From Sipunculus nudus (Eukaryota; Annelida; Sipuncula; Golfingiida; Sipunculidae), in contig CM049310.1 in assembly GCA_026874595.1 (NCBI GenBank), positions 84,667,056 through 84,731,055 of the forward strand: a stretch of DNA of 64,000 nucleotides, read 5' to 3'. Numbering within the stretch: position 1 is the stretch's first letter; the number at the start of each line of letters is the position of its first letter. The notes below the pieces were generated by a model, which worked only from the letters and a program-made list of their open reading frames with translations, searched no databases and was not told where the DNA came from. The position numbers and the translations under genes were made by a program. Below are positions 1 through 64,000 of the stretch, one piece after another.

Positions 1-1554
1 ACCGCAGTTGTAAACTGGCCAGATAACAAGATTCCATTCAATACTGCAAATCTCGGAATCTCACCGTAAGTGAAGATTGGGTTTCCGGTGCTTTGACTCC
101 GCACAGACTCCTACATTCAATAAGTTGGAATTACTGCAAGCCACCGCCAGGAGTAAATTGCAATCAAATGTATTGATGCCGACCCTCAGAGGCTCTTTAG
201 CCCCTGGAATCGCACGGGAATCTGTCATAATTCAAAACAACATGTTATGGTTCTAGCCATGTTCCAGGTTGGATTTATTGATGGTGCTCTCGTCACTTAC
301 GTTGCTTTTGGCCCCCGATGTATTTATATTGCCTGCTCCATTCACACCGGGTTTAAAAATGCTGAATCCATCACATTTAAGCTTGTCAATCTAAAGAGCA
401 TCAGCCCCCTAACCATCACAATATTTCGTATTAAAAGCAAATAAATGCCTTTATTGAGTTAACAATGACCTGGTTGATATCAAGGCTGGGTCATAACTAA
501 AATGATTCTGAAGGTGCACAGTCCTGTGTTCATTTAGTCAACCGGGCCACAAATGTAAAAACATAAAAGTAATAAAAAAGAGGCCAATCTGGTCTTCATT
601 CCAGGCATGAATAGTTCCATCAAAGCAATATATATATTGTAGAGATACGATTGCATTTCACAGGGTTCATACACTTCACAAATCAATATTACAGGAGTGA
701 CAATCACATTGTGCAGGCTTCATACGCTAAAACAATCAATTTTAAGGATGTTTTATGCCATTTTCAGAACCTAGCTTGATTAGATTTTTATACTGTCTTA
801 TTATTCTTGACAGCTTCATTTTTTATGGTCTTGCAGCAGCAGACAGAACTGGCAGAAAAATTATTTACATTGAAGTGATCCTACATTGTGGATCTGTATC
901 AATATGGTTACAATTATAATTTATCTCTTCATTTATAAAAAATATTTAAGAGAAATTTCTAAACCATCAGAAAATGTCATGACTCTTCCAGCGATCTTCC
1001 TTTACCCTTTCTAATTAAAAAATATTAAAATATCATTTTCAAATTTCAAGACCTGAGTAACAAGGTCTCTTCATGGAAGTGGTTATTATGCGATTATAGT
1101 TATTATGCTACAAAGGTGACACTAGGGAGCAAAATGACTTATAAAATTGCTGGGGTGGGGGGGGGTGGGGGGTAGGGCTTACACTATGTGAGTAGATGTT
1201 AGCGGCTGCGGTGCATAAGTACAGAATCAACAAGCAATCTAGACACGACAGATATTTATTCATTGGTCTCCATTTACATTAATCATCATATCACTTGGCA
1301 TTTGTCAAGGGTTCCTGTGGCCATCTACAAGGAGCTGACTGTTGTCCAGTATAGCTATAGACAGGCCTGATTGCCAATCACTCTGACAGACATCAAGTCA
1401 CTGCAATCAAGAATGGGTGTACTGACCTTTACCTGAAATAATGCATTAGATCTGTAAGTAACATTTGCCCAGGGGAAACAACAGCTCTGGAACCAGTACA
1501 TTCAGGGATCAATATTAGTAACTAACTCCCTTTGGGAAGTCTATTAAAGTAAAC
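1..1554. other. no gene recognised
   Basis: The first 450 bases are less AT-rich than what follows. A minus-strand frame at about 410 to 248 (ending NINTSGAKSNVSDE and a stop) follows a CTCTTTAG acceptor-like site, but it lacks any feature that would mark it as the receptor tail. A poly-G run lies at about 1,151 to 1,175. The rest is AT-rich. Confidence 0.5.
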
Positions 1555-1950
1555 AGGAGCACTGCAAGACAGCTTAATACGCCCATCATAGTCTTGTCAC
1601 CTCTGATCTCATTAAATGAGTGGATTTTGTCAAAACACAGGTAAGAAAGTGTATTGGCAAATATTTACAATTAGTTAAATAAAAATCCACCAGATTTTTA
1701 TTAAGTCACCATGGTGCCAACACAAAAGCCTAGTGATCTCTGACCTCAATGAATATAAGTGGATTTAACCTAGAATCGAACTCTGGCAGTATAATGTATT
1801 GGTAAGTAGCTATAGTTAGTTTCATGAAAATCAAAGGCCTGGGAAGGGCCTTGCAGTGACACTAAAAGTTAGCGGATGGACGGAGGAACAGATGGACCAT
1901 CCGTATACCATAATAGGTCTCATCTAAGACAGGCTAATATCAAAGATGGC
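1555..1950 (+). repeat. dispersed TGACCTCTGACCTCATTAA repeat, two units
   Basis: Units contain GCATAATACG(C/T)CCATCATA or its variants, GTGACCTCTGACCTCA and TGGATTTTGT, and end in a GGATGGACGGA tail. Similar unit pairs occur at 11,340 and 30,380. Confidence 0.75.
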
Positions 1951-4395
1951 AGAACAAACAGGTCACCTCTTTCTTGCCACACTGGAAGCGAGATCAACAA
2001 TAAACCTATACCTAATTCAATATTATTAAAAAATAAAAAATTCCCCATTGAAACACAGTATAATCATTAGCTTGGTCTTTGCACAAATTTTACCTTTGGA
2101 TTATTGAAACTTATAGAACACAGCTCAAAGAGAAACAAATTTACAGTTTCTCATTTCCTTTTCTTAGGAACGAAACCACTGTAGCTGATAAGATTTCTTT
2201 ATCTCAAATTATAAGTTGAATGTTATATGCAAAATACTAAATAGAAATAATTAACAAACGTTTATACATGTTTATTGTCTAACATGCACTTAATCAAATA
2301 TGCAAATGGAAGCACCAGAAGAGTGCATAATATATGCCTGTTCTAGGATTTTCATAAAATTGCGGATAATTTAATTAATCAGGCCAAATGGACTGACCAA
2401 TGGACCTTGCATATTCCATAAAATATATTAGTGCTTTAATTGTTAATACATAATAAATCATATACATATTCCTGTATTTTTGGTTGTCAAATTTATCCTT
2501 TTTGCTGCAGGTCTGAAGTATGATCATATTGTTTTAGCTTTCCATTGGAGGCTAATATTATTTTCATATTCATACAAACATATTCTCATATTACATTTAC
2601 ATTTTAATATTACAGAATAAGCAAGCTAGAAAACATCACATTTCCTCTGATCAAATTCAAATATTGTAAAAAAAAGACTATTTTGTCCTTTGATCACTAT
2701 ACTTCTTCCTCAAAAACATTTTCTCCAGATTATATTACATGGACAAAAAATAAGCACAATAAAGCTGAAAGTCCACCCGTTCAGTCACCTGAATGCATTT
2801 TTTATGCCTGAGTATTCTTCCAGCTTGAAAGATATGATGCAATACAAATTTATCATATTGTAAAATCCCACTGTGTATTCAAATTAGAACTGATTCATCT
2901 CGTCACTATTGATGCAGCCATCAATCTGATATTAAACTGTGTACTAAGAATTCTTGTAAATTTCAAAGCACTTCATATATAATAAAAGTGTAAACCACTC
3001 CAACTGCAGCAAGGCAAAGGATAACAGTTTCATATTACACAGATGATGCTGTAATTTCTTAGGTGAATTGTACAACCATACAGAAGACTAGAATCATCTG
3101 AACAGTAAATATTCCAGGAAACTTCTAGTCAATTTATCTTTGAGATGAAAGATATTTGACAACAGTCTGCAGCATACATGTGGAATCCAACAGCCCTTCA
3201 GATATCTCAATATAGTTGATACTATAATCGGTTGGCAGATAGACTTTAATGTTTCTGGCCCAAATGACTTTTTCAGTATTTCATAACTTTGGGAGGTAAC
3301 CTGATACCTTTAAGAACTTTTCCAGTAACCAAGTTAGAGCAAAAAAAATAACTACTGAAGCTTTGATACATGGGTTCAAATAATAGACATGATTCATAAA
3401 TATGGTAACAGTATTTTTTTCTAATTTGATATAGCATTTATTCATGGCCATTGTTGTAATTTTTTATAGTTTAAAATCAGCTATCCTTCTGGCAATATCC
3501 TGTTACAGTGCTGCATTGCAACATTTTTATATTTTTTTTTTTATATATAATCCTATTTATAAACTATTACCAAGGTTCTTCTCCTCAGTTTAATGTACAT
3601 GTGCCATAACGGGGGCATTACTCCAAGCTCACACTACAAGCAGCATACAGTCACCAGAGAATTGTCCTGCTGAATCAATACTTACATCAAAGCAGCCATT
3701 CATGTTGATACAGATATAAAATCATCTTCAGCAATGTGGGATTAAGACTTTGATGAGAGTGACCTATCGCAGATTAATTTCCTGAGATCTTGTAGGATTC
3801 TCACGAAAAAGTAACGTTTATTTTCAAGTTTTGCCAATATAAGATATCTTAAACACAATATGCTGGATGAAAAACTAATGAAAATTCAGGCAGATAAAGC
3901 TAAAGAAAGCCAATAATAGTACGTGCGAACAATACCTGAGCAGACATGAGAAAGATGTGCTGGACATAAAATGTGTTCATTCCAAGAGTTCTAAAGGAAT
4001 AACTTTTTCTGGGATTTTTAATTTAAATCAAAATATATAAATAAAACAAGAGAAATCTTTTTTAATTTAAGTGCAGCTGATTTTAAATAAACAATACTGC
4101 AATATCTATATAATAAGAGAAACATTTATCATTAGGCCTGATGGATTTCAGGGTATTATATGCACATGGTAATGAATAATCCAGAAGTCAATACTTGAAA
4201 CTAAGACATCAGAAAGAAGAATGGCTTTGTTTTTGCAGGTGCATTGGTGAAACAGATATAGATGTCTCTCCTCCCCCTCCCCCCATAACCAATTTGAGGA
4301 GAAGAAATATGCACTCGAAATTTATGGTGTTTTTGAAAACATATGAATTCATGTGCAAATAATAATGACTACTGAGTCAATAAAGTTTTAAAAAA
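1951..4395. other. AT-rich DNA without a recognised feature
   Basis: No long frame, clear repeat or splice-bounded segment was seen on either strand. A single GCACCAGAAGAGTGCATAATA at 2,311 is a stray piece of the 30.4-kb repeat family. Confidence 0.5.
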
Positions 4396-4745
4396 AATAT
4401 AAATTCACAAATTAACTTTGAAGATAAGGTCACTTGAACTTTTCCCGAGACCTTGGTGGAAACAATGTGTGAAAAAAATTGATGGGAAATATGCAATACT
4501 TCAAAAGTTATGGGGTTCACTAAATTTTACCTGGAACATCCTGGCCAAGGTCACCAGTTTTTTTTGCACTTGTCCAAGTTTTTTGCAGAAACAATGTGTT
4601 TCAATTTGGAAAAAAAATACATGCATTTCTTCAAATGTTATAGCCATCACAAGATATCCAACAGACAACCGCAATGATGACTGACAATGGCACCAAAAAC
4701 ATGTCTCCCCTGGAAGTCCTATTGGGATTAAACCATTGGGCCCTT
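4396..4745 (+). repeat. internally duplicated repeat (two units of about 130 bp)
   Basis: GGTCACTTGAACTTTTCCCGA/GGAAACAATGTGTGAAA is followed by GGTCACCAG...GTCCAAGTTTTTTGCAG/AAACAATGTGTTTCAA, so two diverged units sit in tandem. Overlapping frames on the two strands here are short and not convincing as genes. Confidence 0.5.
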
Positions 4746-5355
4746 GAGGCATTCTTCTTTTTCAATTTAAAGAACTAAGAGGAAGGAGGGTTTATAAAAA
4801 ATATCTGATATCTGCAAAAATGACTACCTTTGCAATGAGCAAAGATGTATTGTGGTGAAAAACTGCGAGTAAAAAATTAACCAATAGCGTGTGATTTATT
4901 CAGCTGCTGCACTTGACAAACAGAAAAAAATTAGAACAAATAGAATTTTCTGGTCTACACATCATCTTGTCCATCCAGCTGTAGAAACAATTATGTGGAA
5001 GAGACATCTTCAGAAAAAAACACAGAAAAAACAAGTGATACATTTTTCTGTACATTATACGCGACATTACGGAGGACATCTGGCGCTTCTGTCTAATAGT
5101 AACTCTGTCTAGCAAACAAGTGGCCGGGGGTAATGATCAGTGCTTACTGTTCAGTCATATAAAAACTGAACTGTTCAACCACACATGAATTCTTAAGTCA
5201 CAAAATTTCCTCGTGGTTTCTCAAGACAAATCAGTCTGTAGTTGGGCAATATACAGGTATCATAGTTATATTGTATAGTGAAACATGCCAGATCTGATAC
5301 AAAGAGCAGTTGTTTCAGATGCTGCTGAAAGCTACTGTTTTAAAGTTAAATGATA

Positions 5356-5655
5356 AAGTGGAACCTGTCTGAAAGAGCACCTCTTTATTAAGACCACCTG
5401 TCTATTAAGACCACCTGTCTATTAAGACCACCTATCTATTAAGACCACCTGTCTAATAAGACCACCTGTCCAATAAGACCACCTGTCTAATAAGACCACT
5501 TGTCTAATAAGACCACTTGTCTAATAAGACTACCCTTTTGTGAACCGACAGCGTTCACACTGGTTGTAATTTACCTGTCTAATAAGACCACCTGTTATTT
5601 AAGACCATTTTCGGCCAGTCCCATGGGTGGTCTCATATCACAGGTATTCATTGTA
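5356..5655. mobile_element. MITE with internally amplified TAAGACCACCTGTCTA unit
   Basis: It starts AAGTGGAACCTGTCTG and ends ACAGGTATTCATTGTA, weakly inverted. Between the ends are about ten imperfect copies of a 17-bp unit, roughly TAAGACCACCTGTCTAA. The same family occurs at 11,085, 42,010 and 54,518. Confidence 0.75.
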
Positions 5656-5714
5656 AACTTGAAATGAGACAATTTAAAATTAAAGGAAAGGAGGGTCAAT
5701 TAAGAACTAAACAC

Positions 5715-6055
5715 TAAGGCCAAAAAAATTAAAGGTATGGTTCTCAGGCACCGCCCGCATCAATTTTAACCCCCCGCATCAAAAATTTTTATTTTGATTT
5801 TTTAACTGAAACTTACCAATTTTGAGCTGCAGCCGCTCGGATATTTCTTTCAAGTTGATAAAATCATACAATTTCCTTTGTTATGTAGTGCTTTAGCTTG
5901 TTTAGCAAAATAAATCTGTTATTATCATGTTTTTCCCTTTTCATTTGACATTTTTATCAAAACATACAAAAAAATAAAAATAAAAAAACGCCCGCCCGCA
6001 TTGATTTATGAAAAAAAGGGCCTGAGAACCATACCTTTTTTTTATATTGGCCTAA
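5715..6055. mobile_element. MITE with GGCC-AAAA-GGTATGGTTCTCAGGC inverted termini
   Basis: The left end TAAGGCC...AAAGGTATGGTTCTCAGGC and the right end GCCTGAGAACCATACCTT...GGCCTAA are inverted repeats of roughly 35 bp. CGCCCGC blocks sit just inside each terminus. The element is about 340 bp, non-coding, and has a relative in the other orientation at 43,541. Confidence 0.85.
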
Positions 6056-7103
6056 TGCACGTGTATGTAGTATGAGAATCATGTTAGTTTATATTTTGGA
6101 AGTACAAGAACTAAATTATCAAAATACAGAATTACTGCAAAACTGGGTCAACCTGTAACACAGACGGACTCAAACCCAGATTTTCCAGTGATCAGACTCT
6201 CACCTTTTATCTCCCGTCTTGTATCAGACTACTCCTTGTGGTTTGTTAATGTACATTTATGTTTTAGCAAAGTAACTACAGCCCAAGGTGAGCATGATAT
6301 GCCGATACAAATACTTCAAAGGAAAGTCTCTAATACCCGCTGATCTACTCATCACCACATGGTAACGACCTGTCTCCAGCAGACTCATGAGGGAACACAA
6401 AACAAGCCTCCAGTAAAACACTGAGCTCAGTCCCGCTAGTTGACTGTACAATCAATAAGAGTGAGAAACCTGCTGAGAATGTAAGAAACGAACATGCATC
6501 CTGCAGCTGGTCAGGACAGCTGGCCTACAACCTGTTGTCTCCTCCGCATCTCTAATTCCCAGCGGTAAAATCTGACCTGGCCGTTTGCAGACTTCATTTT
6601 AAAAAATTGCAAGGAAAAAACCCCATTCCAAAGCTAAGCAGGTCTGTCATGACGAGAAACGGACTTAAAAAGCAGAAGGAAAAACCTCATGTGGCATTAC
6701 ATCTGAAATGGAATGGGATAAATCCATTAAGTCTTCACAGCAAATTTAACTCGTGTTGGCTTGTTTACGAGACGCATCACCATTCTACTGAGATCAAGTC
6801 ACTAAGTGATAAAAAGATAAATGGGGAAGGGACGAAAAAGACCAAGGGCTAAGCTCCAAGACAAGCTTGACATTTACTACATGACGTCAAACACGCCCAA
6901 CAGAACATTATTAAGTGATAATTTTCAGTGATGCATTACCTGTAATTGTAACTCAGGCTTCATTTAAAAATATTTTATCTGATCTATTAAATTACAATTA
7001 AATCAGTATCTGTGTGAAAATTGTGTTTTTGGGAGAGATACTGGTGGTTTATATGTTAACGCTAGTATATACATATAGCGGTATATGTTAACACTAGTTA
7101 TTA

Positions 7104-7262
7104 CAGCAAAGCCTCACCTAACAACCATGCTTAACGACCATCCCATAATAAAGACCACTTGGTCAGGGTCCCAATTTTTCGTGTGCTTCATATATAAAAC
7201 CTGGCTTAGATGACCACCTGGAAAACGTGACCATTTTATCAAGGTAACTTAAGTGGTCATAA
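7104..7262. mobile_element. remnant of the AAGTGGTC MITE family
   Basis: Words such as AAGACCACTTGGTCAGGGTCC and AACTTAAGTGGTCATA match the GTGGTC family seen at 11,085 and 42,010. The termini are too degraded to define precisely. Confidence 0.5.
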
Positions 7263-8371
7263 TTATGAACTTACTGTATATTTTCAATAATCCTAATTTC
7301 CCTGTTTTACATGTCTTCATACTTTTACCATCTTGTATCTCAATGTATTGATTTTGGAGGCTGTCCCAGCCCTGCAGGGAACTGTACACAGTGGGCAAAG
7401 TGATGGCAGGTCATCTGTTCAACATATGCAAGGGATAACAATTCTTTAAAAACAGCTCACCTGGTAATAGCCCCCACTATGGTATAGTTAAATTTTCTGA
7501 TTTTAATATGCAAGAATGGAAGCTGTAAAACTGCTTGAAATGATTGAAATGGAAATCACTTTTTCCAGAAATCAGGAAATTTCCTCAAACCTCATGTCTG
7601 CATTCCCATGCAGCTTGCAACACCTAACAATCTGAGCATAAAGTTTTCAAGCAAAATGATAATGTAAAGTATCATCATTTGACATCTGGCCTGTACTGGT
7701 CTGCACCTGCCCAAAAGGCCCAATTACCTGCCCCGGGCATTCTGGCATTGGAAAATGTCAAACCCTGAAGATATTTGAAATATAAAGGTAACTGAAACAA
7801 GTTTGGTTGTCTTTCTGCCATTTACATGCTAAGGGCAACACACTAGCAGATTGGCAACACTGACCTTCGGTCTTGTTTTTATGATGATAAAATATTCTGG
7901 TCTGTCTCCATGTTCCATGAAGAGAAGCTCTACTAACAAAAATATGTTAACACACCCCAAGGTTATGGAGAAAAGGCAAATTGAAAATGTCCCTGTGTCC
8001 AACGATGGAAATTCTGTAAATCCCAACAGGGCTGTGGTTTGTGAAGTTATCATAATAAAAGTGTGTGTGGTGCGAGGAGGTAATCAAAATGTAACTTTTG
8101 GATGACCTACAGATGCAGTGGCCCTGCCAATCTGAAACTAGCTAAATCATGTTCTATAAATATTCTCCGCCACACGTGCCATTAATGGCGACTAGAGTCT
8201 AGAAAGATACCTGCACGGTGTGCTTGCCTGTAAAAAGAGGGTCCACAAGCTTGTCCTGAAATTTGTTCTGATGTGACACTGGCTCTACATTAGGTACAAC
8301 CCAACCATAAATCAAGAGAGTTCATGACACAACGGAAAGAATTTGGGAAGTATGACAAGTTAATGGAGACA

Positions 8372-8700
8372 CTGAGAATTACTGTCTCTGCCAGGAGGGT
8401 ATGTGTTCATCCCCGTTCATTAATGTTTTAAAGTTTGTTCACGACATAACTCGCAAAATCAATAATGGAGTCTCATAAAATTTTCAGGTCATTTCAGGAA
8501 TGAGCCAATGAGGAATCAGTTAGATTTTTGGTGTGGATCTGGCACATGATCTGAATTCAGAAACGTCATCAAGTAACATATTCAGAACTGTGCAGTCACA
8601 TATGCATGAATGAACCTCGGAGCATGGGCCATAAAAGTGAATGCAAACATAGCAGAGGCCTGCATTCCTTTAAAAGCAGATTTCTAATTTAACAAGTGTT
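8372..8700 (+). repeat. dispersed repeat beginning GCCAGGAGGGTATGTGTTCAT
   Basis: It shares ATTTTCAGG(T/G)CATTTCAGGA, TTGGTGTGGATC and CCTGCATTCCTTT-like words, in the same order, with 58,490 to 58,805. An inverted relative is at 55,220 to 55,410. Confidence 0.75.
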
Positions 8701-10935
8701 AAAAGTTTTTAATTTATGGACTGGGGTGACATTGTGATAACACAGGGACACAAAAGACTTCTATATACATCAAGTAACTTTAGAGACCAAACAAGATTCG
8801 GAGACACACTGGGGAGAAATCAGGACAACTCAGGACACATTTATTTAACGTCAGCCATGTGTAAATGATCCTATGCCTGGCTGTGTTTGACACTGATAGA
8901 GCTGCTCATGTCTACGAGAGTTCTATTACCGGCACGTGAACTTCCTTGTTAACAAGGATTGACAATTCCTGCCAACCTTTAAGGTTAGACCACGCAGAGT
9001 TACTGACACCACCCAAAGAATAGGTGTATACCTTGCATGCATTACATTCCTAACATGCCAAGAGACTGTCAATTTCTTTCAAGAACTAAAAATAACTCGC
9101 ATTTCCACAAAAAATCAATGCAGAAGACTGCATTTTCTGTTGCTGTGTTTATAAGACAAACATTTTTTCTCATTAAAAATGATGTTCTTGTGTGCCAGTT
9201 CTGTCAACACCTTTACATCAAAGGAACATTCCACCCACCTCAGTCCTCTGTCAAACAACAGTGCCTAATTCATTATTTATATTGTTTATTTGTCCTTGGA
9301 CAAGAGCTGCATTGAGATAAGGTGAGAAAATTAATGGAAATGGAATAATTGAAATAAATCAATTGATTATAAAATCCATATTTCAGCAATATCCACACAC
9401 AGACCTGTTTTTATTGGTGCCCTATCTAATGAAATATATGTATCAAACTAGATGTATGCAATTGCCAAGCAATATCTGAAAGCCTCTCCCCTAGCCCACC
9501 AACTGAGCAATAATTGGGAATCAGCTTTGGAGTGTGCGACCTTGGGAATAAGGTCAATCAAAAATAAAAATAAGGTACAAATTTGTGACTTAGGACTTAT
9601 ATTATGCACAATTATCAGCTTTTGAAAAAAAGCTATATTGGGGATCTAGAGCAAACAGAATATGTCGAAGAAATAAAAATAAAAATAAAATAACATTTTG
9701 AAATCAAAATGGTTTTGCACTTCAGGGAGACCCTAAAGTAGGTCAAATGACACAAATACTTTTTTACCAAAATATGAATATAGAAATAAACTGATCAGAC
9801 TTAGGCATCCCCATCCTATTGGGAATGTCTTCTTGAAAAAATTAGCTGGAAACAAACAAATGCTTTTGTTTATGTTTGACACGCTGTTAAGTTGAGTATG
9901 CCTGCCCAAGATGTTTTGGTTAATAATAGTTAGCAATGACAACTGACAATAATTCTCGGTTAACTCCATGACTATGTGTCATGTACCCTACTATTACTCT
10001 CTATGCAGGGAGGCCTGTTAACATTTTGTTCTATCCATAATCTTTATGCTTTGATATACAATGCTGCAATCCTGTAGTGAAAATCAGCCAGTAAACTTCA
10101 CAAGTTAAAACTTAAAAGGATCTATTCACATACCAAGTATATTCAATTCACATAAAATATAAAATATCCTCCTTGAAACATTATGGTAACTCCAATATTT
10201 CCCTTTAAATCTGTTTGCTTCCTCCTGCACACAAATGTCAAAAAAGCTTGCACCGGACACGATCAGCATTATAAACATAGCATGCTCACAATATGATAGC
10301 CATACTGTCAAATCATGATTTTAAAAGCTTCAAACCTGTTTTATCTTTCATGTTTCTTCACCTCGTGGAGAGTTGTCATGCTCAAGATCAGACCTCTGAT
10401 CAAGCAGTCTTGTTATGGTAAACAGATACACATGGACTGTGTTTAATCACACACAGTACCATAACAACATATAAAACATATGAATGGAAATAAAAACCTG
10501 TGGGCCGGAAAGGTTTTGCTGGTTTACATTTGTATTCAGTCAAAATAAACTATTAGCCTGAGAAAATACACTTACTATTGCAAATGTTTATGCACCTTTA
10601 ACATATACAACTTTTACATGGCAACTATGCCATAACCATTTTGATTTGGAATAATTAGTGTACCTAAGTAAGCTGAAAACCTGTAATTCTAACAGACAAG
10701 ATGAAAGGACTGGACACTGTAATGTCAAAAAATTATAAGGCAGCAGATCTAACCATTCTGACCCGAGAAAGACATGAGTACACCAGACTTGATAACAGAA
10801 ACAATCATTACTAGTTATAACTTCAAAACGAGGCTTCAGCCTAAAGCTGTTCCAGTTGATAAGGGGACAGTGAGACACTTGTATGTAACAGATATCTTTA
10901 ATATTTATATAACAAATAAACCTGAGGGTACTCAC

Positions 10936-11044
10936 ACACACACCGGCTTGGTATTCTGACTGGACGTTGTACAGGTGCCATTGTTCAAACATGGAGATTC
11001 TTCACAAGACGTCTCCTGTCCACTCGCAGGATGCCAACCTTTAC
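10936..11044 (-). CDS. LRP-like receptor: first part of a Notch-type EGF module
   Basis: The acceptor is TAATTCCAG and the donor TGTGT/GTGAGT; 109 bases, phase 1 in and phase 2 out. The frame gives KGWHPASGQETSCEESPC, then LNNGTCTTSSQNTKPVC. The C-x4-C-x5-C spacing is that of Notch-type EGF modules, as found next to the membrane in LRP1-like receptors. The last two cysteines must be on the next exon, which I could not find toward position 1. The start phase matches the 34.2-kb exon exactly. Confidence 0.82.
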
Positions 11045-11084
11045 CTGGAATTATAAACAATGACACTGATATTGAAATACAGTG

Positions 11085-11248
11085 AAAACTGTGTTAAGAG
11101 ACCACCTGTGGGACTGACAAAAAAGTGGTCCTAATACACAGATGGTTGTATCAGATAGGTCAGTTATAAACATAGAAAATGTTTTTGGTTCACTCAAGGG
11201 TGGTCTTAAAAGAAAGGCTGTCTTATTAGACATCGGGTCCACTGTATA
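11085..11248. mobile_element. MITE of the ACAGTG-GTGGTC family
   Basis: It starts ATACAGTGAAAACTGTGTTA and ends GGGTCCACTGTAT, inverted with respect to each other, with AAGTGGTCC and GGTGGTCTTA inside. It lies 40 bases from the acceptor of the 11.0-kb exon. Confidence 0.75.
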
Positions 11249-11339
11249 AATTTCAACAGAGGCTTTGTAAGGTTACAATACCAACAACCATTAAGCCATT
11301 TGTCCACCAGTACCAGTGCAGATGCAGCTAAACACCTGC

Positions 11340-11720
11340 ACAAGGAAATAACAGGAGCACCACAAAAGTGCATAATACGTCCATCATATGTCCTGTGACC
11401 TCTGACCTCAACTTGTGGATTTTGTTGAGAATTTTAATTTAGGAGAGAGAATCTTTTGGTCAATATTAACAACGAGTTTCATGATAATCAATCAGAATTC
11501 TGGAAAGTCATCTTGGTGCCACCAATGTCTGGTGACCTCTGACCTCATTTAATTAGCATGGACTTTGATAGGAACTGTTATAAATCATGTTGGTTAATAT
11601 TTCTGCTGAGTTTCAGCAAAATCCATCATATTCCTGGTTAGTTCTTGTGGCAACAACACAAAGTAGCCTGGTGACCTCTGACCTCATTAACTAACCATAG
11701 ATTTTTCCTACCCTCAGTGT
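11340..11720 (+). repeat. dispersed TGACCTCTGACCTCATTAA repeat, three units
   Basis: It opens with AGTGCATAATACGTCCATCATATG and has three GTGACCTCTGACCTCA words at about 140-bp spacing. Same family as 1,555 and 30,380. Non-coding. Confidence 0.8.
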
Positions 11721-12992
11721 GGGGCCATAACATGGTCTGCCTGGCAGGCAGCTAGGAGAAAACACATTTTCTATCAAATGCCTTTGCTTCATCAGCTGAT
11801 TAAAATTTTAATAATTAATGAAAACATCTGCAACATTTGCACAGGAAAGACAAAGAGACACAAGCACTTAATTAGTAACAGCTCTCTGGTATGAAACAAT
11901 TAAGGATAAACAGGGAAACAAAACGAATGAAACACTTAAGCAACAGAAATAGAATTTAGACTAAACTAGGAGGACAGAGGAATTCTCATCATAATACTCA
12001 TAATAATTATGCCTCTCATTAGTTGTGATCATGGACCTCAAATATGGAGAGATTTTGCCTCACAATAGATAGTTTACTGGGTAATATTCAGTTTAAGTTT
12101 CATGAAAATCCATCAATTTCCTGGCATATTATTGAAGTAACATCAAAGTTAATGGACACATTGACACACACTGCCAATATACCATGATACAACCTGTGTA
12201 CAAGACAGGTATATAAAAAGGTATGCATGTCAGATGGATGATGGACATTAACTAACTACAGAGCCTGAATACAATCAGCCACTTTGTGAAAATGTTTTGC
12301 TTAAGATCCTAAAAAGATATCAGTGAGTCCTTGTGACAAAACGAGAGCTAATTTATGTTGACCAGGACTTTTTCAGTGTCTGCATGACGAATAATGATAC
12401 TTGGGCTCAAGTTGAACAAACAGTCGACAGATTCAAATAAGTGCAAGGTGTTATCTGTATCATAAAAAAATCAATGTATGGCTTTAAAGTAGAATCTGAC
12501 TAGTGAAGTAAAAACGAAAAAACATAAACAAGAACAAGGGTATAGTTTAACAGTCCTGGAGTACTTCTGTAGATTTCAATGTTTAGAACTGGTTTTTAAA
12601 TCCTGTTAAATGATTGGGAGAAAAAAGTGATTGACCTATGATTGATTTGGAGTAGATTTCATGTAACTTTAATATCATGAAAAAATATAAAATAAAGAAA
12701 ACCTGTACTCGCTCTTGCATCTTGGCTGATTTTAAAATGAACACCAATTACAACAAATATCTGAATGCTATATAACTGAAAGGTCAAGGTTAATACATGC
12801 TTGTTGACACTTTGATCAAATAAAGAAGGTTTACTTGCTATTTTTGAGTTTAATCTCCCATGTGACTTTGAAATTGGAAGATTTCCAGATAATAATAATA
12901 ATAAGGCTTCTTGGCATATGAATACTGCATATAATTTGTTAAAACAAAAATATGAAAAAAAGTAAAGAAACATGAATCACTAGTAGAATTTT
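11721..12992. other. AT-rich intron sequence
   Basis: No gene is recognised. A short (AAT)n run lies at 12,893 to 12,903. The minus-strand frame at 12,659 to 12,973 is AT-driven low-complexity sequence. Confidence 0.5.
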
Positions 12993-15716
12993 ACACTGTG
13001 GTTGTCGTTTTATTTGCGAAGGTTTCAAATTCACAAAATTCATGATAAAGTTATTATCGCAAAAATAAAATCCTTGTGAATATGAAGTCAGGTTGAAGAA
13101 GACAAAATTGAAAGGTTAACAACTGAAATTTAAAATAAATAATAATAAATCTTGTATGTTCAAAGATTGCTTCCTATTGTAAATGATATCAGATCATTCA
13201 AATCATTGTCATTAATGAACAATAACTGTATCTCACTGGATATTCCTTTGGGTACTAGTATTAAGATTTTGTGTACATATTATTTGATTAAATAAAATCA
13301 TATAATAACTAGATATTTCTTGGCACCGCAGGTGCCATAGTATCCCCAGACAATTAATCCCCCCCCCCCTTTAAGAATAGGCCCCCCATCTTCAGCAACA
13401 ATTAATATCAGACCACACTCATAGAAAAGGTCATTCTCATACAAAAGGTCATGATCCAAATTTCAATATTCATCATCCCCTAACCCATGTCTATGTATAT
13501 GCAAGAAATCTGTCCATTAGTTTTTGACTTATAATGCTCACAATACTGTTAAGTGGCAATGATGGGGTATTAAACGGCACAAAAACAAGTAAAAGAATAA
13601 CAGGTGGCACCACCTGTTTCCCGTACATGACAACACTATCCAAGATCTTCGTTCAAGTTGATTTTTGGACCAATCAATGCATCCCTTAATGAGAAATTAA
13701 TGATTTTGTGTGATTTTCACCATATATGGCAATATTCAAGGTCAAGGCCACTCATTGGAAAGGTCATGACCCCTATTCAAATAAACATTATCCTATAACC
13801 CATATCCATGTATATGCATAATATGAAAGAAATTTGTCCATTAGTTTTTGACTTATAATGCTCACAGTACTGATAAATGGCAATGATGGGGTATTAAACG
13901 GCACAAAACAAGTAAAAGAATAACAGGTGGCGCCACCTGTTTCCGGTACATGACAATACTTTCCAAGATCTTCGAACATGTTGATTTTTGGACCAATGCA
14001 TGCATCCCTTATTGAGATATTAATGATTTTGTGTAATTTTCACCATATATGGCAATATTCAAGGTCAAGGCCACTCTAATAGGAAAGGTCATGACCCCAA
14101 TTTATATATGCATCATCCCATAACCCATGTCTATGTATATGCATAATATGAAAGAAATCTGTCCATTTGTTTTTGACTTATAATGCTCAGAGGTTATAAA
14201 TGTACCGTTAAGTGGCAATGATGGGGTATTAAACGGCACGAAAAAAGTAAAAGAATAACAGGTGGAGCCACCTGTTTCCGGTTCATGACATTACTATCCA
14301 AGATCTTCGGTCAAGTTGATTTTTGGACCAAAGCATGCATCCCTTATTGAGAAATTAATGATTTTGTGTGATTTTCACCATATATGGCAATATTCAAGGT
14401 CAAGGCCACTCATTGGAAAGGTCATGACCCCTATTCAAATAAACATTATCCTATAACCAATATCCATGTATATGCATAATATGAAAGAAATTTGTCCATT
14501 AGTTTTTGACTTATAATGCTCACAGTACTGATAAATGGCAATGATGGGGTATTAAACGGCACAAAACAAGTAAAAGAATTACAGGTGGCGCCACCTGTTT
14601 CCGGTACATGACAATACTTTCCAAGATCTTCGAACATGTTGATTTTTGGACCAATGCATGCATCCCTTATTGAGATAATAATGATTTTGTGTAATTTTCA
14701 CCATATATGGCAATATTCAAGGTCAAGGCCACTCTAATAGGAAAGGTCATGACCCCAATTTATATATACATCATCCCATAACCCATGTCTATGTATATGC
14801 ATAATATGAAAGAAATCTGTCCATTAGTTTTTGACTTATAATGCTCACAGGTTATAAATGTACTGTTAAGTGGCAATGATGGGGTATTAAACGGCACGAA
14901 AACAAGTAAAAGAATAACAGGTGGCGCCACCTGTTTCCGGTCATGACATTACTATCCAAGATCTTCGGTCAAGTTGATTTTTGGACCAATGCATGCATCC
15001 CTTTTTGAGAAATTAATGATTTTGTGTGATTTTCACCATATATGGCAATATTCAAGGTCAAGGCCACTCTCATAGGAAAGGTCATGACCCCAATTTAAAT
15101 AAACATCATCCCATAACCCATATCTATGTATTTGCATAATATGAAAGAAATCTGTCCATTAGTTTTTGACTTATAATGCTCACAGTACTGTCAATTAGCA
15201 ATTCTGGGGATATTAAACGGCATGAAAACAAGTAAAGAATAATAGGTGGCGCCACCAGTTTCTGAAACAAGACAACCCTATCCATGATCTTCGATCAAAT
15301 TGATTTTGAGATCAATCCATGCAAGTTTTCTTGAGATATTTAAGAATTTTTGTGATTTTCCCCAAAATTGAACCTATTCAAGGTCAAGGTCACTCTCCTA
15401 GTTGAGGTCATGACCTCATTTAAATAGGCGTCGTCCTCTTACCCATATCTATACATATACCAAGTTTGGTAAAGATCCGTGAAATATTTTTTGAGTTATT
15501 GTGTCCAAAAGAAATCTCTGCGGCGGCGGCGGCGGGACCGTGCCTAAACCATAGTATCTCCAGACTATGTCTGGCGATACAATGACTTTCTTTGTGTAGG
15601 TTCTTATTATGTTTAAAAGTTACGAGTTTGTGAAAATGGGATCCTTGTGAATCTATGAAAATAAATGAGAATCACAAAAAAATTTAAACCCCGCAAATTT
15701 TAAGCCAACCACAGTA
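12993..15716. mobile_element. MITE split by an inserted repeat array
   Basis: The left edge at 12,993 reads ACACTGTGGTTGTCG and the right edge at 15,716, read on the minus strand, reads TACTGTGGTTGGCTTA. Both continue into matching TTTGCG...TTTAAA/TTTCAAA stretches and a shared ATCCTTGTGAAT word. The two arms of one inverted-repeat element are therefore separated by about 2.3 kb of unrelated tandem repeats. Confidence 0.6.
13319..15590. repeat. six-copy array of about 330-bp units with a GGTGGCGCCACC palindrome
   Basis: The palindrome or a one-base variant recurs near 13,602, 13,925, 14,262, 14,582, 14,919 and 15,245. Odd and even copies differ, so the true period is a 658-bp dimer: the stretch at 13,788 to 13,979 recurs almost unchanged at 14,446 to 14,637. 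The units also hold TTCAAGGTCAAGGCCACTC. The block ends in a CGG run and CATAGTATCTCCAGACTATG, a small hairpin. Confidence 0.9.
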
Positions 15717-18700
15717 ATCAACTAGCAGAGGGTCATATTGTCCGTAGTATTTCCATCATAGGCACTGTGCTGATCAGGTTACAGAGCAGATTCTAGCAGT
15801 CTTCCCAGCCTGCCTGATGCATCTCACTTTCCTTAAGGTAAAAATCCAATCCCAAAAATCACTTTCACCACATAAATAGTTAATTTTCTGTAAGACTGGG
15901 CATCATTTCTTATGATGAAAAGGAATAAGATCTGAGGTCTCGGGCTCCGTGGACAACACCTCTAGCAATCTCAAGTGTTAACACTGTTTGTTACAAGGTC
16001 TGCTGGTTACTGCTGGAACTGATCCAAAACGTTTGATCAGTCATTATCAAGTTTTCCAGCAGAAATGACTCTCTCTTGTGGCCGTTCCAGAATTTGCTAT
16101 GCCTTAATATATTTCCCCTTCACTGCTTTCGCATTATGTTATTTTATTGGACATCTAAAACCAAAGGCCTAAAGTACTTATAATCTTCTATCAAAAACTA
16201 CAAAGACCATCCAATGAACTTCAATCCCACACAAAAATGCAGCACAATTCTCAGTGGAGTATAAAGAACTGAGATTTGATCTTGAGTTTTGAGATATTAT
16301 CATGTTTAAAACAATATTTATTGTATATATACAAGATAGTAAGCATTTTTAGTGATCTAACTTGTAATTTCTTCAATGCACGTATCTTTGATCACTAGTG
16401 ATAGTGCAAACTTGTGACAGAAAAAAGGTTAATTGGTAAAAAGGTTCTCCTGTGAGGTTTGGTGACATATTTCTAACAGTAATTTTCAGGCCTTAACATC
16501 TTCACTTTCAGGGCTAATGAAGAAGATTAGACAGCTGTGCAATGAGCACACCTCAAAATAGTTACTCCAAAAAAGCCCATTAGATACTTTTGGTTTCATA
16601 TAGAAATGTTCAAAGAACATACACTGGGAAATTACTAGTCATCAAATTTCTGGCATATTGTTCATTATGCCTTCCCACAGCAGGGAGGGGAGGTTTATAT
16701 GAGCTGACAAAGTTTATTTCTTAATCAATATTTGGGCCCCTTTTTTATGGGGGGGGGGGGGTTGTGAGTGCAAAACCATCATTGGAATTTTTTTCCCTTT
16801 TGCTCTAGTTTACACTATCTCCTTAATTGCTGATTCTCCAAAACTCACCTAGTCAGAATAAAAGTCAGAGGTGACATGTTTGCGCCTGATGTTTATTTGG
16901 ACCTTGACCTTATTTCCAAAGCAAAAACCCAGAGCCTCCAGCAACTGTTCAGTGGTTGCAGACTTCAAGATCATTAAACTGACAACCTGCATGAATCTTT
17001 CAATATTGCCTTCATAATTTACTCATTACTTTAATAATAATTATTTTTTATTATTCTCTGATTCAAAGTTTTTTTTTATACTGACCAATATTTTATAGAC
17101 TAAAGTTTTGCCAACCTATTCTGCTATGTATTTAAATGGTTCTTAATATAAATGTTAGCAAAGGATTTGAGTGTGGGGGGGGGGGGACTTACAATTCTTG
17201 GAAACAGAACAATAAATGGTTAAAACTGAAAAACAGTCAGATTTTGCAGCATGATGCATTTTAAACTTCCCCAGATTTTACCATTACCACCTAAGTTTTC
17301 AAAATAACTCTACACTGTCAGGGGTAAACACCCTTAATTACCATCTTCCCTCTGCTGCACAACCCCCCCCCCCCCCCCAAATGCTCAAACCCTGTACCCT
17401 GTATCTGCCCCTGAATATGACAGATGATCTGCATTTTGTTAAATAAGTGATACTGATATTTTTACCTTTAAACATTCACATCATAAAACAAGTATCCACT
17501 TGTAGGCAAAAGCAGGGCTATTTGACATTAACAGTTGATGGCTTGCCTGATGCAAGTAAAAGTTCAAGAAAATGGTGGTAGGGCAACCAAGTGTCGGCTG
17601 CCACTTGCCTGACTGGGTAAGTGGATCCAACATAAAAGCTCACCCTAGGACCTGAATCTTAACTGATCTTCAGTTAGCCATTTTCTATCTTTGAAAATAA
17701 AATCATATTGATAAAACCTCTTCATCTAACATTACCTGTACGTTTGTCTGTACAAATAATTTATACCAAAGAGAAATATAATTAACAAATATTGGAACAT
17801 GTTTGTTGTCCAACATGCAATGGAACAAGCAAACACAATCAGGTGGAACACTTATCTGAGTTCATGGCTGCAGTTTCTAATTAAGAAGGGCAAGTACTTT
17901 CAAAATCACCCTGAAAGGTTATATGAAATTACACTTGATAACAGAGTAAGTTTTCTATTTATTTATCATTTCCTGCTAGAATTCTGTTTGATGAGAAGAT
18001 TTATCGACCAGCCCAGGTCATCTGGTGTTGGGGAACTTTTCTTGCGTGCCAGACACTTCATTAGGAGGTGCCTATGCCTGTTATAAGATAGGGCCTTGCT
18101 TGGTTCTTTATCGGCTCAGCCAGGTTTAACCAGTGTTTGTACACCGCCCAGACCAGACTCCCAAGTGTGATGGGTCAGAAGAAACAAGAGGATCTGAGAA
18201 AAACAATCTCTCCCAGACATTGTAAAGACAGGGATGTATCAAGTCTCAATTATTATTCATGCCCTTTTGTTTATGGTCTATATATATACCTGAGTGGAAA
18301 CTTTATTATAAAGAAACATAAGCAAGCATACAATGGTAAACTTATTATACTTCATGTGGAGTTTAAACCCAACTTTTCACCTGTCTAATCTGTAGAGCAA
18401 GCACTTATCCCAAAATCAACTGGTTTCTCAATATGGGTATGAATTAAGTATGAAGTCATCATCTTGGAGAAGAATCCAGAGCAAATGTCATAGAAAAATT
18501 GATTTAATTAAATAAATTAAAGTAAAAGAACAATAATTAATTTTAAAAAAGGGAAGCATGAATCACCAGGGTCTATTTGAACCGTCCTCCTCAATCAGTA
18601 GTATACATATGATAAAAATACACATATACTGTTTTTTTTTGGTTTATGTATACTACTGATTGTTCACTGCTTCCAAGACCCTATAACATATCAGTTCAAT

Positions 18701-19029
18701 ATGCTAATTGAGCATCCTGGTATATATCTTTGTATTATATATAAAATTCAAAACAATAAATAACCTCCTTGTCCTGCCCTGTTATATTCCAGTATCGCAT
18801 GTGTACCCCGAACAACCCTATCGTGCACCCGAGGACAATAGGATCAGTGTCAGTCTTTCACATGCCCCCCCCCCCCCCCCCCGAATCGCACAAAGCATAA
18901 TCTTGTAATCTTGTAAAGTCTCGGCTTTCCAAACCACGCCATTAGCTTCATTCTAACCACATTCACCTGATGATCGGGTCGCATCCCGTGAAACAGACTG
19001 TTGTGAATTAAGTGTTGTTTTTCTTCAGA
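15717..19029. other. intron sequence with homopolymer runs
   Basis: Poly-G or poly-C runs of 10 to 17 occur near 16,749, 17,176, 17,364 and 18,867. The plus-strand frame at 17,799 to 18,086 (95 codons) matches nothing I know and has no splice or composition support. Otherwise nothing is seen. Confidence 0.5.
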
Positions 19030-21012
19030 ATTATATATATATATGTCAAGGCCCAGATCGCGATCTGGACAGATCTTAGATCTGTCCAGCCCAAATTGCG
19101 ATCGCAGTTCAGGCCGGCCCAAACTGCGATCGTAATCCAGGCTGGCCAGATCTTAGATCCGTCCAGCCTAGATTGCGATTGCAGTTTAGTCCGGCCCAGA
19201 CTGCGATCCTGTCTTTCTTGCTTCAGGATTGCCATTTGGTCTGGACAGATCTAAGATCAGTCCAGCCGAGATTGCGATCCTAAACTTGACCAGCCCATAT
19301 TGCGATCCATGCTTTTACGATCACAGGAGTGAAACATTGGTTGTTTTACCAACTCATTTGGTATTGCATTGTACCATTTTCCCATAATAAATACAATTAT
19401 AATACAGAAAGGCAATTTCCACTCTTTCATATCACAGGAGTGAAACATGGAATGTTTCACCAACTCATTTTGTATTTCATGGTTGTTGAAAAAAGGTAAC
19501 AAGGAACCCATGGGTTTTATATGCTCACAAAATATGATTTGGAAGAGGAGGTCGGCAAGTGCAGGTTTTGTGTGGTAATATAAGCTGCATTATGAGCTGA
19601 TGGTGTTTAACTCAAGTTATGTAAGATTATGATAATATCCCTGGAGACAGGGAAGAGGATTGATGTCATTTATTTTATATACAGCTGGAAATGGTGTGCT
19701 GTTTTCACATAGGTTTGGACTTTGCCATATAACTTTATCTACATTGCAGTAGAATTATTTGAAAAAAAAACCTGTCCATTATCAGTCATGGTAATTCTGA
19801 TTTTTACAAATGAGAACTTTTATTTAATAATTACTGGTTATTCCTACCCAAGAATAAAACTTAAATAATATAACTATTTATTATAAATTAATAACAAATA
19901 TTGTGTCAAATATAATTTAAATTAAAAATAAAAACAGCATCATATGAAAAGATCTTTTAATAATATAACTGAAATAAATGATTATTAAAATAACATTATA
20001 GAATAAATTCATGAATACATTCATGATTACATTTTAAAAGTATCTGCATTTGTATTCAAATACTTTCATTTATACCTGTTTTCCTATTTTTATGCATGAA
20101 ATCATGGAGTACATATATTCATATTCGCATTCAAATATATCTGCAAAGTATTCTTATCATGTCTGGTATTTATTCAGTTTCAGCAAAACAAAGTTCTTGA
20201 GAATCCAGAATTTATAAATTTCACAAATTGATCATGAGTATGATCATAATGATCATAAGTACCTGGTTTTATGGCTTTAATTTATATTTAAACATAAAAC
20301 TATTATATTCATTTTGGACTACTTTCACATCAATCTAAGCACTAGACATAGCAAAAGTCTTATGACAATTATCAACGTTACAGAAATCATAACGAGAACT
20401 TGTCTAAGATCTGATTTTTTATCATATTTAAATATTTTTATTTAAAAAAATGTAAAAAAAATTAAAAGCAATCTAAGCCATGAAACCATTATAAGATTAA
20501 AAAATATCTCAAGCATAAGAACACCCTATAAATTGTACAAGGAGAAAAACTAGAGATGGGCAAGTTTAATTTTATTAACATAAATTGAGGAACCAGCAAT
20601 AAGATTTTGATTATTTATATAGTCTTGTGACAGCTGATACAGCCACGAGTCTTAATATTATTGGAGAAAAATATTGACATATTTAATCAGTACTTGTCTG
20701 AGTAAAATTTTAAAATTTTGACATATTTTATTTTTTTTTTTAATTATAAAATAACTATAAATTAACCAGCTGAAACACTTGAATCGCATGGATCGCAATA
20801 TGGGCTGGTCAAGTTTAGGATCGCAGTCTTGACTGGACAGATCTTAGATCTGTCCAATCCAGATTGCGATCCTGAAGCAAGAAAGACAAGATCGCAATCT
20901 GGGCCGGACTAAACTGCGATCGCAATATAGGCTGGACAGATCTAAGATCTGGCCAGCCTGGATTGCGATCGCAGTTTGGGCCGGCCAGAACTGCGATCGC
21001 AATCTGGGCCTT

Positions 21013-21056
<44 letters not shown>
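19030..21056. mobile_element. 2-kb element with long inverted termini inserted in a TA repeat
   Basis: About 270 bp at 19,040 to 19,310 reappears in reverse complement at 20,790 to 21,015, each end abutting a TATATA run. The ends start GTCAAGGCCCAGAT and are built from repeated ATTGCGATCG and GGCCGG words plus the palindrome AGATCTTAGATCT. The left end has an extra copy of one sub-block. The AT-rich middle carries no transposase and includes sequence also seen at 42.24 to 43.08 kb. It is a non-autonomous DNA element. Confidence 0.85.
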
Positions 21057-21060
<4 letters not shown>

Positions 21061-21551
21061 GCTTATTACCGATAAAATCAAGTGTTTGGAATACAAGACA
21101 TATTCCTTTCTCAATAATACATAGCTGAAACATCCTTGTCCTTGAGCCTTAGGCACAGAAAGTTCAAGCTGAAACATCAGGAGACTGAAATGTGTATATT
21201 AAAGTGAGATTATCTATGACAAGGATCTCAGACAGGTCAAATAGACAAGAATTACTCCCAAGTACAAACGAAGTGATCCCTTACTGTACCCATTACAATG
21301 AAAGATTAAGGGCAGGTTCAAGGAGGACTGGGTGTAAAGCCAATTACCAAATCCAGGGGCCCATAAACTAACAATCAAGTGTCTGACAGCCTCAGGTCAT
21401 TCCACACTTTACACTTGAACACACAGAGTCTTACGCTGTGGCAAGGTCAGCTGATTCAAGTGGCTGTACATTACAATTCCTAATCCACCATTTCTGTGAA
21501 GCTCCAAATTCGGGGCTGTGTTATCCACACAATTGTCAAACATGACGGACA

Positions 21552-21735
21552 TCAGAAGCGGATCCGGGGGGGGGGGGTCCGGACCCCCCTTTTTCATCAG
21601 AAACCTTTTTTTAAGGGATTCAGACAAAATTTTGACGCTAGACCCCCCCTTTTTCAGACCTGAGGATCTTTTTTTTTAGGGTTTTCATTTGTCTTCCTGG
21701 GTTGGACCCCCCCTTTTCCTAAATCCGCCTGGACT
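21552..21735. mobile_element. small GC-rich element with GGCGGAT-like ends
   Basis: It begins AGCGGATCCGGGGGGGGGGG and ends GACCCCCCCTTTTCCTAAATC before CGCC, giving inverted ends around GCGGAT. GACCCCCC(C)TTTTT occurs three times inside. It is non-coding. Confidence 0.55.
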
Positions 21736-22899
21736 TCAGTAGCCTGTTGGTTTTTGTGGCTTGACCTTATCTGATAGATGGCAGCATTAATTTGGCATAT
21801 ATAACAATGTATCCATTTTCATCAAGGCAAGTTATGTGGGTAATACTGCACATTGCCAAATATAATTTTCTTGAAAAGATAATTTTCTTGCCCTACTCCC
21901 TATAATTTCTGAGCATAATTAAGAAAAAGTATCTAATGGCACAAACATTTTCAAGGGAGTGAGGCAAGAAAATTGTTGATGTTTAAATATAGACAATTTT
22001 TCATATATAAGAATTTTTCTTCTTCCAATAGGTTTTTCTTACTATCAGAAAAAGATATCTTATGGCAAGAAATATTATCATGGGAGATCATATGCTGAAG
22101 GAAATTTTCTTATGATCAGTTATTGTCATCAGATAATCTAGATATACTTTCTTGACAAGTATGTTGCCTATATAAATCAAGAAAAAAAAATATCTTGGGA
22201 GGATTTCTTGTCAAGAGAAATAATTTGTTTGGATAAAAAATAAAACCTTTAAAAAAATTATTTTTTGTTTTGCAGGCAAGTAACTAGTCCTTGGTGACAT
22301 GTATATCTTGGTGGTTTGTTAAACAATTAAAGTTACATCTCTTCTGAAGGCCTGTTTGTAAGCTTGATCTGTTTAAATAAAAAACTTTACTTAGTCAGAC
22401 AATATTGCATGAAGTAGGCTCACAACATATACTGTGGGTAAATTAGACTCAGCTTGAACCTGTCTCAGCTCACAGCATTGGAAAATGGTTAATGCCGGCT
22501 CATGTGATACCAGAACTCAATTACAGCTGGTTACACAGCACCATCATTTTACAGTAATCTCTGGACAAGGTTATACTCAAATGTATTATAAATAGGAATG
22601 TGCAACATAAATAGGTTGCTTGTAATACCAATTTTTGACTTTTTGTCGTAAAGCGACACAACATGAAGAATTTTTTTGGCTAACAAATAGTTATTTTTTC
22701 TTTGTTTTAATCCATTTTATTCTGGAAAATATCCTATAATTGTAAGACTTTCCAAGTATCTTATTTCCACTTCATTGTTAATATACCCTGTGATATAAGT
22801 ACTGAGATAAAGGGTGGACAATCTTAAGAAATATTCTTTGCAACCATTATTCATGAGACAGCTTAATTTGAGATTATCTTCCATGTGATTTTTTTTTTA

Positions 22900-23990
22900 T
22901 GACTGTCCAGAGGTCCACTTCCTTTAATCATCATTTCCAAAATGATTCTTCCTAGATCCTTTGTCCTTAATCCTTGTTCTTATCCCCCAACCACGTCCCT
23001 AACCAAACCACCCCATGAAATGCTTCCTTTGTTCCAAATGCCCATAAGTCTATGTGCTTTGAGCACTTTCATAAATTCCTGTTTTTCATTAAGTGTTCTT
23101 TCTTTTGTCATTAATGTGAGGGGACAATTACCATTTTCATTGAGATTCAAGGCTGTTTCCTTTGTCATATGTCATGTTAATTAGGTAATCTTTATTAAAA
23201 GGACAGTTAATTCTTCATAACTGTTTAGGGATCAGTTTCCTCTGACATTGTGTCCATAGGCTGATTTCCTCTGGGATCAAATCCTTTTGCCCGTTTCCTT
23301 TGCCATTGTCTAAGAGCCACTTTCCTTTGCCACTGACAAGAGGCAGTTTCTTTTGCCACAGTCCAAGAGGCAGTTTCCTTTGCTATGTACAGTTCAAAGG
23401 CAGTTTCCTTTGCAAATGTAGGGAGGATAACTCCTTTGACATGATTAAGAGTCCTTTTCATTTGCCATGGAAAAAAAGAATATTTTTCCTTTGACATTGT
23501 CATTTTCCTTAACACTGTAAAGAGGCAGTTTCCTTTGACATTGTCATTTTCCTTTGCAATGGCCCAAGAGGCACTTACTTTGCAATGGTACAAGAGTCAT
23601 TTGAGCCACAAAAGGAAGGAGTCATTGAGCTTTGACAGTGTCCATCAATTCTTGTCCTTTGACACTGTCCAACAATCCTTGTCCTTTGACACTGTCCAAC
23701 AATCCTTGTCCTTTGACACTGTTCAACAATCAATGTCCCTTGACACTGTTCAACAATCAGTTTCCTTTGACACTCTCTAAGAGGGATCAAGTATCCTTTG
23801 ACACTGTCCACTCGTTTTCCACTTTCCATTGTGACTGTAAAAAAGTCATTGTACTTTGACACTGTCCAAGAGGCAGTTTTCAAAAGGTACTTTTCTTTTT
23901 CAATGTGTTTTCAGTTTCTTTTTAGCCAAATTTTTCCTCAAGCACTATCTACCAGCTTTCATTTGAATTTAAATCTTTATGAAAGAAAAT
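22900..23990 (+). repeat. degenerate array of CCTTTGACACTGTCC units
   Basis: From about 22,960 the motif CCTTTG(A/C)CA(C/T)TGT recurs every 20 to 40 bases with a variable spacer such as AAGAGGCAGTTT. Between 23,640 and 23,760 it becomes a regular 27-bp repeat (TGTCCAACAATCCTTGTCCTT). Long frames on both strands here are by-products of the repeat and are not called as genes. Confidence 0.85.
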
Positions 23991-24850
23991 AAAATTTCCT
24001 TGAATTAAAATCCCTGTCTGGGGTTTCTACCTTTGCAATTAAGAGATGGGTTTGCTTAGCACAGTACACAGCACACAGTAATAGGGGAATGGGTTCTCTT
24101 TAGGTAGTAGTTTTCTGTAGATTGTTGATCACCAATATTTGTATGTTAACAAACCCAAGCATATCCAAAAACATGCATTAACATGCTTACCAGTATTCTA
24201 TGTTCTTGCTCAGATCAAGGATTTCATTTCCTTTCATTTTGCAACACTTAATTGGCCAAACAAAGCAGGATTACAAATAGCATCAACAACATTTATTTCT
24301 AATTATCAGAAACACAAGCACTATCAGCTGCCAGGGGATATAAATGTAAGAAAATCCTTAAGCCTGGATTAATGAATGGCTTATGAGTCAGTACCTTGGT
24401 CATAGACAAGACCATGCCAGATTGATAATTAAACAGAGATCGACGAGGGATTTCTTCAGTTATCCAGACAATTGGGTTTCCTAATATTTGCATTATTCTC
24501 CAATCTCAATCATGGTAAGAGCTTTGATAGTAGTTCTTAAATACCACTATTACACATAATTACATAATAAAACCCCTGCGTTTCATTACAAATTCTTATA
24601 CCACTGAAGCCTGCAAGAATTCAATTCACAAAGCATTCCAAACAACGCTGAAGGGGGTTCCCAGCCAAAAGCAGTACAGGAAAATGATCAGTCAAGGGGT
24701 TGTTGAAAATAATTTAATAAAGAACAACTTTGAGACAACCAATACAATCTGTAGCCATGTAATCATGCATGTAAGCTTTGAGGAATTTATTGCAAGAGGG
24801 GTTATGATGCTGATTTCAGTTTTATCACTTCAGTATATAATTACCATATA

Positions 24851-25324
24851 CAATGCTGCTACACTGTATTTAATGGGAAAAAAAGCATAAATCTTGCAAG
24901 AAAAAAAGTATAAAATTGTCTAAAAATTTTTTAAAATTATAAAAAAGTAAAAATCTATGCCAAATAGGGCAATTTTGTATACTTTTAAAGAATGCAATAC
25001 TTCTAAACAAGCTCCCAGAATGAAAGTATATATATATATACATATTTCAGTATTCCATGTATCAATTATCTTGTAAAATATAGTTAATATTGCAGAAAAA
25101 AGATAACTGCTAATAAAATGTCATTATTATGAAATATTGACCGAGCATGTCTACTGCACTCAATAAGTTCTGGTAAACAGCCATTAATCACCACCTGAAG
25201 ATGAGGATTTTAGAATAGAAAGTATGAAAAAGAATAACCCCTGAAAAAGTATGAAAAGTATAAAAAGGGGTCTTGCCTGAAAAAAAAGTATCTTACTTTT
25301 AAAAAGTATAGAATGGCAGCACTG
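24851..25324. mobile_element. possible MITE with TGCTGCCA-like ends and AAAGTAT words
   Basis: The left edge AATGCTGCTACACTGTAT and the right edge AGTATAGAATGGCAGCACTG are imperfect inverted repeats. Both are followed inside by A-rich AAAAAGTA words. The match is weak, so this is tentative. Confidence 0.35.
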
Positions 25325-26420
25325 CATATATATAACAAACAATTAACCTAAGGAAGTAATGACTAGTGGTAGAAAAATGCAATTCTAAAATTTCCCATCA
25401 TGGCTATACCTGGAATCAACCTTTCTCATGGTCATAAACACTCTTCCGTTAATGCCTTCATCTCCCAATGCTATTCAGCTTACTTCCTCAACCTGTTACC
25501 TTTTATGCTGACATAGATAAGCAGATTCCCAGGGTTCTTATGTATAAGCTTTCTCTCAAATGGATATTTATCTGTTCACAAGGTCTCAAAGAATAGATAA
25601 GGCATGAATAGAATAATCAATTTGACTTTTATTTCTCCTGTAATACAATTTCTGCTCACGGAAAAAAAAGAATACTTTGCAGCTGGCTCAAATGAAATAG
25701 TTTCGCAGATTTCTTAAACTTCATGTGATAAAATGTTTTCTTATTTTCACATGAAAAGAAGCAGCTGCAGAGAAGAAAAACATATAAAGCACAGTAATTC
25801 CCTTGCTAGGATGCCCCAGACTCCCGACTGAACCGTTTATTGGTGGACACTTGATGAATGGTTTCTGGAGGTCTGAAGATTCCAGCACATTTACCTCCAT
25901 ATGGACCCCAACCCTTGGCAAGGAAAATGAACAACGCGACCTTGTGAAGCCTTTGGGTGTTTTAACTCAAAGGTCAAGGTCTGATGGCAGGTCATTCAGG
26001 TCAGTGGCCTTGTAGCACCTCAGAGGAAGAAATTGTTAATTGTTAATCTGATGTTCCATCATATATGGGTGCTCCACTTAACCCAGCCCATCCAAACGTT
26101 AATTCAAAGCTGGCTGACTTCCAGATCACTGGACACATATGCCCCCCTAACAGGTTCCTGGTCAAAGTGCAGTAAACTTAAAACACAATGATTGTGTTTT
26201 ATGCAGGGACTCTCCCCTGGTGGCTTTCACAACAGATTTATTTCATTCTTTTATACCATCACCAAACCATTATTTGGAGCACTCTCCTCCTAAACAACAT
26301 TTTCAAATATTCATCATTATATATGCAGAGCAGTTTCTGTTCATTTTCTGAGTCAAGTCATTTTTGGGAGGACACACTGGATAAGATTCTGCAACTGATA
26401 CTTCAGTTAAGATAACTCAC

Positions 26421-26532
26421 CAACAGCTAAGATTTCTATGGGGGAGATCAATGGAATTTCACCTTCCATGAAGCCCATGAAGCAATAAAATATTATCTTC
26501 ACATTTGCCAGGAGATAGCTAAGAGTCACTTC
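26421..26532 (-). CDS. possible exon with strong splice sites
   Basis: A good acceptor (TTTTGTCTTCAG) and donor (GCTGTTG/GTGAGT) bound 112 bases that are open in one frame only (phase 0 in, phase 1 out), encoding EVTLSYLLANVKI, then MEGEIPLISPIEILAV. The 3' phase fits the 11.0-kb exon, but the 5' phase does not fit the 34.2-kb exon. An inner acceptor at 26,463 would give a 42-base phase-1 exon. The E-I-P motif recalls the 34.2-kb linker. It could be chance. Confidence 0.25.
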
Positions 26533-26689
26533 CTGAAGACAAAACAGACTCATAAAATTCCAGTGAATCTTATATATATACATGCCTTACTGGTTTCATT
26601 AGTGACCAAAATATCAGCAAAAGCTGAAAGTGCCCTTAACTATAATAGGAACCTATTGGTCTCAATGCTCAGCTGAATTTGTCTATAAG

Positions 26690-27660
26690 GATATTTAATC
26701 AGCTTTTTTTTTCAAAATGTGGGTCGTGTTACCTTGAACCTTGACCTTGTGACAAAACATCTGAGAACCTACTATCCTAGAACTTACAGCATTTTGATTT
26801 TCATAACAATTTTAAAAAAAAGTGGGTCCAGGAACCTTGACCCCTGATCTGATAACCTCAAAATTTACAGATTTCTTTCACTTGTGAAATATGGAAGGTT
26901 TGGGATGAAAAGGTTGATCAGCAATGCATCCACAATCTATCAACCAATGCATCCACAATCTATGTAAAGATGTGGGTCCTCTGACCTTCACCTTTGACTT
27001 TGAAATCATAATCAAAACCCTGAAATCAAAATGATTCTTACTTTATGGGTCAGGAATAAATCTAGTTTGAAGCCAATCAGTCTAGCTAAACTAGAGTTAT
27101 CGTAAATAAACTCATTTGTATATGGATGGGCCCTGTAACCTTGACCTTTGACCATGTGACCCCCAAATTGAAGAGAATCTTCCCCTATTGGCAGGTGAGC
27201 AATATCTGGAAGAGGCTTCTTACTTTAGTGGTTGGCCAATTATAATCAAGTTTGAAACCTGTATGTCAAACCAAACTAGAGTTATCATCTGGAAACCAAC
27301 ACTTGTGGACAGATGGCCCTGGTGACCTTGACCTTTGACCTTGTGATCCCAAATTCAAATGGGTTCTTCCCCTATTGGCAGGTCAGCTATATGCACAAGA
27401 TGGAAGGTTTGGGATGAAAAGTTAGGCTTAAAATGCATCCACAATCTTTTTAAAAGAAATGTGCCCTTTGACCCTGAACTTTGACTTAATAACCCCAAAA
27501 TCATAAGGGTTCTTGCTTTAGTGGTTGGCCATACATAAGTTAAGTTTGAAATCAATATGTCAAATCAAACTGGAGTTATCTTCTGGGAACAAATTTGTGG
27601 ATGAGTGGACGGCCAGACAGGATGATTACTATAGGGCACCTGCCTATGATCAATAAACAC
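26690..27660 (+). repeat. diverged tandem units with ACCTTGACCTTTGACC
   Basis: About five units of 150 to 190 bp carry a GTGGGTCC or GGGCCCT word, CCTTGACCTTTGACC(T/A)TGTGA and AACTAGAGTTATC, and the block ends TGGACGGCCAGACAG and ACTATAGGGCACCTGC. The same ending occurs at 33,690. Confidence 0.8.
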
Positions 27661-27689
27661 ACCAGGTTTCAGGATACTAGATGACACCA

Positions 27690-28100
27690 CAGCTGAGAAA
27701 CTGACATGATAGCTGTGATTTACAGTCTTAAATTTTTTTTAAAACTTGTAAAATTTGGAAAATACAGATGGCACCACCAGTCTTCAGGAACTGATGAAAC
27801 ACTCCATGATCTATAAGCATTGAGGAAAATCAAGACAATCAATGCATTATAGTTATTCAGATACAGGAGCTTTAGTATAAATTTTTTAATTATTCTGGTG
27901 GGTACATACAAGCCCCATAGCTTGGAGGATAAAGGTTGCAGTGATCTAATTTCAGGTTTCCCAGGAGATTTTTAATAGACCTCCTTGGGTAAGCAGTTAG
28001 AAATTGCTAGGACCAGTGGTTACAATCTGCGCCTTGTTAATGGATGGACAGACAGTCAGACAGACATAGAATGATCCATATATGAATGACACATATGTTG
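27690..28100 (+). repeat. copy of the tail of the 47-50 kb array
   Basis: GATGGCACCACCAGTCTTCAGG, TTCTGGTGGGTAC, GCCCCATAGCTTGGAGGATA and GGACAGACAGTCAGACAGAC match, in order, the block at 50,240 to 50,545. Confidence 0.8.
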
Positions 28101-30379
28101 AATTCTTTAAGAGTTATCCCACTCACAAGGTAAAAATTAACGGAGTGATATATGAATGGGCAGCATTGGTGATGACAACAGCCATTCAGTATACGTAGGC
28201 TGGCTGGCTGCTGGTAAAAAACTTTGCAAAAAAAAAACATTCAAAACTATCTTGATGGAAAGTAAGTCTTATTGCCTGACAGACAGACAGTTGGATACAG
28301 GGTGATCACCATAGCTCAGCTAATCTAAGGTCAGCTGAACTATAAAGTGTTGTCACAGACCTCTAATTTTTTTATGTCTGTGAATTAACCTACATACCAG
28401 TGAAGTCTTTTATATCTTAAAACCAACTTGCCATTATAACTACAGGTTCAGCTTGAGTGGACCCTAGTACCTTCAATAAAACGACAAAGTCACCAAATGC
28501 TACCATTCCCAGACATAACTCTAGTAACTTAGACCTATAATGCTGACTAATTCAACAACTCTCGGTTATTCCATATGTTCGTATATTCTTGGCTTAGCTT
28601 CATCTCTGCAGACTCTCTGACAATAATCTGCCCATCACAGTAATGTCCTCAATGGGCAAGAAGCCTGGCAGTGACTATGCTACTGTTCTGGTCAGCAAGT
28701 CCTTGCCCGTTTATGGCCTTTCCGCTACTGTGAATTGCCCCATCAGTTGCCCATACCCTGAGCTAAATGGCATTCAAGATTGGGTGTAAGGCCATAAGGG
28801 AGAGGTGACAACCCTTCTCCTGTGGGAAGCTTAGATAGGATTGTGGGTGTTATCCTCCGGGAAAAGCTGAAGGATTTGTAGTGAAGTCATTTCAATGGAA
28901 GAAAACCAAAGTTCATGGCCTTAGATGGAACAAATGTTATTTCTGCTTTGGCCTGCACTTCAAAGTAGAACTGTAAAACACATTTTGAAGATAACATGGA
29001 AGATTTATGATATATTTATACAACTTAAGAGCCAATTATGTAAAGGATGACCCTGGAGAGAACTGTGTTGGCAAGAGAAACCCATTTTCACACTGTGTAT
29101 GTAACATTGCATATATAATATTAAAGATACCATATCTGAATTGGTATATATTATTTTACAAGCAGTGAGTATATACTGATGAACACTTGTATAAATATAA
29201 GTACAGAAACTTATGATTCAGGCATAAAAATTCATTTTGTATGGGGGTCATGGGTGTGTGATCACCTCCACTGATGAGTCAGAACACTCAAGGAAATCCC
29301 AAAAGATGCAATCATTTGTGAGAGATACACTGCTGTGGAGCACAGCCTTCCTATGGAGCCTGCTGAGTGCTCACCCTGGATGGGGGCCTACTGTGAAAAA
29401 TCTCACCATCTTTCGAGTCCTGAATTCTACACCTAGTCCAAGGAGGCCGGTAAAAATTGGAAAACTAACAAGGCAGCAGCTTTAACAGGACAGTCAAAGG
29501 TATGTGACATCATAATAGCATTAGCAGCTCAGCTTTATCCAAAGGTCAATTTTTAAGATTATTTTAAATCTGAATGCATGTGTATAAGTTGCTCATAAAA
29601 ATCTAGGAAAAATTTTATATTTCTCTGAAACAAACCTTGACCAGTCAAGTCAACCAATATACCTTAGTAACTGAAATGAAACCCGAGTGCAATAAAATGC
29701 AATTCAGAGCAGTAAATAGAGCAATTTAGAGCAGGAAATAGAGCAAGCAGTTTGAATTTAAATATGAGACTCCTCTCCACTTGCAGTCTGGGGGACATTG
29801 CAATCGTTGCCAAGCAACTGCCTCCATCTGTAAGGTAGGTTTTCATCCCCATAAGGCATTGATGTGTGTTTGTTTATGACATGATAACTCACAAACTCAT
29901 GAACAGGATATGAAGGTAACCTCTTAAAATCAATCAGACAACCCAGTTTCCAATTTATTTTTTATTAATAATCTTCTTAAGTTCACTTTGAAAAATTAAT
30001 AACTAAACAGATGGGAGAAGATATGCCTAATAGCATTCAATAATACATGTATACTTAACTGGTATAACATTTTCCCTAAATTTGTGAACATTTCTCTTCC
30101 CGTGTAATACAAATGGGATTTGTTTGCATTAATGATCACTTATATGGCAATGGTGGGAGACAGACAAGTTCACTGGAAGAAAATTAGTATTTCTACAAGA
30201 GGGTTTCACTAAGGGTATTCTTCATGACAAAAATATTAACTTGACCAGATATGAACATTATAAATCCATTTGCAGTCCTTGAAATCATGGTGTCTTTACC
30301 AAGATCAGCAGAATATCTGGTCACAGAGGGCCCGACGGTTTGGATATATTTTGGATAAGGCAGCAATCAGTGAAAATTA
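28101..30379. other. intron sequence, no gene recognised
   Basis: The stretch is mostly unique-looking. A 13-bp inverted repeat GTTGCCAAGCAAC at 29,806 to 29,818 matches the RFX X-box form. A plus frame at 29,237 to 29,485 has moderate composition but no recognisable domain or splice support. Confidence 0.45.
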
Positions 30380-30780
30380 TAGCTACAACAGCACCGAAAG
30401 AGTGCATAATATTCTGTTGAATGTCTTGTGACCTCTGACTTCATTAAAAAGGCATAGATTTTGTTGAGAATTTAATCCAGGTGAGAGAGAATTTATTGTT
30501 AAACATTTTCAATGAGTTTCATGAAAATCAATAAGTTTTGTTAGGTCATATCATAGCACAACCAAAGCCTTGTGACCTCTGACCTCATTAAATATGCATT
30601 GATTTTACATAAAATCAAACTTAGGTGAGATAATGTATTGGTGAGTAGTTATCGTGAGTTTTGTGAATATCAATCAAAGGCCTGAATGGCAACATTTAAA
30701 GTTAACGAACCCATGGATGGATGGACAGAGGGTATATACCATATATACTCCCCATCAAAGACCTGTGTTTAAAATGTCTG
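30380..30780 (+). repeat. dispersed TGACCTCTGACCTCATTAA repeat, two units
   Basis: It has GAGTGCATAATATTC, then GTGACCTCTGAC twice, and ends ATGGATGGATGGACAGAGGG. Same family and orientation as the copies at 1,555 and 11,340. Confidence 0.8.
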
Positions 30781-30971
30781 GAGAAAACAATTAAATTCTT
30801 TTGTTTTAAGCACAACTTAATACTGACTAAAATTACTTGCGTGGTTGTTAATGGATCAGGGGGAAAGTTACCCATGACCTTTCCTTAACAGATACATGGC
30901 AAATTTTTAAATTTCTTTGAATCATTGTACACAACAGTTTTAGCCTACTATCTCTGCAATAATCACATTAA

Positions 30972-31112
30972 TTACTTAGCATCCATAGCATTAGCTGCCA
31001 TAGTGGGGATGTTCAGTTTCTTCCGTGCTAATGAAAGTCTAGCCAAAACACGCTTGCCTGCATAAACGAGACGGGACTCATACTGTGCTGGCCAGTTGCT
31101 TTTCTCCTCCAT
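30972..31112 (-). pseudogene. coding-like fragment, family unknown
   Basis: An ATG-started frame of 46 codons encodes SNWPAQYESRLVYAGKR and ARLSLARKKLNIPTMAANAM. A second overlapping frame just upstream reads SAEIRDIANAVSRVDGGEKQ before a stop. Two protein-like frames meeting at one place suggest a frameshifted, decayed coding region. I do not recognise the family. Confidence 0.25.
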
Positions 31113-31519
31113 CTACACGAGAAACTGCATTGGCGATATCCCGTATTTCAGCTGAATTCACACCTTTCATAAAGCTTTACTAGGTCAATTTGTTTCCACT
31201 TGGATTAAACATGTACATAAAACAAGAATGCAATTACTAAGCAAACCTATAAGTTTGAACATGTTTACCAAACCCTAACCACTGTTAAAATCTTGTACCT
31301 TAATTAAGTTTTGGCTACAGGATTACAAACCAATTGACAAGTTTTGCAGAAGTTTCCTCATCAGATTAAGTGCCACCACCTTTTTCAAAATTTTTCAAAA
31401 CTTACTTTAGATTCTCTTTTTTTGTTCATTAATTTTTTTTTTCAGTGGAATTATTTACGTTTGTGATGGGTTCATTAAAGTTCCCAGCATGACATTCAAA
31501 ATGAACCTGGTTTATATGG

Positions 31520-31726
31520 TCATGTCTGGCATTTCTCTTTCAAATTCAATATTGCTGCATTTGCAGCCTTGATTAAATCTTGTTGGTTTTCTGATAAGAC
31601 TTTCCCTTTTTCAAATAAATAATATCTGGATACTGTTTTGTTTCCTCCCAAACCAATTGGTTGTTTTTTTATTCTTATTTTGCACCGCAGTAAACATGCA
31701 TGATTTGAACAAGAAAGCACAAACAA
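31520..31726 (-). pseudogene. coding-like fragment, family unknown
   Basis: An open minus-strand frame of about 68 codons includes KQPIGLGGNKTVSRYYLFEK and IKAANAAILNLKEKC, with a protein-like composition. It lies about 400 bases upstream (in minus-strand sense) of the fragment at 30,972 to 31,112, so both may belong to one degraded gene or transposon. No domain is recognised. Confidence 0.22.
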
Positions 31727-31857
31727 ATGGCTTGACCATCACTCAGATAGTCCCATAAACTTTACTGACATTCCCTACGTTTGAACATGTATATCAAACT
31801 GTCAGTTGTTCCTCACCCAGTGGCCCTCCCATCCAACAATTTCTCTGAAATTTGCAG

Positions 31858-32040
31858 TGAATGTTTGGAGATAGGTTTGATGTAAGAAAACCTGGCACGC
31901 TCTCCAATTGTAGGCAATCTCCCACAGTTAAGATACCACAACACAAGTTGAGTTTTACATCACCAGAACAGCCAAAAGATCCGTCACAATTTATGAGTAT
32001 TATTAATATGCCAGAACATGATCATACTGCCAGTCTATGG
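31858..32040 (+). CDS. candidate plus-strand first coding exon inside the large intron
   Basis: The acceptor TTCTCTGAAATTTGCAG and the donor CTATGG/GTAAGC bound a segment whose ATG at 31,861 opens 60 codons without a stop. The product starts MFGDRFDVRKPGTLSN and is rich in Ser, Pro, Gln and His, without a domain I recognise. A TGA just before the ATG means translation would begin here. No certain partner exons were found; an AG after TATTTTTCC at 32,402 opens a short frame that soon stops. Confidence 0.3.
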
Positions 32041-32346
32041 GTAAGCATTTCACTAAAGATAAGTTGCTGACCTCTAAGCTTCACCTGTGCTTAACTAAAT
32101 CCAACTAGAAAACTGACAGGTCAGTAAGGGAACCGCAAAAGATGCAGTCATTATAAACTGAAGTACTGTGAATTTGGTGTTCTTTGGTAGCATGGGCTGA
32201 TAGTGAGATATTTGAAAATTTAAGAACCTGTAAAGAACAGCTGACATGTATAAACTGGAAGAAAAGATATGGTAAAGTAAAAATGTTCAAAGCTATCAAA
32301 ATAATGATATAAAAGAACTGCATGCATTTTTTAGTTTCTGTATTAC

Positions 32347-32481
32347 CTGTGCCAATTATTCTTGGTTGAAGTCTTGGCTGGGCTGTGTCAACTATTTTTC
32401 CAGTATTTGTATGTTGAATTGGCCTTATTATATGTGAGGCTCGAGTCTGTACATGAACCTTGTAGTAATGGAGAGAGTTAG
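32347..32481 (-). CDS. candidate extra linker exon of the receptor gene
   Basis: A strong donor (GCACAG/GTAATA) closes an open minus-strand frame containing HIIRPIQHTNTGKIVDTAQP and LQPRIIGT. With the acceptor AAGCAG at 32,482 it is 135 bases and phase 1 at both ends, so it fits between the 34.2-kb and 11.0-kb exons. A shorter version starting after AAATAG (32,347 to 32,391, 45 bases) is also phase 1 at both ends. The acceptor choice is uncertain and no domain is recognised. Confidence 0.4.
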
Positions 32482-32780
32482 CTGCTTGTTAGTAGTGATA
32501 AAATGGTCATTCTCTTGAACTGAGATTCAGCTGTTCTTGGGCTTGGGTCTACAGATGCGCTGTGCTGTGTAGAATGGCTACATATGAATATCAATGTAAA
32601 CTTGTTGATGGTCACTATAATAGGTCCAAATTCCTTGAGATGTTGGAAGTGGAGATAGATTTGTCCAAACATGGTCTTAATGAGAGCCACTGAGGTGCGT
32701 TGGGCCAGTGTATCCTTTTCTGGGGAATCTTCAAATTGTCTGTACAAAATATGCTGTGAAAATGTAATGCTGCTATACAC
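32478..32780 (-). other. open minus-strand frame, protein-like first half
   Basis: A 100-codon frame includes QFEDSPEKDTLAQRTSVALI and MFGQIYLHFQHLKEFGPII before turning into lower-complexity sequence and a stop. It is the longest frame in this part of the intron. It overlaps the 5' border of the candidate linker exon in another frame. No family is recognised; it may be a relic of a mobile element. Confidence 0.22.
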
Positions 32781-32984
32781 AAGTGACTCGAAAAAGAATC
32801 ATCCATTTCTGGCCTGCTAAAGGAAACACCAGCAACTGAACACCAAACTGTGTATTACTTTTTTTTTCCTTCTGACCCAAATATCAATAAGCTTCTCCCT
32901 TAGGCCATGGGTGATATATCTTATGTTTGAATCCTATCCATCATATGTTAGGGGAGTTATTTTGCAGAAAAGAATTTGATTGTT

Positions 32985-33735
32985 CATCAAATTCTTTGCG
33001 AGTTATTGCATTAACATCATTTGAGAATTATCACCTCTGTCAAGGTCATCCATCTTCGAACTTGACCTAGCCCTTGTAACAAACATTACTGGTGCAAGTT
33101 CAGTAAGTGTTAGTCAAATTGTTTGCAAGATATTTGGTTAACATCATTTTAGCATTATCACCTCTGTGACCTTGAAAATCCATCAAGGTCACTCATCTTC
33201 AAACATGATGTAGCCCATCAAAAGGTCCATCACTGCCGTGAGTCTGGGGACCTTATATAAAATACTTTTTACGAGTTATTGTGTTAACAATGTGTGTCCT
33301 TTTGCATGCATATTTGCTAAGAAAGCGCAACCTTACTAGGTGTTCAGTAATGGTTTTTACCGCATAACTTACAGAAAACTGGCTGACTCTGACCATATAT
33401 CATGCCTCGTTGCTGTTGACATGAGGACCTGTCCTACTGTTGAGGTGGAACAAACAATTATGGTTACAATTATGATTTCTGCCCTGCTGAAAGAGGGACC
33501 TAAAATTTAACACCAAACTGTGAATAACTTTTTTGACCTCCGGACCCCAAAATCGATAGGGATCTTCCACAATTGATGGTTAATACATATTTCAGGTTTG
33601 AACTCAATCCGTCGATCCTAACTGGAGTTATCATCCGGAAAGAATTTGTGGACGGACGGACGGACAGATGGACGGACAGACAGACGGACAGGTCGATTAC
33701 TATAGGGCACCTGCTTTTCAAGCGGGGCCCTAATA
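32985..33735 (+). repeat. diverged repeats with CACCTCTGT...AAGGTCA and a GGACGGAC tail
   Basis: Two units with ACATCATTT(G/T)AG(A/C)ATTATCACC at 33,014 and 33,131. Further on is the same ending as at 27,600: GTGGACGGACGG, then GATTACTATAGGGCACCTGC. Non-coding. Confidence 0.75.
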
Positions 33736-34142
33736 AGTGACTTGCCTTACAGCCATAGGGTTGGATCTTCACTCTAGGCAAGCTAAAAGTATAAGTAAAA
33801 TCCATGCCCCCTCCAACCTATCAGGCAGCCTACTTAATCAAAGGGGTGGTAATGGGTTAGTCCACTTGAACTAAAGGAGGGGTATATACATGTAAGGATA
33901 TATCCATGGAATATCCTACAAAGCCACTTATCCAAAGGTTTGCTTATTTCAGACAGCATGTAACCTCTTTAGTGTATCTCTGTTGCTCATTCACAGCCAG
34001 ATGGACTGCACTGATTATGCATGGACAAACAAACTTATAAACTAACATCCAAACCACACTGATCACATAACCCTCAGCCACCTCCTTTGGCAGACCTAAC
34101 AAAATTGTAACACAGAGATATGTCAGAATATTTAGCACTTAC

Positions 34143-34217
34143 CTGCTGATTTTGTAAAGAGACCTGGGATTTCTGTCGGTGTTCCAATATGGTATAAACC
34201 CGTATGATGGGCATTGG
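34143..34217 (-). CDS. LRP-like receptor: short linker exon
   Basis: A TTATACAG acceptor and a GCAG/GTAAGT donor bound 75 bases, phase 1 at both ends. The frame gives ANAHHTGLYHIGTPTEIPG, then LFTKSA. No domain is recognised; it lies where LRP receptors have a stalk between the last propeller-EGF unit and the juxtamembrane region. It can join the exon at 11.0 kb directly, or via candidates at 32.4 kb, without a frame change. Confidence 0.8.
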
Positions 34218-35241
34218 CTGTATAAAAGAAAATACTTACATTTTGAGTCTGACTCAAACTTATCCTTACTATTTAATACTTAAATATATATTTATATTTT
34301 CAAGATTTGATAATGCGGAGTCAAATGTGAAATCACAAGAAAACTGACAAAGAGTGACATGCAGAATTAGGAAATGCGCGTTTTGTTCAACCTAATGATT
34401 TTAAAGAGGATTAAATGCTGGAATTCAATCAACGTGTGCTAGTCATGTCTTTAATTAAACAATATAATGTATAAACAAAATTGTGTCATATAATAATGTA
34501 CAGTGTTCAGTCAGAATTGTTTTTACGCAATTGTTTAGCACTATCCTGGCTGAACAGACAATTATCCATCAAAATAATTCTCCTGGACTTAACAAAAATA
34601 TATAGACTGTTCAATATACTGTTCAGAGATGAAAAGATGTTTTAATATAAAAGCTCAACTTAATTTGTGCAAGATATGAAGCTATAGTTTGTCCCCCTGA
34701 GAAGTGCCCATCAGTTTTTGGCAATAATAATGAAATGCTTACATATTTGTTCAGTATATGCACTCTATGCAATAATGAGCTCTCATAATTGCACTCTGCA
34801 CTCAATTATAGGCACTCTGGCAACAGATAATGAAACATTTTAATCAATCTTAATAAATATATTCTTTTCAACTTTATTGTAGTTTCTTCATGAATTGACA
34901 GCACAGGGTGGCATCCTTCAGCTGACGCATGTATTTTATCATATTTATGGTATCCAGCACTGTAATTAGCCAATTATCATCAAAAAGTGTATCAGACCCT
35001 ATCACATCAGTCAATACTGTATTTTGAAAAAAAAAAGACTTTATCTCAGATATTAAATCGATTCTTTCATTGAAATTCCTTGCAAGGTATGCTGGTGGTA
35101 TATTTAAAAATAACTACCCAAAAACCTGTTTTTTTAACTGACAGGTAATTTTTCAAAATTTATCCACTTTGTAGATAATTATCACCAAGAACCGAGGGGG
35201 CCGCTTGGTGGGACGGACTGTAAGTATGACACTGTTCTGAC

Positions 35242-35382
35242 CTGTATGATTTGCCAGTTTGATGCAGTTCTTGCCAACCATGTGAAAGCCGTTGGGACAG
35301 TGACAGGTGTGGCCATCTGGTGTCAGCAAACAGAGGTAACCACAGTGAGGAGATGTGCTGGTTCCACAGGGCTGATGGTTTG
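35242..35382 (-). CDS. LRP-like receptor: EGF module after the second propeller
   Basis: The acceptor is CTGTCACAG and the donor ATACAG/GTCAGA; 141 bases, phase 1 at both ends. It reads NHQPCGTSTSPHCGYLCLL, then GHTCHCPNGFHMVGKNC, with all six cysteines. Unlike the EGF after the first propeller, this one is complete. It ends in NHT, a possible glycosylation site leading into the linker. Confidence 0.96.
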
Positions 35383-35820
35383 CTGTGACAGGAAAGGAGA
35401 TGAGCTCAGGAAATAAATAATTTAAATCTTAATAAGTAAAAATTTTACTTAAGTGAAAATTTTTATGTGAAATCAGCAATTTTATGTAAAAAAGACATGC
35501 AGAACTTGATTTCTTATACATCTATTTTATAATTGACAGCGGCACTAAACCATTGTAACGTAACACCTCTGTGGCCACGCCTTTGAAAAAGGCCTATGAA
35601 TTTTGAGGGCTCGTAGAATCCATTGAATTATCATTATACCAGAACCACTTCTTAGTGCTGGACCAACATACACAACTTGCTGCTTTGTTAATGCAAAGAA
35701 CACACAAAATGCTGGCCTATCATAAAAAATTTCCCAGCCCTCTATAAAATTATACGAGGTGCTCATGTTTGAGGCCAGCCAAGGGAAGCCCACAGCTGGG
35801 CTACTATTAAGACTACTCAC

Positions 35821-36020
35821 TGCTCAGCTGTTTGAGAGGGTGCACCACACGCAGGTTGTTTGGCTGCTTGGTCATGTTATGTAGCAAGACAATATTGCTT
35901 CCAGTACGTTTGTTTGCACGTAAGACACTATTGCTGGCTTGGTCTGTCCAGTAAATATAATCTTCAAACACATCCACATCATATGGAATATATTTTCTTG
36001 GATCCAGCCTGATCACATGC
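35821..36020 (-). CDS. LRP-like receptor: second propeller, closing blade
   Basis: The acceptor is TCTCTTCAG and the donor GAGCA/GTGAGT; 200 bases, phase 2 in and phase 1 out. It reads PYDVDVFEDYIYWTDQASNS, then IVLLHNMTKQPNNLRVVHPL. The YWTD motif is exact, and N-N-L-R-V-V-H-P is the conserved closing strand before the EGF module. NMT is a possible N-glycosylation site. Confidence 0.96.
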
Positions 36021-36250
36021 CTGAAGAGAACATAATTTAATGCAAATTAATCCTAATTAATCATTCAGTTTGGTATCAAGTTTTATATAATTACATTGAT
36101 TAGTTTCGTGAAAATTCATCAAAGTCCTTTTAAGCAACACTAAAAGTTAATGGACAGAGGGGTGTACGGACTATGGGTAAAATGTAGAACCCATCAATAA
36201 AAATAATTTTGGGGTGAAATAAACGTGAGATATTAAAGTAAAAGATGTAC

Positions 36251-36448
36251 CTGTTTTTTCCATATAAATCAACAGACTGAATGGTAACTTTACGGCGGTC
36301 TGTCCAGAAGAGTCGCCGCTGAACATGGTCGAGCGCCAGGCCCATTGGCATGATGATATCAAAGTCCACCAGCACCTGAGCATTTGATCCATTCATCATC
36401 GCTTTACTCAGCTGTGGTTTCTTCCCCTGGCTTGTCCAGTACATCCAC
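36251..36448 (-). CDS. LRP-like receptor: second propeller, middle blades
   Basis: The acceptor is GTTTACAG and the donor AACAG/GTACAT; 198 bases, phase 2 at both ends. The frame has WMYWTSQGKKPQLSKAMMNG, then LALDHVQRRLFWTDRRKV and IQSVDLYG. Two blade motifs (MYWTS and LFWTD) are separated by the usual spacing, and NGS is a possible N-glycosylation site. Confidence 0.96.
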
Positions 36449-36539
36449 CTGTAAACAAATCAAATAACTAGTCTTGTACATGAATCATGAAGACTAATCT
36501 GTATCTACAGGACAAGCCTGGCCATGTTGTTGATCAAAA

Positions 36540-36975
36540 CAATCACTAACAAGCAGATTCGCAGAATTTTTGTTCCCCCTTCCGCCCCTTGTTGTCATCC
36601 ATGCTTGCCTTATCAATGTTTAAGTTTTTATTCTGGCCTGAAGATGTCTCCACATGTCATAGTGGCTGTTTTAGTTTTCATGGTCCCCTGAAGATGTCTC
36701 CAAATGTTGTAAGTTTGGTTTGTGAAACAGGAACAAAATTATTTTTTTTTTTGGTGCTGGTGAGTATAAATTTTCAGACAGACACTCCAAAACCAATCCC
36801 AACCAAAGTAGACATGAGAGCAATCACTGACCCAAATTTGAATGAAATCAGATAATATTTAGGAAAGTTATCACATGGAAATGAAAACATGACAGGCAGA
36901 CGGACAGACAGGCAGGCGACAGACAGACAAACCAAAATCATTGTTCCATGTTCCAAGGAAGTGGGGGACAAAAAA
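36540..36975 (+). repeat. dispersed repeat, first of two direct copies
   Basis: It shares with 40,440 to 40,890, in order: AACAAGCA(G/A)ATTCG(C/T)(A/G)GAATTT, CTGAAGATGTCTCCACATGT, AAACCAATCCCAACCAA, TATTTAGGAAAGTTAT and a CAGACAGACAAAC tail ending in GGGGGACA. The two copies lie in the same orientation and bracket exons 37.5 and 39.6 kb. Confidence 0.85.
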
Positions 36976-37482
36976 CAGTTCATTATGGTCAACATCAAAT
37001 TAGTAAAATTAGGAAATAGTTGATTTCCATCATTCAAACCATGTGGCATAGAGTTTTCCCTGCATTCTCCTGTTTTACTTGGATACTTACCATGGCTATC
37101 AGTTCTACAAGCAGCATCTTAAAGTCTGTTTAAATGGCTTAGATAGCTGTACTTGTTTGACTGCAAAGATTTGTATGTACAGTTCTACTCAAGAACTGAA
37201 TGTTTTCAATAATTATTAAATATTTAACAGTAACCTAGAAAACATGACTGTGCAGTGAAAACAAATATAGGAAAATATAAGAGATTAAGACCTAAATGCT
37301 GGGAAAAATAGGAAATTATAATTTATATGAGACACTTTTTTTTTCATCGGAAAATGTAGGAATGTATAGGAAACATAGGAGTTGTCAAAAACCCTGATAA
37401 CCATATAAAACAAAATCAGACACCATACTAGAAAACATATAATTCAGTGAAAGCATCATTAAAATTTGGAGCAATTCCTTAC

Positions 37483-37706
37483 CCACTGATTGGGTCCAGC
37501 ACAATATCTATGGGATCGTCCAGGCCGGAGAGGACCGTCCGGCAGATATCTGACCTGAGTCGACATGCCCGGATTGCCCCCGCCTTGGCCTGAATGTAGT
37601 AGAGGTTTCCTCCAATCCAGTCCACGGCCACCCCCATCACCTTACCCTGCTGAGTCAGCATAATCAGCTTCTTGCCCTCTGCCGCAGATAAATAACGTAC
37701 CCTGCC
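37483..37706 (-). CDS. LRP-like receptor: second propeller, exon whose 5' end is tandemly copied
   Basis: The acceptor TTTGACAG/GGCAGG (phase 0) and donor AGTGG/GTAAGG give 224 bases. The frame reads GRVRYLSAAEGKKLIMLTQ, then VMGVAVDWIGGNLYYIQ, IRACRLRSD and LDDPIDIVLDPISG. LYYIQ replaces YWTD. An alternative AG four bases further in would break the phase. The first 31 bases and the acceptor are repeated about eleven more times upstream, up to 38,575; only this copy continues into a propeller blade. Confidence 0.94.
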
Positions 37707-38575
37707 CTGTCAAATATGTTTCACAGATGACAGTTATTATTCAGCTCCTTACCCTCCGCCCCAGATAAATAACGTACGTACCCTGCCCTGTCAAATATGT
37801 TTCACAGATGTCAGTTATTAATCAGCTCCTTATACCCTCTGCCGCAGATAAATAACATACCCTGCCCTGTCAAATATGTTTCACAGATGTCAGTTATTAA
37901 TCAGTTCCTTACCCTCCGCCGCAGATAAATAACGTACGTACCCTGCCCTGTCAAATATGTTTCACAGATGTCAGTTATTAATCAGCTTCTTGCCCTCTGC
38001 CGCAGATAAATAACGTACCCTGCCCTGTCAAATATGTTTCACAGATGTCAGTTATTATTCAGCTCCTTACCCTCCGCCGCAGATAAATAACGTACGTACC
38101 CTGCCCTGTCAAATATGTTTCACAGATGTCAGTTATTAATCAGCTCCTTATACCCTCTGCCGCAGATAAATAACATACCCTGCCCTGTCAAATATGTTTC
38201 ACAGATGTCAGTTAATAATCAGTTCCTTACCCTCCGCCGCAGATAAATAACGTACCCTGCCCTGTCAAATATGTTTCACAGATGTCAGTTATTAATCAGT
38301 TCCTTACCCTCCGCCGCAGATAAATAACGTACCCTGCAATGTCAAAAATGTTTCACAGATGTCAGTTATTAATCAGCTCCTTACCCTCCGCCGCAGATAA
38401 ATAACGTACCCTGCCCTGTCAAATATGTTTCACAGATGTCAGTTATTAATCAGTTCCTTACTCTCCGCCGCAGATAAATAACGTACCCTGCCCTGTCAAA
38501 TATGTTTCACAGATGTCAGTTATTAATCAGTTACTTACCCTCCGCTGCAGATAAATAGCCTACCCTGACATGTCA
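37683..38575 (-). repeat. tandem array of about twelve copies of a splice acceptor plus exon start
   Basis: The unit is about 77 bp (81 bp where an extra ACGT is present) and repeats from the real exon start at 37,706 up to 38,575. Each unit contains the TTTGACAG acceptor, the copied exon start encoding the RYLSAAEG segment, and a short intron piece with CAGTTATTAATCAG. In most copies the exon's GGCAAGAAG has become GGTAAGGAG, a 5' splice-site-like sequence. One unit near 37,985 keeps the exon-like GGCAAGAAG. The last unit (about 38,536) is the most diverged. Confidence 0.95.
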
Positions 38576-39589
38576 AATAGTATTGGTGTTCCAACTGATT
38601 GATTATATCAATGATTGTTTGTTTTCTTTCATAAATGATATAATTTGTTGCATTTTTGCATAATCGATCACAAACAATTATGTTTTTAACAAACTTACAT
38701 CACAATGACTTTGAAATTTTTATTGTCAAGCCTTATTAGCCTTTTTAGATACATCCAGTCCACAAAGCTTATCATTTATATAGTCTGAACCAATATATAT
38801 ACCTGTTTGATCAATTAAAAATAAAAAACCTTGCACATAACTTAGATACCATGCTTGCTTTAAACTTCTTGTGCTAGGGTGGCCTCTAACCTCTCAAAAT
38901 TTCAAGTCACATGACTACCAATGTACATCCAAAGCTATATTATACAGATAAAATATTCTAATTCTGTCAGAGATATACAGGGCAGAGACATACATGGCAC
39001 AAAATCAGTAGCAAACAGCAATAAAAATGACCCTTGTGCAACAACTAATTGTCAACTTTTCTGCCGTTAACTTGACCTTTTTTAAAGAACAAAATTTACT
39101 CCTGTTAGGTATAATTCTATACAGCAGATTTCATGGTAATACAGGGGGTACATAAATAATCATTTAATAATCAGTCATCAGTCTTTTTTAATCTGTCAAT
39201 AAATGGACTTTATTTTACAACCATTCCTACCACCATCAAATATGTCACGCAGATATCAGTTATTGAATACCAAAGTTAATTTTTAGTGGCCATAAAAAAT
39301 CAATGACAGTAGATTAAAAAGTTATATTTCTACAGAATGCTTTATAATGGTGATGATTTTCTCTTAAATTTTCTGGGTTCAGGAGCAGACAATCCTATAA
39401 ACACTAATAAATGAATTTTAAATAACAGCACAAATCAATTCATATGCATCAACTGTTTCAAATAAAAGCAAAACTGTTTCATAAACTTCAAATAACCAAA
39501 CAGACCCTATCATATACTTCAAATAACTGACAGCATTAAACAGCTTTACTTCCTGTTTCTTTCAATCAAATTTGTCTACACAATATTAC
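38576..39589. other. intron between second-propeller exons
   Basis: AT-rich intron DNA between the array and the 39.6-kb exon. No repeat family or coding segment is recognised. Confidence 0.6.
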
Positions 39590-39750
39590 CCGTCCACTGT
39601 CCGCCCAGTAGAGGTCACCAGTGGCACCATGGAAATCCAGACCCATCACTCTCGCTTTCGATCCCATAGGAACATTAGTCATGTGGCGCTGGTCTATAGT
39701 CAGCTGACGGATTTCATTGTCTTGAGATACCAGCAAATAGGCAACTGGAT
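39590..39750 (-). CDS. LRP-like receptor: start of second YWTD propeller
   Basis: The acceptor is CTGTCCAG and the donor GGACGG/GTAATA; 161 bases, phase 1 in and phase 0 out. It opens DPVAYLLVSQDNEIRQL and ends with VMGLDFHGATGDLYWADSG, a near-perfect first blade (LYWAD). The intron after it (toward lower coordinates) ends in the 77-bp array of copied splice sites. Confidence 0.96.
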
Positions 39751-40439
39751 CTGGACAGGAGAGCAGAAATTTTTGTTTATAATTTAATTCCCCGCTATGA
39801 GAGCATACATATCTCTATAATAAAAACAGCACTTGCATTAAACATGCCATATACCAGTGTAGTGTTAAACAGATTATGCATCCTAAAAAGAATACTCATA
39901 TGTCATTGATAATCCTGATGGCACTGTTTCCTTGATATCATCAGAAATTGTACACTAAACTATATCCACTTTAGGTGAATATTATATTTCAATGGTGGAT
40001 TATATTTTGTCCTATATGAAGCAAAATCTTGAAAGGGCATCCTGTATGGTAATTACTCATTTTAAACCAACTTTTGTGAATTCTTTAAATTAATTAACTG
40101 TGAAAATCAGCAAAAATCTGGAGAGAAAGAGTTTTGGAAACACGCTAAGTAAATGGAATATGCATATTGCATTAAGAATGTCTGCTGTTAAACAAGTAAA
40201 TGTGGTGCTTTTGGAATCTGTAGCTCTTTAACAGGAGGAATCAGATGTCAGTATCACTAGCATGCATTACTAATGCATGGTTGTAATGAAGTCCTTTTTT
40301 GATCCTGAACCAAATAGTATAGGTACCTCATCTCTACAGGAATCTCATCTCTGCGTTAGATATATTACTCCATGGAGTGTAAGCATGGTGATGTTTATCA
40401 GCAGTAAAAGAAGCATAAAGACACAGAAACACTCATTTG

Positions 40440-40890
40440 TTACTCAAGACATTGCTATTAACAAGCAAATTCGTGGAATTTATGTCCTATGTTATTACTC
40501 TTGTTATTTCAGCTTCAAGTGATCTTCATACTTCCCTTCTCAATATGTTTTAGTTTTTATTTCCCACTGAAGATGTCTCCACATGTCATAGTGCCTGTGT
40601 TTTAGTTTTCATTGTCCCCTGAAGATATCTCCACATGTAATAATGTTTGTTGTTAACTGGGAACAAAAGGGAAAATTTTTTGTTTCTTTTGAAGCTGGTG
40701 ATAATAAATTACCAAAACCAATCCCAACCAACGTATGCCTGAGAGAAACCACTGACCCAAATTGGAATGAAATTGGATGATATTTAGGAAAGTTATTGCA
40801 ACGAAACAAAAACCTGAATGATGGACAGACAAAGTGACAGACAGACAAACCCAAATTTATGTCCCCCGTTCTGCGGAATTGGGGGACATC
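40440..40890 (+). repeat. dispersed repeat, second direct copy
   Basis: Same family as 36,540 to 36,975. The tail TGTCCCCCGTTCTGCGG with AATTGGGGGACA forms a hairpin, and its start also contains TGTCC, suggesting inverted termini of a non-coding element. Confidence 0.85.
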
Positions 40891-41672
40891 AAAACATCAA
40901 GTTTCATCCAAGTTTTTTTTTTTTCAATTTTATCCACTTAGGAGATGTATTAATCTCTTACTTTGTAGAATATTTTTAAAGGATAGGTCCATGGCCTGTT
41001 TGTGGCACTGTCTATATTGTGAATGAGTATGTCAATAACCACATGATAAGAATTCTGGATAAGAGTTGTGGATTTCAGGTTTATATGCAAGGGGTGAGAA
41101 ATAATCCATGAGTCATAATTAGTGGCTCAGACACTGGAATGAATCTCTATCGAGATTTGTACCATTATGAAGGGCACTACACTTCTCACACAGTGGTTAT
41201 ACACTGACCTTGTCCCATATCCATTTGTTTTAACCGCTGTTTTGTGTAGCAAGGTTATCTGGGTAACACCATCAGGGTGGGAACAGAGCAAAGAATAGTA
41301 ATCAGACCAGAGAGAGCGTGAATTTGCATTGTGCATCCAGCTCCAAATTTTAATCATGTGACATGGCTCTCATTGGTATGATTCTTATCCCTGTGCAGAA
41401 TCGGCATAATTGGACCACTGATAGCTGATGATGCATGTTTAAAATTTGGAACAGGATGCACAATTCGATGCCACACTAACATTGTTCTGATTACAATTCT
41501 TTGCTCTAGCTGTGAGCACATCCATGTTTGACACAGAAAATCTTACAATAGAAAGCAGGGGTAAAAGGAGATCTTGGACACCTGCAGAGTATTACTGCTT
41601 TGTGAGGAGCATAAATATCAACAAACCTGTGAATATTCTCTGATTAATACAAGACTTTTAACACCTGTGTAC

Positions 41673-41801
41673 CTTCAGCCCTGCAGGTGTGACGATCTTC
41701 ATCCAGTAAGTATCCTCCAGCACAGCGACACTCGTAACCATGGCGTTTATTGACACAGAACTGGCTGCAGGGGCTAGGGGTCACATCACACTCATTCAAG
41801 T
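41673..41801 (-). CDS. LRP-like receptor: calcium-binding EGF module
   Basis: The acceptor is TTTAATCAG and the donor GAAG/GTACAC; 129 bases, phase 1 at both ends. It begins DLNECDVTPSPCSQFC, the D-x-N-E-C calcium-binding signature, and continues VNKRHGYECRCAGGYLL then DEDRHTC, with the C-x-N-x(4)-Y-x-C hydroxylation pattern. This is the standard calcium-binding EGF that packs onto the following propeller. Confidence 0.97.
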
Positions 41802-42009
41802 CTGATTAAAGAAATATCAAAATTCGAATTTAAACATCTGTTAAATAACTGCGACTGTTTAGTGTTATTTCATTTCCTGACAATGAGAATCTTAATGAAA
41901 GGCGCTCATGGTACCTTTCTCACATGAAGAGGGGTCAAAAGTTGAAGAAATTTATATCATTGGCAATTTGTCCGTCAATGATGTCACTAAAATAAGCCAT
42001 TTTGAATAA

Positions 42010-42191
42010 TCAGTGGAACCCCACAATTACGACCACCATGGGGACTGACCAAAGTGGTCATAATATTGGGGTGGTCTTATTTTTGAAACTCTAAATAATC
42101 TGGATTGTATATGTTCGGACCAAGAAAAGTGGTCGTAATTGTGGGGGTGGTCACAATTGCGGGGTGGTCGCAAGGCGGTGTTCCACTGTAC
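42010..42191. mobile_element. MITE of the ACAGTG-GTGGTC family with clear inverted termini
   Basis: The left end CAGTGGAACCCCACAATTACG and the right end GGTGTTCCACTGTA form inverted repeats that extend into matching ACGACCA/TGGTCGC words. The roughly 180-bp interior repeats GGTGGTC. It is non-coding. Confidence 0.85.
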
Positions 42192-42239
42192 AATCAATTA
42201 ATACAATTTTTGCTTAAACTGCATAGATTAATGGCAATT

Positions 42240-43080
42240 CTTTTTTTTGTACTTCAGGCCTCTTAAATTATTATACAGTCAATACCTTGCTGCAATAAAA
42301 CAAGGGACCTATGGGTCACGCACTCAGCTGTTATATATGATAAAAAAATATTATTTAGAAATGAGGCACATGCTGGTTTTGTGTGGTAATAAATATAAGC
42401 TGTATTATGAGTTGTTGTTGTTTAGCTTATGTATGATTTTGATAGTACCTTTGGAGACAGGGAAGAGGATTGATTTCATTTATTTTATTAACAATTGGAT
42501 TACTATTGTCACACAGATTTTGACTTGGCCATATAACTTATAAGCAGAACATATAATATAAGAGTTTAACTATTTATTAAAAAAAATTAAAAATATTGTC
42601 CCAAATATAATTTTTATTAAAAATAATAAGAGAATCATATGATTTTTTAAAATGAAATATAACTGATATGATTATTAAAATAATATTAAAGAATATATTC
42701 ATGAATGCATTCATGAATACATTTTGAAAGTATTTGCATGAGTATTCATATACTTTCATTTTTACCTGAATTCCCATTCTTTATGCAAGAAATTTTATAA
42801 TGGAGTACATAATCATATTTGTATTTAAATACAATTACAAAGTATTCGCACCAAGTCTGGTATTTATTCAATTTTCACCAAACAATGATGTTGAGAATCC
42901 AGAATATACAAAATTCACACATTTAAATAATGATCATAAGTACCTGGTTTTATGGCTTTTATTTATATTAAAAAAATAACTGTAAAAAACTCATTTTGGA
43001 CTAATTTCACATCAATGTACACACTAGACACAGTAGGAATCTAGATTAATATTATCAACTGCATCTTTGTCTATCATTAA
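42240..43080 (+). repeat. copy of the interior of the 19-21 kb element
   Basis: Stretches such as GGTTTTGTGTGGTAATA, GGAGACAGGGAAGAGGATTGAT and AAGTACCTGGTTTTATGGCTTT occur in the same order at 19,560 to 20,280. The long inverted termini of that element are absent here. No coding capacity is seen. Confidence 0.8.
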
Positions 43081-43540
43081 TTTCCTTCATATGATCCCTA
43101 ATGATTAGTATTGAATAATATGATTTACTTCTTTATCATTAAAACTGAACTGAAAAATGCCATAGGTGACTGCATGGTGTTATTTGGAATATGTGACATT
43201 CTACCCATCGATACAAGATTCTTATATCATCAGTAACTGCAAGTTAATTTCCTGTTATTATAAACTAACAAATTCCTTTTCTATTTTTCTTTAATTTGTT
43301 ATTAAAAACCAATAAAAATTTATTAATTTGTTGTTTATTGTTATGTTGTTGGTTAAAACTATTAGATGAGTTGGGTTGGACACCTGGATCAACTGTGGCT
43401 GGCCATAAGCTGCCTGGATTCCTGTATGCCTCGCCTCAAGCGTGCATAATTTGATTAAAGGTCAACAAGGTCAACATACAGGTGACTCAAGAGGGGCTGG
43501 AGAGAGCCAAAGTCTGACAGGGTCTCATAAAAAACATTAA

Positions 43541-43833
43541 TAAGGCCAAAAAAAAATTAAGGTATGGTTCTCAGGCACTTTTTTTCAGAAATCAGTGCGG
43601 GCGGGCGGTATTTTATTTTTGACCTTTTTTTGAGTGTTTCGATAAAAATGCCATATGATCAGAGAAAAGCATGAAAATAACAAATATTTTTGCTAAAGAG
43701 GTAGAAGCACTACATAAAATGTATTATTTATCTTCTTGAAAGATAAAAAGCAAAATAAAAAGTTTTGATGCGGGGGGTTAAAATTGACGCGGGCGGTGCC
43801 TGAGAACCATACCTTTTAATTTTTTTGGCCTAA
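43541..43833. mobile_element. MITE, relative of the element at 5.7 kb in reverse orientation
   Basis: It starts TAAGGCCAAAA...AAGGTATGGTTCTCAGGC and ends GCCTGAGAACCATACCTT...TTGGCCTAA. Internal GCGGGCGGGCGG and GGGGGGTTAAAATTGACGC blocks match the complement of the copy at 5,715. Confidence 0.85.
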
Positions 43834-43879
43834 AAGCTACAATTTTTGGCCAATTTCTTTCAGCTTTCTAAACTAAAAA

Positions 43880-45215
43880 GCTGAAATCCTTATGTGTGCA
43901 TGATATGAAAATTATATCAACAGTGCTCACGGGAAACAAACGTGCCATGGTCACAGTTTGGCAAAATTTAAGGTACTAATTTTATATTTATACTAATAAC
44001 TTATAAAATTTGAAAAATTCAGAACTAATTTTGGGTATTCAATTGAATCTTGATTAAATAATGTTACATCCCTGACAAAAAAATCTCTAGCAATGCCCTT
44101 GTTAAGGGAGTAAATATATTTCTTGATTTTTTACAAAGTGCATTATGTTTGGGCCCATAACTTAAAAAAATTACGCAATACTGACATCATTCTGGCATGT
44201 GCATAGAGAATGAAAAATATGTATATTGTTTATGATTAAAGTCAGATCAGTGGTTTTGATATTAGGCAGTCTTGAAGTGTAACAATGGGTTTTTAATGGA
44301 AAAATGAAGTTTTTCATTAATATCTCGAAGGTATTAAGTCCTAGTGACCAAATTCTTGGCATGGTAGGGGATTTTGGAGACATCTAACTGTATGCTGAAT
44401 TTAAGGAACTTAGAGCTGAAGCTGGGGAGCTGAGCTTTTGCAAACTGCATAACACTAGCTTGATGTAAACAATATGTTACAAGGTGCTTGAAAACTTGAT
44501 TAAAATCTACAGTTTTTGATCAACTGGTTTCAAATTTTTGGTGTTAACAGGTGAAATGCTGACAAAAACATGCTGTGAAAATTAAATCCACAGTACTTAC
44601 AGGAAAAAAACGTGCCATGATTAAAGTTGGGCAAAATTTAAGGTACCAATTTTTTATTTTTATTAATATTTTAAAAAATTTAAAAGATTTTCATCTAATT
44701 TTGGGTATACAATTTAATTTTGATTAATTAAAGTTATATTACTGGAAAAAAGGTCCACAGCTTTAACATTTTTTGTGTTAAGTGATCAAATATCTTTCCT
44801 TATTTTTTTCAAAATGCATTATGTTTGGGCCCAGAACTTTTTTAAATTAAATAATACAGACATAATTTCTGGCATGTACATAGGAACTATATAGAGAAAT
44901 ATTTATGGTAAATATGAGGAAAAACAGATGAGTGGTTTTGATATTAGGCAGTCCTAAAGTGTGAAAATAGGTTTTTAATAAAAAATTGAGGTTTTTCCTT
45001 AATTTCTCAAAGGAACGAAGTTGCAAAGACCCAGTTTTCGGCTTGGTAGGAGATCTTGGGGACATCTAACATTATGCCGAATTTTGGATTCCTAGGTCTT
45101 ACGGTTTTAAAACGTGCCACATCTACGGACGGACGGACGGACGGATGGACAGACGGACGGACGACGGACAATGGACCACGACTATAGCTCAGATGACTTA
45201 TAGTCAGCTGAGCTA
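43880..45215. repeat. two-copy diverged repeat with GGAC tail and hairpin
   Basis: Words such as GCATTATGTTTGGGCCCA, GATATTAGGCAGTC and GACATCTAAC occur twice, about 660 bp apart. The block ends in a GGAC run at 45,126 and an imperfect inverted repeat AGCTCAGATGACT/AGTCAGCTGAGCT at 45,186 to 45,214, like that at 50,571. Confidence 0.8.
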
Positions 45216-45314
45216 AAAAATGAAAATTATCATAACATATTTCTTCTATAGTTTACTTAAATATTTTTTTTTTTAAATTTGAGAGGAGCCATTGTGAAAG
45301 TTTTTAATGCTAAC

Positions 45315-45443
45315 CTCTGCAAGTTCGCTGATCTTCAAGTAATATGCCTCCCTCCTCACATTTGCACTTAGGACCAGAAGGCTGTGGGATGCAGATCTCA
45401 TGACATCCACCCGAGAATACACCAATCTTCTCACAGGCAGTAT
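45315..45443 (-). CDS. LRP-like receptor: EGF module before the second propeller
   Basis: The acceptor is TTCTAATAG and the donor CAGAG/GTTAGC; 129 bases, phase 1 at both ends. It reads DTACEKIGVFSGGCHEICIP, then GPKCKCEEGGILLEDQRTC. All six EGF cysteines are present, with the G-G-C-x-x-x-C core and the L-x-x-D-x-x-T-C ending typical of LDL-receptor-type EGF modules. In this family two such EGF modules follow the LDLa cluster. Confidence 0.95.
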
Positions 45444-45937
45444 CTATTAGAAATAAACAGCATCTATTTATTCAAAATAAAGTTTGGCTTATATAAAACA
45501 AGGCTTGCACTTTGAGCCTGTACCTGCCAAATATAAGTGTAACTGAGTGAAGGATATAGAGGGAATAGTAAATGATATAGTGTTCATAGGTCTGTGCTTA
45601 AAATATGGAAGCCTTTTCTTTTTGATAAAGACTGTGTCAAGACTGGTCAGTTCGGGTTTGATATAAGAGCATGGAAATATGACACACAAATAACTGGGGG
45701 ACAGCAAGTGTGAATCAATATGCTAAGCAAGTCTGGTGCCAATTGGACCTATATCTGCAGAGAAGAGGCCTGTATCACAAGCCGATGGCCTTCTCATAAT
45801 GGTATATTATAGTGACAGGATGCGTATAAATATTCAGATTAATGCAAAAAATAAAAGCTGAAGATATTTAGTTCTATTATCAATATTATACCATCTTAAA
45901 CAGCCTGGGAGAGAGTCAACATTTGACTATGCCTTAC

Positions 45938-46072
45938 CACAACTTCCACCTTCATCAGAGCCGTCCATACAGTGCTCGTCGCCATCACAAACTTTCCCCA
46001 TCGGGACACATTCTCCGCTGCCACACTGGTAGGCATCTGGCTCTCCACAGGAAACTGCATGGATTCCAAGGA
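45938..46072 (-). CDS. LRP-like receptor: LDLa module 8
   Basis: The acceptor is TGTTTCAG and the donor TTGTG/GTAAGG; 135 bases, phase 1 at both ends. The frame reads LGIHAVSCGEPDAYQCGSG, then ECVPMGKVCDGDEHCMDGSDEGGSC with a full calcium site. It is separated from module 7 by a 4.9-kb intron filled with the GGTGGCGCCACC array. It is the last module of the ligand-binding cluster. Confidence 0.95.
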
Positions 46073-47379
46073 CTGAAACATCACCATGTTAACATGATCA
46101 AGTCATGATAATGCTTTACACTTCATGAGATAACCTGGAACTAAAATTCTATAAGCAACTGAATAATTTAACAGATGGCCACCAGAGGTCTCTTCAGTAA
46201 ACACAAAACCACCTGTGCCACATCTGCTGGTCCATTTCCCCCTGTACCTATCAATGACTGGATTACCTCGTCACAATACATTTTATGGTAAAGTTGAACC
46301 TGCCTCATTAATAACCACTTAATACTGGTCCTGTAGTGGTCACATGACACAGGTTCTACCCTAGTTCTTTTTTATGGGTAAGGTTTCTGGTTAAAATTAT
46401 GACTATACCGTCAATTCCAATACAGATGGCAGGTGGCAAGATGTTGCAACGGATTAGACTTGAGGCAGTCTATTATTTTCAAAACAGGTAATTATGCAAT
46501 TTTCTCTTTCTGCCCTTTGTGCATAAAAAATATTTCCATTGTTTACAATCAAATGAGCACACAAAAATCAGGTGGGCAGAGTGGTGAAATTCACTGCAGT
46601 AGCTATTTACTTTTTAATAAAACAAGGACAAAATTATTACAGGACAAAATAATTAGAATGACAGTGGTAAATGTAAAAAATTAGGTAATAATCAATCTTA
46701 GTAGGAAAGAATGCTGCTATAACAGAGACCCAAATGTTTGATTATACTAATACTACAATTCCTAAAGGTTGAAAAAACTTGGTTCAGTTTATAAATGTGC
46801 ATGATTAAAAAATGGTGGGAATGATTATTAATGAGAAGATAGAACTTAAAACTTACAAAGATTTTTAGTTCCCTGAATGTGACCAGTTTTTTCTAGTTTT
46901 CTCCAGTCTAATCAGTTTTCCAGGAAACTTTCTCTATATTCCAGGACACATACTCAGAAAAGCATGGAACAAGAGTAACTCATGAGATTTGCATGTTCAC
47001 TTTCAGTCACACATGCAAGTGCATCACTGATACTAGAGAATGCAAAAACAAGTGACCCATGGGTCATGATGCTCAGCTGACTGGGAAGAGATTCGCAAAA
47101 GGAAAAATTTTATCATCAGAATGGTAGTAAATACTCATTCAACTGAAGCATCAAACAGATTAACCAACAGGCCAAGATTAAGTCTGTATTTATATATCTC
47201 AAAAATAGAGAAAAAATGTGTAAACTTTAAAAACTAGAATATGGGTAGCCGACAAGTGACTATGTGTATCCGCTTAAATCAGAGTGGAACGGGTGAAGTG
47301 AGGCATGGATTAAGTGGCAGGGGAAATACAGTGAGGTATGTTGCATATTATTAGCATGAATGTCTGCAGCCTAAATGTG
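46073..47379. other. intron with a small MITE-like remnant
   Basis: At 46,290 to 46,363, GTTGAACCTGCCTCATTAATA with AAGTG-like words and ACAGGTTCTACCC resembles a minimal member of the GTGGTC MITE family. The rest shows nothing. Confidence 0.45.
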
Positions 47380-50300
47380 TATGTAGGTTGTGCCACCTAC
47401 AACAAATCCAGAAAGCTGTTCAAGTTGTATACATATGCGAAATTTTAGGCAGAAAAGTGAAACAACTACATGTATATGATTGATTTTAGCCCAAGGCAGA
47501 CAGACAGACGCTGTGCAAAAATGGTTGCAGGTGGCCCCTCCAGTTTTGTGTATGATAAAGACCTATGTGAGATCTAAAAATATACACAATTTTGGCCCAA
47601 TCGGTCAAATGGTTCCTGAGATTTAAGCTTGGATGTGTGCAGCGTTAAATAAAATTGAGGTGGCGCCACCTGTCATCAAATCAAGAATGTATAAACCTGC
47701 AAAATTTTAGGCAGTTTTATCAAACAACTACAGAGTAATGAGTGATTTTAGGCCTCGGCAGACAGACAGACGCTGTGCAAAATGTGCAAAAATGGTTACA
47801 GGTGGCCCCTCCAGTTCTGTGTATGATAAAGACCTATGTGAGATCTATACACATGCAAAATTTTGGCATAATCGTTCAAACGGTTCCCGAGATATGAGCT
47901 TGGATGTCTGCAGCGTAAACTAGAATGTAGGTGGCGCCACCTGTCATCAAATCAAGAAAGCTATCCAGGATGTATAAAGCTGCAAAATTTTAGGCAGATA
48001 CGTCAAACCACTGCCCAGATATGAGTGACATTATCCCATGGCAGACAAACAGACAGATGCTATGCAAAAATGGTTGCAGGTGGCCCGTCCAGTTCTGTGT
48101 ATGATAAAGACCTATGTGAGATCTAAACACATGCACAATTTTGGCCCAATCCGTCAAATGGTTCCTGAAATATGAGCTTGGATGTGTTCAGCGTTAACTA
48201 GAATGTAGGTGGCGCCACCTGTCATAAAATCAAGAAAGCTGTCCAGGATGTATAAACCTGCAAAATTTTAGGCAGTTATGTCAAACCACTACAGAGAAAT
48301 GAGTGATTTTAGGCCATGGCAGACAAACAGACAAGACGCTGTGCAAAATGTGCAAAAATGGTTGCAGGTGGCCCCTCCAGTTTTGTGTATAATAAAGACC
48401 TAAGTGAGATCTATACACATGCAAAATTATGGCCCAATCGTTCAAACGGTTCCCGAGATATGAGCTTGGATGTCTGCAGCGTAACCTATAATGTAGGTGG
48501 TGCCACCTGTCATAAAATCAAGAAATCTATCCAGGATGTATTAAACTGCAAAATGTTAGGCAGATATGTCAAACCACTGCCGAGAAATGAGTGACATTAT
48601 CCCACGGCAGACAAATAGACGGACGCTGTGCAAAAATGGTTGCAGGTGGCGCCACCAAGTTTTGTGTATGATAAAGAGCTATGTGAGATCTATACACATG
48701 CAAAATTTTGGCCCAATCAGTCAAACCGTTCCCAAGATATGATCTTGGATATCATCAGCGTGAACGTGAATGTAGGTGGCCCCACCTGTCATAAAATCAA
48801 GAAAGCTATCCAGGATGTATACCCATGCTGAATTTCAGTTTAATTAGTCAATTCACTGCAGAGATATGAGTGATTTTAACTAAAGGCAGATGAACAGATG
48901 GACACTGTGCAAACATGGTTACAGGTGGCGCCACCATTTTTTGTGTATGTTATAAAGCTATCTAAGGGCTACATTTGTATAAATTTTATTTCCTGATCGG
49001 TCAAACGGTTCCTGTGATATGAGCTTGGATGTCATCAGCGTGAACGTGAATGTAGGTGGCACCACCTGTCATAAAATCAAGAAAGCTATCCAGGATGTAA
49101 ACGCATGCCGAATTTCAGGTGAATTAGTCAATTCACTGGAGAGATATGAGTGATTTTAACCCAAGGCAGATGAACAGATGGACACTGTGCAAACATGGTT
49201 ACAGGTGGCGCCACCATGTTTTGTGTATGTTATAAAGCTAAGGGCTACATATGTATAAATTTTATTTCCTGATCGGTCAAACGGTTCCTGAGATATGTGC
49301 TTGGATGTCTGCAGCGTGAACGTGAATGTAGGTGCCTCCACCTGTCATAAAATCAAGAAAGCTATCCAAGATGTATACGCATGCCAAATTTCAGGTGAAT
49401 TAGTCAATTCACTGCAGAGATATGAGTGATTTTAACCCAAGGCAGATGAACAGATGGACACTGTGCAAACAAGGTTACAGGTGGCGCCACCATTTTTTGT
49501 GTATGTTATAAAGCTATCCAAGGGCTACATTTGTATAAATTTTATTTCCTGATTGGTCAAATGGTTCCCGAGATATGAGCTTGGATTTCTGCAGCATGAA
49601 CGTGAATGTAGGTGGCGCCACCTGTCATAAAATCAAGAAAGCTATCCAGGATGTATACGCATGCCGAATTTCAGGTGAATTAGTCAATTTACTGCAGAGA
49701 TATAAGTGATTTTAACCCAAGGCAGATGAACAGATGGACACTGTGCAAACATGGTTACAGGTGGCGCCACCATTTTTTGTGTATGTTATAAAGCTATCCA
49801 AGGGCTACATTTGTATAAATTTTATTTCCTGATCGGTCAAACGGTTCCCGAGATATGAGGGTTTATGTGTGGAAACAGACGCACAAATGGACGCTGGGCA
49901 GAGAGGAAAGGTCAGAGGTCAACCCAAATTGGTTAGGCACCAGTTCACGTGTGACCCGATAATTGGTGTAAGTTTCGGAAAAATTGTTTAGTAGCTATTG
50001 AGATACTGGAGTTTTTGTATCAAATTTTCCATTATTCTGGGGGGTACTTTGGGGCCCCATAGCTCAAAGGATAAGGGTAACAGAGACCTAATTTCTGGTT
50101 TCCATGGAGACTTTTCATAGTTCTCTCAGTGTGTTGAGAATTAAGATTCTAGGTCCAGTCGTTATGATTTGTGCCCTGTTAACAGCTGTTCACATTTTTA
50201 AAGGTCTCAAAAATAGAGGAAAAAATCGTAAAAATTCGAACAATACAGGTGGCGCCACCAGTCTGCAGGAACTGATGGAACATCTCATGATCAATATGTA

Positions 50301-50605
50301 TGCCAAAAATCATGACCATCAGTGATGTTGTTATTGAGATATTGAAGTTTTTGTATGAAATTTTTGTCTTTTCTGGGGGGTACTTTGGGGCCCCATAGCT
50401 CGAAGGATATGGGTAACAGAGACCTAATTTCTGGTTTCCAAGGAGATTTTTCATGGACCTCTCAGAATCCCAAGTTACCGGGTTCTAGGTCCAGGGGTTA
50501 CGATTTGTGCCTGGTTAACAGATGGACAGATGGACAGACAGACGACGGACAAAGAGTGCATGATCGCTATAGCTCAGATGACTGAAAGTCATCTGAGCTA
50601 AAAAA
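47380..50605. repeat. nine-copy array with two palindromes per about 280-bp unit, plus hairpin tail
   Basis: Units repeat GTAGGTGGCGCCACCTGTCAT and, half a unit later, CAGGTGGC(G/C)CC(A/T)CCA before TTTTGTGTATG, from 47,389 to about 49,850. The block then runs into a segment with GGGGCCCCATAGCTC duplicated near 50,050 and 50,390, a GGACAGA tail, and a 13-bp perfect inverted repeat AGCTCAGATGACT/AGTCATCTGAGCT at 50,571 to 50,599. It fills most of the intron between LDLa modules 7 and 8. Confidence 0.9.
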
Positions 50606-50937
50606 TCAAATTATAAAAATTATTATATAAAAGATAAAATGATGGGAACCCAAGGGAGGTTCAATTCATCATCCTTACTAACTGATATCAGTGCTTTTAC
50701 AAGTGCTGGCGCCTACCAGTACAGATTTTAACTAAAGCATCAGCTGAACCATAAATGATCCACAATCACTACACTGTTCCAAAATAAGAGTATTAGCGGA
50801 AGAAATCAATTGAAAAAAAGGCAAGACTAGAAAATAGGATGTTTTTATCACTGGTATAAAATGAACCTAAGTTCTGACTTCTGTGGAACCAAAAAAGGAT
50901 GTTATAAAAAGATATAAAAGGTGAAGTATACACTGAC

Positions 50938-51093
50938 ATGGGGGAGCAGGCGTTGATGGTGGTGACGTTGAGCAGAGTAACGCAGCTTCATCTGACCCGT
51001 CTCTGCAATCTTTCTCATCGTCACAGGTCCATGTGGCAGGCACACAGTCAGGTCCCGTGGCACACTTAAAGTGGTGAGGCAGGCAGGTAATAT
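50938..51093 (-). CDS. LRP-like receptor: LDLa module 7 with proline-rich spacer
   Basis: The acceptor is GTTGACAG; the donor is chosen as CCAT/GTCAGT because only that gives the phase 1 required by the next exon. The frame reads NITCLPHHFKCATGPDCVPAT, then WTCDDEKDCRDGSDEAALLC, followed by the spacer STSPPSTPAPP. The Ser/Thr/Pro spacer between modules 7 and 8 is likely flexible and could be O-glycosylated (inference). Confidence 0.93.
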
Positions 51094-52081
51094 CTGTCAA
51101 CAAAACAAACAATCTTACAACACACATTGTTAAATAATTATTATATCATATCTTACCCTTCTGCTAGAGGTAATTTCTATTCAAAACAAAACTCTTCCAA
51201 TTAGGCAGTGTGGGACAGCCGGGACTAACTTGTCTCAACTGTCAAACTTTAAAATTAAAATTTGTTACATTTCAAGGAAACACTTGTTTACATTTAAGAT
51301 GTGCATACAAAATATTACTTATTCCTTTAAGTCCTTAACATAAAAACGTCCCTGTGTATGTAATATGCCTTAAAACAATTCTTATCTAACATATCTGAAT
51401 GGACTACATTAATTACCCTCTTCACAACATTTACACCTACGTCAGCTGTGTACATAAAAGCTCACATATATTGTGGGCTGTAGTATCCAAAAGCCTACAA
51501 ACCCTAACCAGCAAAGTTGTATTTTTGTGCGTGAAATTCTGCCCACTTCATGTGTAACTTAAGTTGCACATCATTTGATAACAACAGCACTGAAATCTAC
51601 TGCCTTTCCTTCACACTAAATTAATTGGGGAACACAGGTATGCTCCTGATCGAGGCTGTCTATAACTTGCAGCATTAATTATAATAAATTATAATACATA
51701 TTCTGGTAATCAGGTAGATTCCACGGTTTTCTGTATATTAAGCAATAAATAAAGATTCAGCCTTACATCAAGATTCTATTTATGTAATACCTGTTATGTA
51801 ACCCTGGTGGGATGAAAAACATGAATCATTATGCATTCAACAAGAGGCTGAAAAACTTGAAAAAAGTCCTAAGCTTAAACTTAATGGAGAGAAAACATGT
51901 CTAAGGCCTTCAACAGGCAAGTAAACTCTAATTGATGGTGGTGGCATTCAGCCTTTGTCACAGAACTCCTCTGCGGCTTCAGAAATGCTGCTTTTTGTTT
52001 TTGACCTGCTTGGAAAGATACCAAGAGTGTCCTAAGGGGGTTCTACTCCCAGGTAGACGTTGCCTTGTTTCATACACTTAC
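51094..52081. other. intron between LDLa modules 6 and 7
   Basis: No repeat or coding segment was recognised in this AT-rich intron. Confidence 0.6.
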
Positions 52082-52231
52082 TACGGTCAGGGCAGTTGAG
52101 TTCATCCTCCCCTCCGTCACATTCTTCTGAGCCATCACACACCCAGGATTGTGGGATACAGCTGCTTCCCGGACACCTGAACGCATTAAATGAACATTCT
52201 TCTGTTGCTTCTTGTGGGGCCCGTGTTCCTC
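52082..52231 (-). CDS. LRP-like receptor: LDLa module 6
   Basis: The acceptor is ATTGATAG and the donor CGTA/GTAAGT; 150 bases, phase 1 at both ends. A 13-residue lead [13 protein letters not shown] precedes [20 protein letters not shown] and [16 protein letters not shown]. The ligand-docking Trp is present, and the calcium site is G-E-D-E-L instead of G-S-D-E. Confidence 0.95.
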
Positions 52232-52834
52232 CTATCAATAACAAAATCTTTACACCTGTATGGCCTCCTAGATCTCCATTTCAATTCATGTTTGACTTAA
52301 TGTTTTTTACAGTATTATTTTACTGAATCTACAAAAATCTTATATCTCCACCAAGTGGCAATGTATAATATTTTTCCCTTAGTCTGTTATTTGGTTTGTC
52401 TGTTTGCAAAATTATGCAAAAAGTTAATAGCATATCTTTACAAAATTTTATTGAGGGCTAGGGTTAACCCAATAATAAATTTTAAAGGTAATTTAAATAA
52501 CTGTTAGTTTTTCATTCAAACATTTCAATACCACTGAAATGTGTGGTTATTCATTTGTCAGGGTTGAGAGCCAGATCAGTTTATTGGTATTAAGGGTGGC
52601 TTTGTTCTAGAGGTGACCTGTGACGAAGTTGTTAAACTGTGGGATATAGCTGTGTACACACAAAAGTTTGAATTATTCATGTTGGTTCCAAGTACAACCT
52701 CAATTTCATTTTACTCTTAACAGGAGAAATATCTGAAATAAAATGCAAGTTATATGGATGATGAAATCTAATATAAGGTTAAATTACCTTTCATCAACTT
52801 GCATGCATACCACAGATAGTCAAGGACTACTCAC

Positions 52835-52960
52835 CACAAACAGCGAGGGACTCGTCAGATCCATCAGGACAGTCTGCTGCTCCATCACACAGGAGTGTCT
52901 TGGCGACACAAAGTTTGCGAGCATCATGACACTGCCACTCTGTGCTGCTGCAGGTGGCAA
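52835..52960 (-). CDS. LRP-like receptor: LDLa module 5
   Basis: The acceptor is TTTATTAG and the donor TGTG/GTGAGT; 126 bases, phase 1 at both ends. It reads CSSTEWQCHDARKLCVAKTLLC, with the calcium site CDGAADCPDGSDES complete, and ends AVC. This is a single-module, phase-symmetric exon of the kind shuffled during LRP evolution. Confidence 0.95.
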
Positions 52961-53332
52961 CTAATAAAACAGAAAAACTAAGAATTTTAGTAAACGGCAC
53001 AAAGGTGCCCACTGATGAAAGACTAACTTGAGATCACATAAAACAGTGCCATATAAGGAATAAAATAAAATCCCATATATAACGTTAAAACTTTCTTACA
53101 AAACTGAAAGACACTAGAAATTTTTAAATTAAGTTTTTAATGCACTCGCCTTAAAGTATCAAATTTTTTTTTAAGTTAAACATTTTAATTAATATTCTAA
53201 ATTTATAATGTTCACTTCTCTAAAGTTTGTACTCAAATATTTTCTTAACTCATGAATTGAAAATATCTATCAATAAAACTTTTGACAATGTTTTCCAATC
53301 TTGATGGAGACATTTTTTTTTGGCACACCTAC

Positions 53333-53560
53333 CACAGTTATCCTCCTCCTCGCCCTCAGAACAGTCGATCACGCCGTTACACACCCAGGATGATGGGATG
53401 CATCGCTTGTTCTTACACTGGTAATGATTGGCTGGACACTTGTTGTTTTCACAGTTCTTCTCGTCAGTCTCATCGTCGCAATCCGAGAACCCATCGCACC
53501 GTTTATGAAAATCGACACAGATGTTATCACAAAAGAACTCATCTTCTTTGCAACTGTTCT
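53333..53560 (-). CDS. LRP-like receptor: LDLa modules 3 and 4
   Basis: The acceptor is GTTACAG and the donor TGTG/GTAGGT; 228 bases, phase 1 at both ends. Module 3 reads CKEDEFFCDNICVDFHKRC with CDDETDEKNC. Module 4 reads CPANHYQCKNKRCIPSSWVC, then NGVIDCSEGEEEDNC. Module 4 has Asn where the first calcium ligand is usually Asp, but keeps the Trp two residues before its fourth cysteine, the position used to dock ligand lysines in LDL-receptor modules (family knowledge). Confidence 0.96.
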
Positions 53561-54517
53561 CTGTAACAGGACAAACATAATGATTAAACCAAAAAAATCC
53601 CTGTGTATTGATTATAGTGCAAAATATACAATATCCTAACTGATAACAACCTACAGGTCAAGTAGTTGTGTTAAAATATCAATGTTAGACATTCATGTAC
53701 TTGTGCTGATAGTTCAGATTCTTGTCCAAGCTAAATGCTCAAACTAAGCCCCACCAACAGTTAATTTTACGACAGAATTATGAAATGTAGCATGCTAGCA
53801 TGCTTTTCCTTCCAACAGCAATACCATGGATGCTGGGGTTGGGGGTTGCAGGCCCGTCAGTGTCCAGTTCTGGACTAACATTGTATCAGTAATGTCTGAT
53901 ATCCCTATATCAATACACTGACAATATTTGATAGTCATATCCAGATAGACTTTCAACGTACAGCTGGAGTGTCGCATCTGATAGTGAGGCACGTATGGTG
54001 GAAACAGTATATTGGTTAGAAATACTTTCAAATCTTCGTGATTTGATAATATTCAAATGATTAAACCAATAGAAAGGATTATTTCAGATGTATTATAAAT
54101 TATCACTACAACAAAGTCAACAGTGGTGAAATTTATTTATGGTTTGGAAAAAGTTGTTTTTTTTTGGGGGGGGGGGGGATTTGGTAATTTCTCTTTTAAC
54201 AAAGAACATATACTGGATTGAAATTGAAAATATATCAATTATTGCATCAACTATCAAAATGCAAGCACAGAATGACACAATGCATCAATCTGTGAAACAT
54301 TTTAACATTACAGACCAACCGACCCACATACCTAAGTTCATAGCATACCAGTTGTCTTAATTATGATTCTGGTTATCAAGAGCAATTCAGTAGTGAACCT
54401 ATTAATGAACAGCTGTGAACAACACATTTGGTTGTTGCAGCATTGTGGTCATGTAATTTGTGTGTAGGGTAACTGTTACTTACAAATTATACTAATCATA
54501 CAAATTATCAGGGCAAC

Positions 54518-54769
54518 TACAGTGAAACCTGTGTTATAAAACCAACCAATGGACTGGAAAGAAGTGGTCTTTATTCAGTTGGTCTTATTAGAGGGGTCAG
54601 TTATAACCAATCTAAATGCCAACAGTGGTCTTACAGACAGGTGGTCTTTAAAGACAGGTGGTTTTATAAGATAGGTTGTCTTAATAGACAGGTGGTCTTA
54701 ATAGACGGGTGGTCTTAATAGACAGGTGGTCTTATAAGACAGGTGGTCTTACAGACAGGTTCCACTGTA
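54518..54769. mobile_element. MITE of the ACAGTG-GTGGTC family next to a splice donor
   Basis: Inverted ends TACAGTGAAACCTGT and ACAGGTTCCACTGTA differ by one base. Inside are about eight imperfect GACAGGTGGTCTTAATA units. It ends 28 bases from the donor of the LDLa 1-2 exon. Confidence 0.88.
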
Positions 54770-54797
54770 CCACTTTTCATCTGATTCGTATTCATAC

Positions 54798-55028
54798 CAC
54801 AGTCTGTTTCATCTTCCCCTTCCCAGCAGTCCTCAGCACCATCACATCGCAGCTGACCTGCAATACACTTCCCCGAGTGACAACGAAACTCATCTGGTCT
54901 GCATGAGACTTTGTCACAGCCTCGCTCGTCAGACTTGTCATCACAGTCAGGAAACGCGTCACAAACACGATCACGCCTGATACAAAAGTCAACGTCACAA
55001 AGGAACTCATCATCAGGGCACTGGATAC
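54798..55028 (-). CDS. LRP-like receptor: LDLa modules 1 and 2
   Basis: The acceptor is TTTTCAG and the donor TGTG/GTATGA; the 231 bases are phase 1 at both ends. Two six-cysteine modules are visible: CPDDEFLCDVDFCIRRDRVC with CDDKSDERGC, then CRPDEFRCHSGKCIAGQLRC with CWEGEDETDC. The acidic D-x-S-D-E calcium site is intact in the first and altered to G-E-D-E in the second. A MITE begins only about 28 bases beyond the donor. Confidence 0.96.
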
Positions 55029-55219
55029 CTGAAAACATAAAACAAATCCATTTGGTATCAGGAATGCAGGCCTCTGACATAGCTGATACTTTGCAACCTA
55101 AGTTTTCATTTATTTATTGACCCCATACATTTTTTCCTGGTTCACTGGTGCCAAAGTTCCCCAACCAGTACTGTATTACTTATTTGGCCCATATTCCCCA
55201 TATTTAATCATGCATATGT

Positions 55220-55410
55220 GACTCATCATTTGTGAATATTTCTGGAAATTCTTCCTGGATCCTAATCTTGAACCAGACCCACACCAAAATTAAATTGTTA
55301 TTCATTCCCAATGTGTTCTGAAAATTTCATGGGATTCCGTGTGTGTGATTCTATGGTTACACACACATGAATGGGAATGAACACATACCCGCCTGGCCAA
55401 GGCAAAGAGT
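55220..55410 (-). repeat. inverted copy of the GGTATGTGTTCAT repeat
   Basis: On the minus strand it reads GCCAGGCGGGTATGTGTTCAT, then AATTTTCAGAACACATT and TTGGTGTGGGTCTGG, matching the copies at 8,372 and 58,490. It lies in the intron between the EGF exon and the first LDLa exon. Confidence 0.75.
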
Positions 55411-56547
55411 GGGCACATAAAGACAATAGTCACATTGTTAGGAGATCAAGTAGCACCATGGCTGCTTTAAGTTGCCCATTCACCAATCTTTTGAAAAAGA
55501 ATTTATGTGATTTCCCGCTTCCTCTGGGTATATATTAATGATCTATGGGTTATTTTGGTTGTGAAGAGTTCTTATAAGGCCTTCATGAAGGATGTATGAA
55601 CTTGTTTATCAACAAAATGTTTGTAAACACAGCAATGTTGACAAATTGGAAAAAACATGTAATCACAGGTGGAAGGTTGCATATGTGCGGAGTTAGAAAA
55701 GTCACTTTTGCAAAACACCATTTGCAAAGCTCTTGCTAATCTGACTTGCTGCAAGATCCTCTTGTTGAATTAGTTTTGATTTTTTTGGCGGGCCCCTACA
55801 TAATTCACATTGTTAAAAACAAAACAAGTGGCCTGTGTGTGGTGGTATCCATGTTTTTCTTGCTTATTTTTTATTGAAGGTCCAAGCGGTTACCTTTAGT
55901 TTATAAAGGTCAGATAGGTGACTGTGCCCCTTTAAATAAAGTCTTTCAGCAGCATCTGAGGTGACTCAGAAATCCCACTCTGACATGAAATTCTCAGCAG
56001 TGCATTTGGCAGTGGTGGACCCAGACTAGTGAATAAGCGCTTGATGGCTCTCAATTTGGAGCCATTGAAGTCATCCCTGGCTAAGCATGAGGTGCACAGA
56101 CTAAGGAAGCCAGCTTTTTCCTGGACCTGTATGTCTGAAATTGTCCTTCCAGAATGCACTGAAGTTAGCAGATATTGATAATACCAGGATAGTTTACCCT
56201 GCTATAGTTTTGTGTTCTTGGTGTAGTGTCTGTTAGTCCACACCTTCCTAGTCATGACTTATAATTAGCATTATGCTTATTGATTTGAGCATTGGGGGAC
56301 AAGTGTGTAAATAATATAATACAAGCATGATCACAGCTGTCAGAGATCTAAACAGCACTTAAATGGAAATGTTGGAATTATTTTCAACAAAAATTATCAC
56401 AGATTTGCTTACAATATACAAGCCACTAATTCCGCTGGCAAACATTTGAGCTAGATTGTGGTCTAGTTGAGATAAAAGTGACAAATGTGTCATTGTTAAA
56501 TTTACAATAACATTAATTTTACAGATGGTTATGATTTGCACACTCAC

Positions 56548-56643
56548 TAATTGATGCATCAGGAAGACATATCTTCTTGTTGTCAGGTTTAGGAACACAC
56601 AATCTAGGGCACCCTCCATTATCCTCAGAGCAGGCATTTGTAC
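56548..56643 (-). CDS. LRP-like receptor: shortened EGF module after the first propeller
   Basis: The acceptor is CTGTCAG and the donor ATTA/GTGAGT (phase 1 in and out). The frame gives GTNACSEDNGGCPRLCV, then KKICLPDAS. The N-G-G-C-x-x-L-C core is diagnostic of LRP EGF modules, but only four cysteines are present. The C-x-C pair and final cysteine (positions 5 and 6) are missing before the next exon starts with an LDLa module. Either the module has degenerated or a small exon was missed. Confidence 0.85.
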
Positions 56644-56960
56644 CTGACAGACAGAAAACAAGAGAATACAGCTGAAGTGTGTGGCCATCCTACTTCATTT
56701 TCATTTTTTTAATAGTAAAAATAATAGATTTAGTGACAAATAAAATTAAACAAATGTGATATGAAACGTATAAATCAGATCCTGTTTTTTTACTCTGACA
56801 ACCATGACATCTGGTCCTTGGCAATTTTTATTTTTTTAATTTGGTGCCAAATGTTGCAATTTGCTTGCAAAACCTGACATAGATCTGGTGATTACCAAAA
56901 TCCTAGAGGTTACGAATGTAGCCTAAGATAGAGGTCTTTACCAGACAAATCCAGACAAAC

Positions 56961-57148
56961 CCTCTTTCTGCTGGCCTTGCTGGACTGACACAATCCCAAA
57001 CACCTTGCGGGATGATGGCCATAGTTGGATCTTGCCGATTTCACCAGATCCTGGGATATTTGTGTAATGTATCTCATTACTGCCATGTCCAGTCCAATAC
57101 AATGTTCCTTTATGAATGGCCATACTGTATATACCGAATCCCCAGTCC
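56961..57148 (-). CDS. LRP-like receptor: first propeller, last blades
   Basis: The acceptor is TTTACAG and the donor AGAGG/GTTTGT (phase 2 in, phase 1 out). The frame starts DWGFGIYSMAIHKGTLYWTG, with LYWTG in the blade position, and ends KVFGIVSVQQGQQKE, the closing strand that normally leads into an EGF module. The acceptor lies at the edge of a 33-bp tandem array that repeats this same splice site (see the repeat at 57,149 to 57,290). A different reading frame also runs through array and exon but is not the coding one, because it breaks the fit to both neighbours. Confidence 0.92.
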
Positions 57149-57290
57149 CTGTAAAGACAAAACGCACCAAATCACTCGTCTTTGTAAGGACAAAACATAT
57201 TAAATCCCTGACCTCTGTAGAGACAAATTGCACCAAATCCCTAGTCTTTGTTAGGACATAATGCATCAAATCCTCAGTCCCTGTAAAGAC
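57149..57290 (-). repeat. 33-bp tandem repeat containing the splice acceptor
   Basis: Four intronic 33-bp units plus a fifth that runs into the exon at 57,148. Units begin GTCTTTACAG or GTCCTTACAA and continue with a sequence resembling the exon start (GGACTGAGGATTTG against GGACTGGGGATTCG). Units 1, 3 and 5 keep a usable AG. Using units 1 or 3 as acceptor would reach a stop in the coding frame, so only the last is expected to work. Confidence 0.9.
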
Positions 57291-57881
57291 AAAATTGTAC
57301 CCCCTCCTACAGTCTTAGGCTTAATAAATCTAACACAACAGTCTTATCTATTTTCCTCCTTTCTTACTCAAGTTTGCCCATTCAGTTTTCATGACTAAGG
57401 CTATAACAATAATGTATCTTACAACACAGACAAGTAACGTGAAATACTGATAATGATTTGATACTCAGTATGATACACAAATGAAAATTTCCAATGGTGT
57501 TTCGCCTTAAATGCTTTACATGGTGCACTCAGTGACACAATGTGCCGGAGTGAAAAAGAACAGCATTATCATTCATGTGATGTCAGTGTGCTTAGTAACT
57601 AACCATCCCTAAATGACAACATTGTGAAAATAGTTACTCTGCAAGCTTAGTTGAGTTGAAAACATGCATGGCTGTTCAATAAAAATATTATGAACTGGCT
57701 GGGTTGGTACTGCCTACAGGTATTGCCGATGGGCCTCAGGCTGACATACCAACCTCAGGCCAATTACAAAGGCAATATAGAATAAGCTGGTTAATAACAC
57801 ATGTAAAGGTGCATGTGTGAGTCAGCCCTAGCTATGACTTGAAAAATGGCCAATAACCGGTAATTTATTTAAAATACATAC

Positions 57882-58091
57882 TGAGCCACAGTGCCTTTGT
57901 GCAAACCACTCAAATCTGAGGACTCGATTATGTTGTGGAAAGCATCTCCCCAGTACAGTCTGTCAGCTGAGTAGTCAACCACCAGACCAATAGGCTCCTT
58001 TATGTTGCTGACGATGTGCTGGCAGTTCTGTCCATCCATGTCACATGACATAATCCCTGTTGGTGTGCCGGTCACTGTGTAGAATAACATA
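57882..58091 (-). CDS. LRP-like receptor: first propeller, blades three and four
   Basis: A TTGTTGCAG acceptor and a CA/GTATGT donor bound 210 bases (phase 2 in and out). The frame carries MLFYTVTGTP, a degenerate blade motif with FYTV in place of YWTD, then GIMSCDMDGQNCQHIV, IGLVVDYSADRLYWGD and IESSDLSG. The second blade motif LYWGD is close to consensus. FYTV suggests that blade has drifted from the canonical motif. Confidence 0.93.
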
Positions 58092-58489
58092 CTGCAACAA
58101 AAATAACTGAAATGTAGACTGCGTATCCACTTTCAAGGATGTAGATGTTGATGAGGCTTAATTAACATGCACACAAAAAAATAGACTCTCCATGTGTGTG
58201 GTGCTGACTGCTGTCTGGTGTACAACTGCCAGCATGTTTAAGGCAAACCCCCTCTATTAACCCTAGGTATGGAAAAGCATATGGAAACATGCTCTGTAAA
58301 TTTGGAATAGGTGACACTCCTGAAAACTGAATTGACAAAAATGTACATGGAAACACTTCCACATTATGTTCATATGTGCACAGTCACCTTACCCCAACAA
58401 TGTCTACACAAGTGGACACATACCTGAAAATGGATATTTATGAGATTTCCTGGCATCTTTTCATTTTCCATCTACTTTTATTAGGTTTG

Positions 58490-58805
58490 TTGCCTCTGTC
58501 AGAAAGGTATGTGTTCACTGGGGTTCCTGTGTGTGTTTTGGTGTATTTGTTGTTCACAACATAACTCAGCCAATCATGAATGGATCTCAAGAAATTTTCA
58601 GGGCATTTCAGGAGTGGACTAAAAAAAAAGCAATTAGACTTTGGTGTGGATCCTACACATGATCCGGATTCAGTAAGGATGTCACCAAGGAATATTAGCT
58701 AATGAACAATGAGCAATGCACAAATGAACAAATGGGAATATGGGCAGAATAAATGAGTGCAAACACAGGGTGGAGGCTTGCATTCCTTTGAATACAGATT
58801 TCTAG
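58490..58805 (+). repeat. dispersed repeat of the GGTATGTGTTCA family
   Basis: It reads CAGAAAGGTATGTGTTCACTG, then AAATTTTCAGGGCATTTCAGG, TTGGTGTGGATCC and GCTTGCATTCCTTTGA. It lies in an intron of the first propeller. Confidence 0.75.
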
Positions 58806-58988
58806 CTGTATGTAAGATACTACAAGAAATCAGATGACAATGAAATTTTTTGGTTATCTGTACCTGAAAGAAAAATAAACGTAGATTATATAAACTTTGA
58901 GGATTTTTAGGTACTGATCCAGTGCTGGGGAGGTCTATGCTCTCCAACATTGAACTCAGACAGCTTTAGTGGAAAAATCTGAATATAC

Positions 58989-59089
58989 CTTTTCTGAGGA
59001 TGCAGTGCCACCATTCCTGGTTTTTGTTCTGGTTTGTTGATGATACTAGTCCTTTCCGTCCCATCTTCTTTGCAGACCATAATCAAGCT
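58989..59089 (-). CDS. LRP-like receptor: first propeller, strands between blades two and three
   Basis: A TTTTCAG acceptor and an AAAG/GTATAT donor bound 101 bases (phase 0 in, phase 2 out). The frame gives SLIMVCKEDGTERTSI, then PGMVALHPQKR. This matches the conserved I-x-V-x-x-x-D-G-x-x-R-x-x-I and P-x-x-x-A-x-x-P positions between blades. The phase links it exactly to the exons on both sides. Confidence 0.92.
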
Positions 59090-61557
59090 CTGAAAATATA
59101 ACGACCAAGAATTTCTATAAAGATCTGAGTTAAGCTAGTATTAGGTCACTTATGCACAAAATCTGCAAAAGATATATCAACACTAACAATATAAAAGCAC
59201 AGGCTGTCAAGCACACCCTTATGAAAGAGCAGGAAAAATGATTCCAAATAAAGAAAAAACTATGACAAAAGGAGGAAAACTGAGGGGAAAACTATGACAC
59301 AAGCAGGACCAAACCAGACATATAACAAAAATATACTTGCTGTCTCTCAAGAAATGAATAAGAAATCCAAGGGCCTAGAGGCACAAATAGTCCTCAATTT
59401 GTGTAACTAGGAAAGTGTTCGAGTTCAGAAAAATTATAACTCCCTTAGAAAGATCAGTCTGAAAATAATTCTATTTAGTATAGTATTCAGTGAATGGATG
59501 AACATGAAGTGTTCTTATATACCGACTTGTCTAAAGGAAAGTTAAAAGGAGCATTCTTGACTGCAGAAAGTCAATAAACAGAGGTAGCTATACCTGCAGG
59601 TTACAACGTTATATTGTCAGTCATGTGCTGAAAATATCTGTAGAATTTGGTGAAGAATGCAGCAGGGGTTTTAGAGATATTTGGAAAAGAATGGGGCAGG
59701 ACGAACAGACAGATGGACAGACGGCCAGGGTCCATTTAAGTGGTTCTCCCTCCTTAAGGTAGGGACCTAACAAGTGATATTATCACGAACATATTTATTC
59801 AGTTTTAGGCTACATGGTGTTCAGTTTGCTGCTGCATTTTTGTTATATTGACATTGGAATTGTCAATAGTGATCAAAATTGCCAACAACTTGTGAACTTA
59901 CAAGATGACAAGAACAATTTCACTGTAGTTCAAAGCTTTTTAAAATTTAATATCACAAAGCAGAGCAAAAAGAAAAGTAAGTATTTTAAAGAAAAAGTAG
60001 GAAACTGGGACTGAGACAAAAATGTAGGAAAAAGCAGAAAAAGTAGGATCAGTTGACTGTCTGTAAGCACAACACAGACAAGATTCTTACTTTCTTCACA
60101 ACTTCCATGTAACATTCTTTAAACATACTACTATCAAGGTAAATTCAAGGGTGAGATTAAAATGGAAAATTTATTAAACTGTTGTAAAGGACATCATGTG
60201 TTAACTCTGTCAACACTTTGCAGGTGTTATTTTAAAGTATTATTTAAAATTCATTAAGTGGTACCTCTATATAGTCCACCCAGTATACATTCTTGCTGAT
60301 CCAGTCAACTGCAATGCTGTCCACTGTATCTATATTCAGAGCAAGTTCCTCCCTGAAAACAATCATCCAGATTCATAATATTATAGATAATAAATATTTG
60401 CCAAAATATTGTTAAAAACAGGATTTTCATGGAGGCAACAGACCAAGGAAATGTCATGTAAGGCAGTGAAGAACCCCCTATTCCAGAAAATGTTTAACAT
60501 CTAGATTTAAGAATTACTTTTTAATACCTTTATACATGGAGGCAAAAATCTTAGGATTAAACTATTGCAAAATGAGAGGCATAACTGGTTGAGAACTTTA
60601 GTTAGTAATACTGATTGGTCACTGCTTGTATGACTATGGTCACAGTCTGTACAACACATCTTGAAATCTCTCTAAGGATAGTACATCTGTTAGTGCTTTT
60701 TTTAAAATTAGCAATGAATATATATACCAAGTAAATAATTCAAAACATGGGCAAAAGCAGCAACCCAAATGGAGGAGGACAATCTTTGAATGCTTCATGT
60801 GGCTTACATTTGAATTTTAGAGGCCAATTCACAATTCTGATGATGAGACAGCATTTAGACCAATTTCATACTCTAATGGCCAGTGTGTAACCATGTAATA
60901 GAATAATAAGCCACACTGAAAGGTACTTGTTACTGGCCACAGAACCATCAAATCATTTATTTCACAATTTTTCTGACAAACGGGGGAATCAAAGGTCCAA
61001 GTGATCATTCATTTCAAACTTTCAGATATCAAACCTGCATAAACATTTACAGAATGTATTGATGAAGGATTTCTCCTACAGTAAAATAAAACAACACAAA
61101 ATATCAGTTTAATCACCAAATGGCCCAAAGGTCTGAGTTTGGAATGGCTGTCCCTATTAAGCCGAAACATATATGACCAGTCTGAAAGTTAAACATGATG
61201 GTTAAAGAGCTATACATAACAACTGCTGCGGGTCCTGGCAAACGGTCTTAACTAATGACGTTTAACGTTTAGCCCATCGTAGTCACTTGACCAACTGATG
61301 TCACAGATGTGGGCTCAGTCATTCAGGTGCTAGAGAACAAGTGAGTTTTTTAACCTTCCCAAGGACAGCCTACTTTACTATAAGGGTAGCCTTTTAATGG
61401 GCCAGTCCACTTATAGCTAAGAGGGATGGTAGGTAGCTTACAACAGAAGGCTTTGAGTTACACAAGATAAATTCTAATGAAAGTTAGGTACACAATTGCT
61501 TCCAGGGTATGCAAACTAAGATATAATGTGAAGAAATGACATAATATGATATATTAC
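59090..61557. other. introns of the first propeller
   Basis: Apart from the 60.3-kb exon there is no coding segment. A short GACAGATGGACAGACGG tail at 59,708 and GGGTAGCCTTTTAATGGGCCAG at 61,385 (similar to 33,740 to 33,880) are pieces of dispersed repeats. Confidence 0.5.
60265..60352 (-). CDS. LRP-like receptor: first propeller, second blade
   Basis: A TTTTCAG acceptor and a GAG/GTACCA donor bound 88 bases (phase 2 in, phase 0 out) that join the 61.8-kb exon in frame. The frame holds SIAVDWISKNVYWVD, a textbook blade: the IAVDW strand followed by NVYWVD in the YWTD position. It is one of the small exons that split the propeller, a common arrangement in invertebrate LRP genes. Confidence 0.93.
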
Positions 61558-61774
61558 TTGTCTGAAGGGTCAGCCAGTGAGAATTTCCCGATGACGAAAG
61601 ACGCCAGATCGCTGTAGAAAACCTGCTGCTCCTTATAATCGACAGCTACCGCCACCACTTTATCAACGCCGTCAAAGACACTGGTTGACGGGACAGTCTT
61701 TCCAACAGCCTGAGGCAGGACCCTCAGTATCTCCGTCTTGCTGGCAGCCAAGAGATATGGAAACTCAGAATCTT
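61558..61774 (-). CDS. LRP-like receptor, exon 1 of those found: start of first YWTD beta-propeller
   Basis: The exon has a TTTTCAG acceptor and an AA/GTAATA donor and is open for 71 full codons (phase 1 in, phase 2 out). It begins EDSEFPYLLAASKTEILRV, the usual opening strand of an LRP propeller, and ends with the first blade motif VFYSD, a variant of YWTD. Its phase shows that at least one exon lies upstream (an LDLa/EGF part or a signal-peptide exon); I could not find it between here and the window end. Known of the family: these propellers release ligand at low pH in endosomes. Confidence 0.9.
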
Positions 61775-62929
61775 CTGAAAAGAACAGCAAGATAATCGTT
61801 GAATTTTTAAATTTTTTTTAAAAGATTTGTTTGGTGGAGGTAATCGCCTCCATTTTTTTAATGCTTGCTTCACTAAGTACTGTGTACATCTGCAGAATTT
61901 GATTCCAGTTTCGGACTTCAAGATAGTGGTATACACACATTAACCCTTTACTGTTTGTATTTGGTTGTCACAAAACACCCCCTTTGCTGTTCAGATTAAT
62001 TTTAGGTTTCTCACACTGTGAATTTTGACACACTGTACATTAATGTTATGACAGATAACTTTATCAGTTTTTGGTGTATCCTTATGAAATTTTCAACACA
62101 TTTTACAGAGATACCAAGCAAGAGGTTAATGACTTAATCAATCATAAATTTCACGTATATCTAATAATAGAGTTAGGTAAATCAGGTAAATTCAGGTAAG
62201 TATAGTGTCTTTGTTGTTTTAGCATATTTGTACATAAATGTCTGCAGTATATCCCAGTGAAGACATTGTAGAATTTAGGACCAATAAGGGAATTATCATC
62301 CACTGGTATCAGGTGTATTTTCATGAAAGGTCTAGGTAAAACAGGTTAATGAAATATGATTAAGATTATTAATGTTATGTAGGTGTGGAGTGCTGAAATA
62401 GATTAGACTAAACCATATATGATTTGTTCCAAGAACTGTATAAGAATAATAATTGTATATTTAACATGAAATATTATGTTGATTTCAAATAAGAACCAAA
62501 TTGCCACATCCCAACTGTTCAGGTATGGAAAACTAATTAAGACCAGGTGAACTTCAAAGAAAAGTGAAAAAAAAAAATATTCACAGATTTACTCAGCAAA
62601 TATGTATAAATTTCCAATGGAAAATCGCCAAAAGTCTGACAGAATGGTAAAATCAAACATTTCTACATGTTTATCCCCCTTTATAATGTTTACTTGGATC
62701 GTTTTGGTACTCCCGGTAAAACGTATATCACTTTTATGTTGCCCGTGACAGAACATACAGGGAAATCCCCCGTTGCATTGCATTATTATCCAGTGTCAAA
62801 ACAATGTCACATGTCTTTTTTATCTTAAAACATAAGCAAATATTCTCGAATTTGAGTAACTAAAGTTTATTCAACATTTTATATTTATTTTGTTCAAAAC
62901 ATGTACTGAAAGTTGTCAGAGCACGATGT
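61775..62929. other. DNA upstream of the first receptor exon found
   Basis: No EGF, LDLa or signal-peptide exon was recognised on the minus strand, although the phase of the 61.8-kb exon requires a preceding exon. The sequence is AT-rich and unremarkable. Confidence 0.5.
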
Positions 62930-63190
62930 CCATCGAGCGGCAAGTCCGACGGCCGCCATCTTGAAAACTGATGACATCGCTCGTCCTTCATAACAGGCAA
63001 CATAAACAAAGAAAATGTCTTAAGGAATGAGAAATATACACAATCTAAGTCCAATATGATAATAATTTAGATAGATACCAATATTTTGTGGAAGTTTGGT
63101 ATGGTTTAATGTCATAACAACGTGGCCCGGTCAGTTGAAACGTCGCGTTTGTTGACATCCCGGGTGTCAATTGCCGACGTTATTCAACCA
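62930..63190. promoter_or_regulatory. CpG-rich patch, candidate promoter or 5' untranslated region
   Basis: CpG dinucleotides cluster here (CGAGCGGCAAGTCCGACGGCC, CGTCGCG) in otherwise CpG-poor DNA. On the minus strand AAGATGGCGGCCG is a perfect match to the vertebrate YY1 motif, which often sits at transcription or translation starts. Its position 1.1 kb upstream of the first receptor exon is suggestive. None of the short frames starting here encodes a signal peptide or splices into the 61.8-kb exon in phase. Confidence 0.25.
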
Positions 63191-63848
63191 ATCGGCTTTC
63201 CAACAGAGTCAAAATTAGAATTTGATAAATATTTATGAGGATTTCCCAGGTGAATGAATAAATAATTATCAACTTTACGGTAGGGGTGTCCTAGATCCTG
63301 GAACCGTATAGAACCGAAATTAATCGTGTCCAACGTTAATTTTTCCTCCAAGACCGAGCTAAAACCGGGAGTTCTTAGTGTCCCACCTGAGTGCATTGTG
63401 GTGCGTTACGAACAGATGAGGGGATGTCACATGACGGGGCTTAGAGTGCGCTGTCAAATGTTAAAGAATTAATCCTGTGGGCCCTGGGTGTGTATCATCC
63501 CCATTGCTGGGTCATTACATCAAGGAACCCCCAAAAGGCTCACTTGTTTGTGAGTGATACATGATTGTTGGCCACAGCCTCCAAATTTAGTCTGCATGTA
63601 GACAGGCAATAAAATACAGAAATTTCTTTTCACGTGACACCTAACTTCTCGTTCAGTGTGGCTGTCGCCTTTGCATGGCACATAACTCTAATGTAACTTT
63701 TTATCGTAATTCATTTCACTGGATTTTCATACTATTTTTATATGTTTGCGGAGATGAGCCATGTAGTTACATATAAGGAAATTTCTTGAGTAAAGTAATA
63801 TAGTTATTTTGAAGCCTGTCGTAATATAGTTTGCATAACACAGGGATG

Positions 63849-64000
63849 TGCCCACGCCGGGCGGCGCCGGGCGGGTGCGCCCGGCAGTCTTTCCTGCCGC
63901 CCGGCACTTGACTGGAAAGTGTCAATGCCTGCCCGGCAGTGATATTTTTTAAATTGTTAAAGCCATGAACAAAAATTCACGCCTGTAAGCTTATCTTGCG
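63849..64000. mobile_element. GC-rich transposon end cut by the window edge
   Basis: A sharply GC-rich stretch with repeated GCCGGGCGG and GCCCGGCAG words opens after CAGGGATGTGCCCACG. CAGGG(A/G)TG is the usual start of hAT-family termini (family knowledge), but the other end lies outside the window. Confidence 0.4.

Follow-up and report, generated by a model that had tools for sequence, protein, structure and literature searches.

Minisatellites spanning an exon boundary were described in amphioxus, where such "mirage" arrays were reported for the globin genes BflGb6 and BflGb9, Adh3, and troponin C (PMC3087553), and a further report adds PGBD5 and also names Adh and troponin C (PMC3902484). 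According to excerpts of the former report, many mirage copies carry AG/GT, the units are under concerted evolution, one gene had 6 and 3 units in two haplotypes, and the repeats could act as cryptic sites (PMC3087553). Splicing was seemingly undisturbed in the authors' RT-PCR (excerpts of PMC3087553 and PMC3902484). Tandem repeats also occur at human exon-intron boundaries (PMC2812944), and intron gain via tandem duplication of a segment containing a proto-splice site has been described (PMC2891723). In the open-licence literature on mollusc and bivalve boundary arrays or on repeated splice sites generally, no mollusc case was recognized from titles and abstracts.

The array analyzed here belongs to the already known mirage kind, with which it shares the anatomy of tandem units spanning an exon boundary (PMC3087553). 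It has 11 extra units of 77-81 bp, compared to the 6 or 3 units of 150-160 bp given for amphioxus BflGb6 in the excerpted report (PMC3087553), and it differs further in an exact copy of the exon start within a 318-bp higher-order block and in its occurrence in a non-lancelet animal. As in the human boundary repeats and in proto-splice-site intron gain, tandem duplication here increases the number of potential splice signals and could create new introns (excerpts of PMC2812944 and PMC2891723). Unlike the segment duplicated in the latter process, the one copied here already holds the end of an old intron, and its units read AGGGT rather than AGGT (PMC2891723, in part). Nothing indicates that splicing employs a newly formed intron here. 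The units also resemble the decoy exons of detained introns, such as that of OGT, in being pseudo-exon-like and intronic, but here they are eleven repeated units of 26-35 nt derived from the adjacent exon (PMC12017769, in part). To the initial annotation, the analysis adds the 46-nt length of the exon part, the 318-bp block with the exon start in it, a difference in branch motif between the decoys and the real acceptor, the presence of a second array in the same gene, and the mirage name.

The array is located in the window (the whole 64,000-nt stretch of DNA analyzed) in the intron between exons E1 and E2 of a minus-strand gene for an LDL-receptor-related protein (LRP-like gene; Table 1). Pfam detected LDLa exons of this gene at 55.1, 53.7, 52.3, and 51.1 kb and YWTD exons at 58.1 and 36.4 kb, and gave no match to E1, E2, or the 61.8-kb frame, each searched alone. 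E1 and E2 join in phase 0 at 37,706 with an open frame, and the joined sequence matched LRP2 in phmmer with whole-sequence E-values down to 6.8e-57, summed over many repeats (best single stretch in the alignment, 2.1e-5), and LRP4 with 8.1e-38. The exon pair flanking the second array also matched LRP2/LRP4 by phmmer. A paralogue as the source of the array was rejected after a protein search of the same genome, which returned E1, E2, and 7 other places with 27-39% identity. Exon E2 also holds a strong donor-like site of its own at 37,700 on the minus strand, 6 nt past its start (AGG/GTACGT, score 10.3), and a second strong donor-like GT at 37,645 on the same strand (score 11.3).

Table 1. Coordinates of the boundary-spanning array, its units, the adjacent exons, and other arrays at exon boundaries (positions without a contig are those of the window)
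Feature	Position	Strand	Description
Tandem array: 11 intronic units and exon start	37661..38579	minus	Unit a starts at 38,570, unit k ends at 37,708; TRF
Unit a	38494..38570	minus	Distal, most diverged; donor-like AGG/GTAAGT; first AG lost
Unit h	37949..38025	minus	Equals exon start over 47 nt plus the 22 nt preceding; GCAAG, not GTAAG
Units f + g + first 47 nt of h	37979..38185	minus	Counterpart is j + k + exon start, 318 bp downstream
Exon E1 (upstream)	39590..39757	minus	Phase 0 end, CGG/GTAATA
Exon E2	37482..37706	minus	Acceptor TTTGACAG/GGC at 37,706; first 46 bases (37,661-37,706) match array units
Second boundary-spanning array, LRP-like gene	57133..57301	minus	33-bp units (TTTACAG/GGACTG...); spans acceptor of exon at 57,148
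L012	G000:C16:63029705-63032827		YWTD exon; acceptor side 33 bp, 2.2-2.6 copies; donor side 46 bp, 11.0 copies with GTAAGTT
L077	Match G000:C16:63096232-63096339		Donor side 112 bp, 4.0 copies, each = LDLa domain end + GTAAGTC
L083	Match G000:C16:62884517-62884624		33-bp x 18.7 array abuts likely LDLa acceptor; unit includes T-rich stretch

The presence of a tandem array in front of the E2 acceptor was confirmed. TRF reported a period of 77 with 11.7 copies and 91% matches and, for the same interval, a second period of 318 with 2.9 copies and 94%. When cut at the acceptor, the array comprises 11 decoy units (a to k) followed by the real exon start, which agrees with the roughly eleven acceptor copies counted in the initial annotation. 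As is typical of mirages, the boundary of the adjacent exon lies within the repeats: each unit combines approximately 31 nt of the intron end with the first 46 nt of E2, and the exon-derived part ends at GCTGATTA. The initial annotation had correctly recognized the 3' splice site and the exon start in the copied segment, but its 31 exon bases correspond to the spacing between the acceptor and the donor-like GT. Units a, b, c, d, e, and h are 77 bp long, f and j 79 bp, and g, i, and k 81 bp; between units there are as many as 9 substitutions as well as indels of 2 and 4 bp, which follow a definite order. A 100-base query from the array gave 12 matches in its own genome (assembly of 1.43 Gb in 153 contigs), all within the array, in a search that skips very common words, and a dispersed repeat was thus rejected.

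The alignment of units proposed earlier as a check for homogenization revealed the turnover that characterizes mirages. There is no difference between units f and j, and one of 2 substitutions between g and k. The stretch from f into h has a counterpart at a spacing of 318 bp, running through j and k into the exon, with 2 mismatches over 207 bp. The 47-nt identity of unit h with the exon start and the repetition of the 207-bp stretch at 318 bp indicate that the exon start, too, participates in the turnover of the array.

Splice signals were scored using matrices built from 19 acceptors and 25 donors of the same genome (the donors include those of L077), a small set that yields rough values. 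Many but not all repeats retain the AG/GT signals, again as in mirages. The first AG is kept in 9 of the 11 units (absent in a and d), and the second AG, 5 nt further on, is present in 11/11 units and in all 12 copies including the real one. GTAAG follows AGG or AGA in eight units (a, b, c, d, e, g, i, and k), in agreement with the initial annotation that most copies carry a donor-like GT; f and j read GTATAAG and h has the GCAAG of the exon. The real acceptor at 37,706 scored 1.8, a value exceeded by 16 of the 19 training acceptors in leave-one-out scoring, and all nine units with the first AG scored 0.7; with the second AG, unit a scored 1.8 and unit d 10.0. The decoys and the real acceptor are therefore about equally weak, on scores that are rough because the good-looking real acceptor of the second array reached only -0.7. 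Donor scores were 12.6 for unit a, 11.3 for c, d, e, g, i, and k, 8.2 for b, 6.4 for h (GC), and 2.9 for f and j. A "top 0.3%" rank of these donors is partly circular, because 7 of the 11 GTs scoring at least 11.3 on the minus strand of the window are the array's own (one more is the E2 site at 37,645).

The region upstream of the acceptors was compared between the real copy and the decoys. Pyrimidines at positions -18 to -4 number 6 in the real acceptor and in decoys b, c, and e to k, 9 in a and d, and 8-13 in the training acceptors. CTGAC was found at -24 or -29 in 10 of the 11 decoys (b to k), whereas the real acceptor has CTGTC and no yTnAy motif between -45 and -15. The missing motif at the real acceptor is weak evidence, because 6 of the 19 training acceptors also lack one and 59% of random stretches contain one. 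A hairpin of the acceptor stretch (37700-37740, minus strand) was considered as a mark of the real acceptor and rejected, as the decoys k, h, and c fold as well; energies were -10.4 vs. -8.6 kcal/mol with z from -2.6 to -3.1 for the four sequences folded (the real copy and k, h, and c). Exon-derived and intron-derived columns of the unit alignment vary alike (12/46 vs. 4/31 variable columns, Fisher p = 0.25; p = 0.54 without the three columns variable only in unit a), which gives no sign that decoy signals are kept, and constraint on these signals was rejected. A recursive splice site, which defines a zero-length exon, has GT directly after AG. This candidate was also rejected, as the units read CAGGGCAGGGTACGT and GGAGGGTAAG, i.e., AG-G-GT without AGGT.

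The modeled consequences of decoy use were as follows. The potential pseudo-exons are 31 nt long in b, c, e, f, h, and j and 35 nt in g, i, and k, the two lengths originally proposed, and 26 nt in a and d, where that proposal does not apply. A single decoy used with its own donor left the frame open in 0 of 11 cases, which bears out the earlier statement that use of any one decoy would truncate the receptor or shift its frame. Read-through past the decoy donor met a stop after 9-17 codons; the AAC-TGA stop that had been given for such read-through occurs in b, c, e, and h, and the other seven units stop after 9-14 codons. Among two-unit combinations, 30 of 55 were open and in frame in a model that ignores intron lengths. 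The gaps left between neighboring pseudo-exons are 46-51 nt.

Arrays at exon boundaries were also found elsewhere in the window and the genome (Table 1). The second array of the LRP-like gene has the real acceptor at 57,148 and four further acceptor positions; AG is present at 3 of the 5, and both of the AG-bearing decoys hit a stop in the frame of the exon. Within an open frame at 54.7 kb there is a third array, located, however, 37 nt past the likely donor. We further sampled 84 loci (30 YWTD, 30 kinase, and 24 LDLa; 279,297 bases), counting arrays with a period of at least 12 and a score of at least 50 that touch the open frame of the match. Such arrays were present at 10 of the 84 loci; eight loci together with L037 and L051 were inspected individually. 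Clear boundary arrays were detected at 2 of the 54 YWTD/LDLa loci (L012 and L077), at least two pairs of these loci representing the same exon; the exon ends of L012, L077, and L083 were placed from AG/GT and domain ends. On contig C16, L012 and L077 share a strand at a distance of 65 kb and are possibly parts of one gene. No boundary arrays were found at the 30 kinase loci, which are little informative because 27 of the 30 matches sit in open frames of at least 200 aa.

Of the 12 window exons with domain, phmmer, or pattern evidence (the 61.8-kb exon, which had no Pfam match, was left out), two have a boundary crossed by an array (2 of 24 boundaries), and arrays hit 3 of about 104 boundaries in the sample. 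The share of sequence in tandem arrays is 10.8% for the window, 13.3% for its 33-63 kb part, and 7.2% for the 279,297 sampled bases. No enrichment of arrays at exon boundaries was seen among the window exons and the 84 loci, and the hits need no special cause, because array coverage (7.2% and 13.3%) exceeds the share of boundaries hit. Two large arrays also occur in the window, one of 335-bp units at 13444-15452 and one of 280-bp units at 47349-49785, the latter between exons of the LRP-like gene. The amphioxus genome is far smaller than the genome studied here.

Based on these results, we consider it likely that the array is a mostly neutral mirage minisatellite and that splicing still reaches the real acceptor at 37,706. 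It would have started with a tandem duplication of a 77-bp segment across the intron-exon boundary and grown to eleven extra units, presumably via unequal exchange or slippage. A recent duplication or conversion of a four-unit, 318-bp block reaching into the exon, the direction of which is conjectural, would then have left the exact copy of the exon start in unit h. Exons of 26-35 nt and introns of about 46 nt are generally poor splicing substrates. The spliceosome would most likely skip the decoys, since their pseudo-exons are short for exon definition and the gaps between them short for introns, and use 37,706, behind which lies a complete exon that has its own donor. A certain amount of unproductive splicing could still involve the array but would probably serve no function. 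Of the three options raised in the initial annotation (harmless expansion, unproductive splicing, and length polymorphism), the analysis favors the first, because similar arrays are present at other exons, boundary hits do not exceed array density, and the amphioxus arrays reportedly splice normally.

The harmlessness of the array is not self-evident, because on signals alone the decoys should compete with the real acceptor. The units could act as effective splicing decoys that draw spliceosomes off a weak acceptor, so that the transcript is partly lost or the intron retained and copy number tunes receptor expression. The weak real acceptor without yTnAy, the decoys with CTGAC and strong donors, and the unproductive outcome of every single decoy in the model are consistent with this reading, which we nevertheless regard as unlikely in view of the frequency of the motif in random stretches and its absence from a third of the small training set (6 of 19), the roughness of the matrices, the lack of conservation of the decoy signals, and the amphioxus precedents, reportedly with normal splicing (excerpts of PMC3087553 and PMC3902484). 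A copy-number-dependent brake, in which ten CTGAC decoys, of which six additionally carry a strong donor, oppose an acceptor without the motif and array length sets the amount of functional receptor, is quite improbable; if true, boundary minisatellites could commonly yield expression variation and new introns, as such arrays recur.

A partial assembly artefact, with a repeat that exists in a wrong copy number or order, would fit the near-identical blocks (2 mismatches in 207 bp), which are the places where assemblers err. This explanation seems decidedly doubtful, since the units differ from each other in a definite order, the 1.43 Gb are assembled in 153 contigs, and comparable arrays are present at other loci. 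The least credible reading is that pseudo-exon pairs (e.g., 31 + 35 nt) serve as alternative exons that add about 22 residues to the propeller in frame. More than half of the two-unit combinations are open (30 of 55, intron lengths ignored), but the pseudo-exons are very short and an insertion just after YWADSGR would probably disturb the blade, which makes this extremely improbable.

The array with its eleven near-identical acceptors before one real exon represents a natural experiment on splice-site choice with respect to signal strength, exon length, and position. Mirages were described from lancelets in the excerpted reports (PMC3087553, PMC3902484), and such arrays are now seen at exons of two or three genes in another animal. 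This suggests that mirages arise generally as a by-product in minisatellite-rich genomes and offer a permanent source of raw material for intron gain.

The genome searches yielded two additional observations. Many LDLa matches with identical scores extend over approximately 270 kb (G000:C5:31.15-31.42 Mb), suggesting a tandem gene cluster. A FMRFGK-type coding pattern, indicative of a lophotrochozoan, matched six times within 350 bp on contig C14 and a seventh time elsewhere, compared to 0 matches for the reversed-pattern control.
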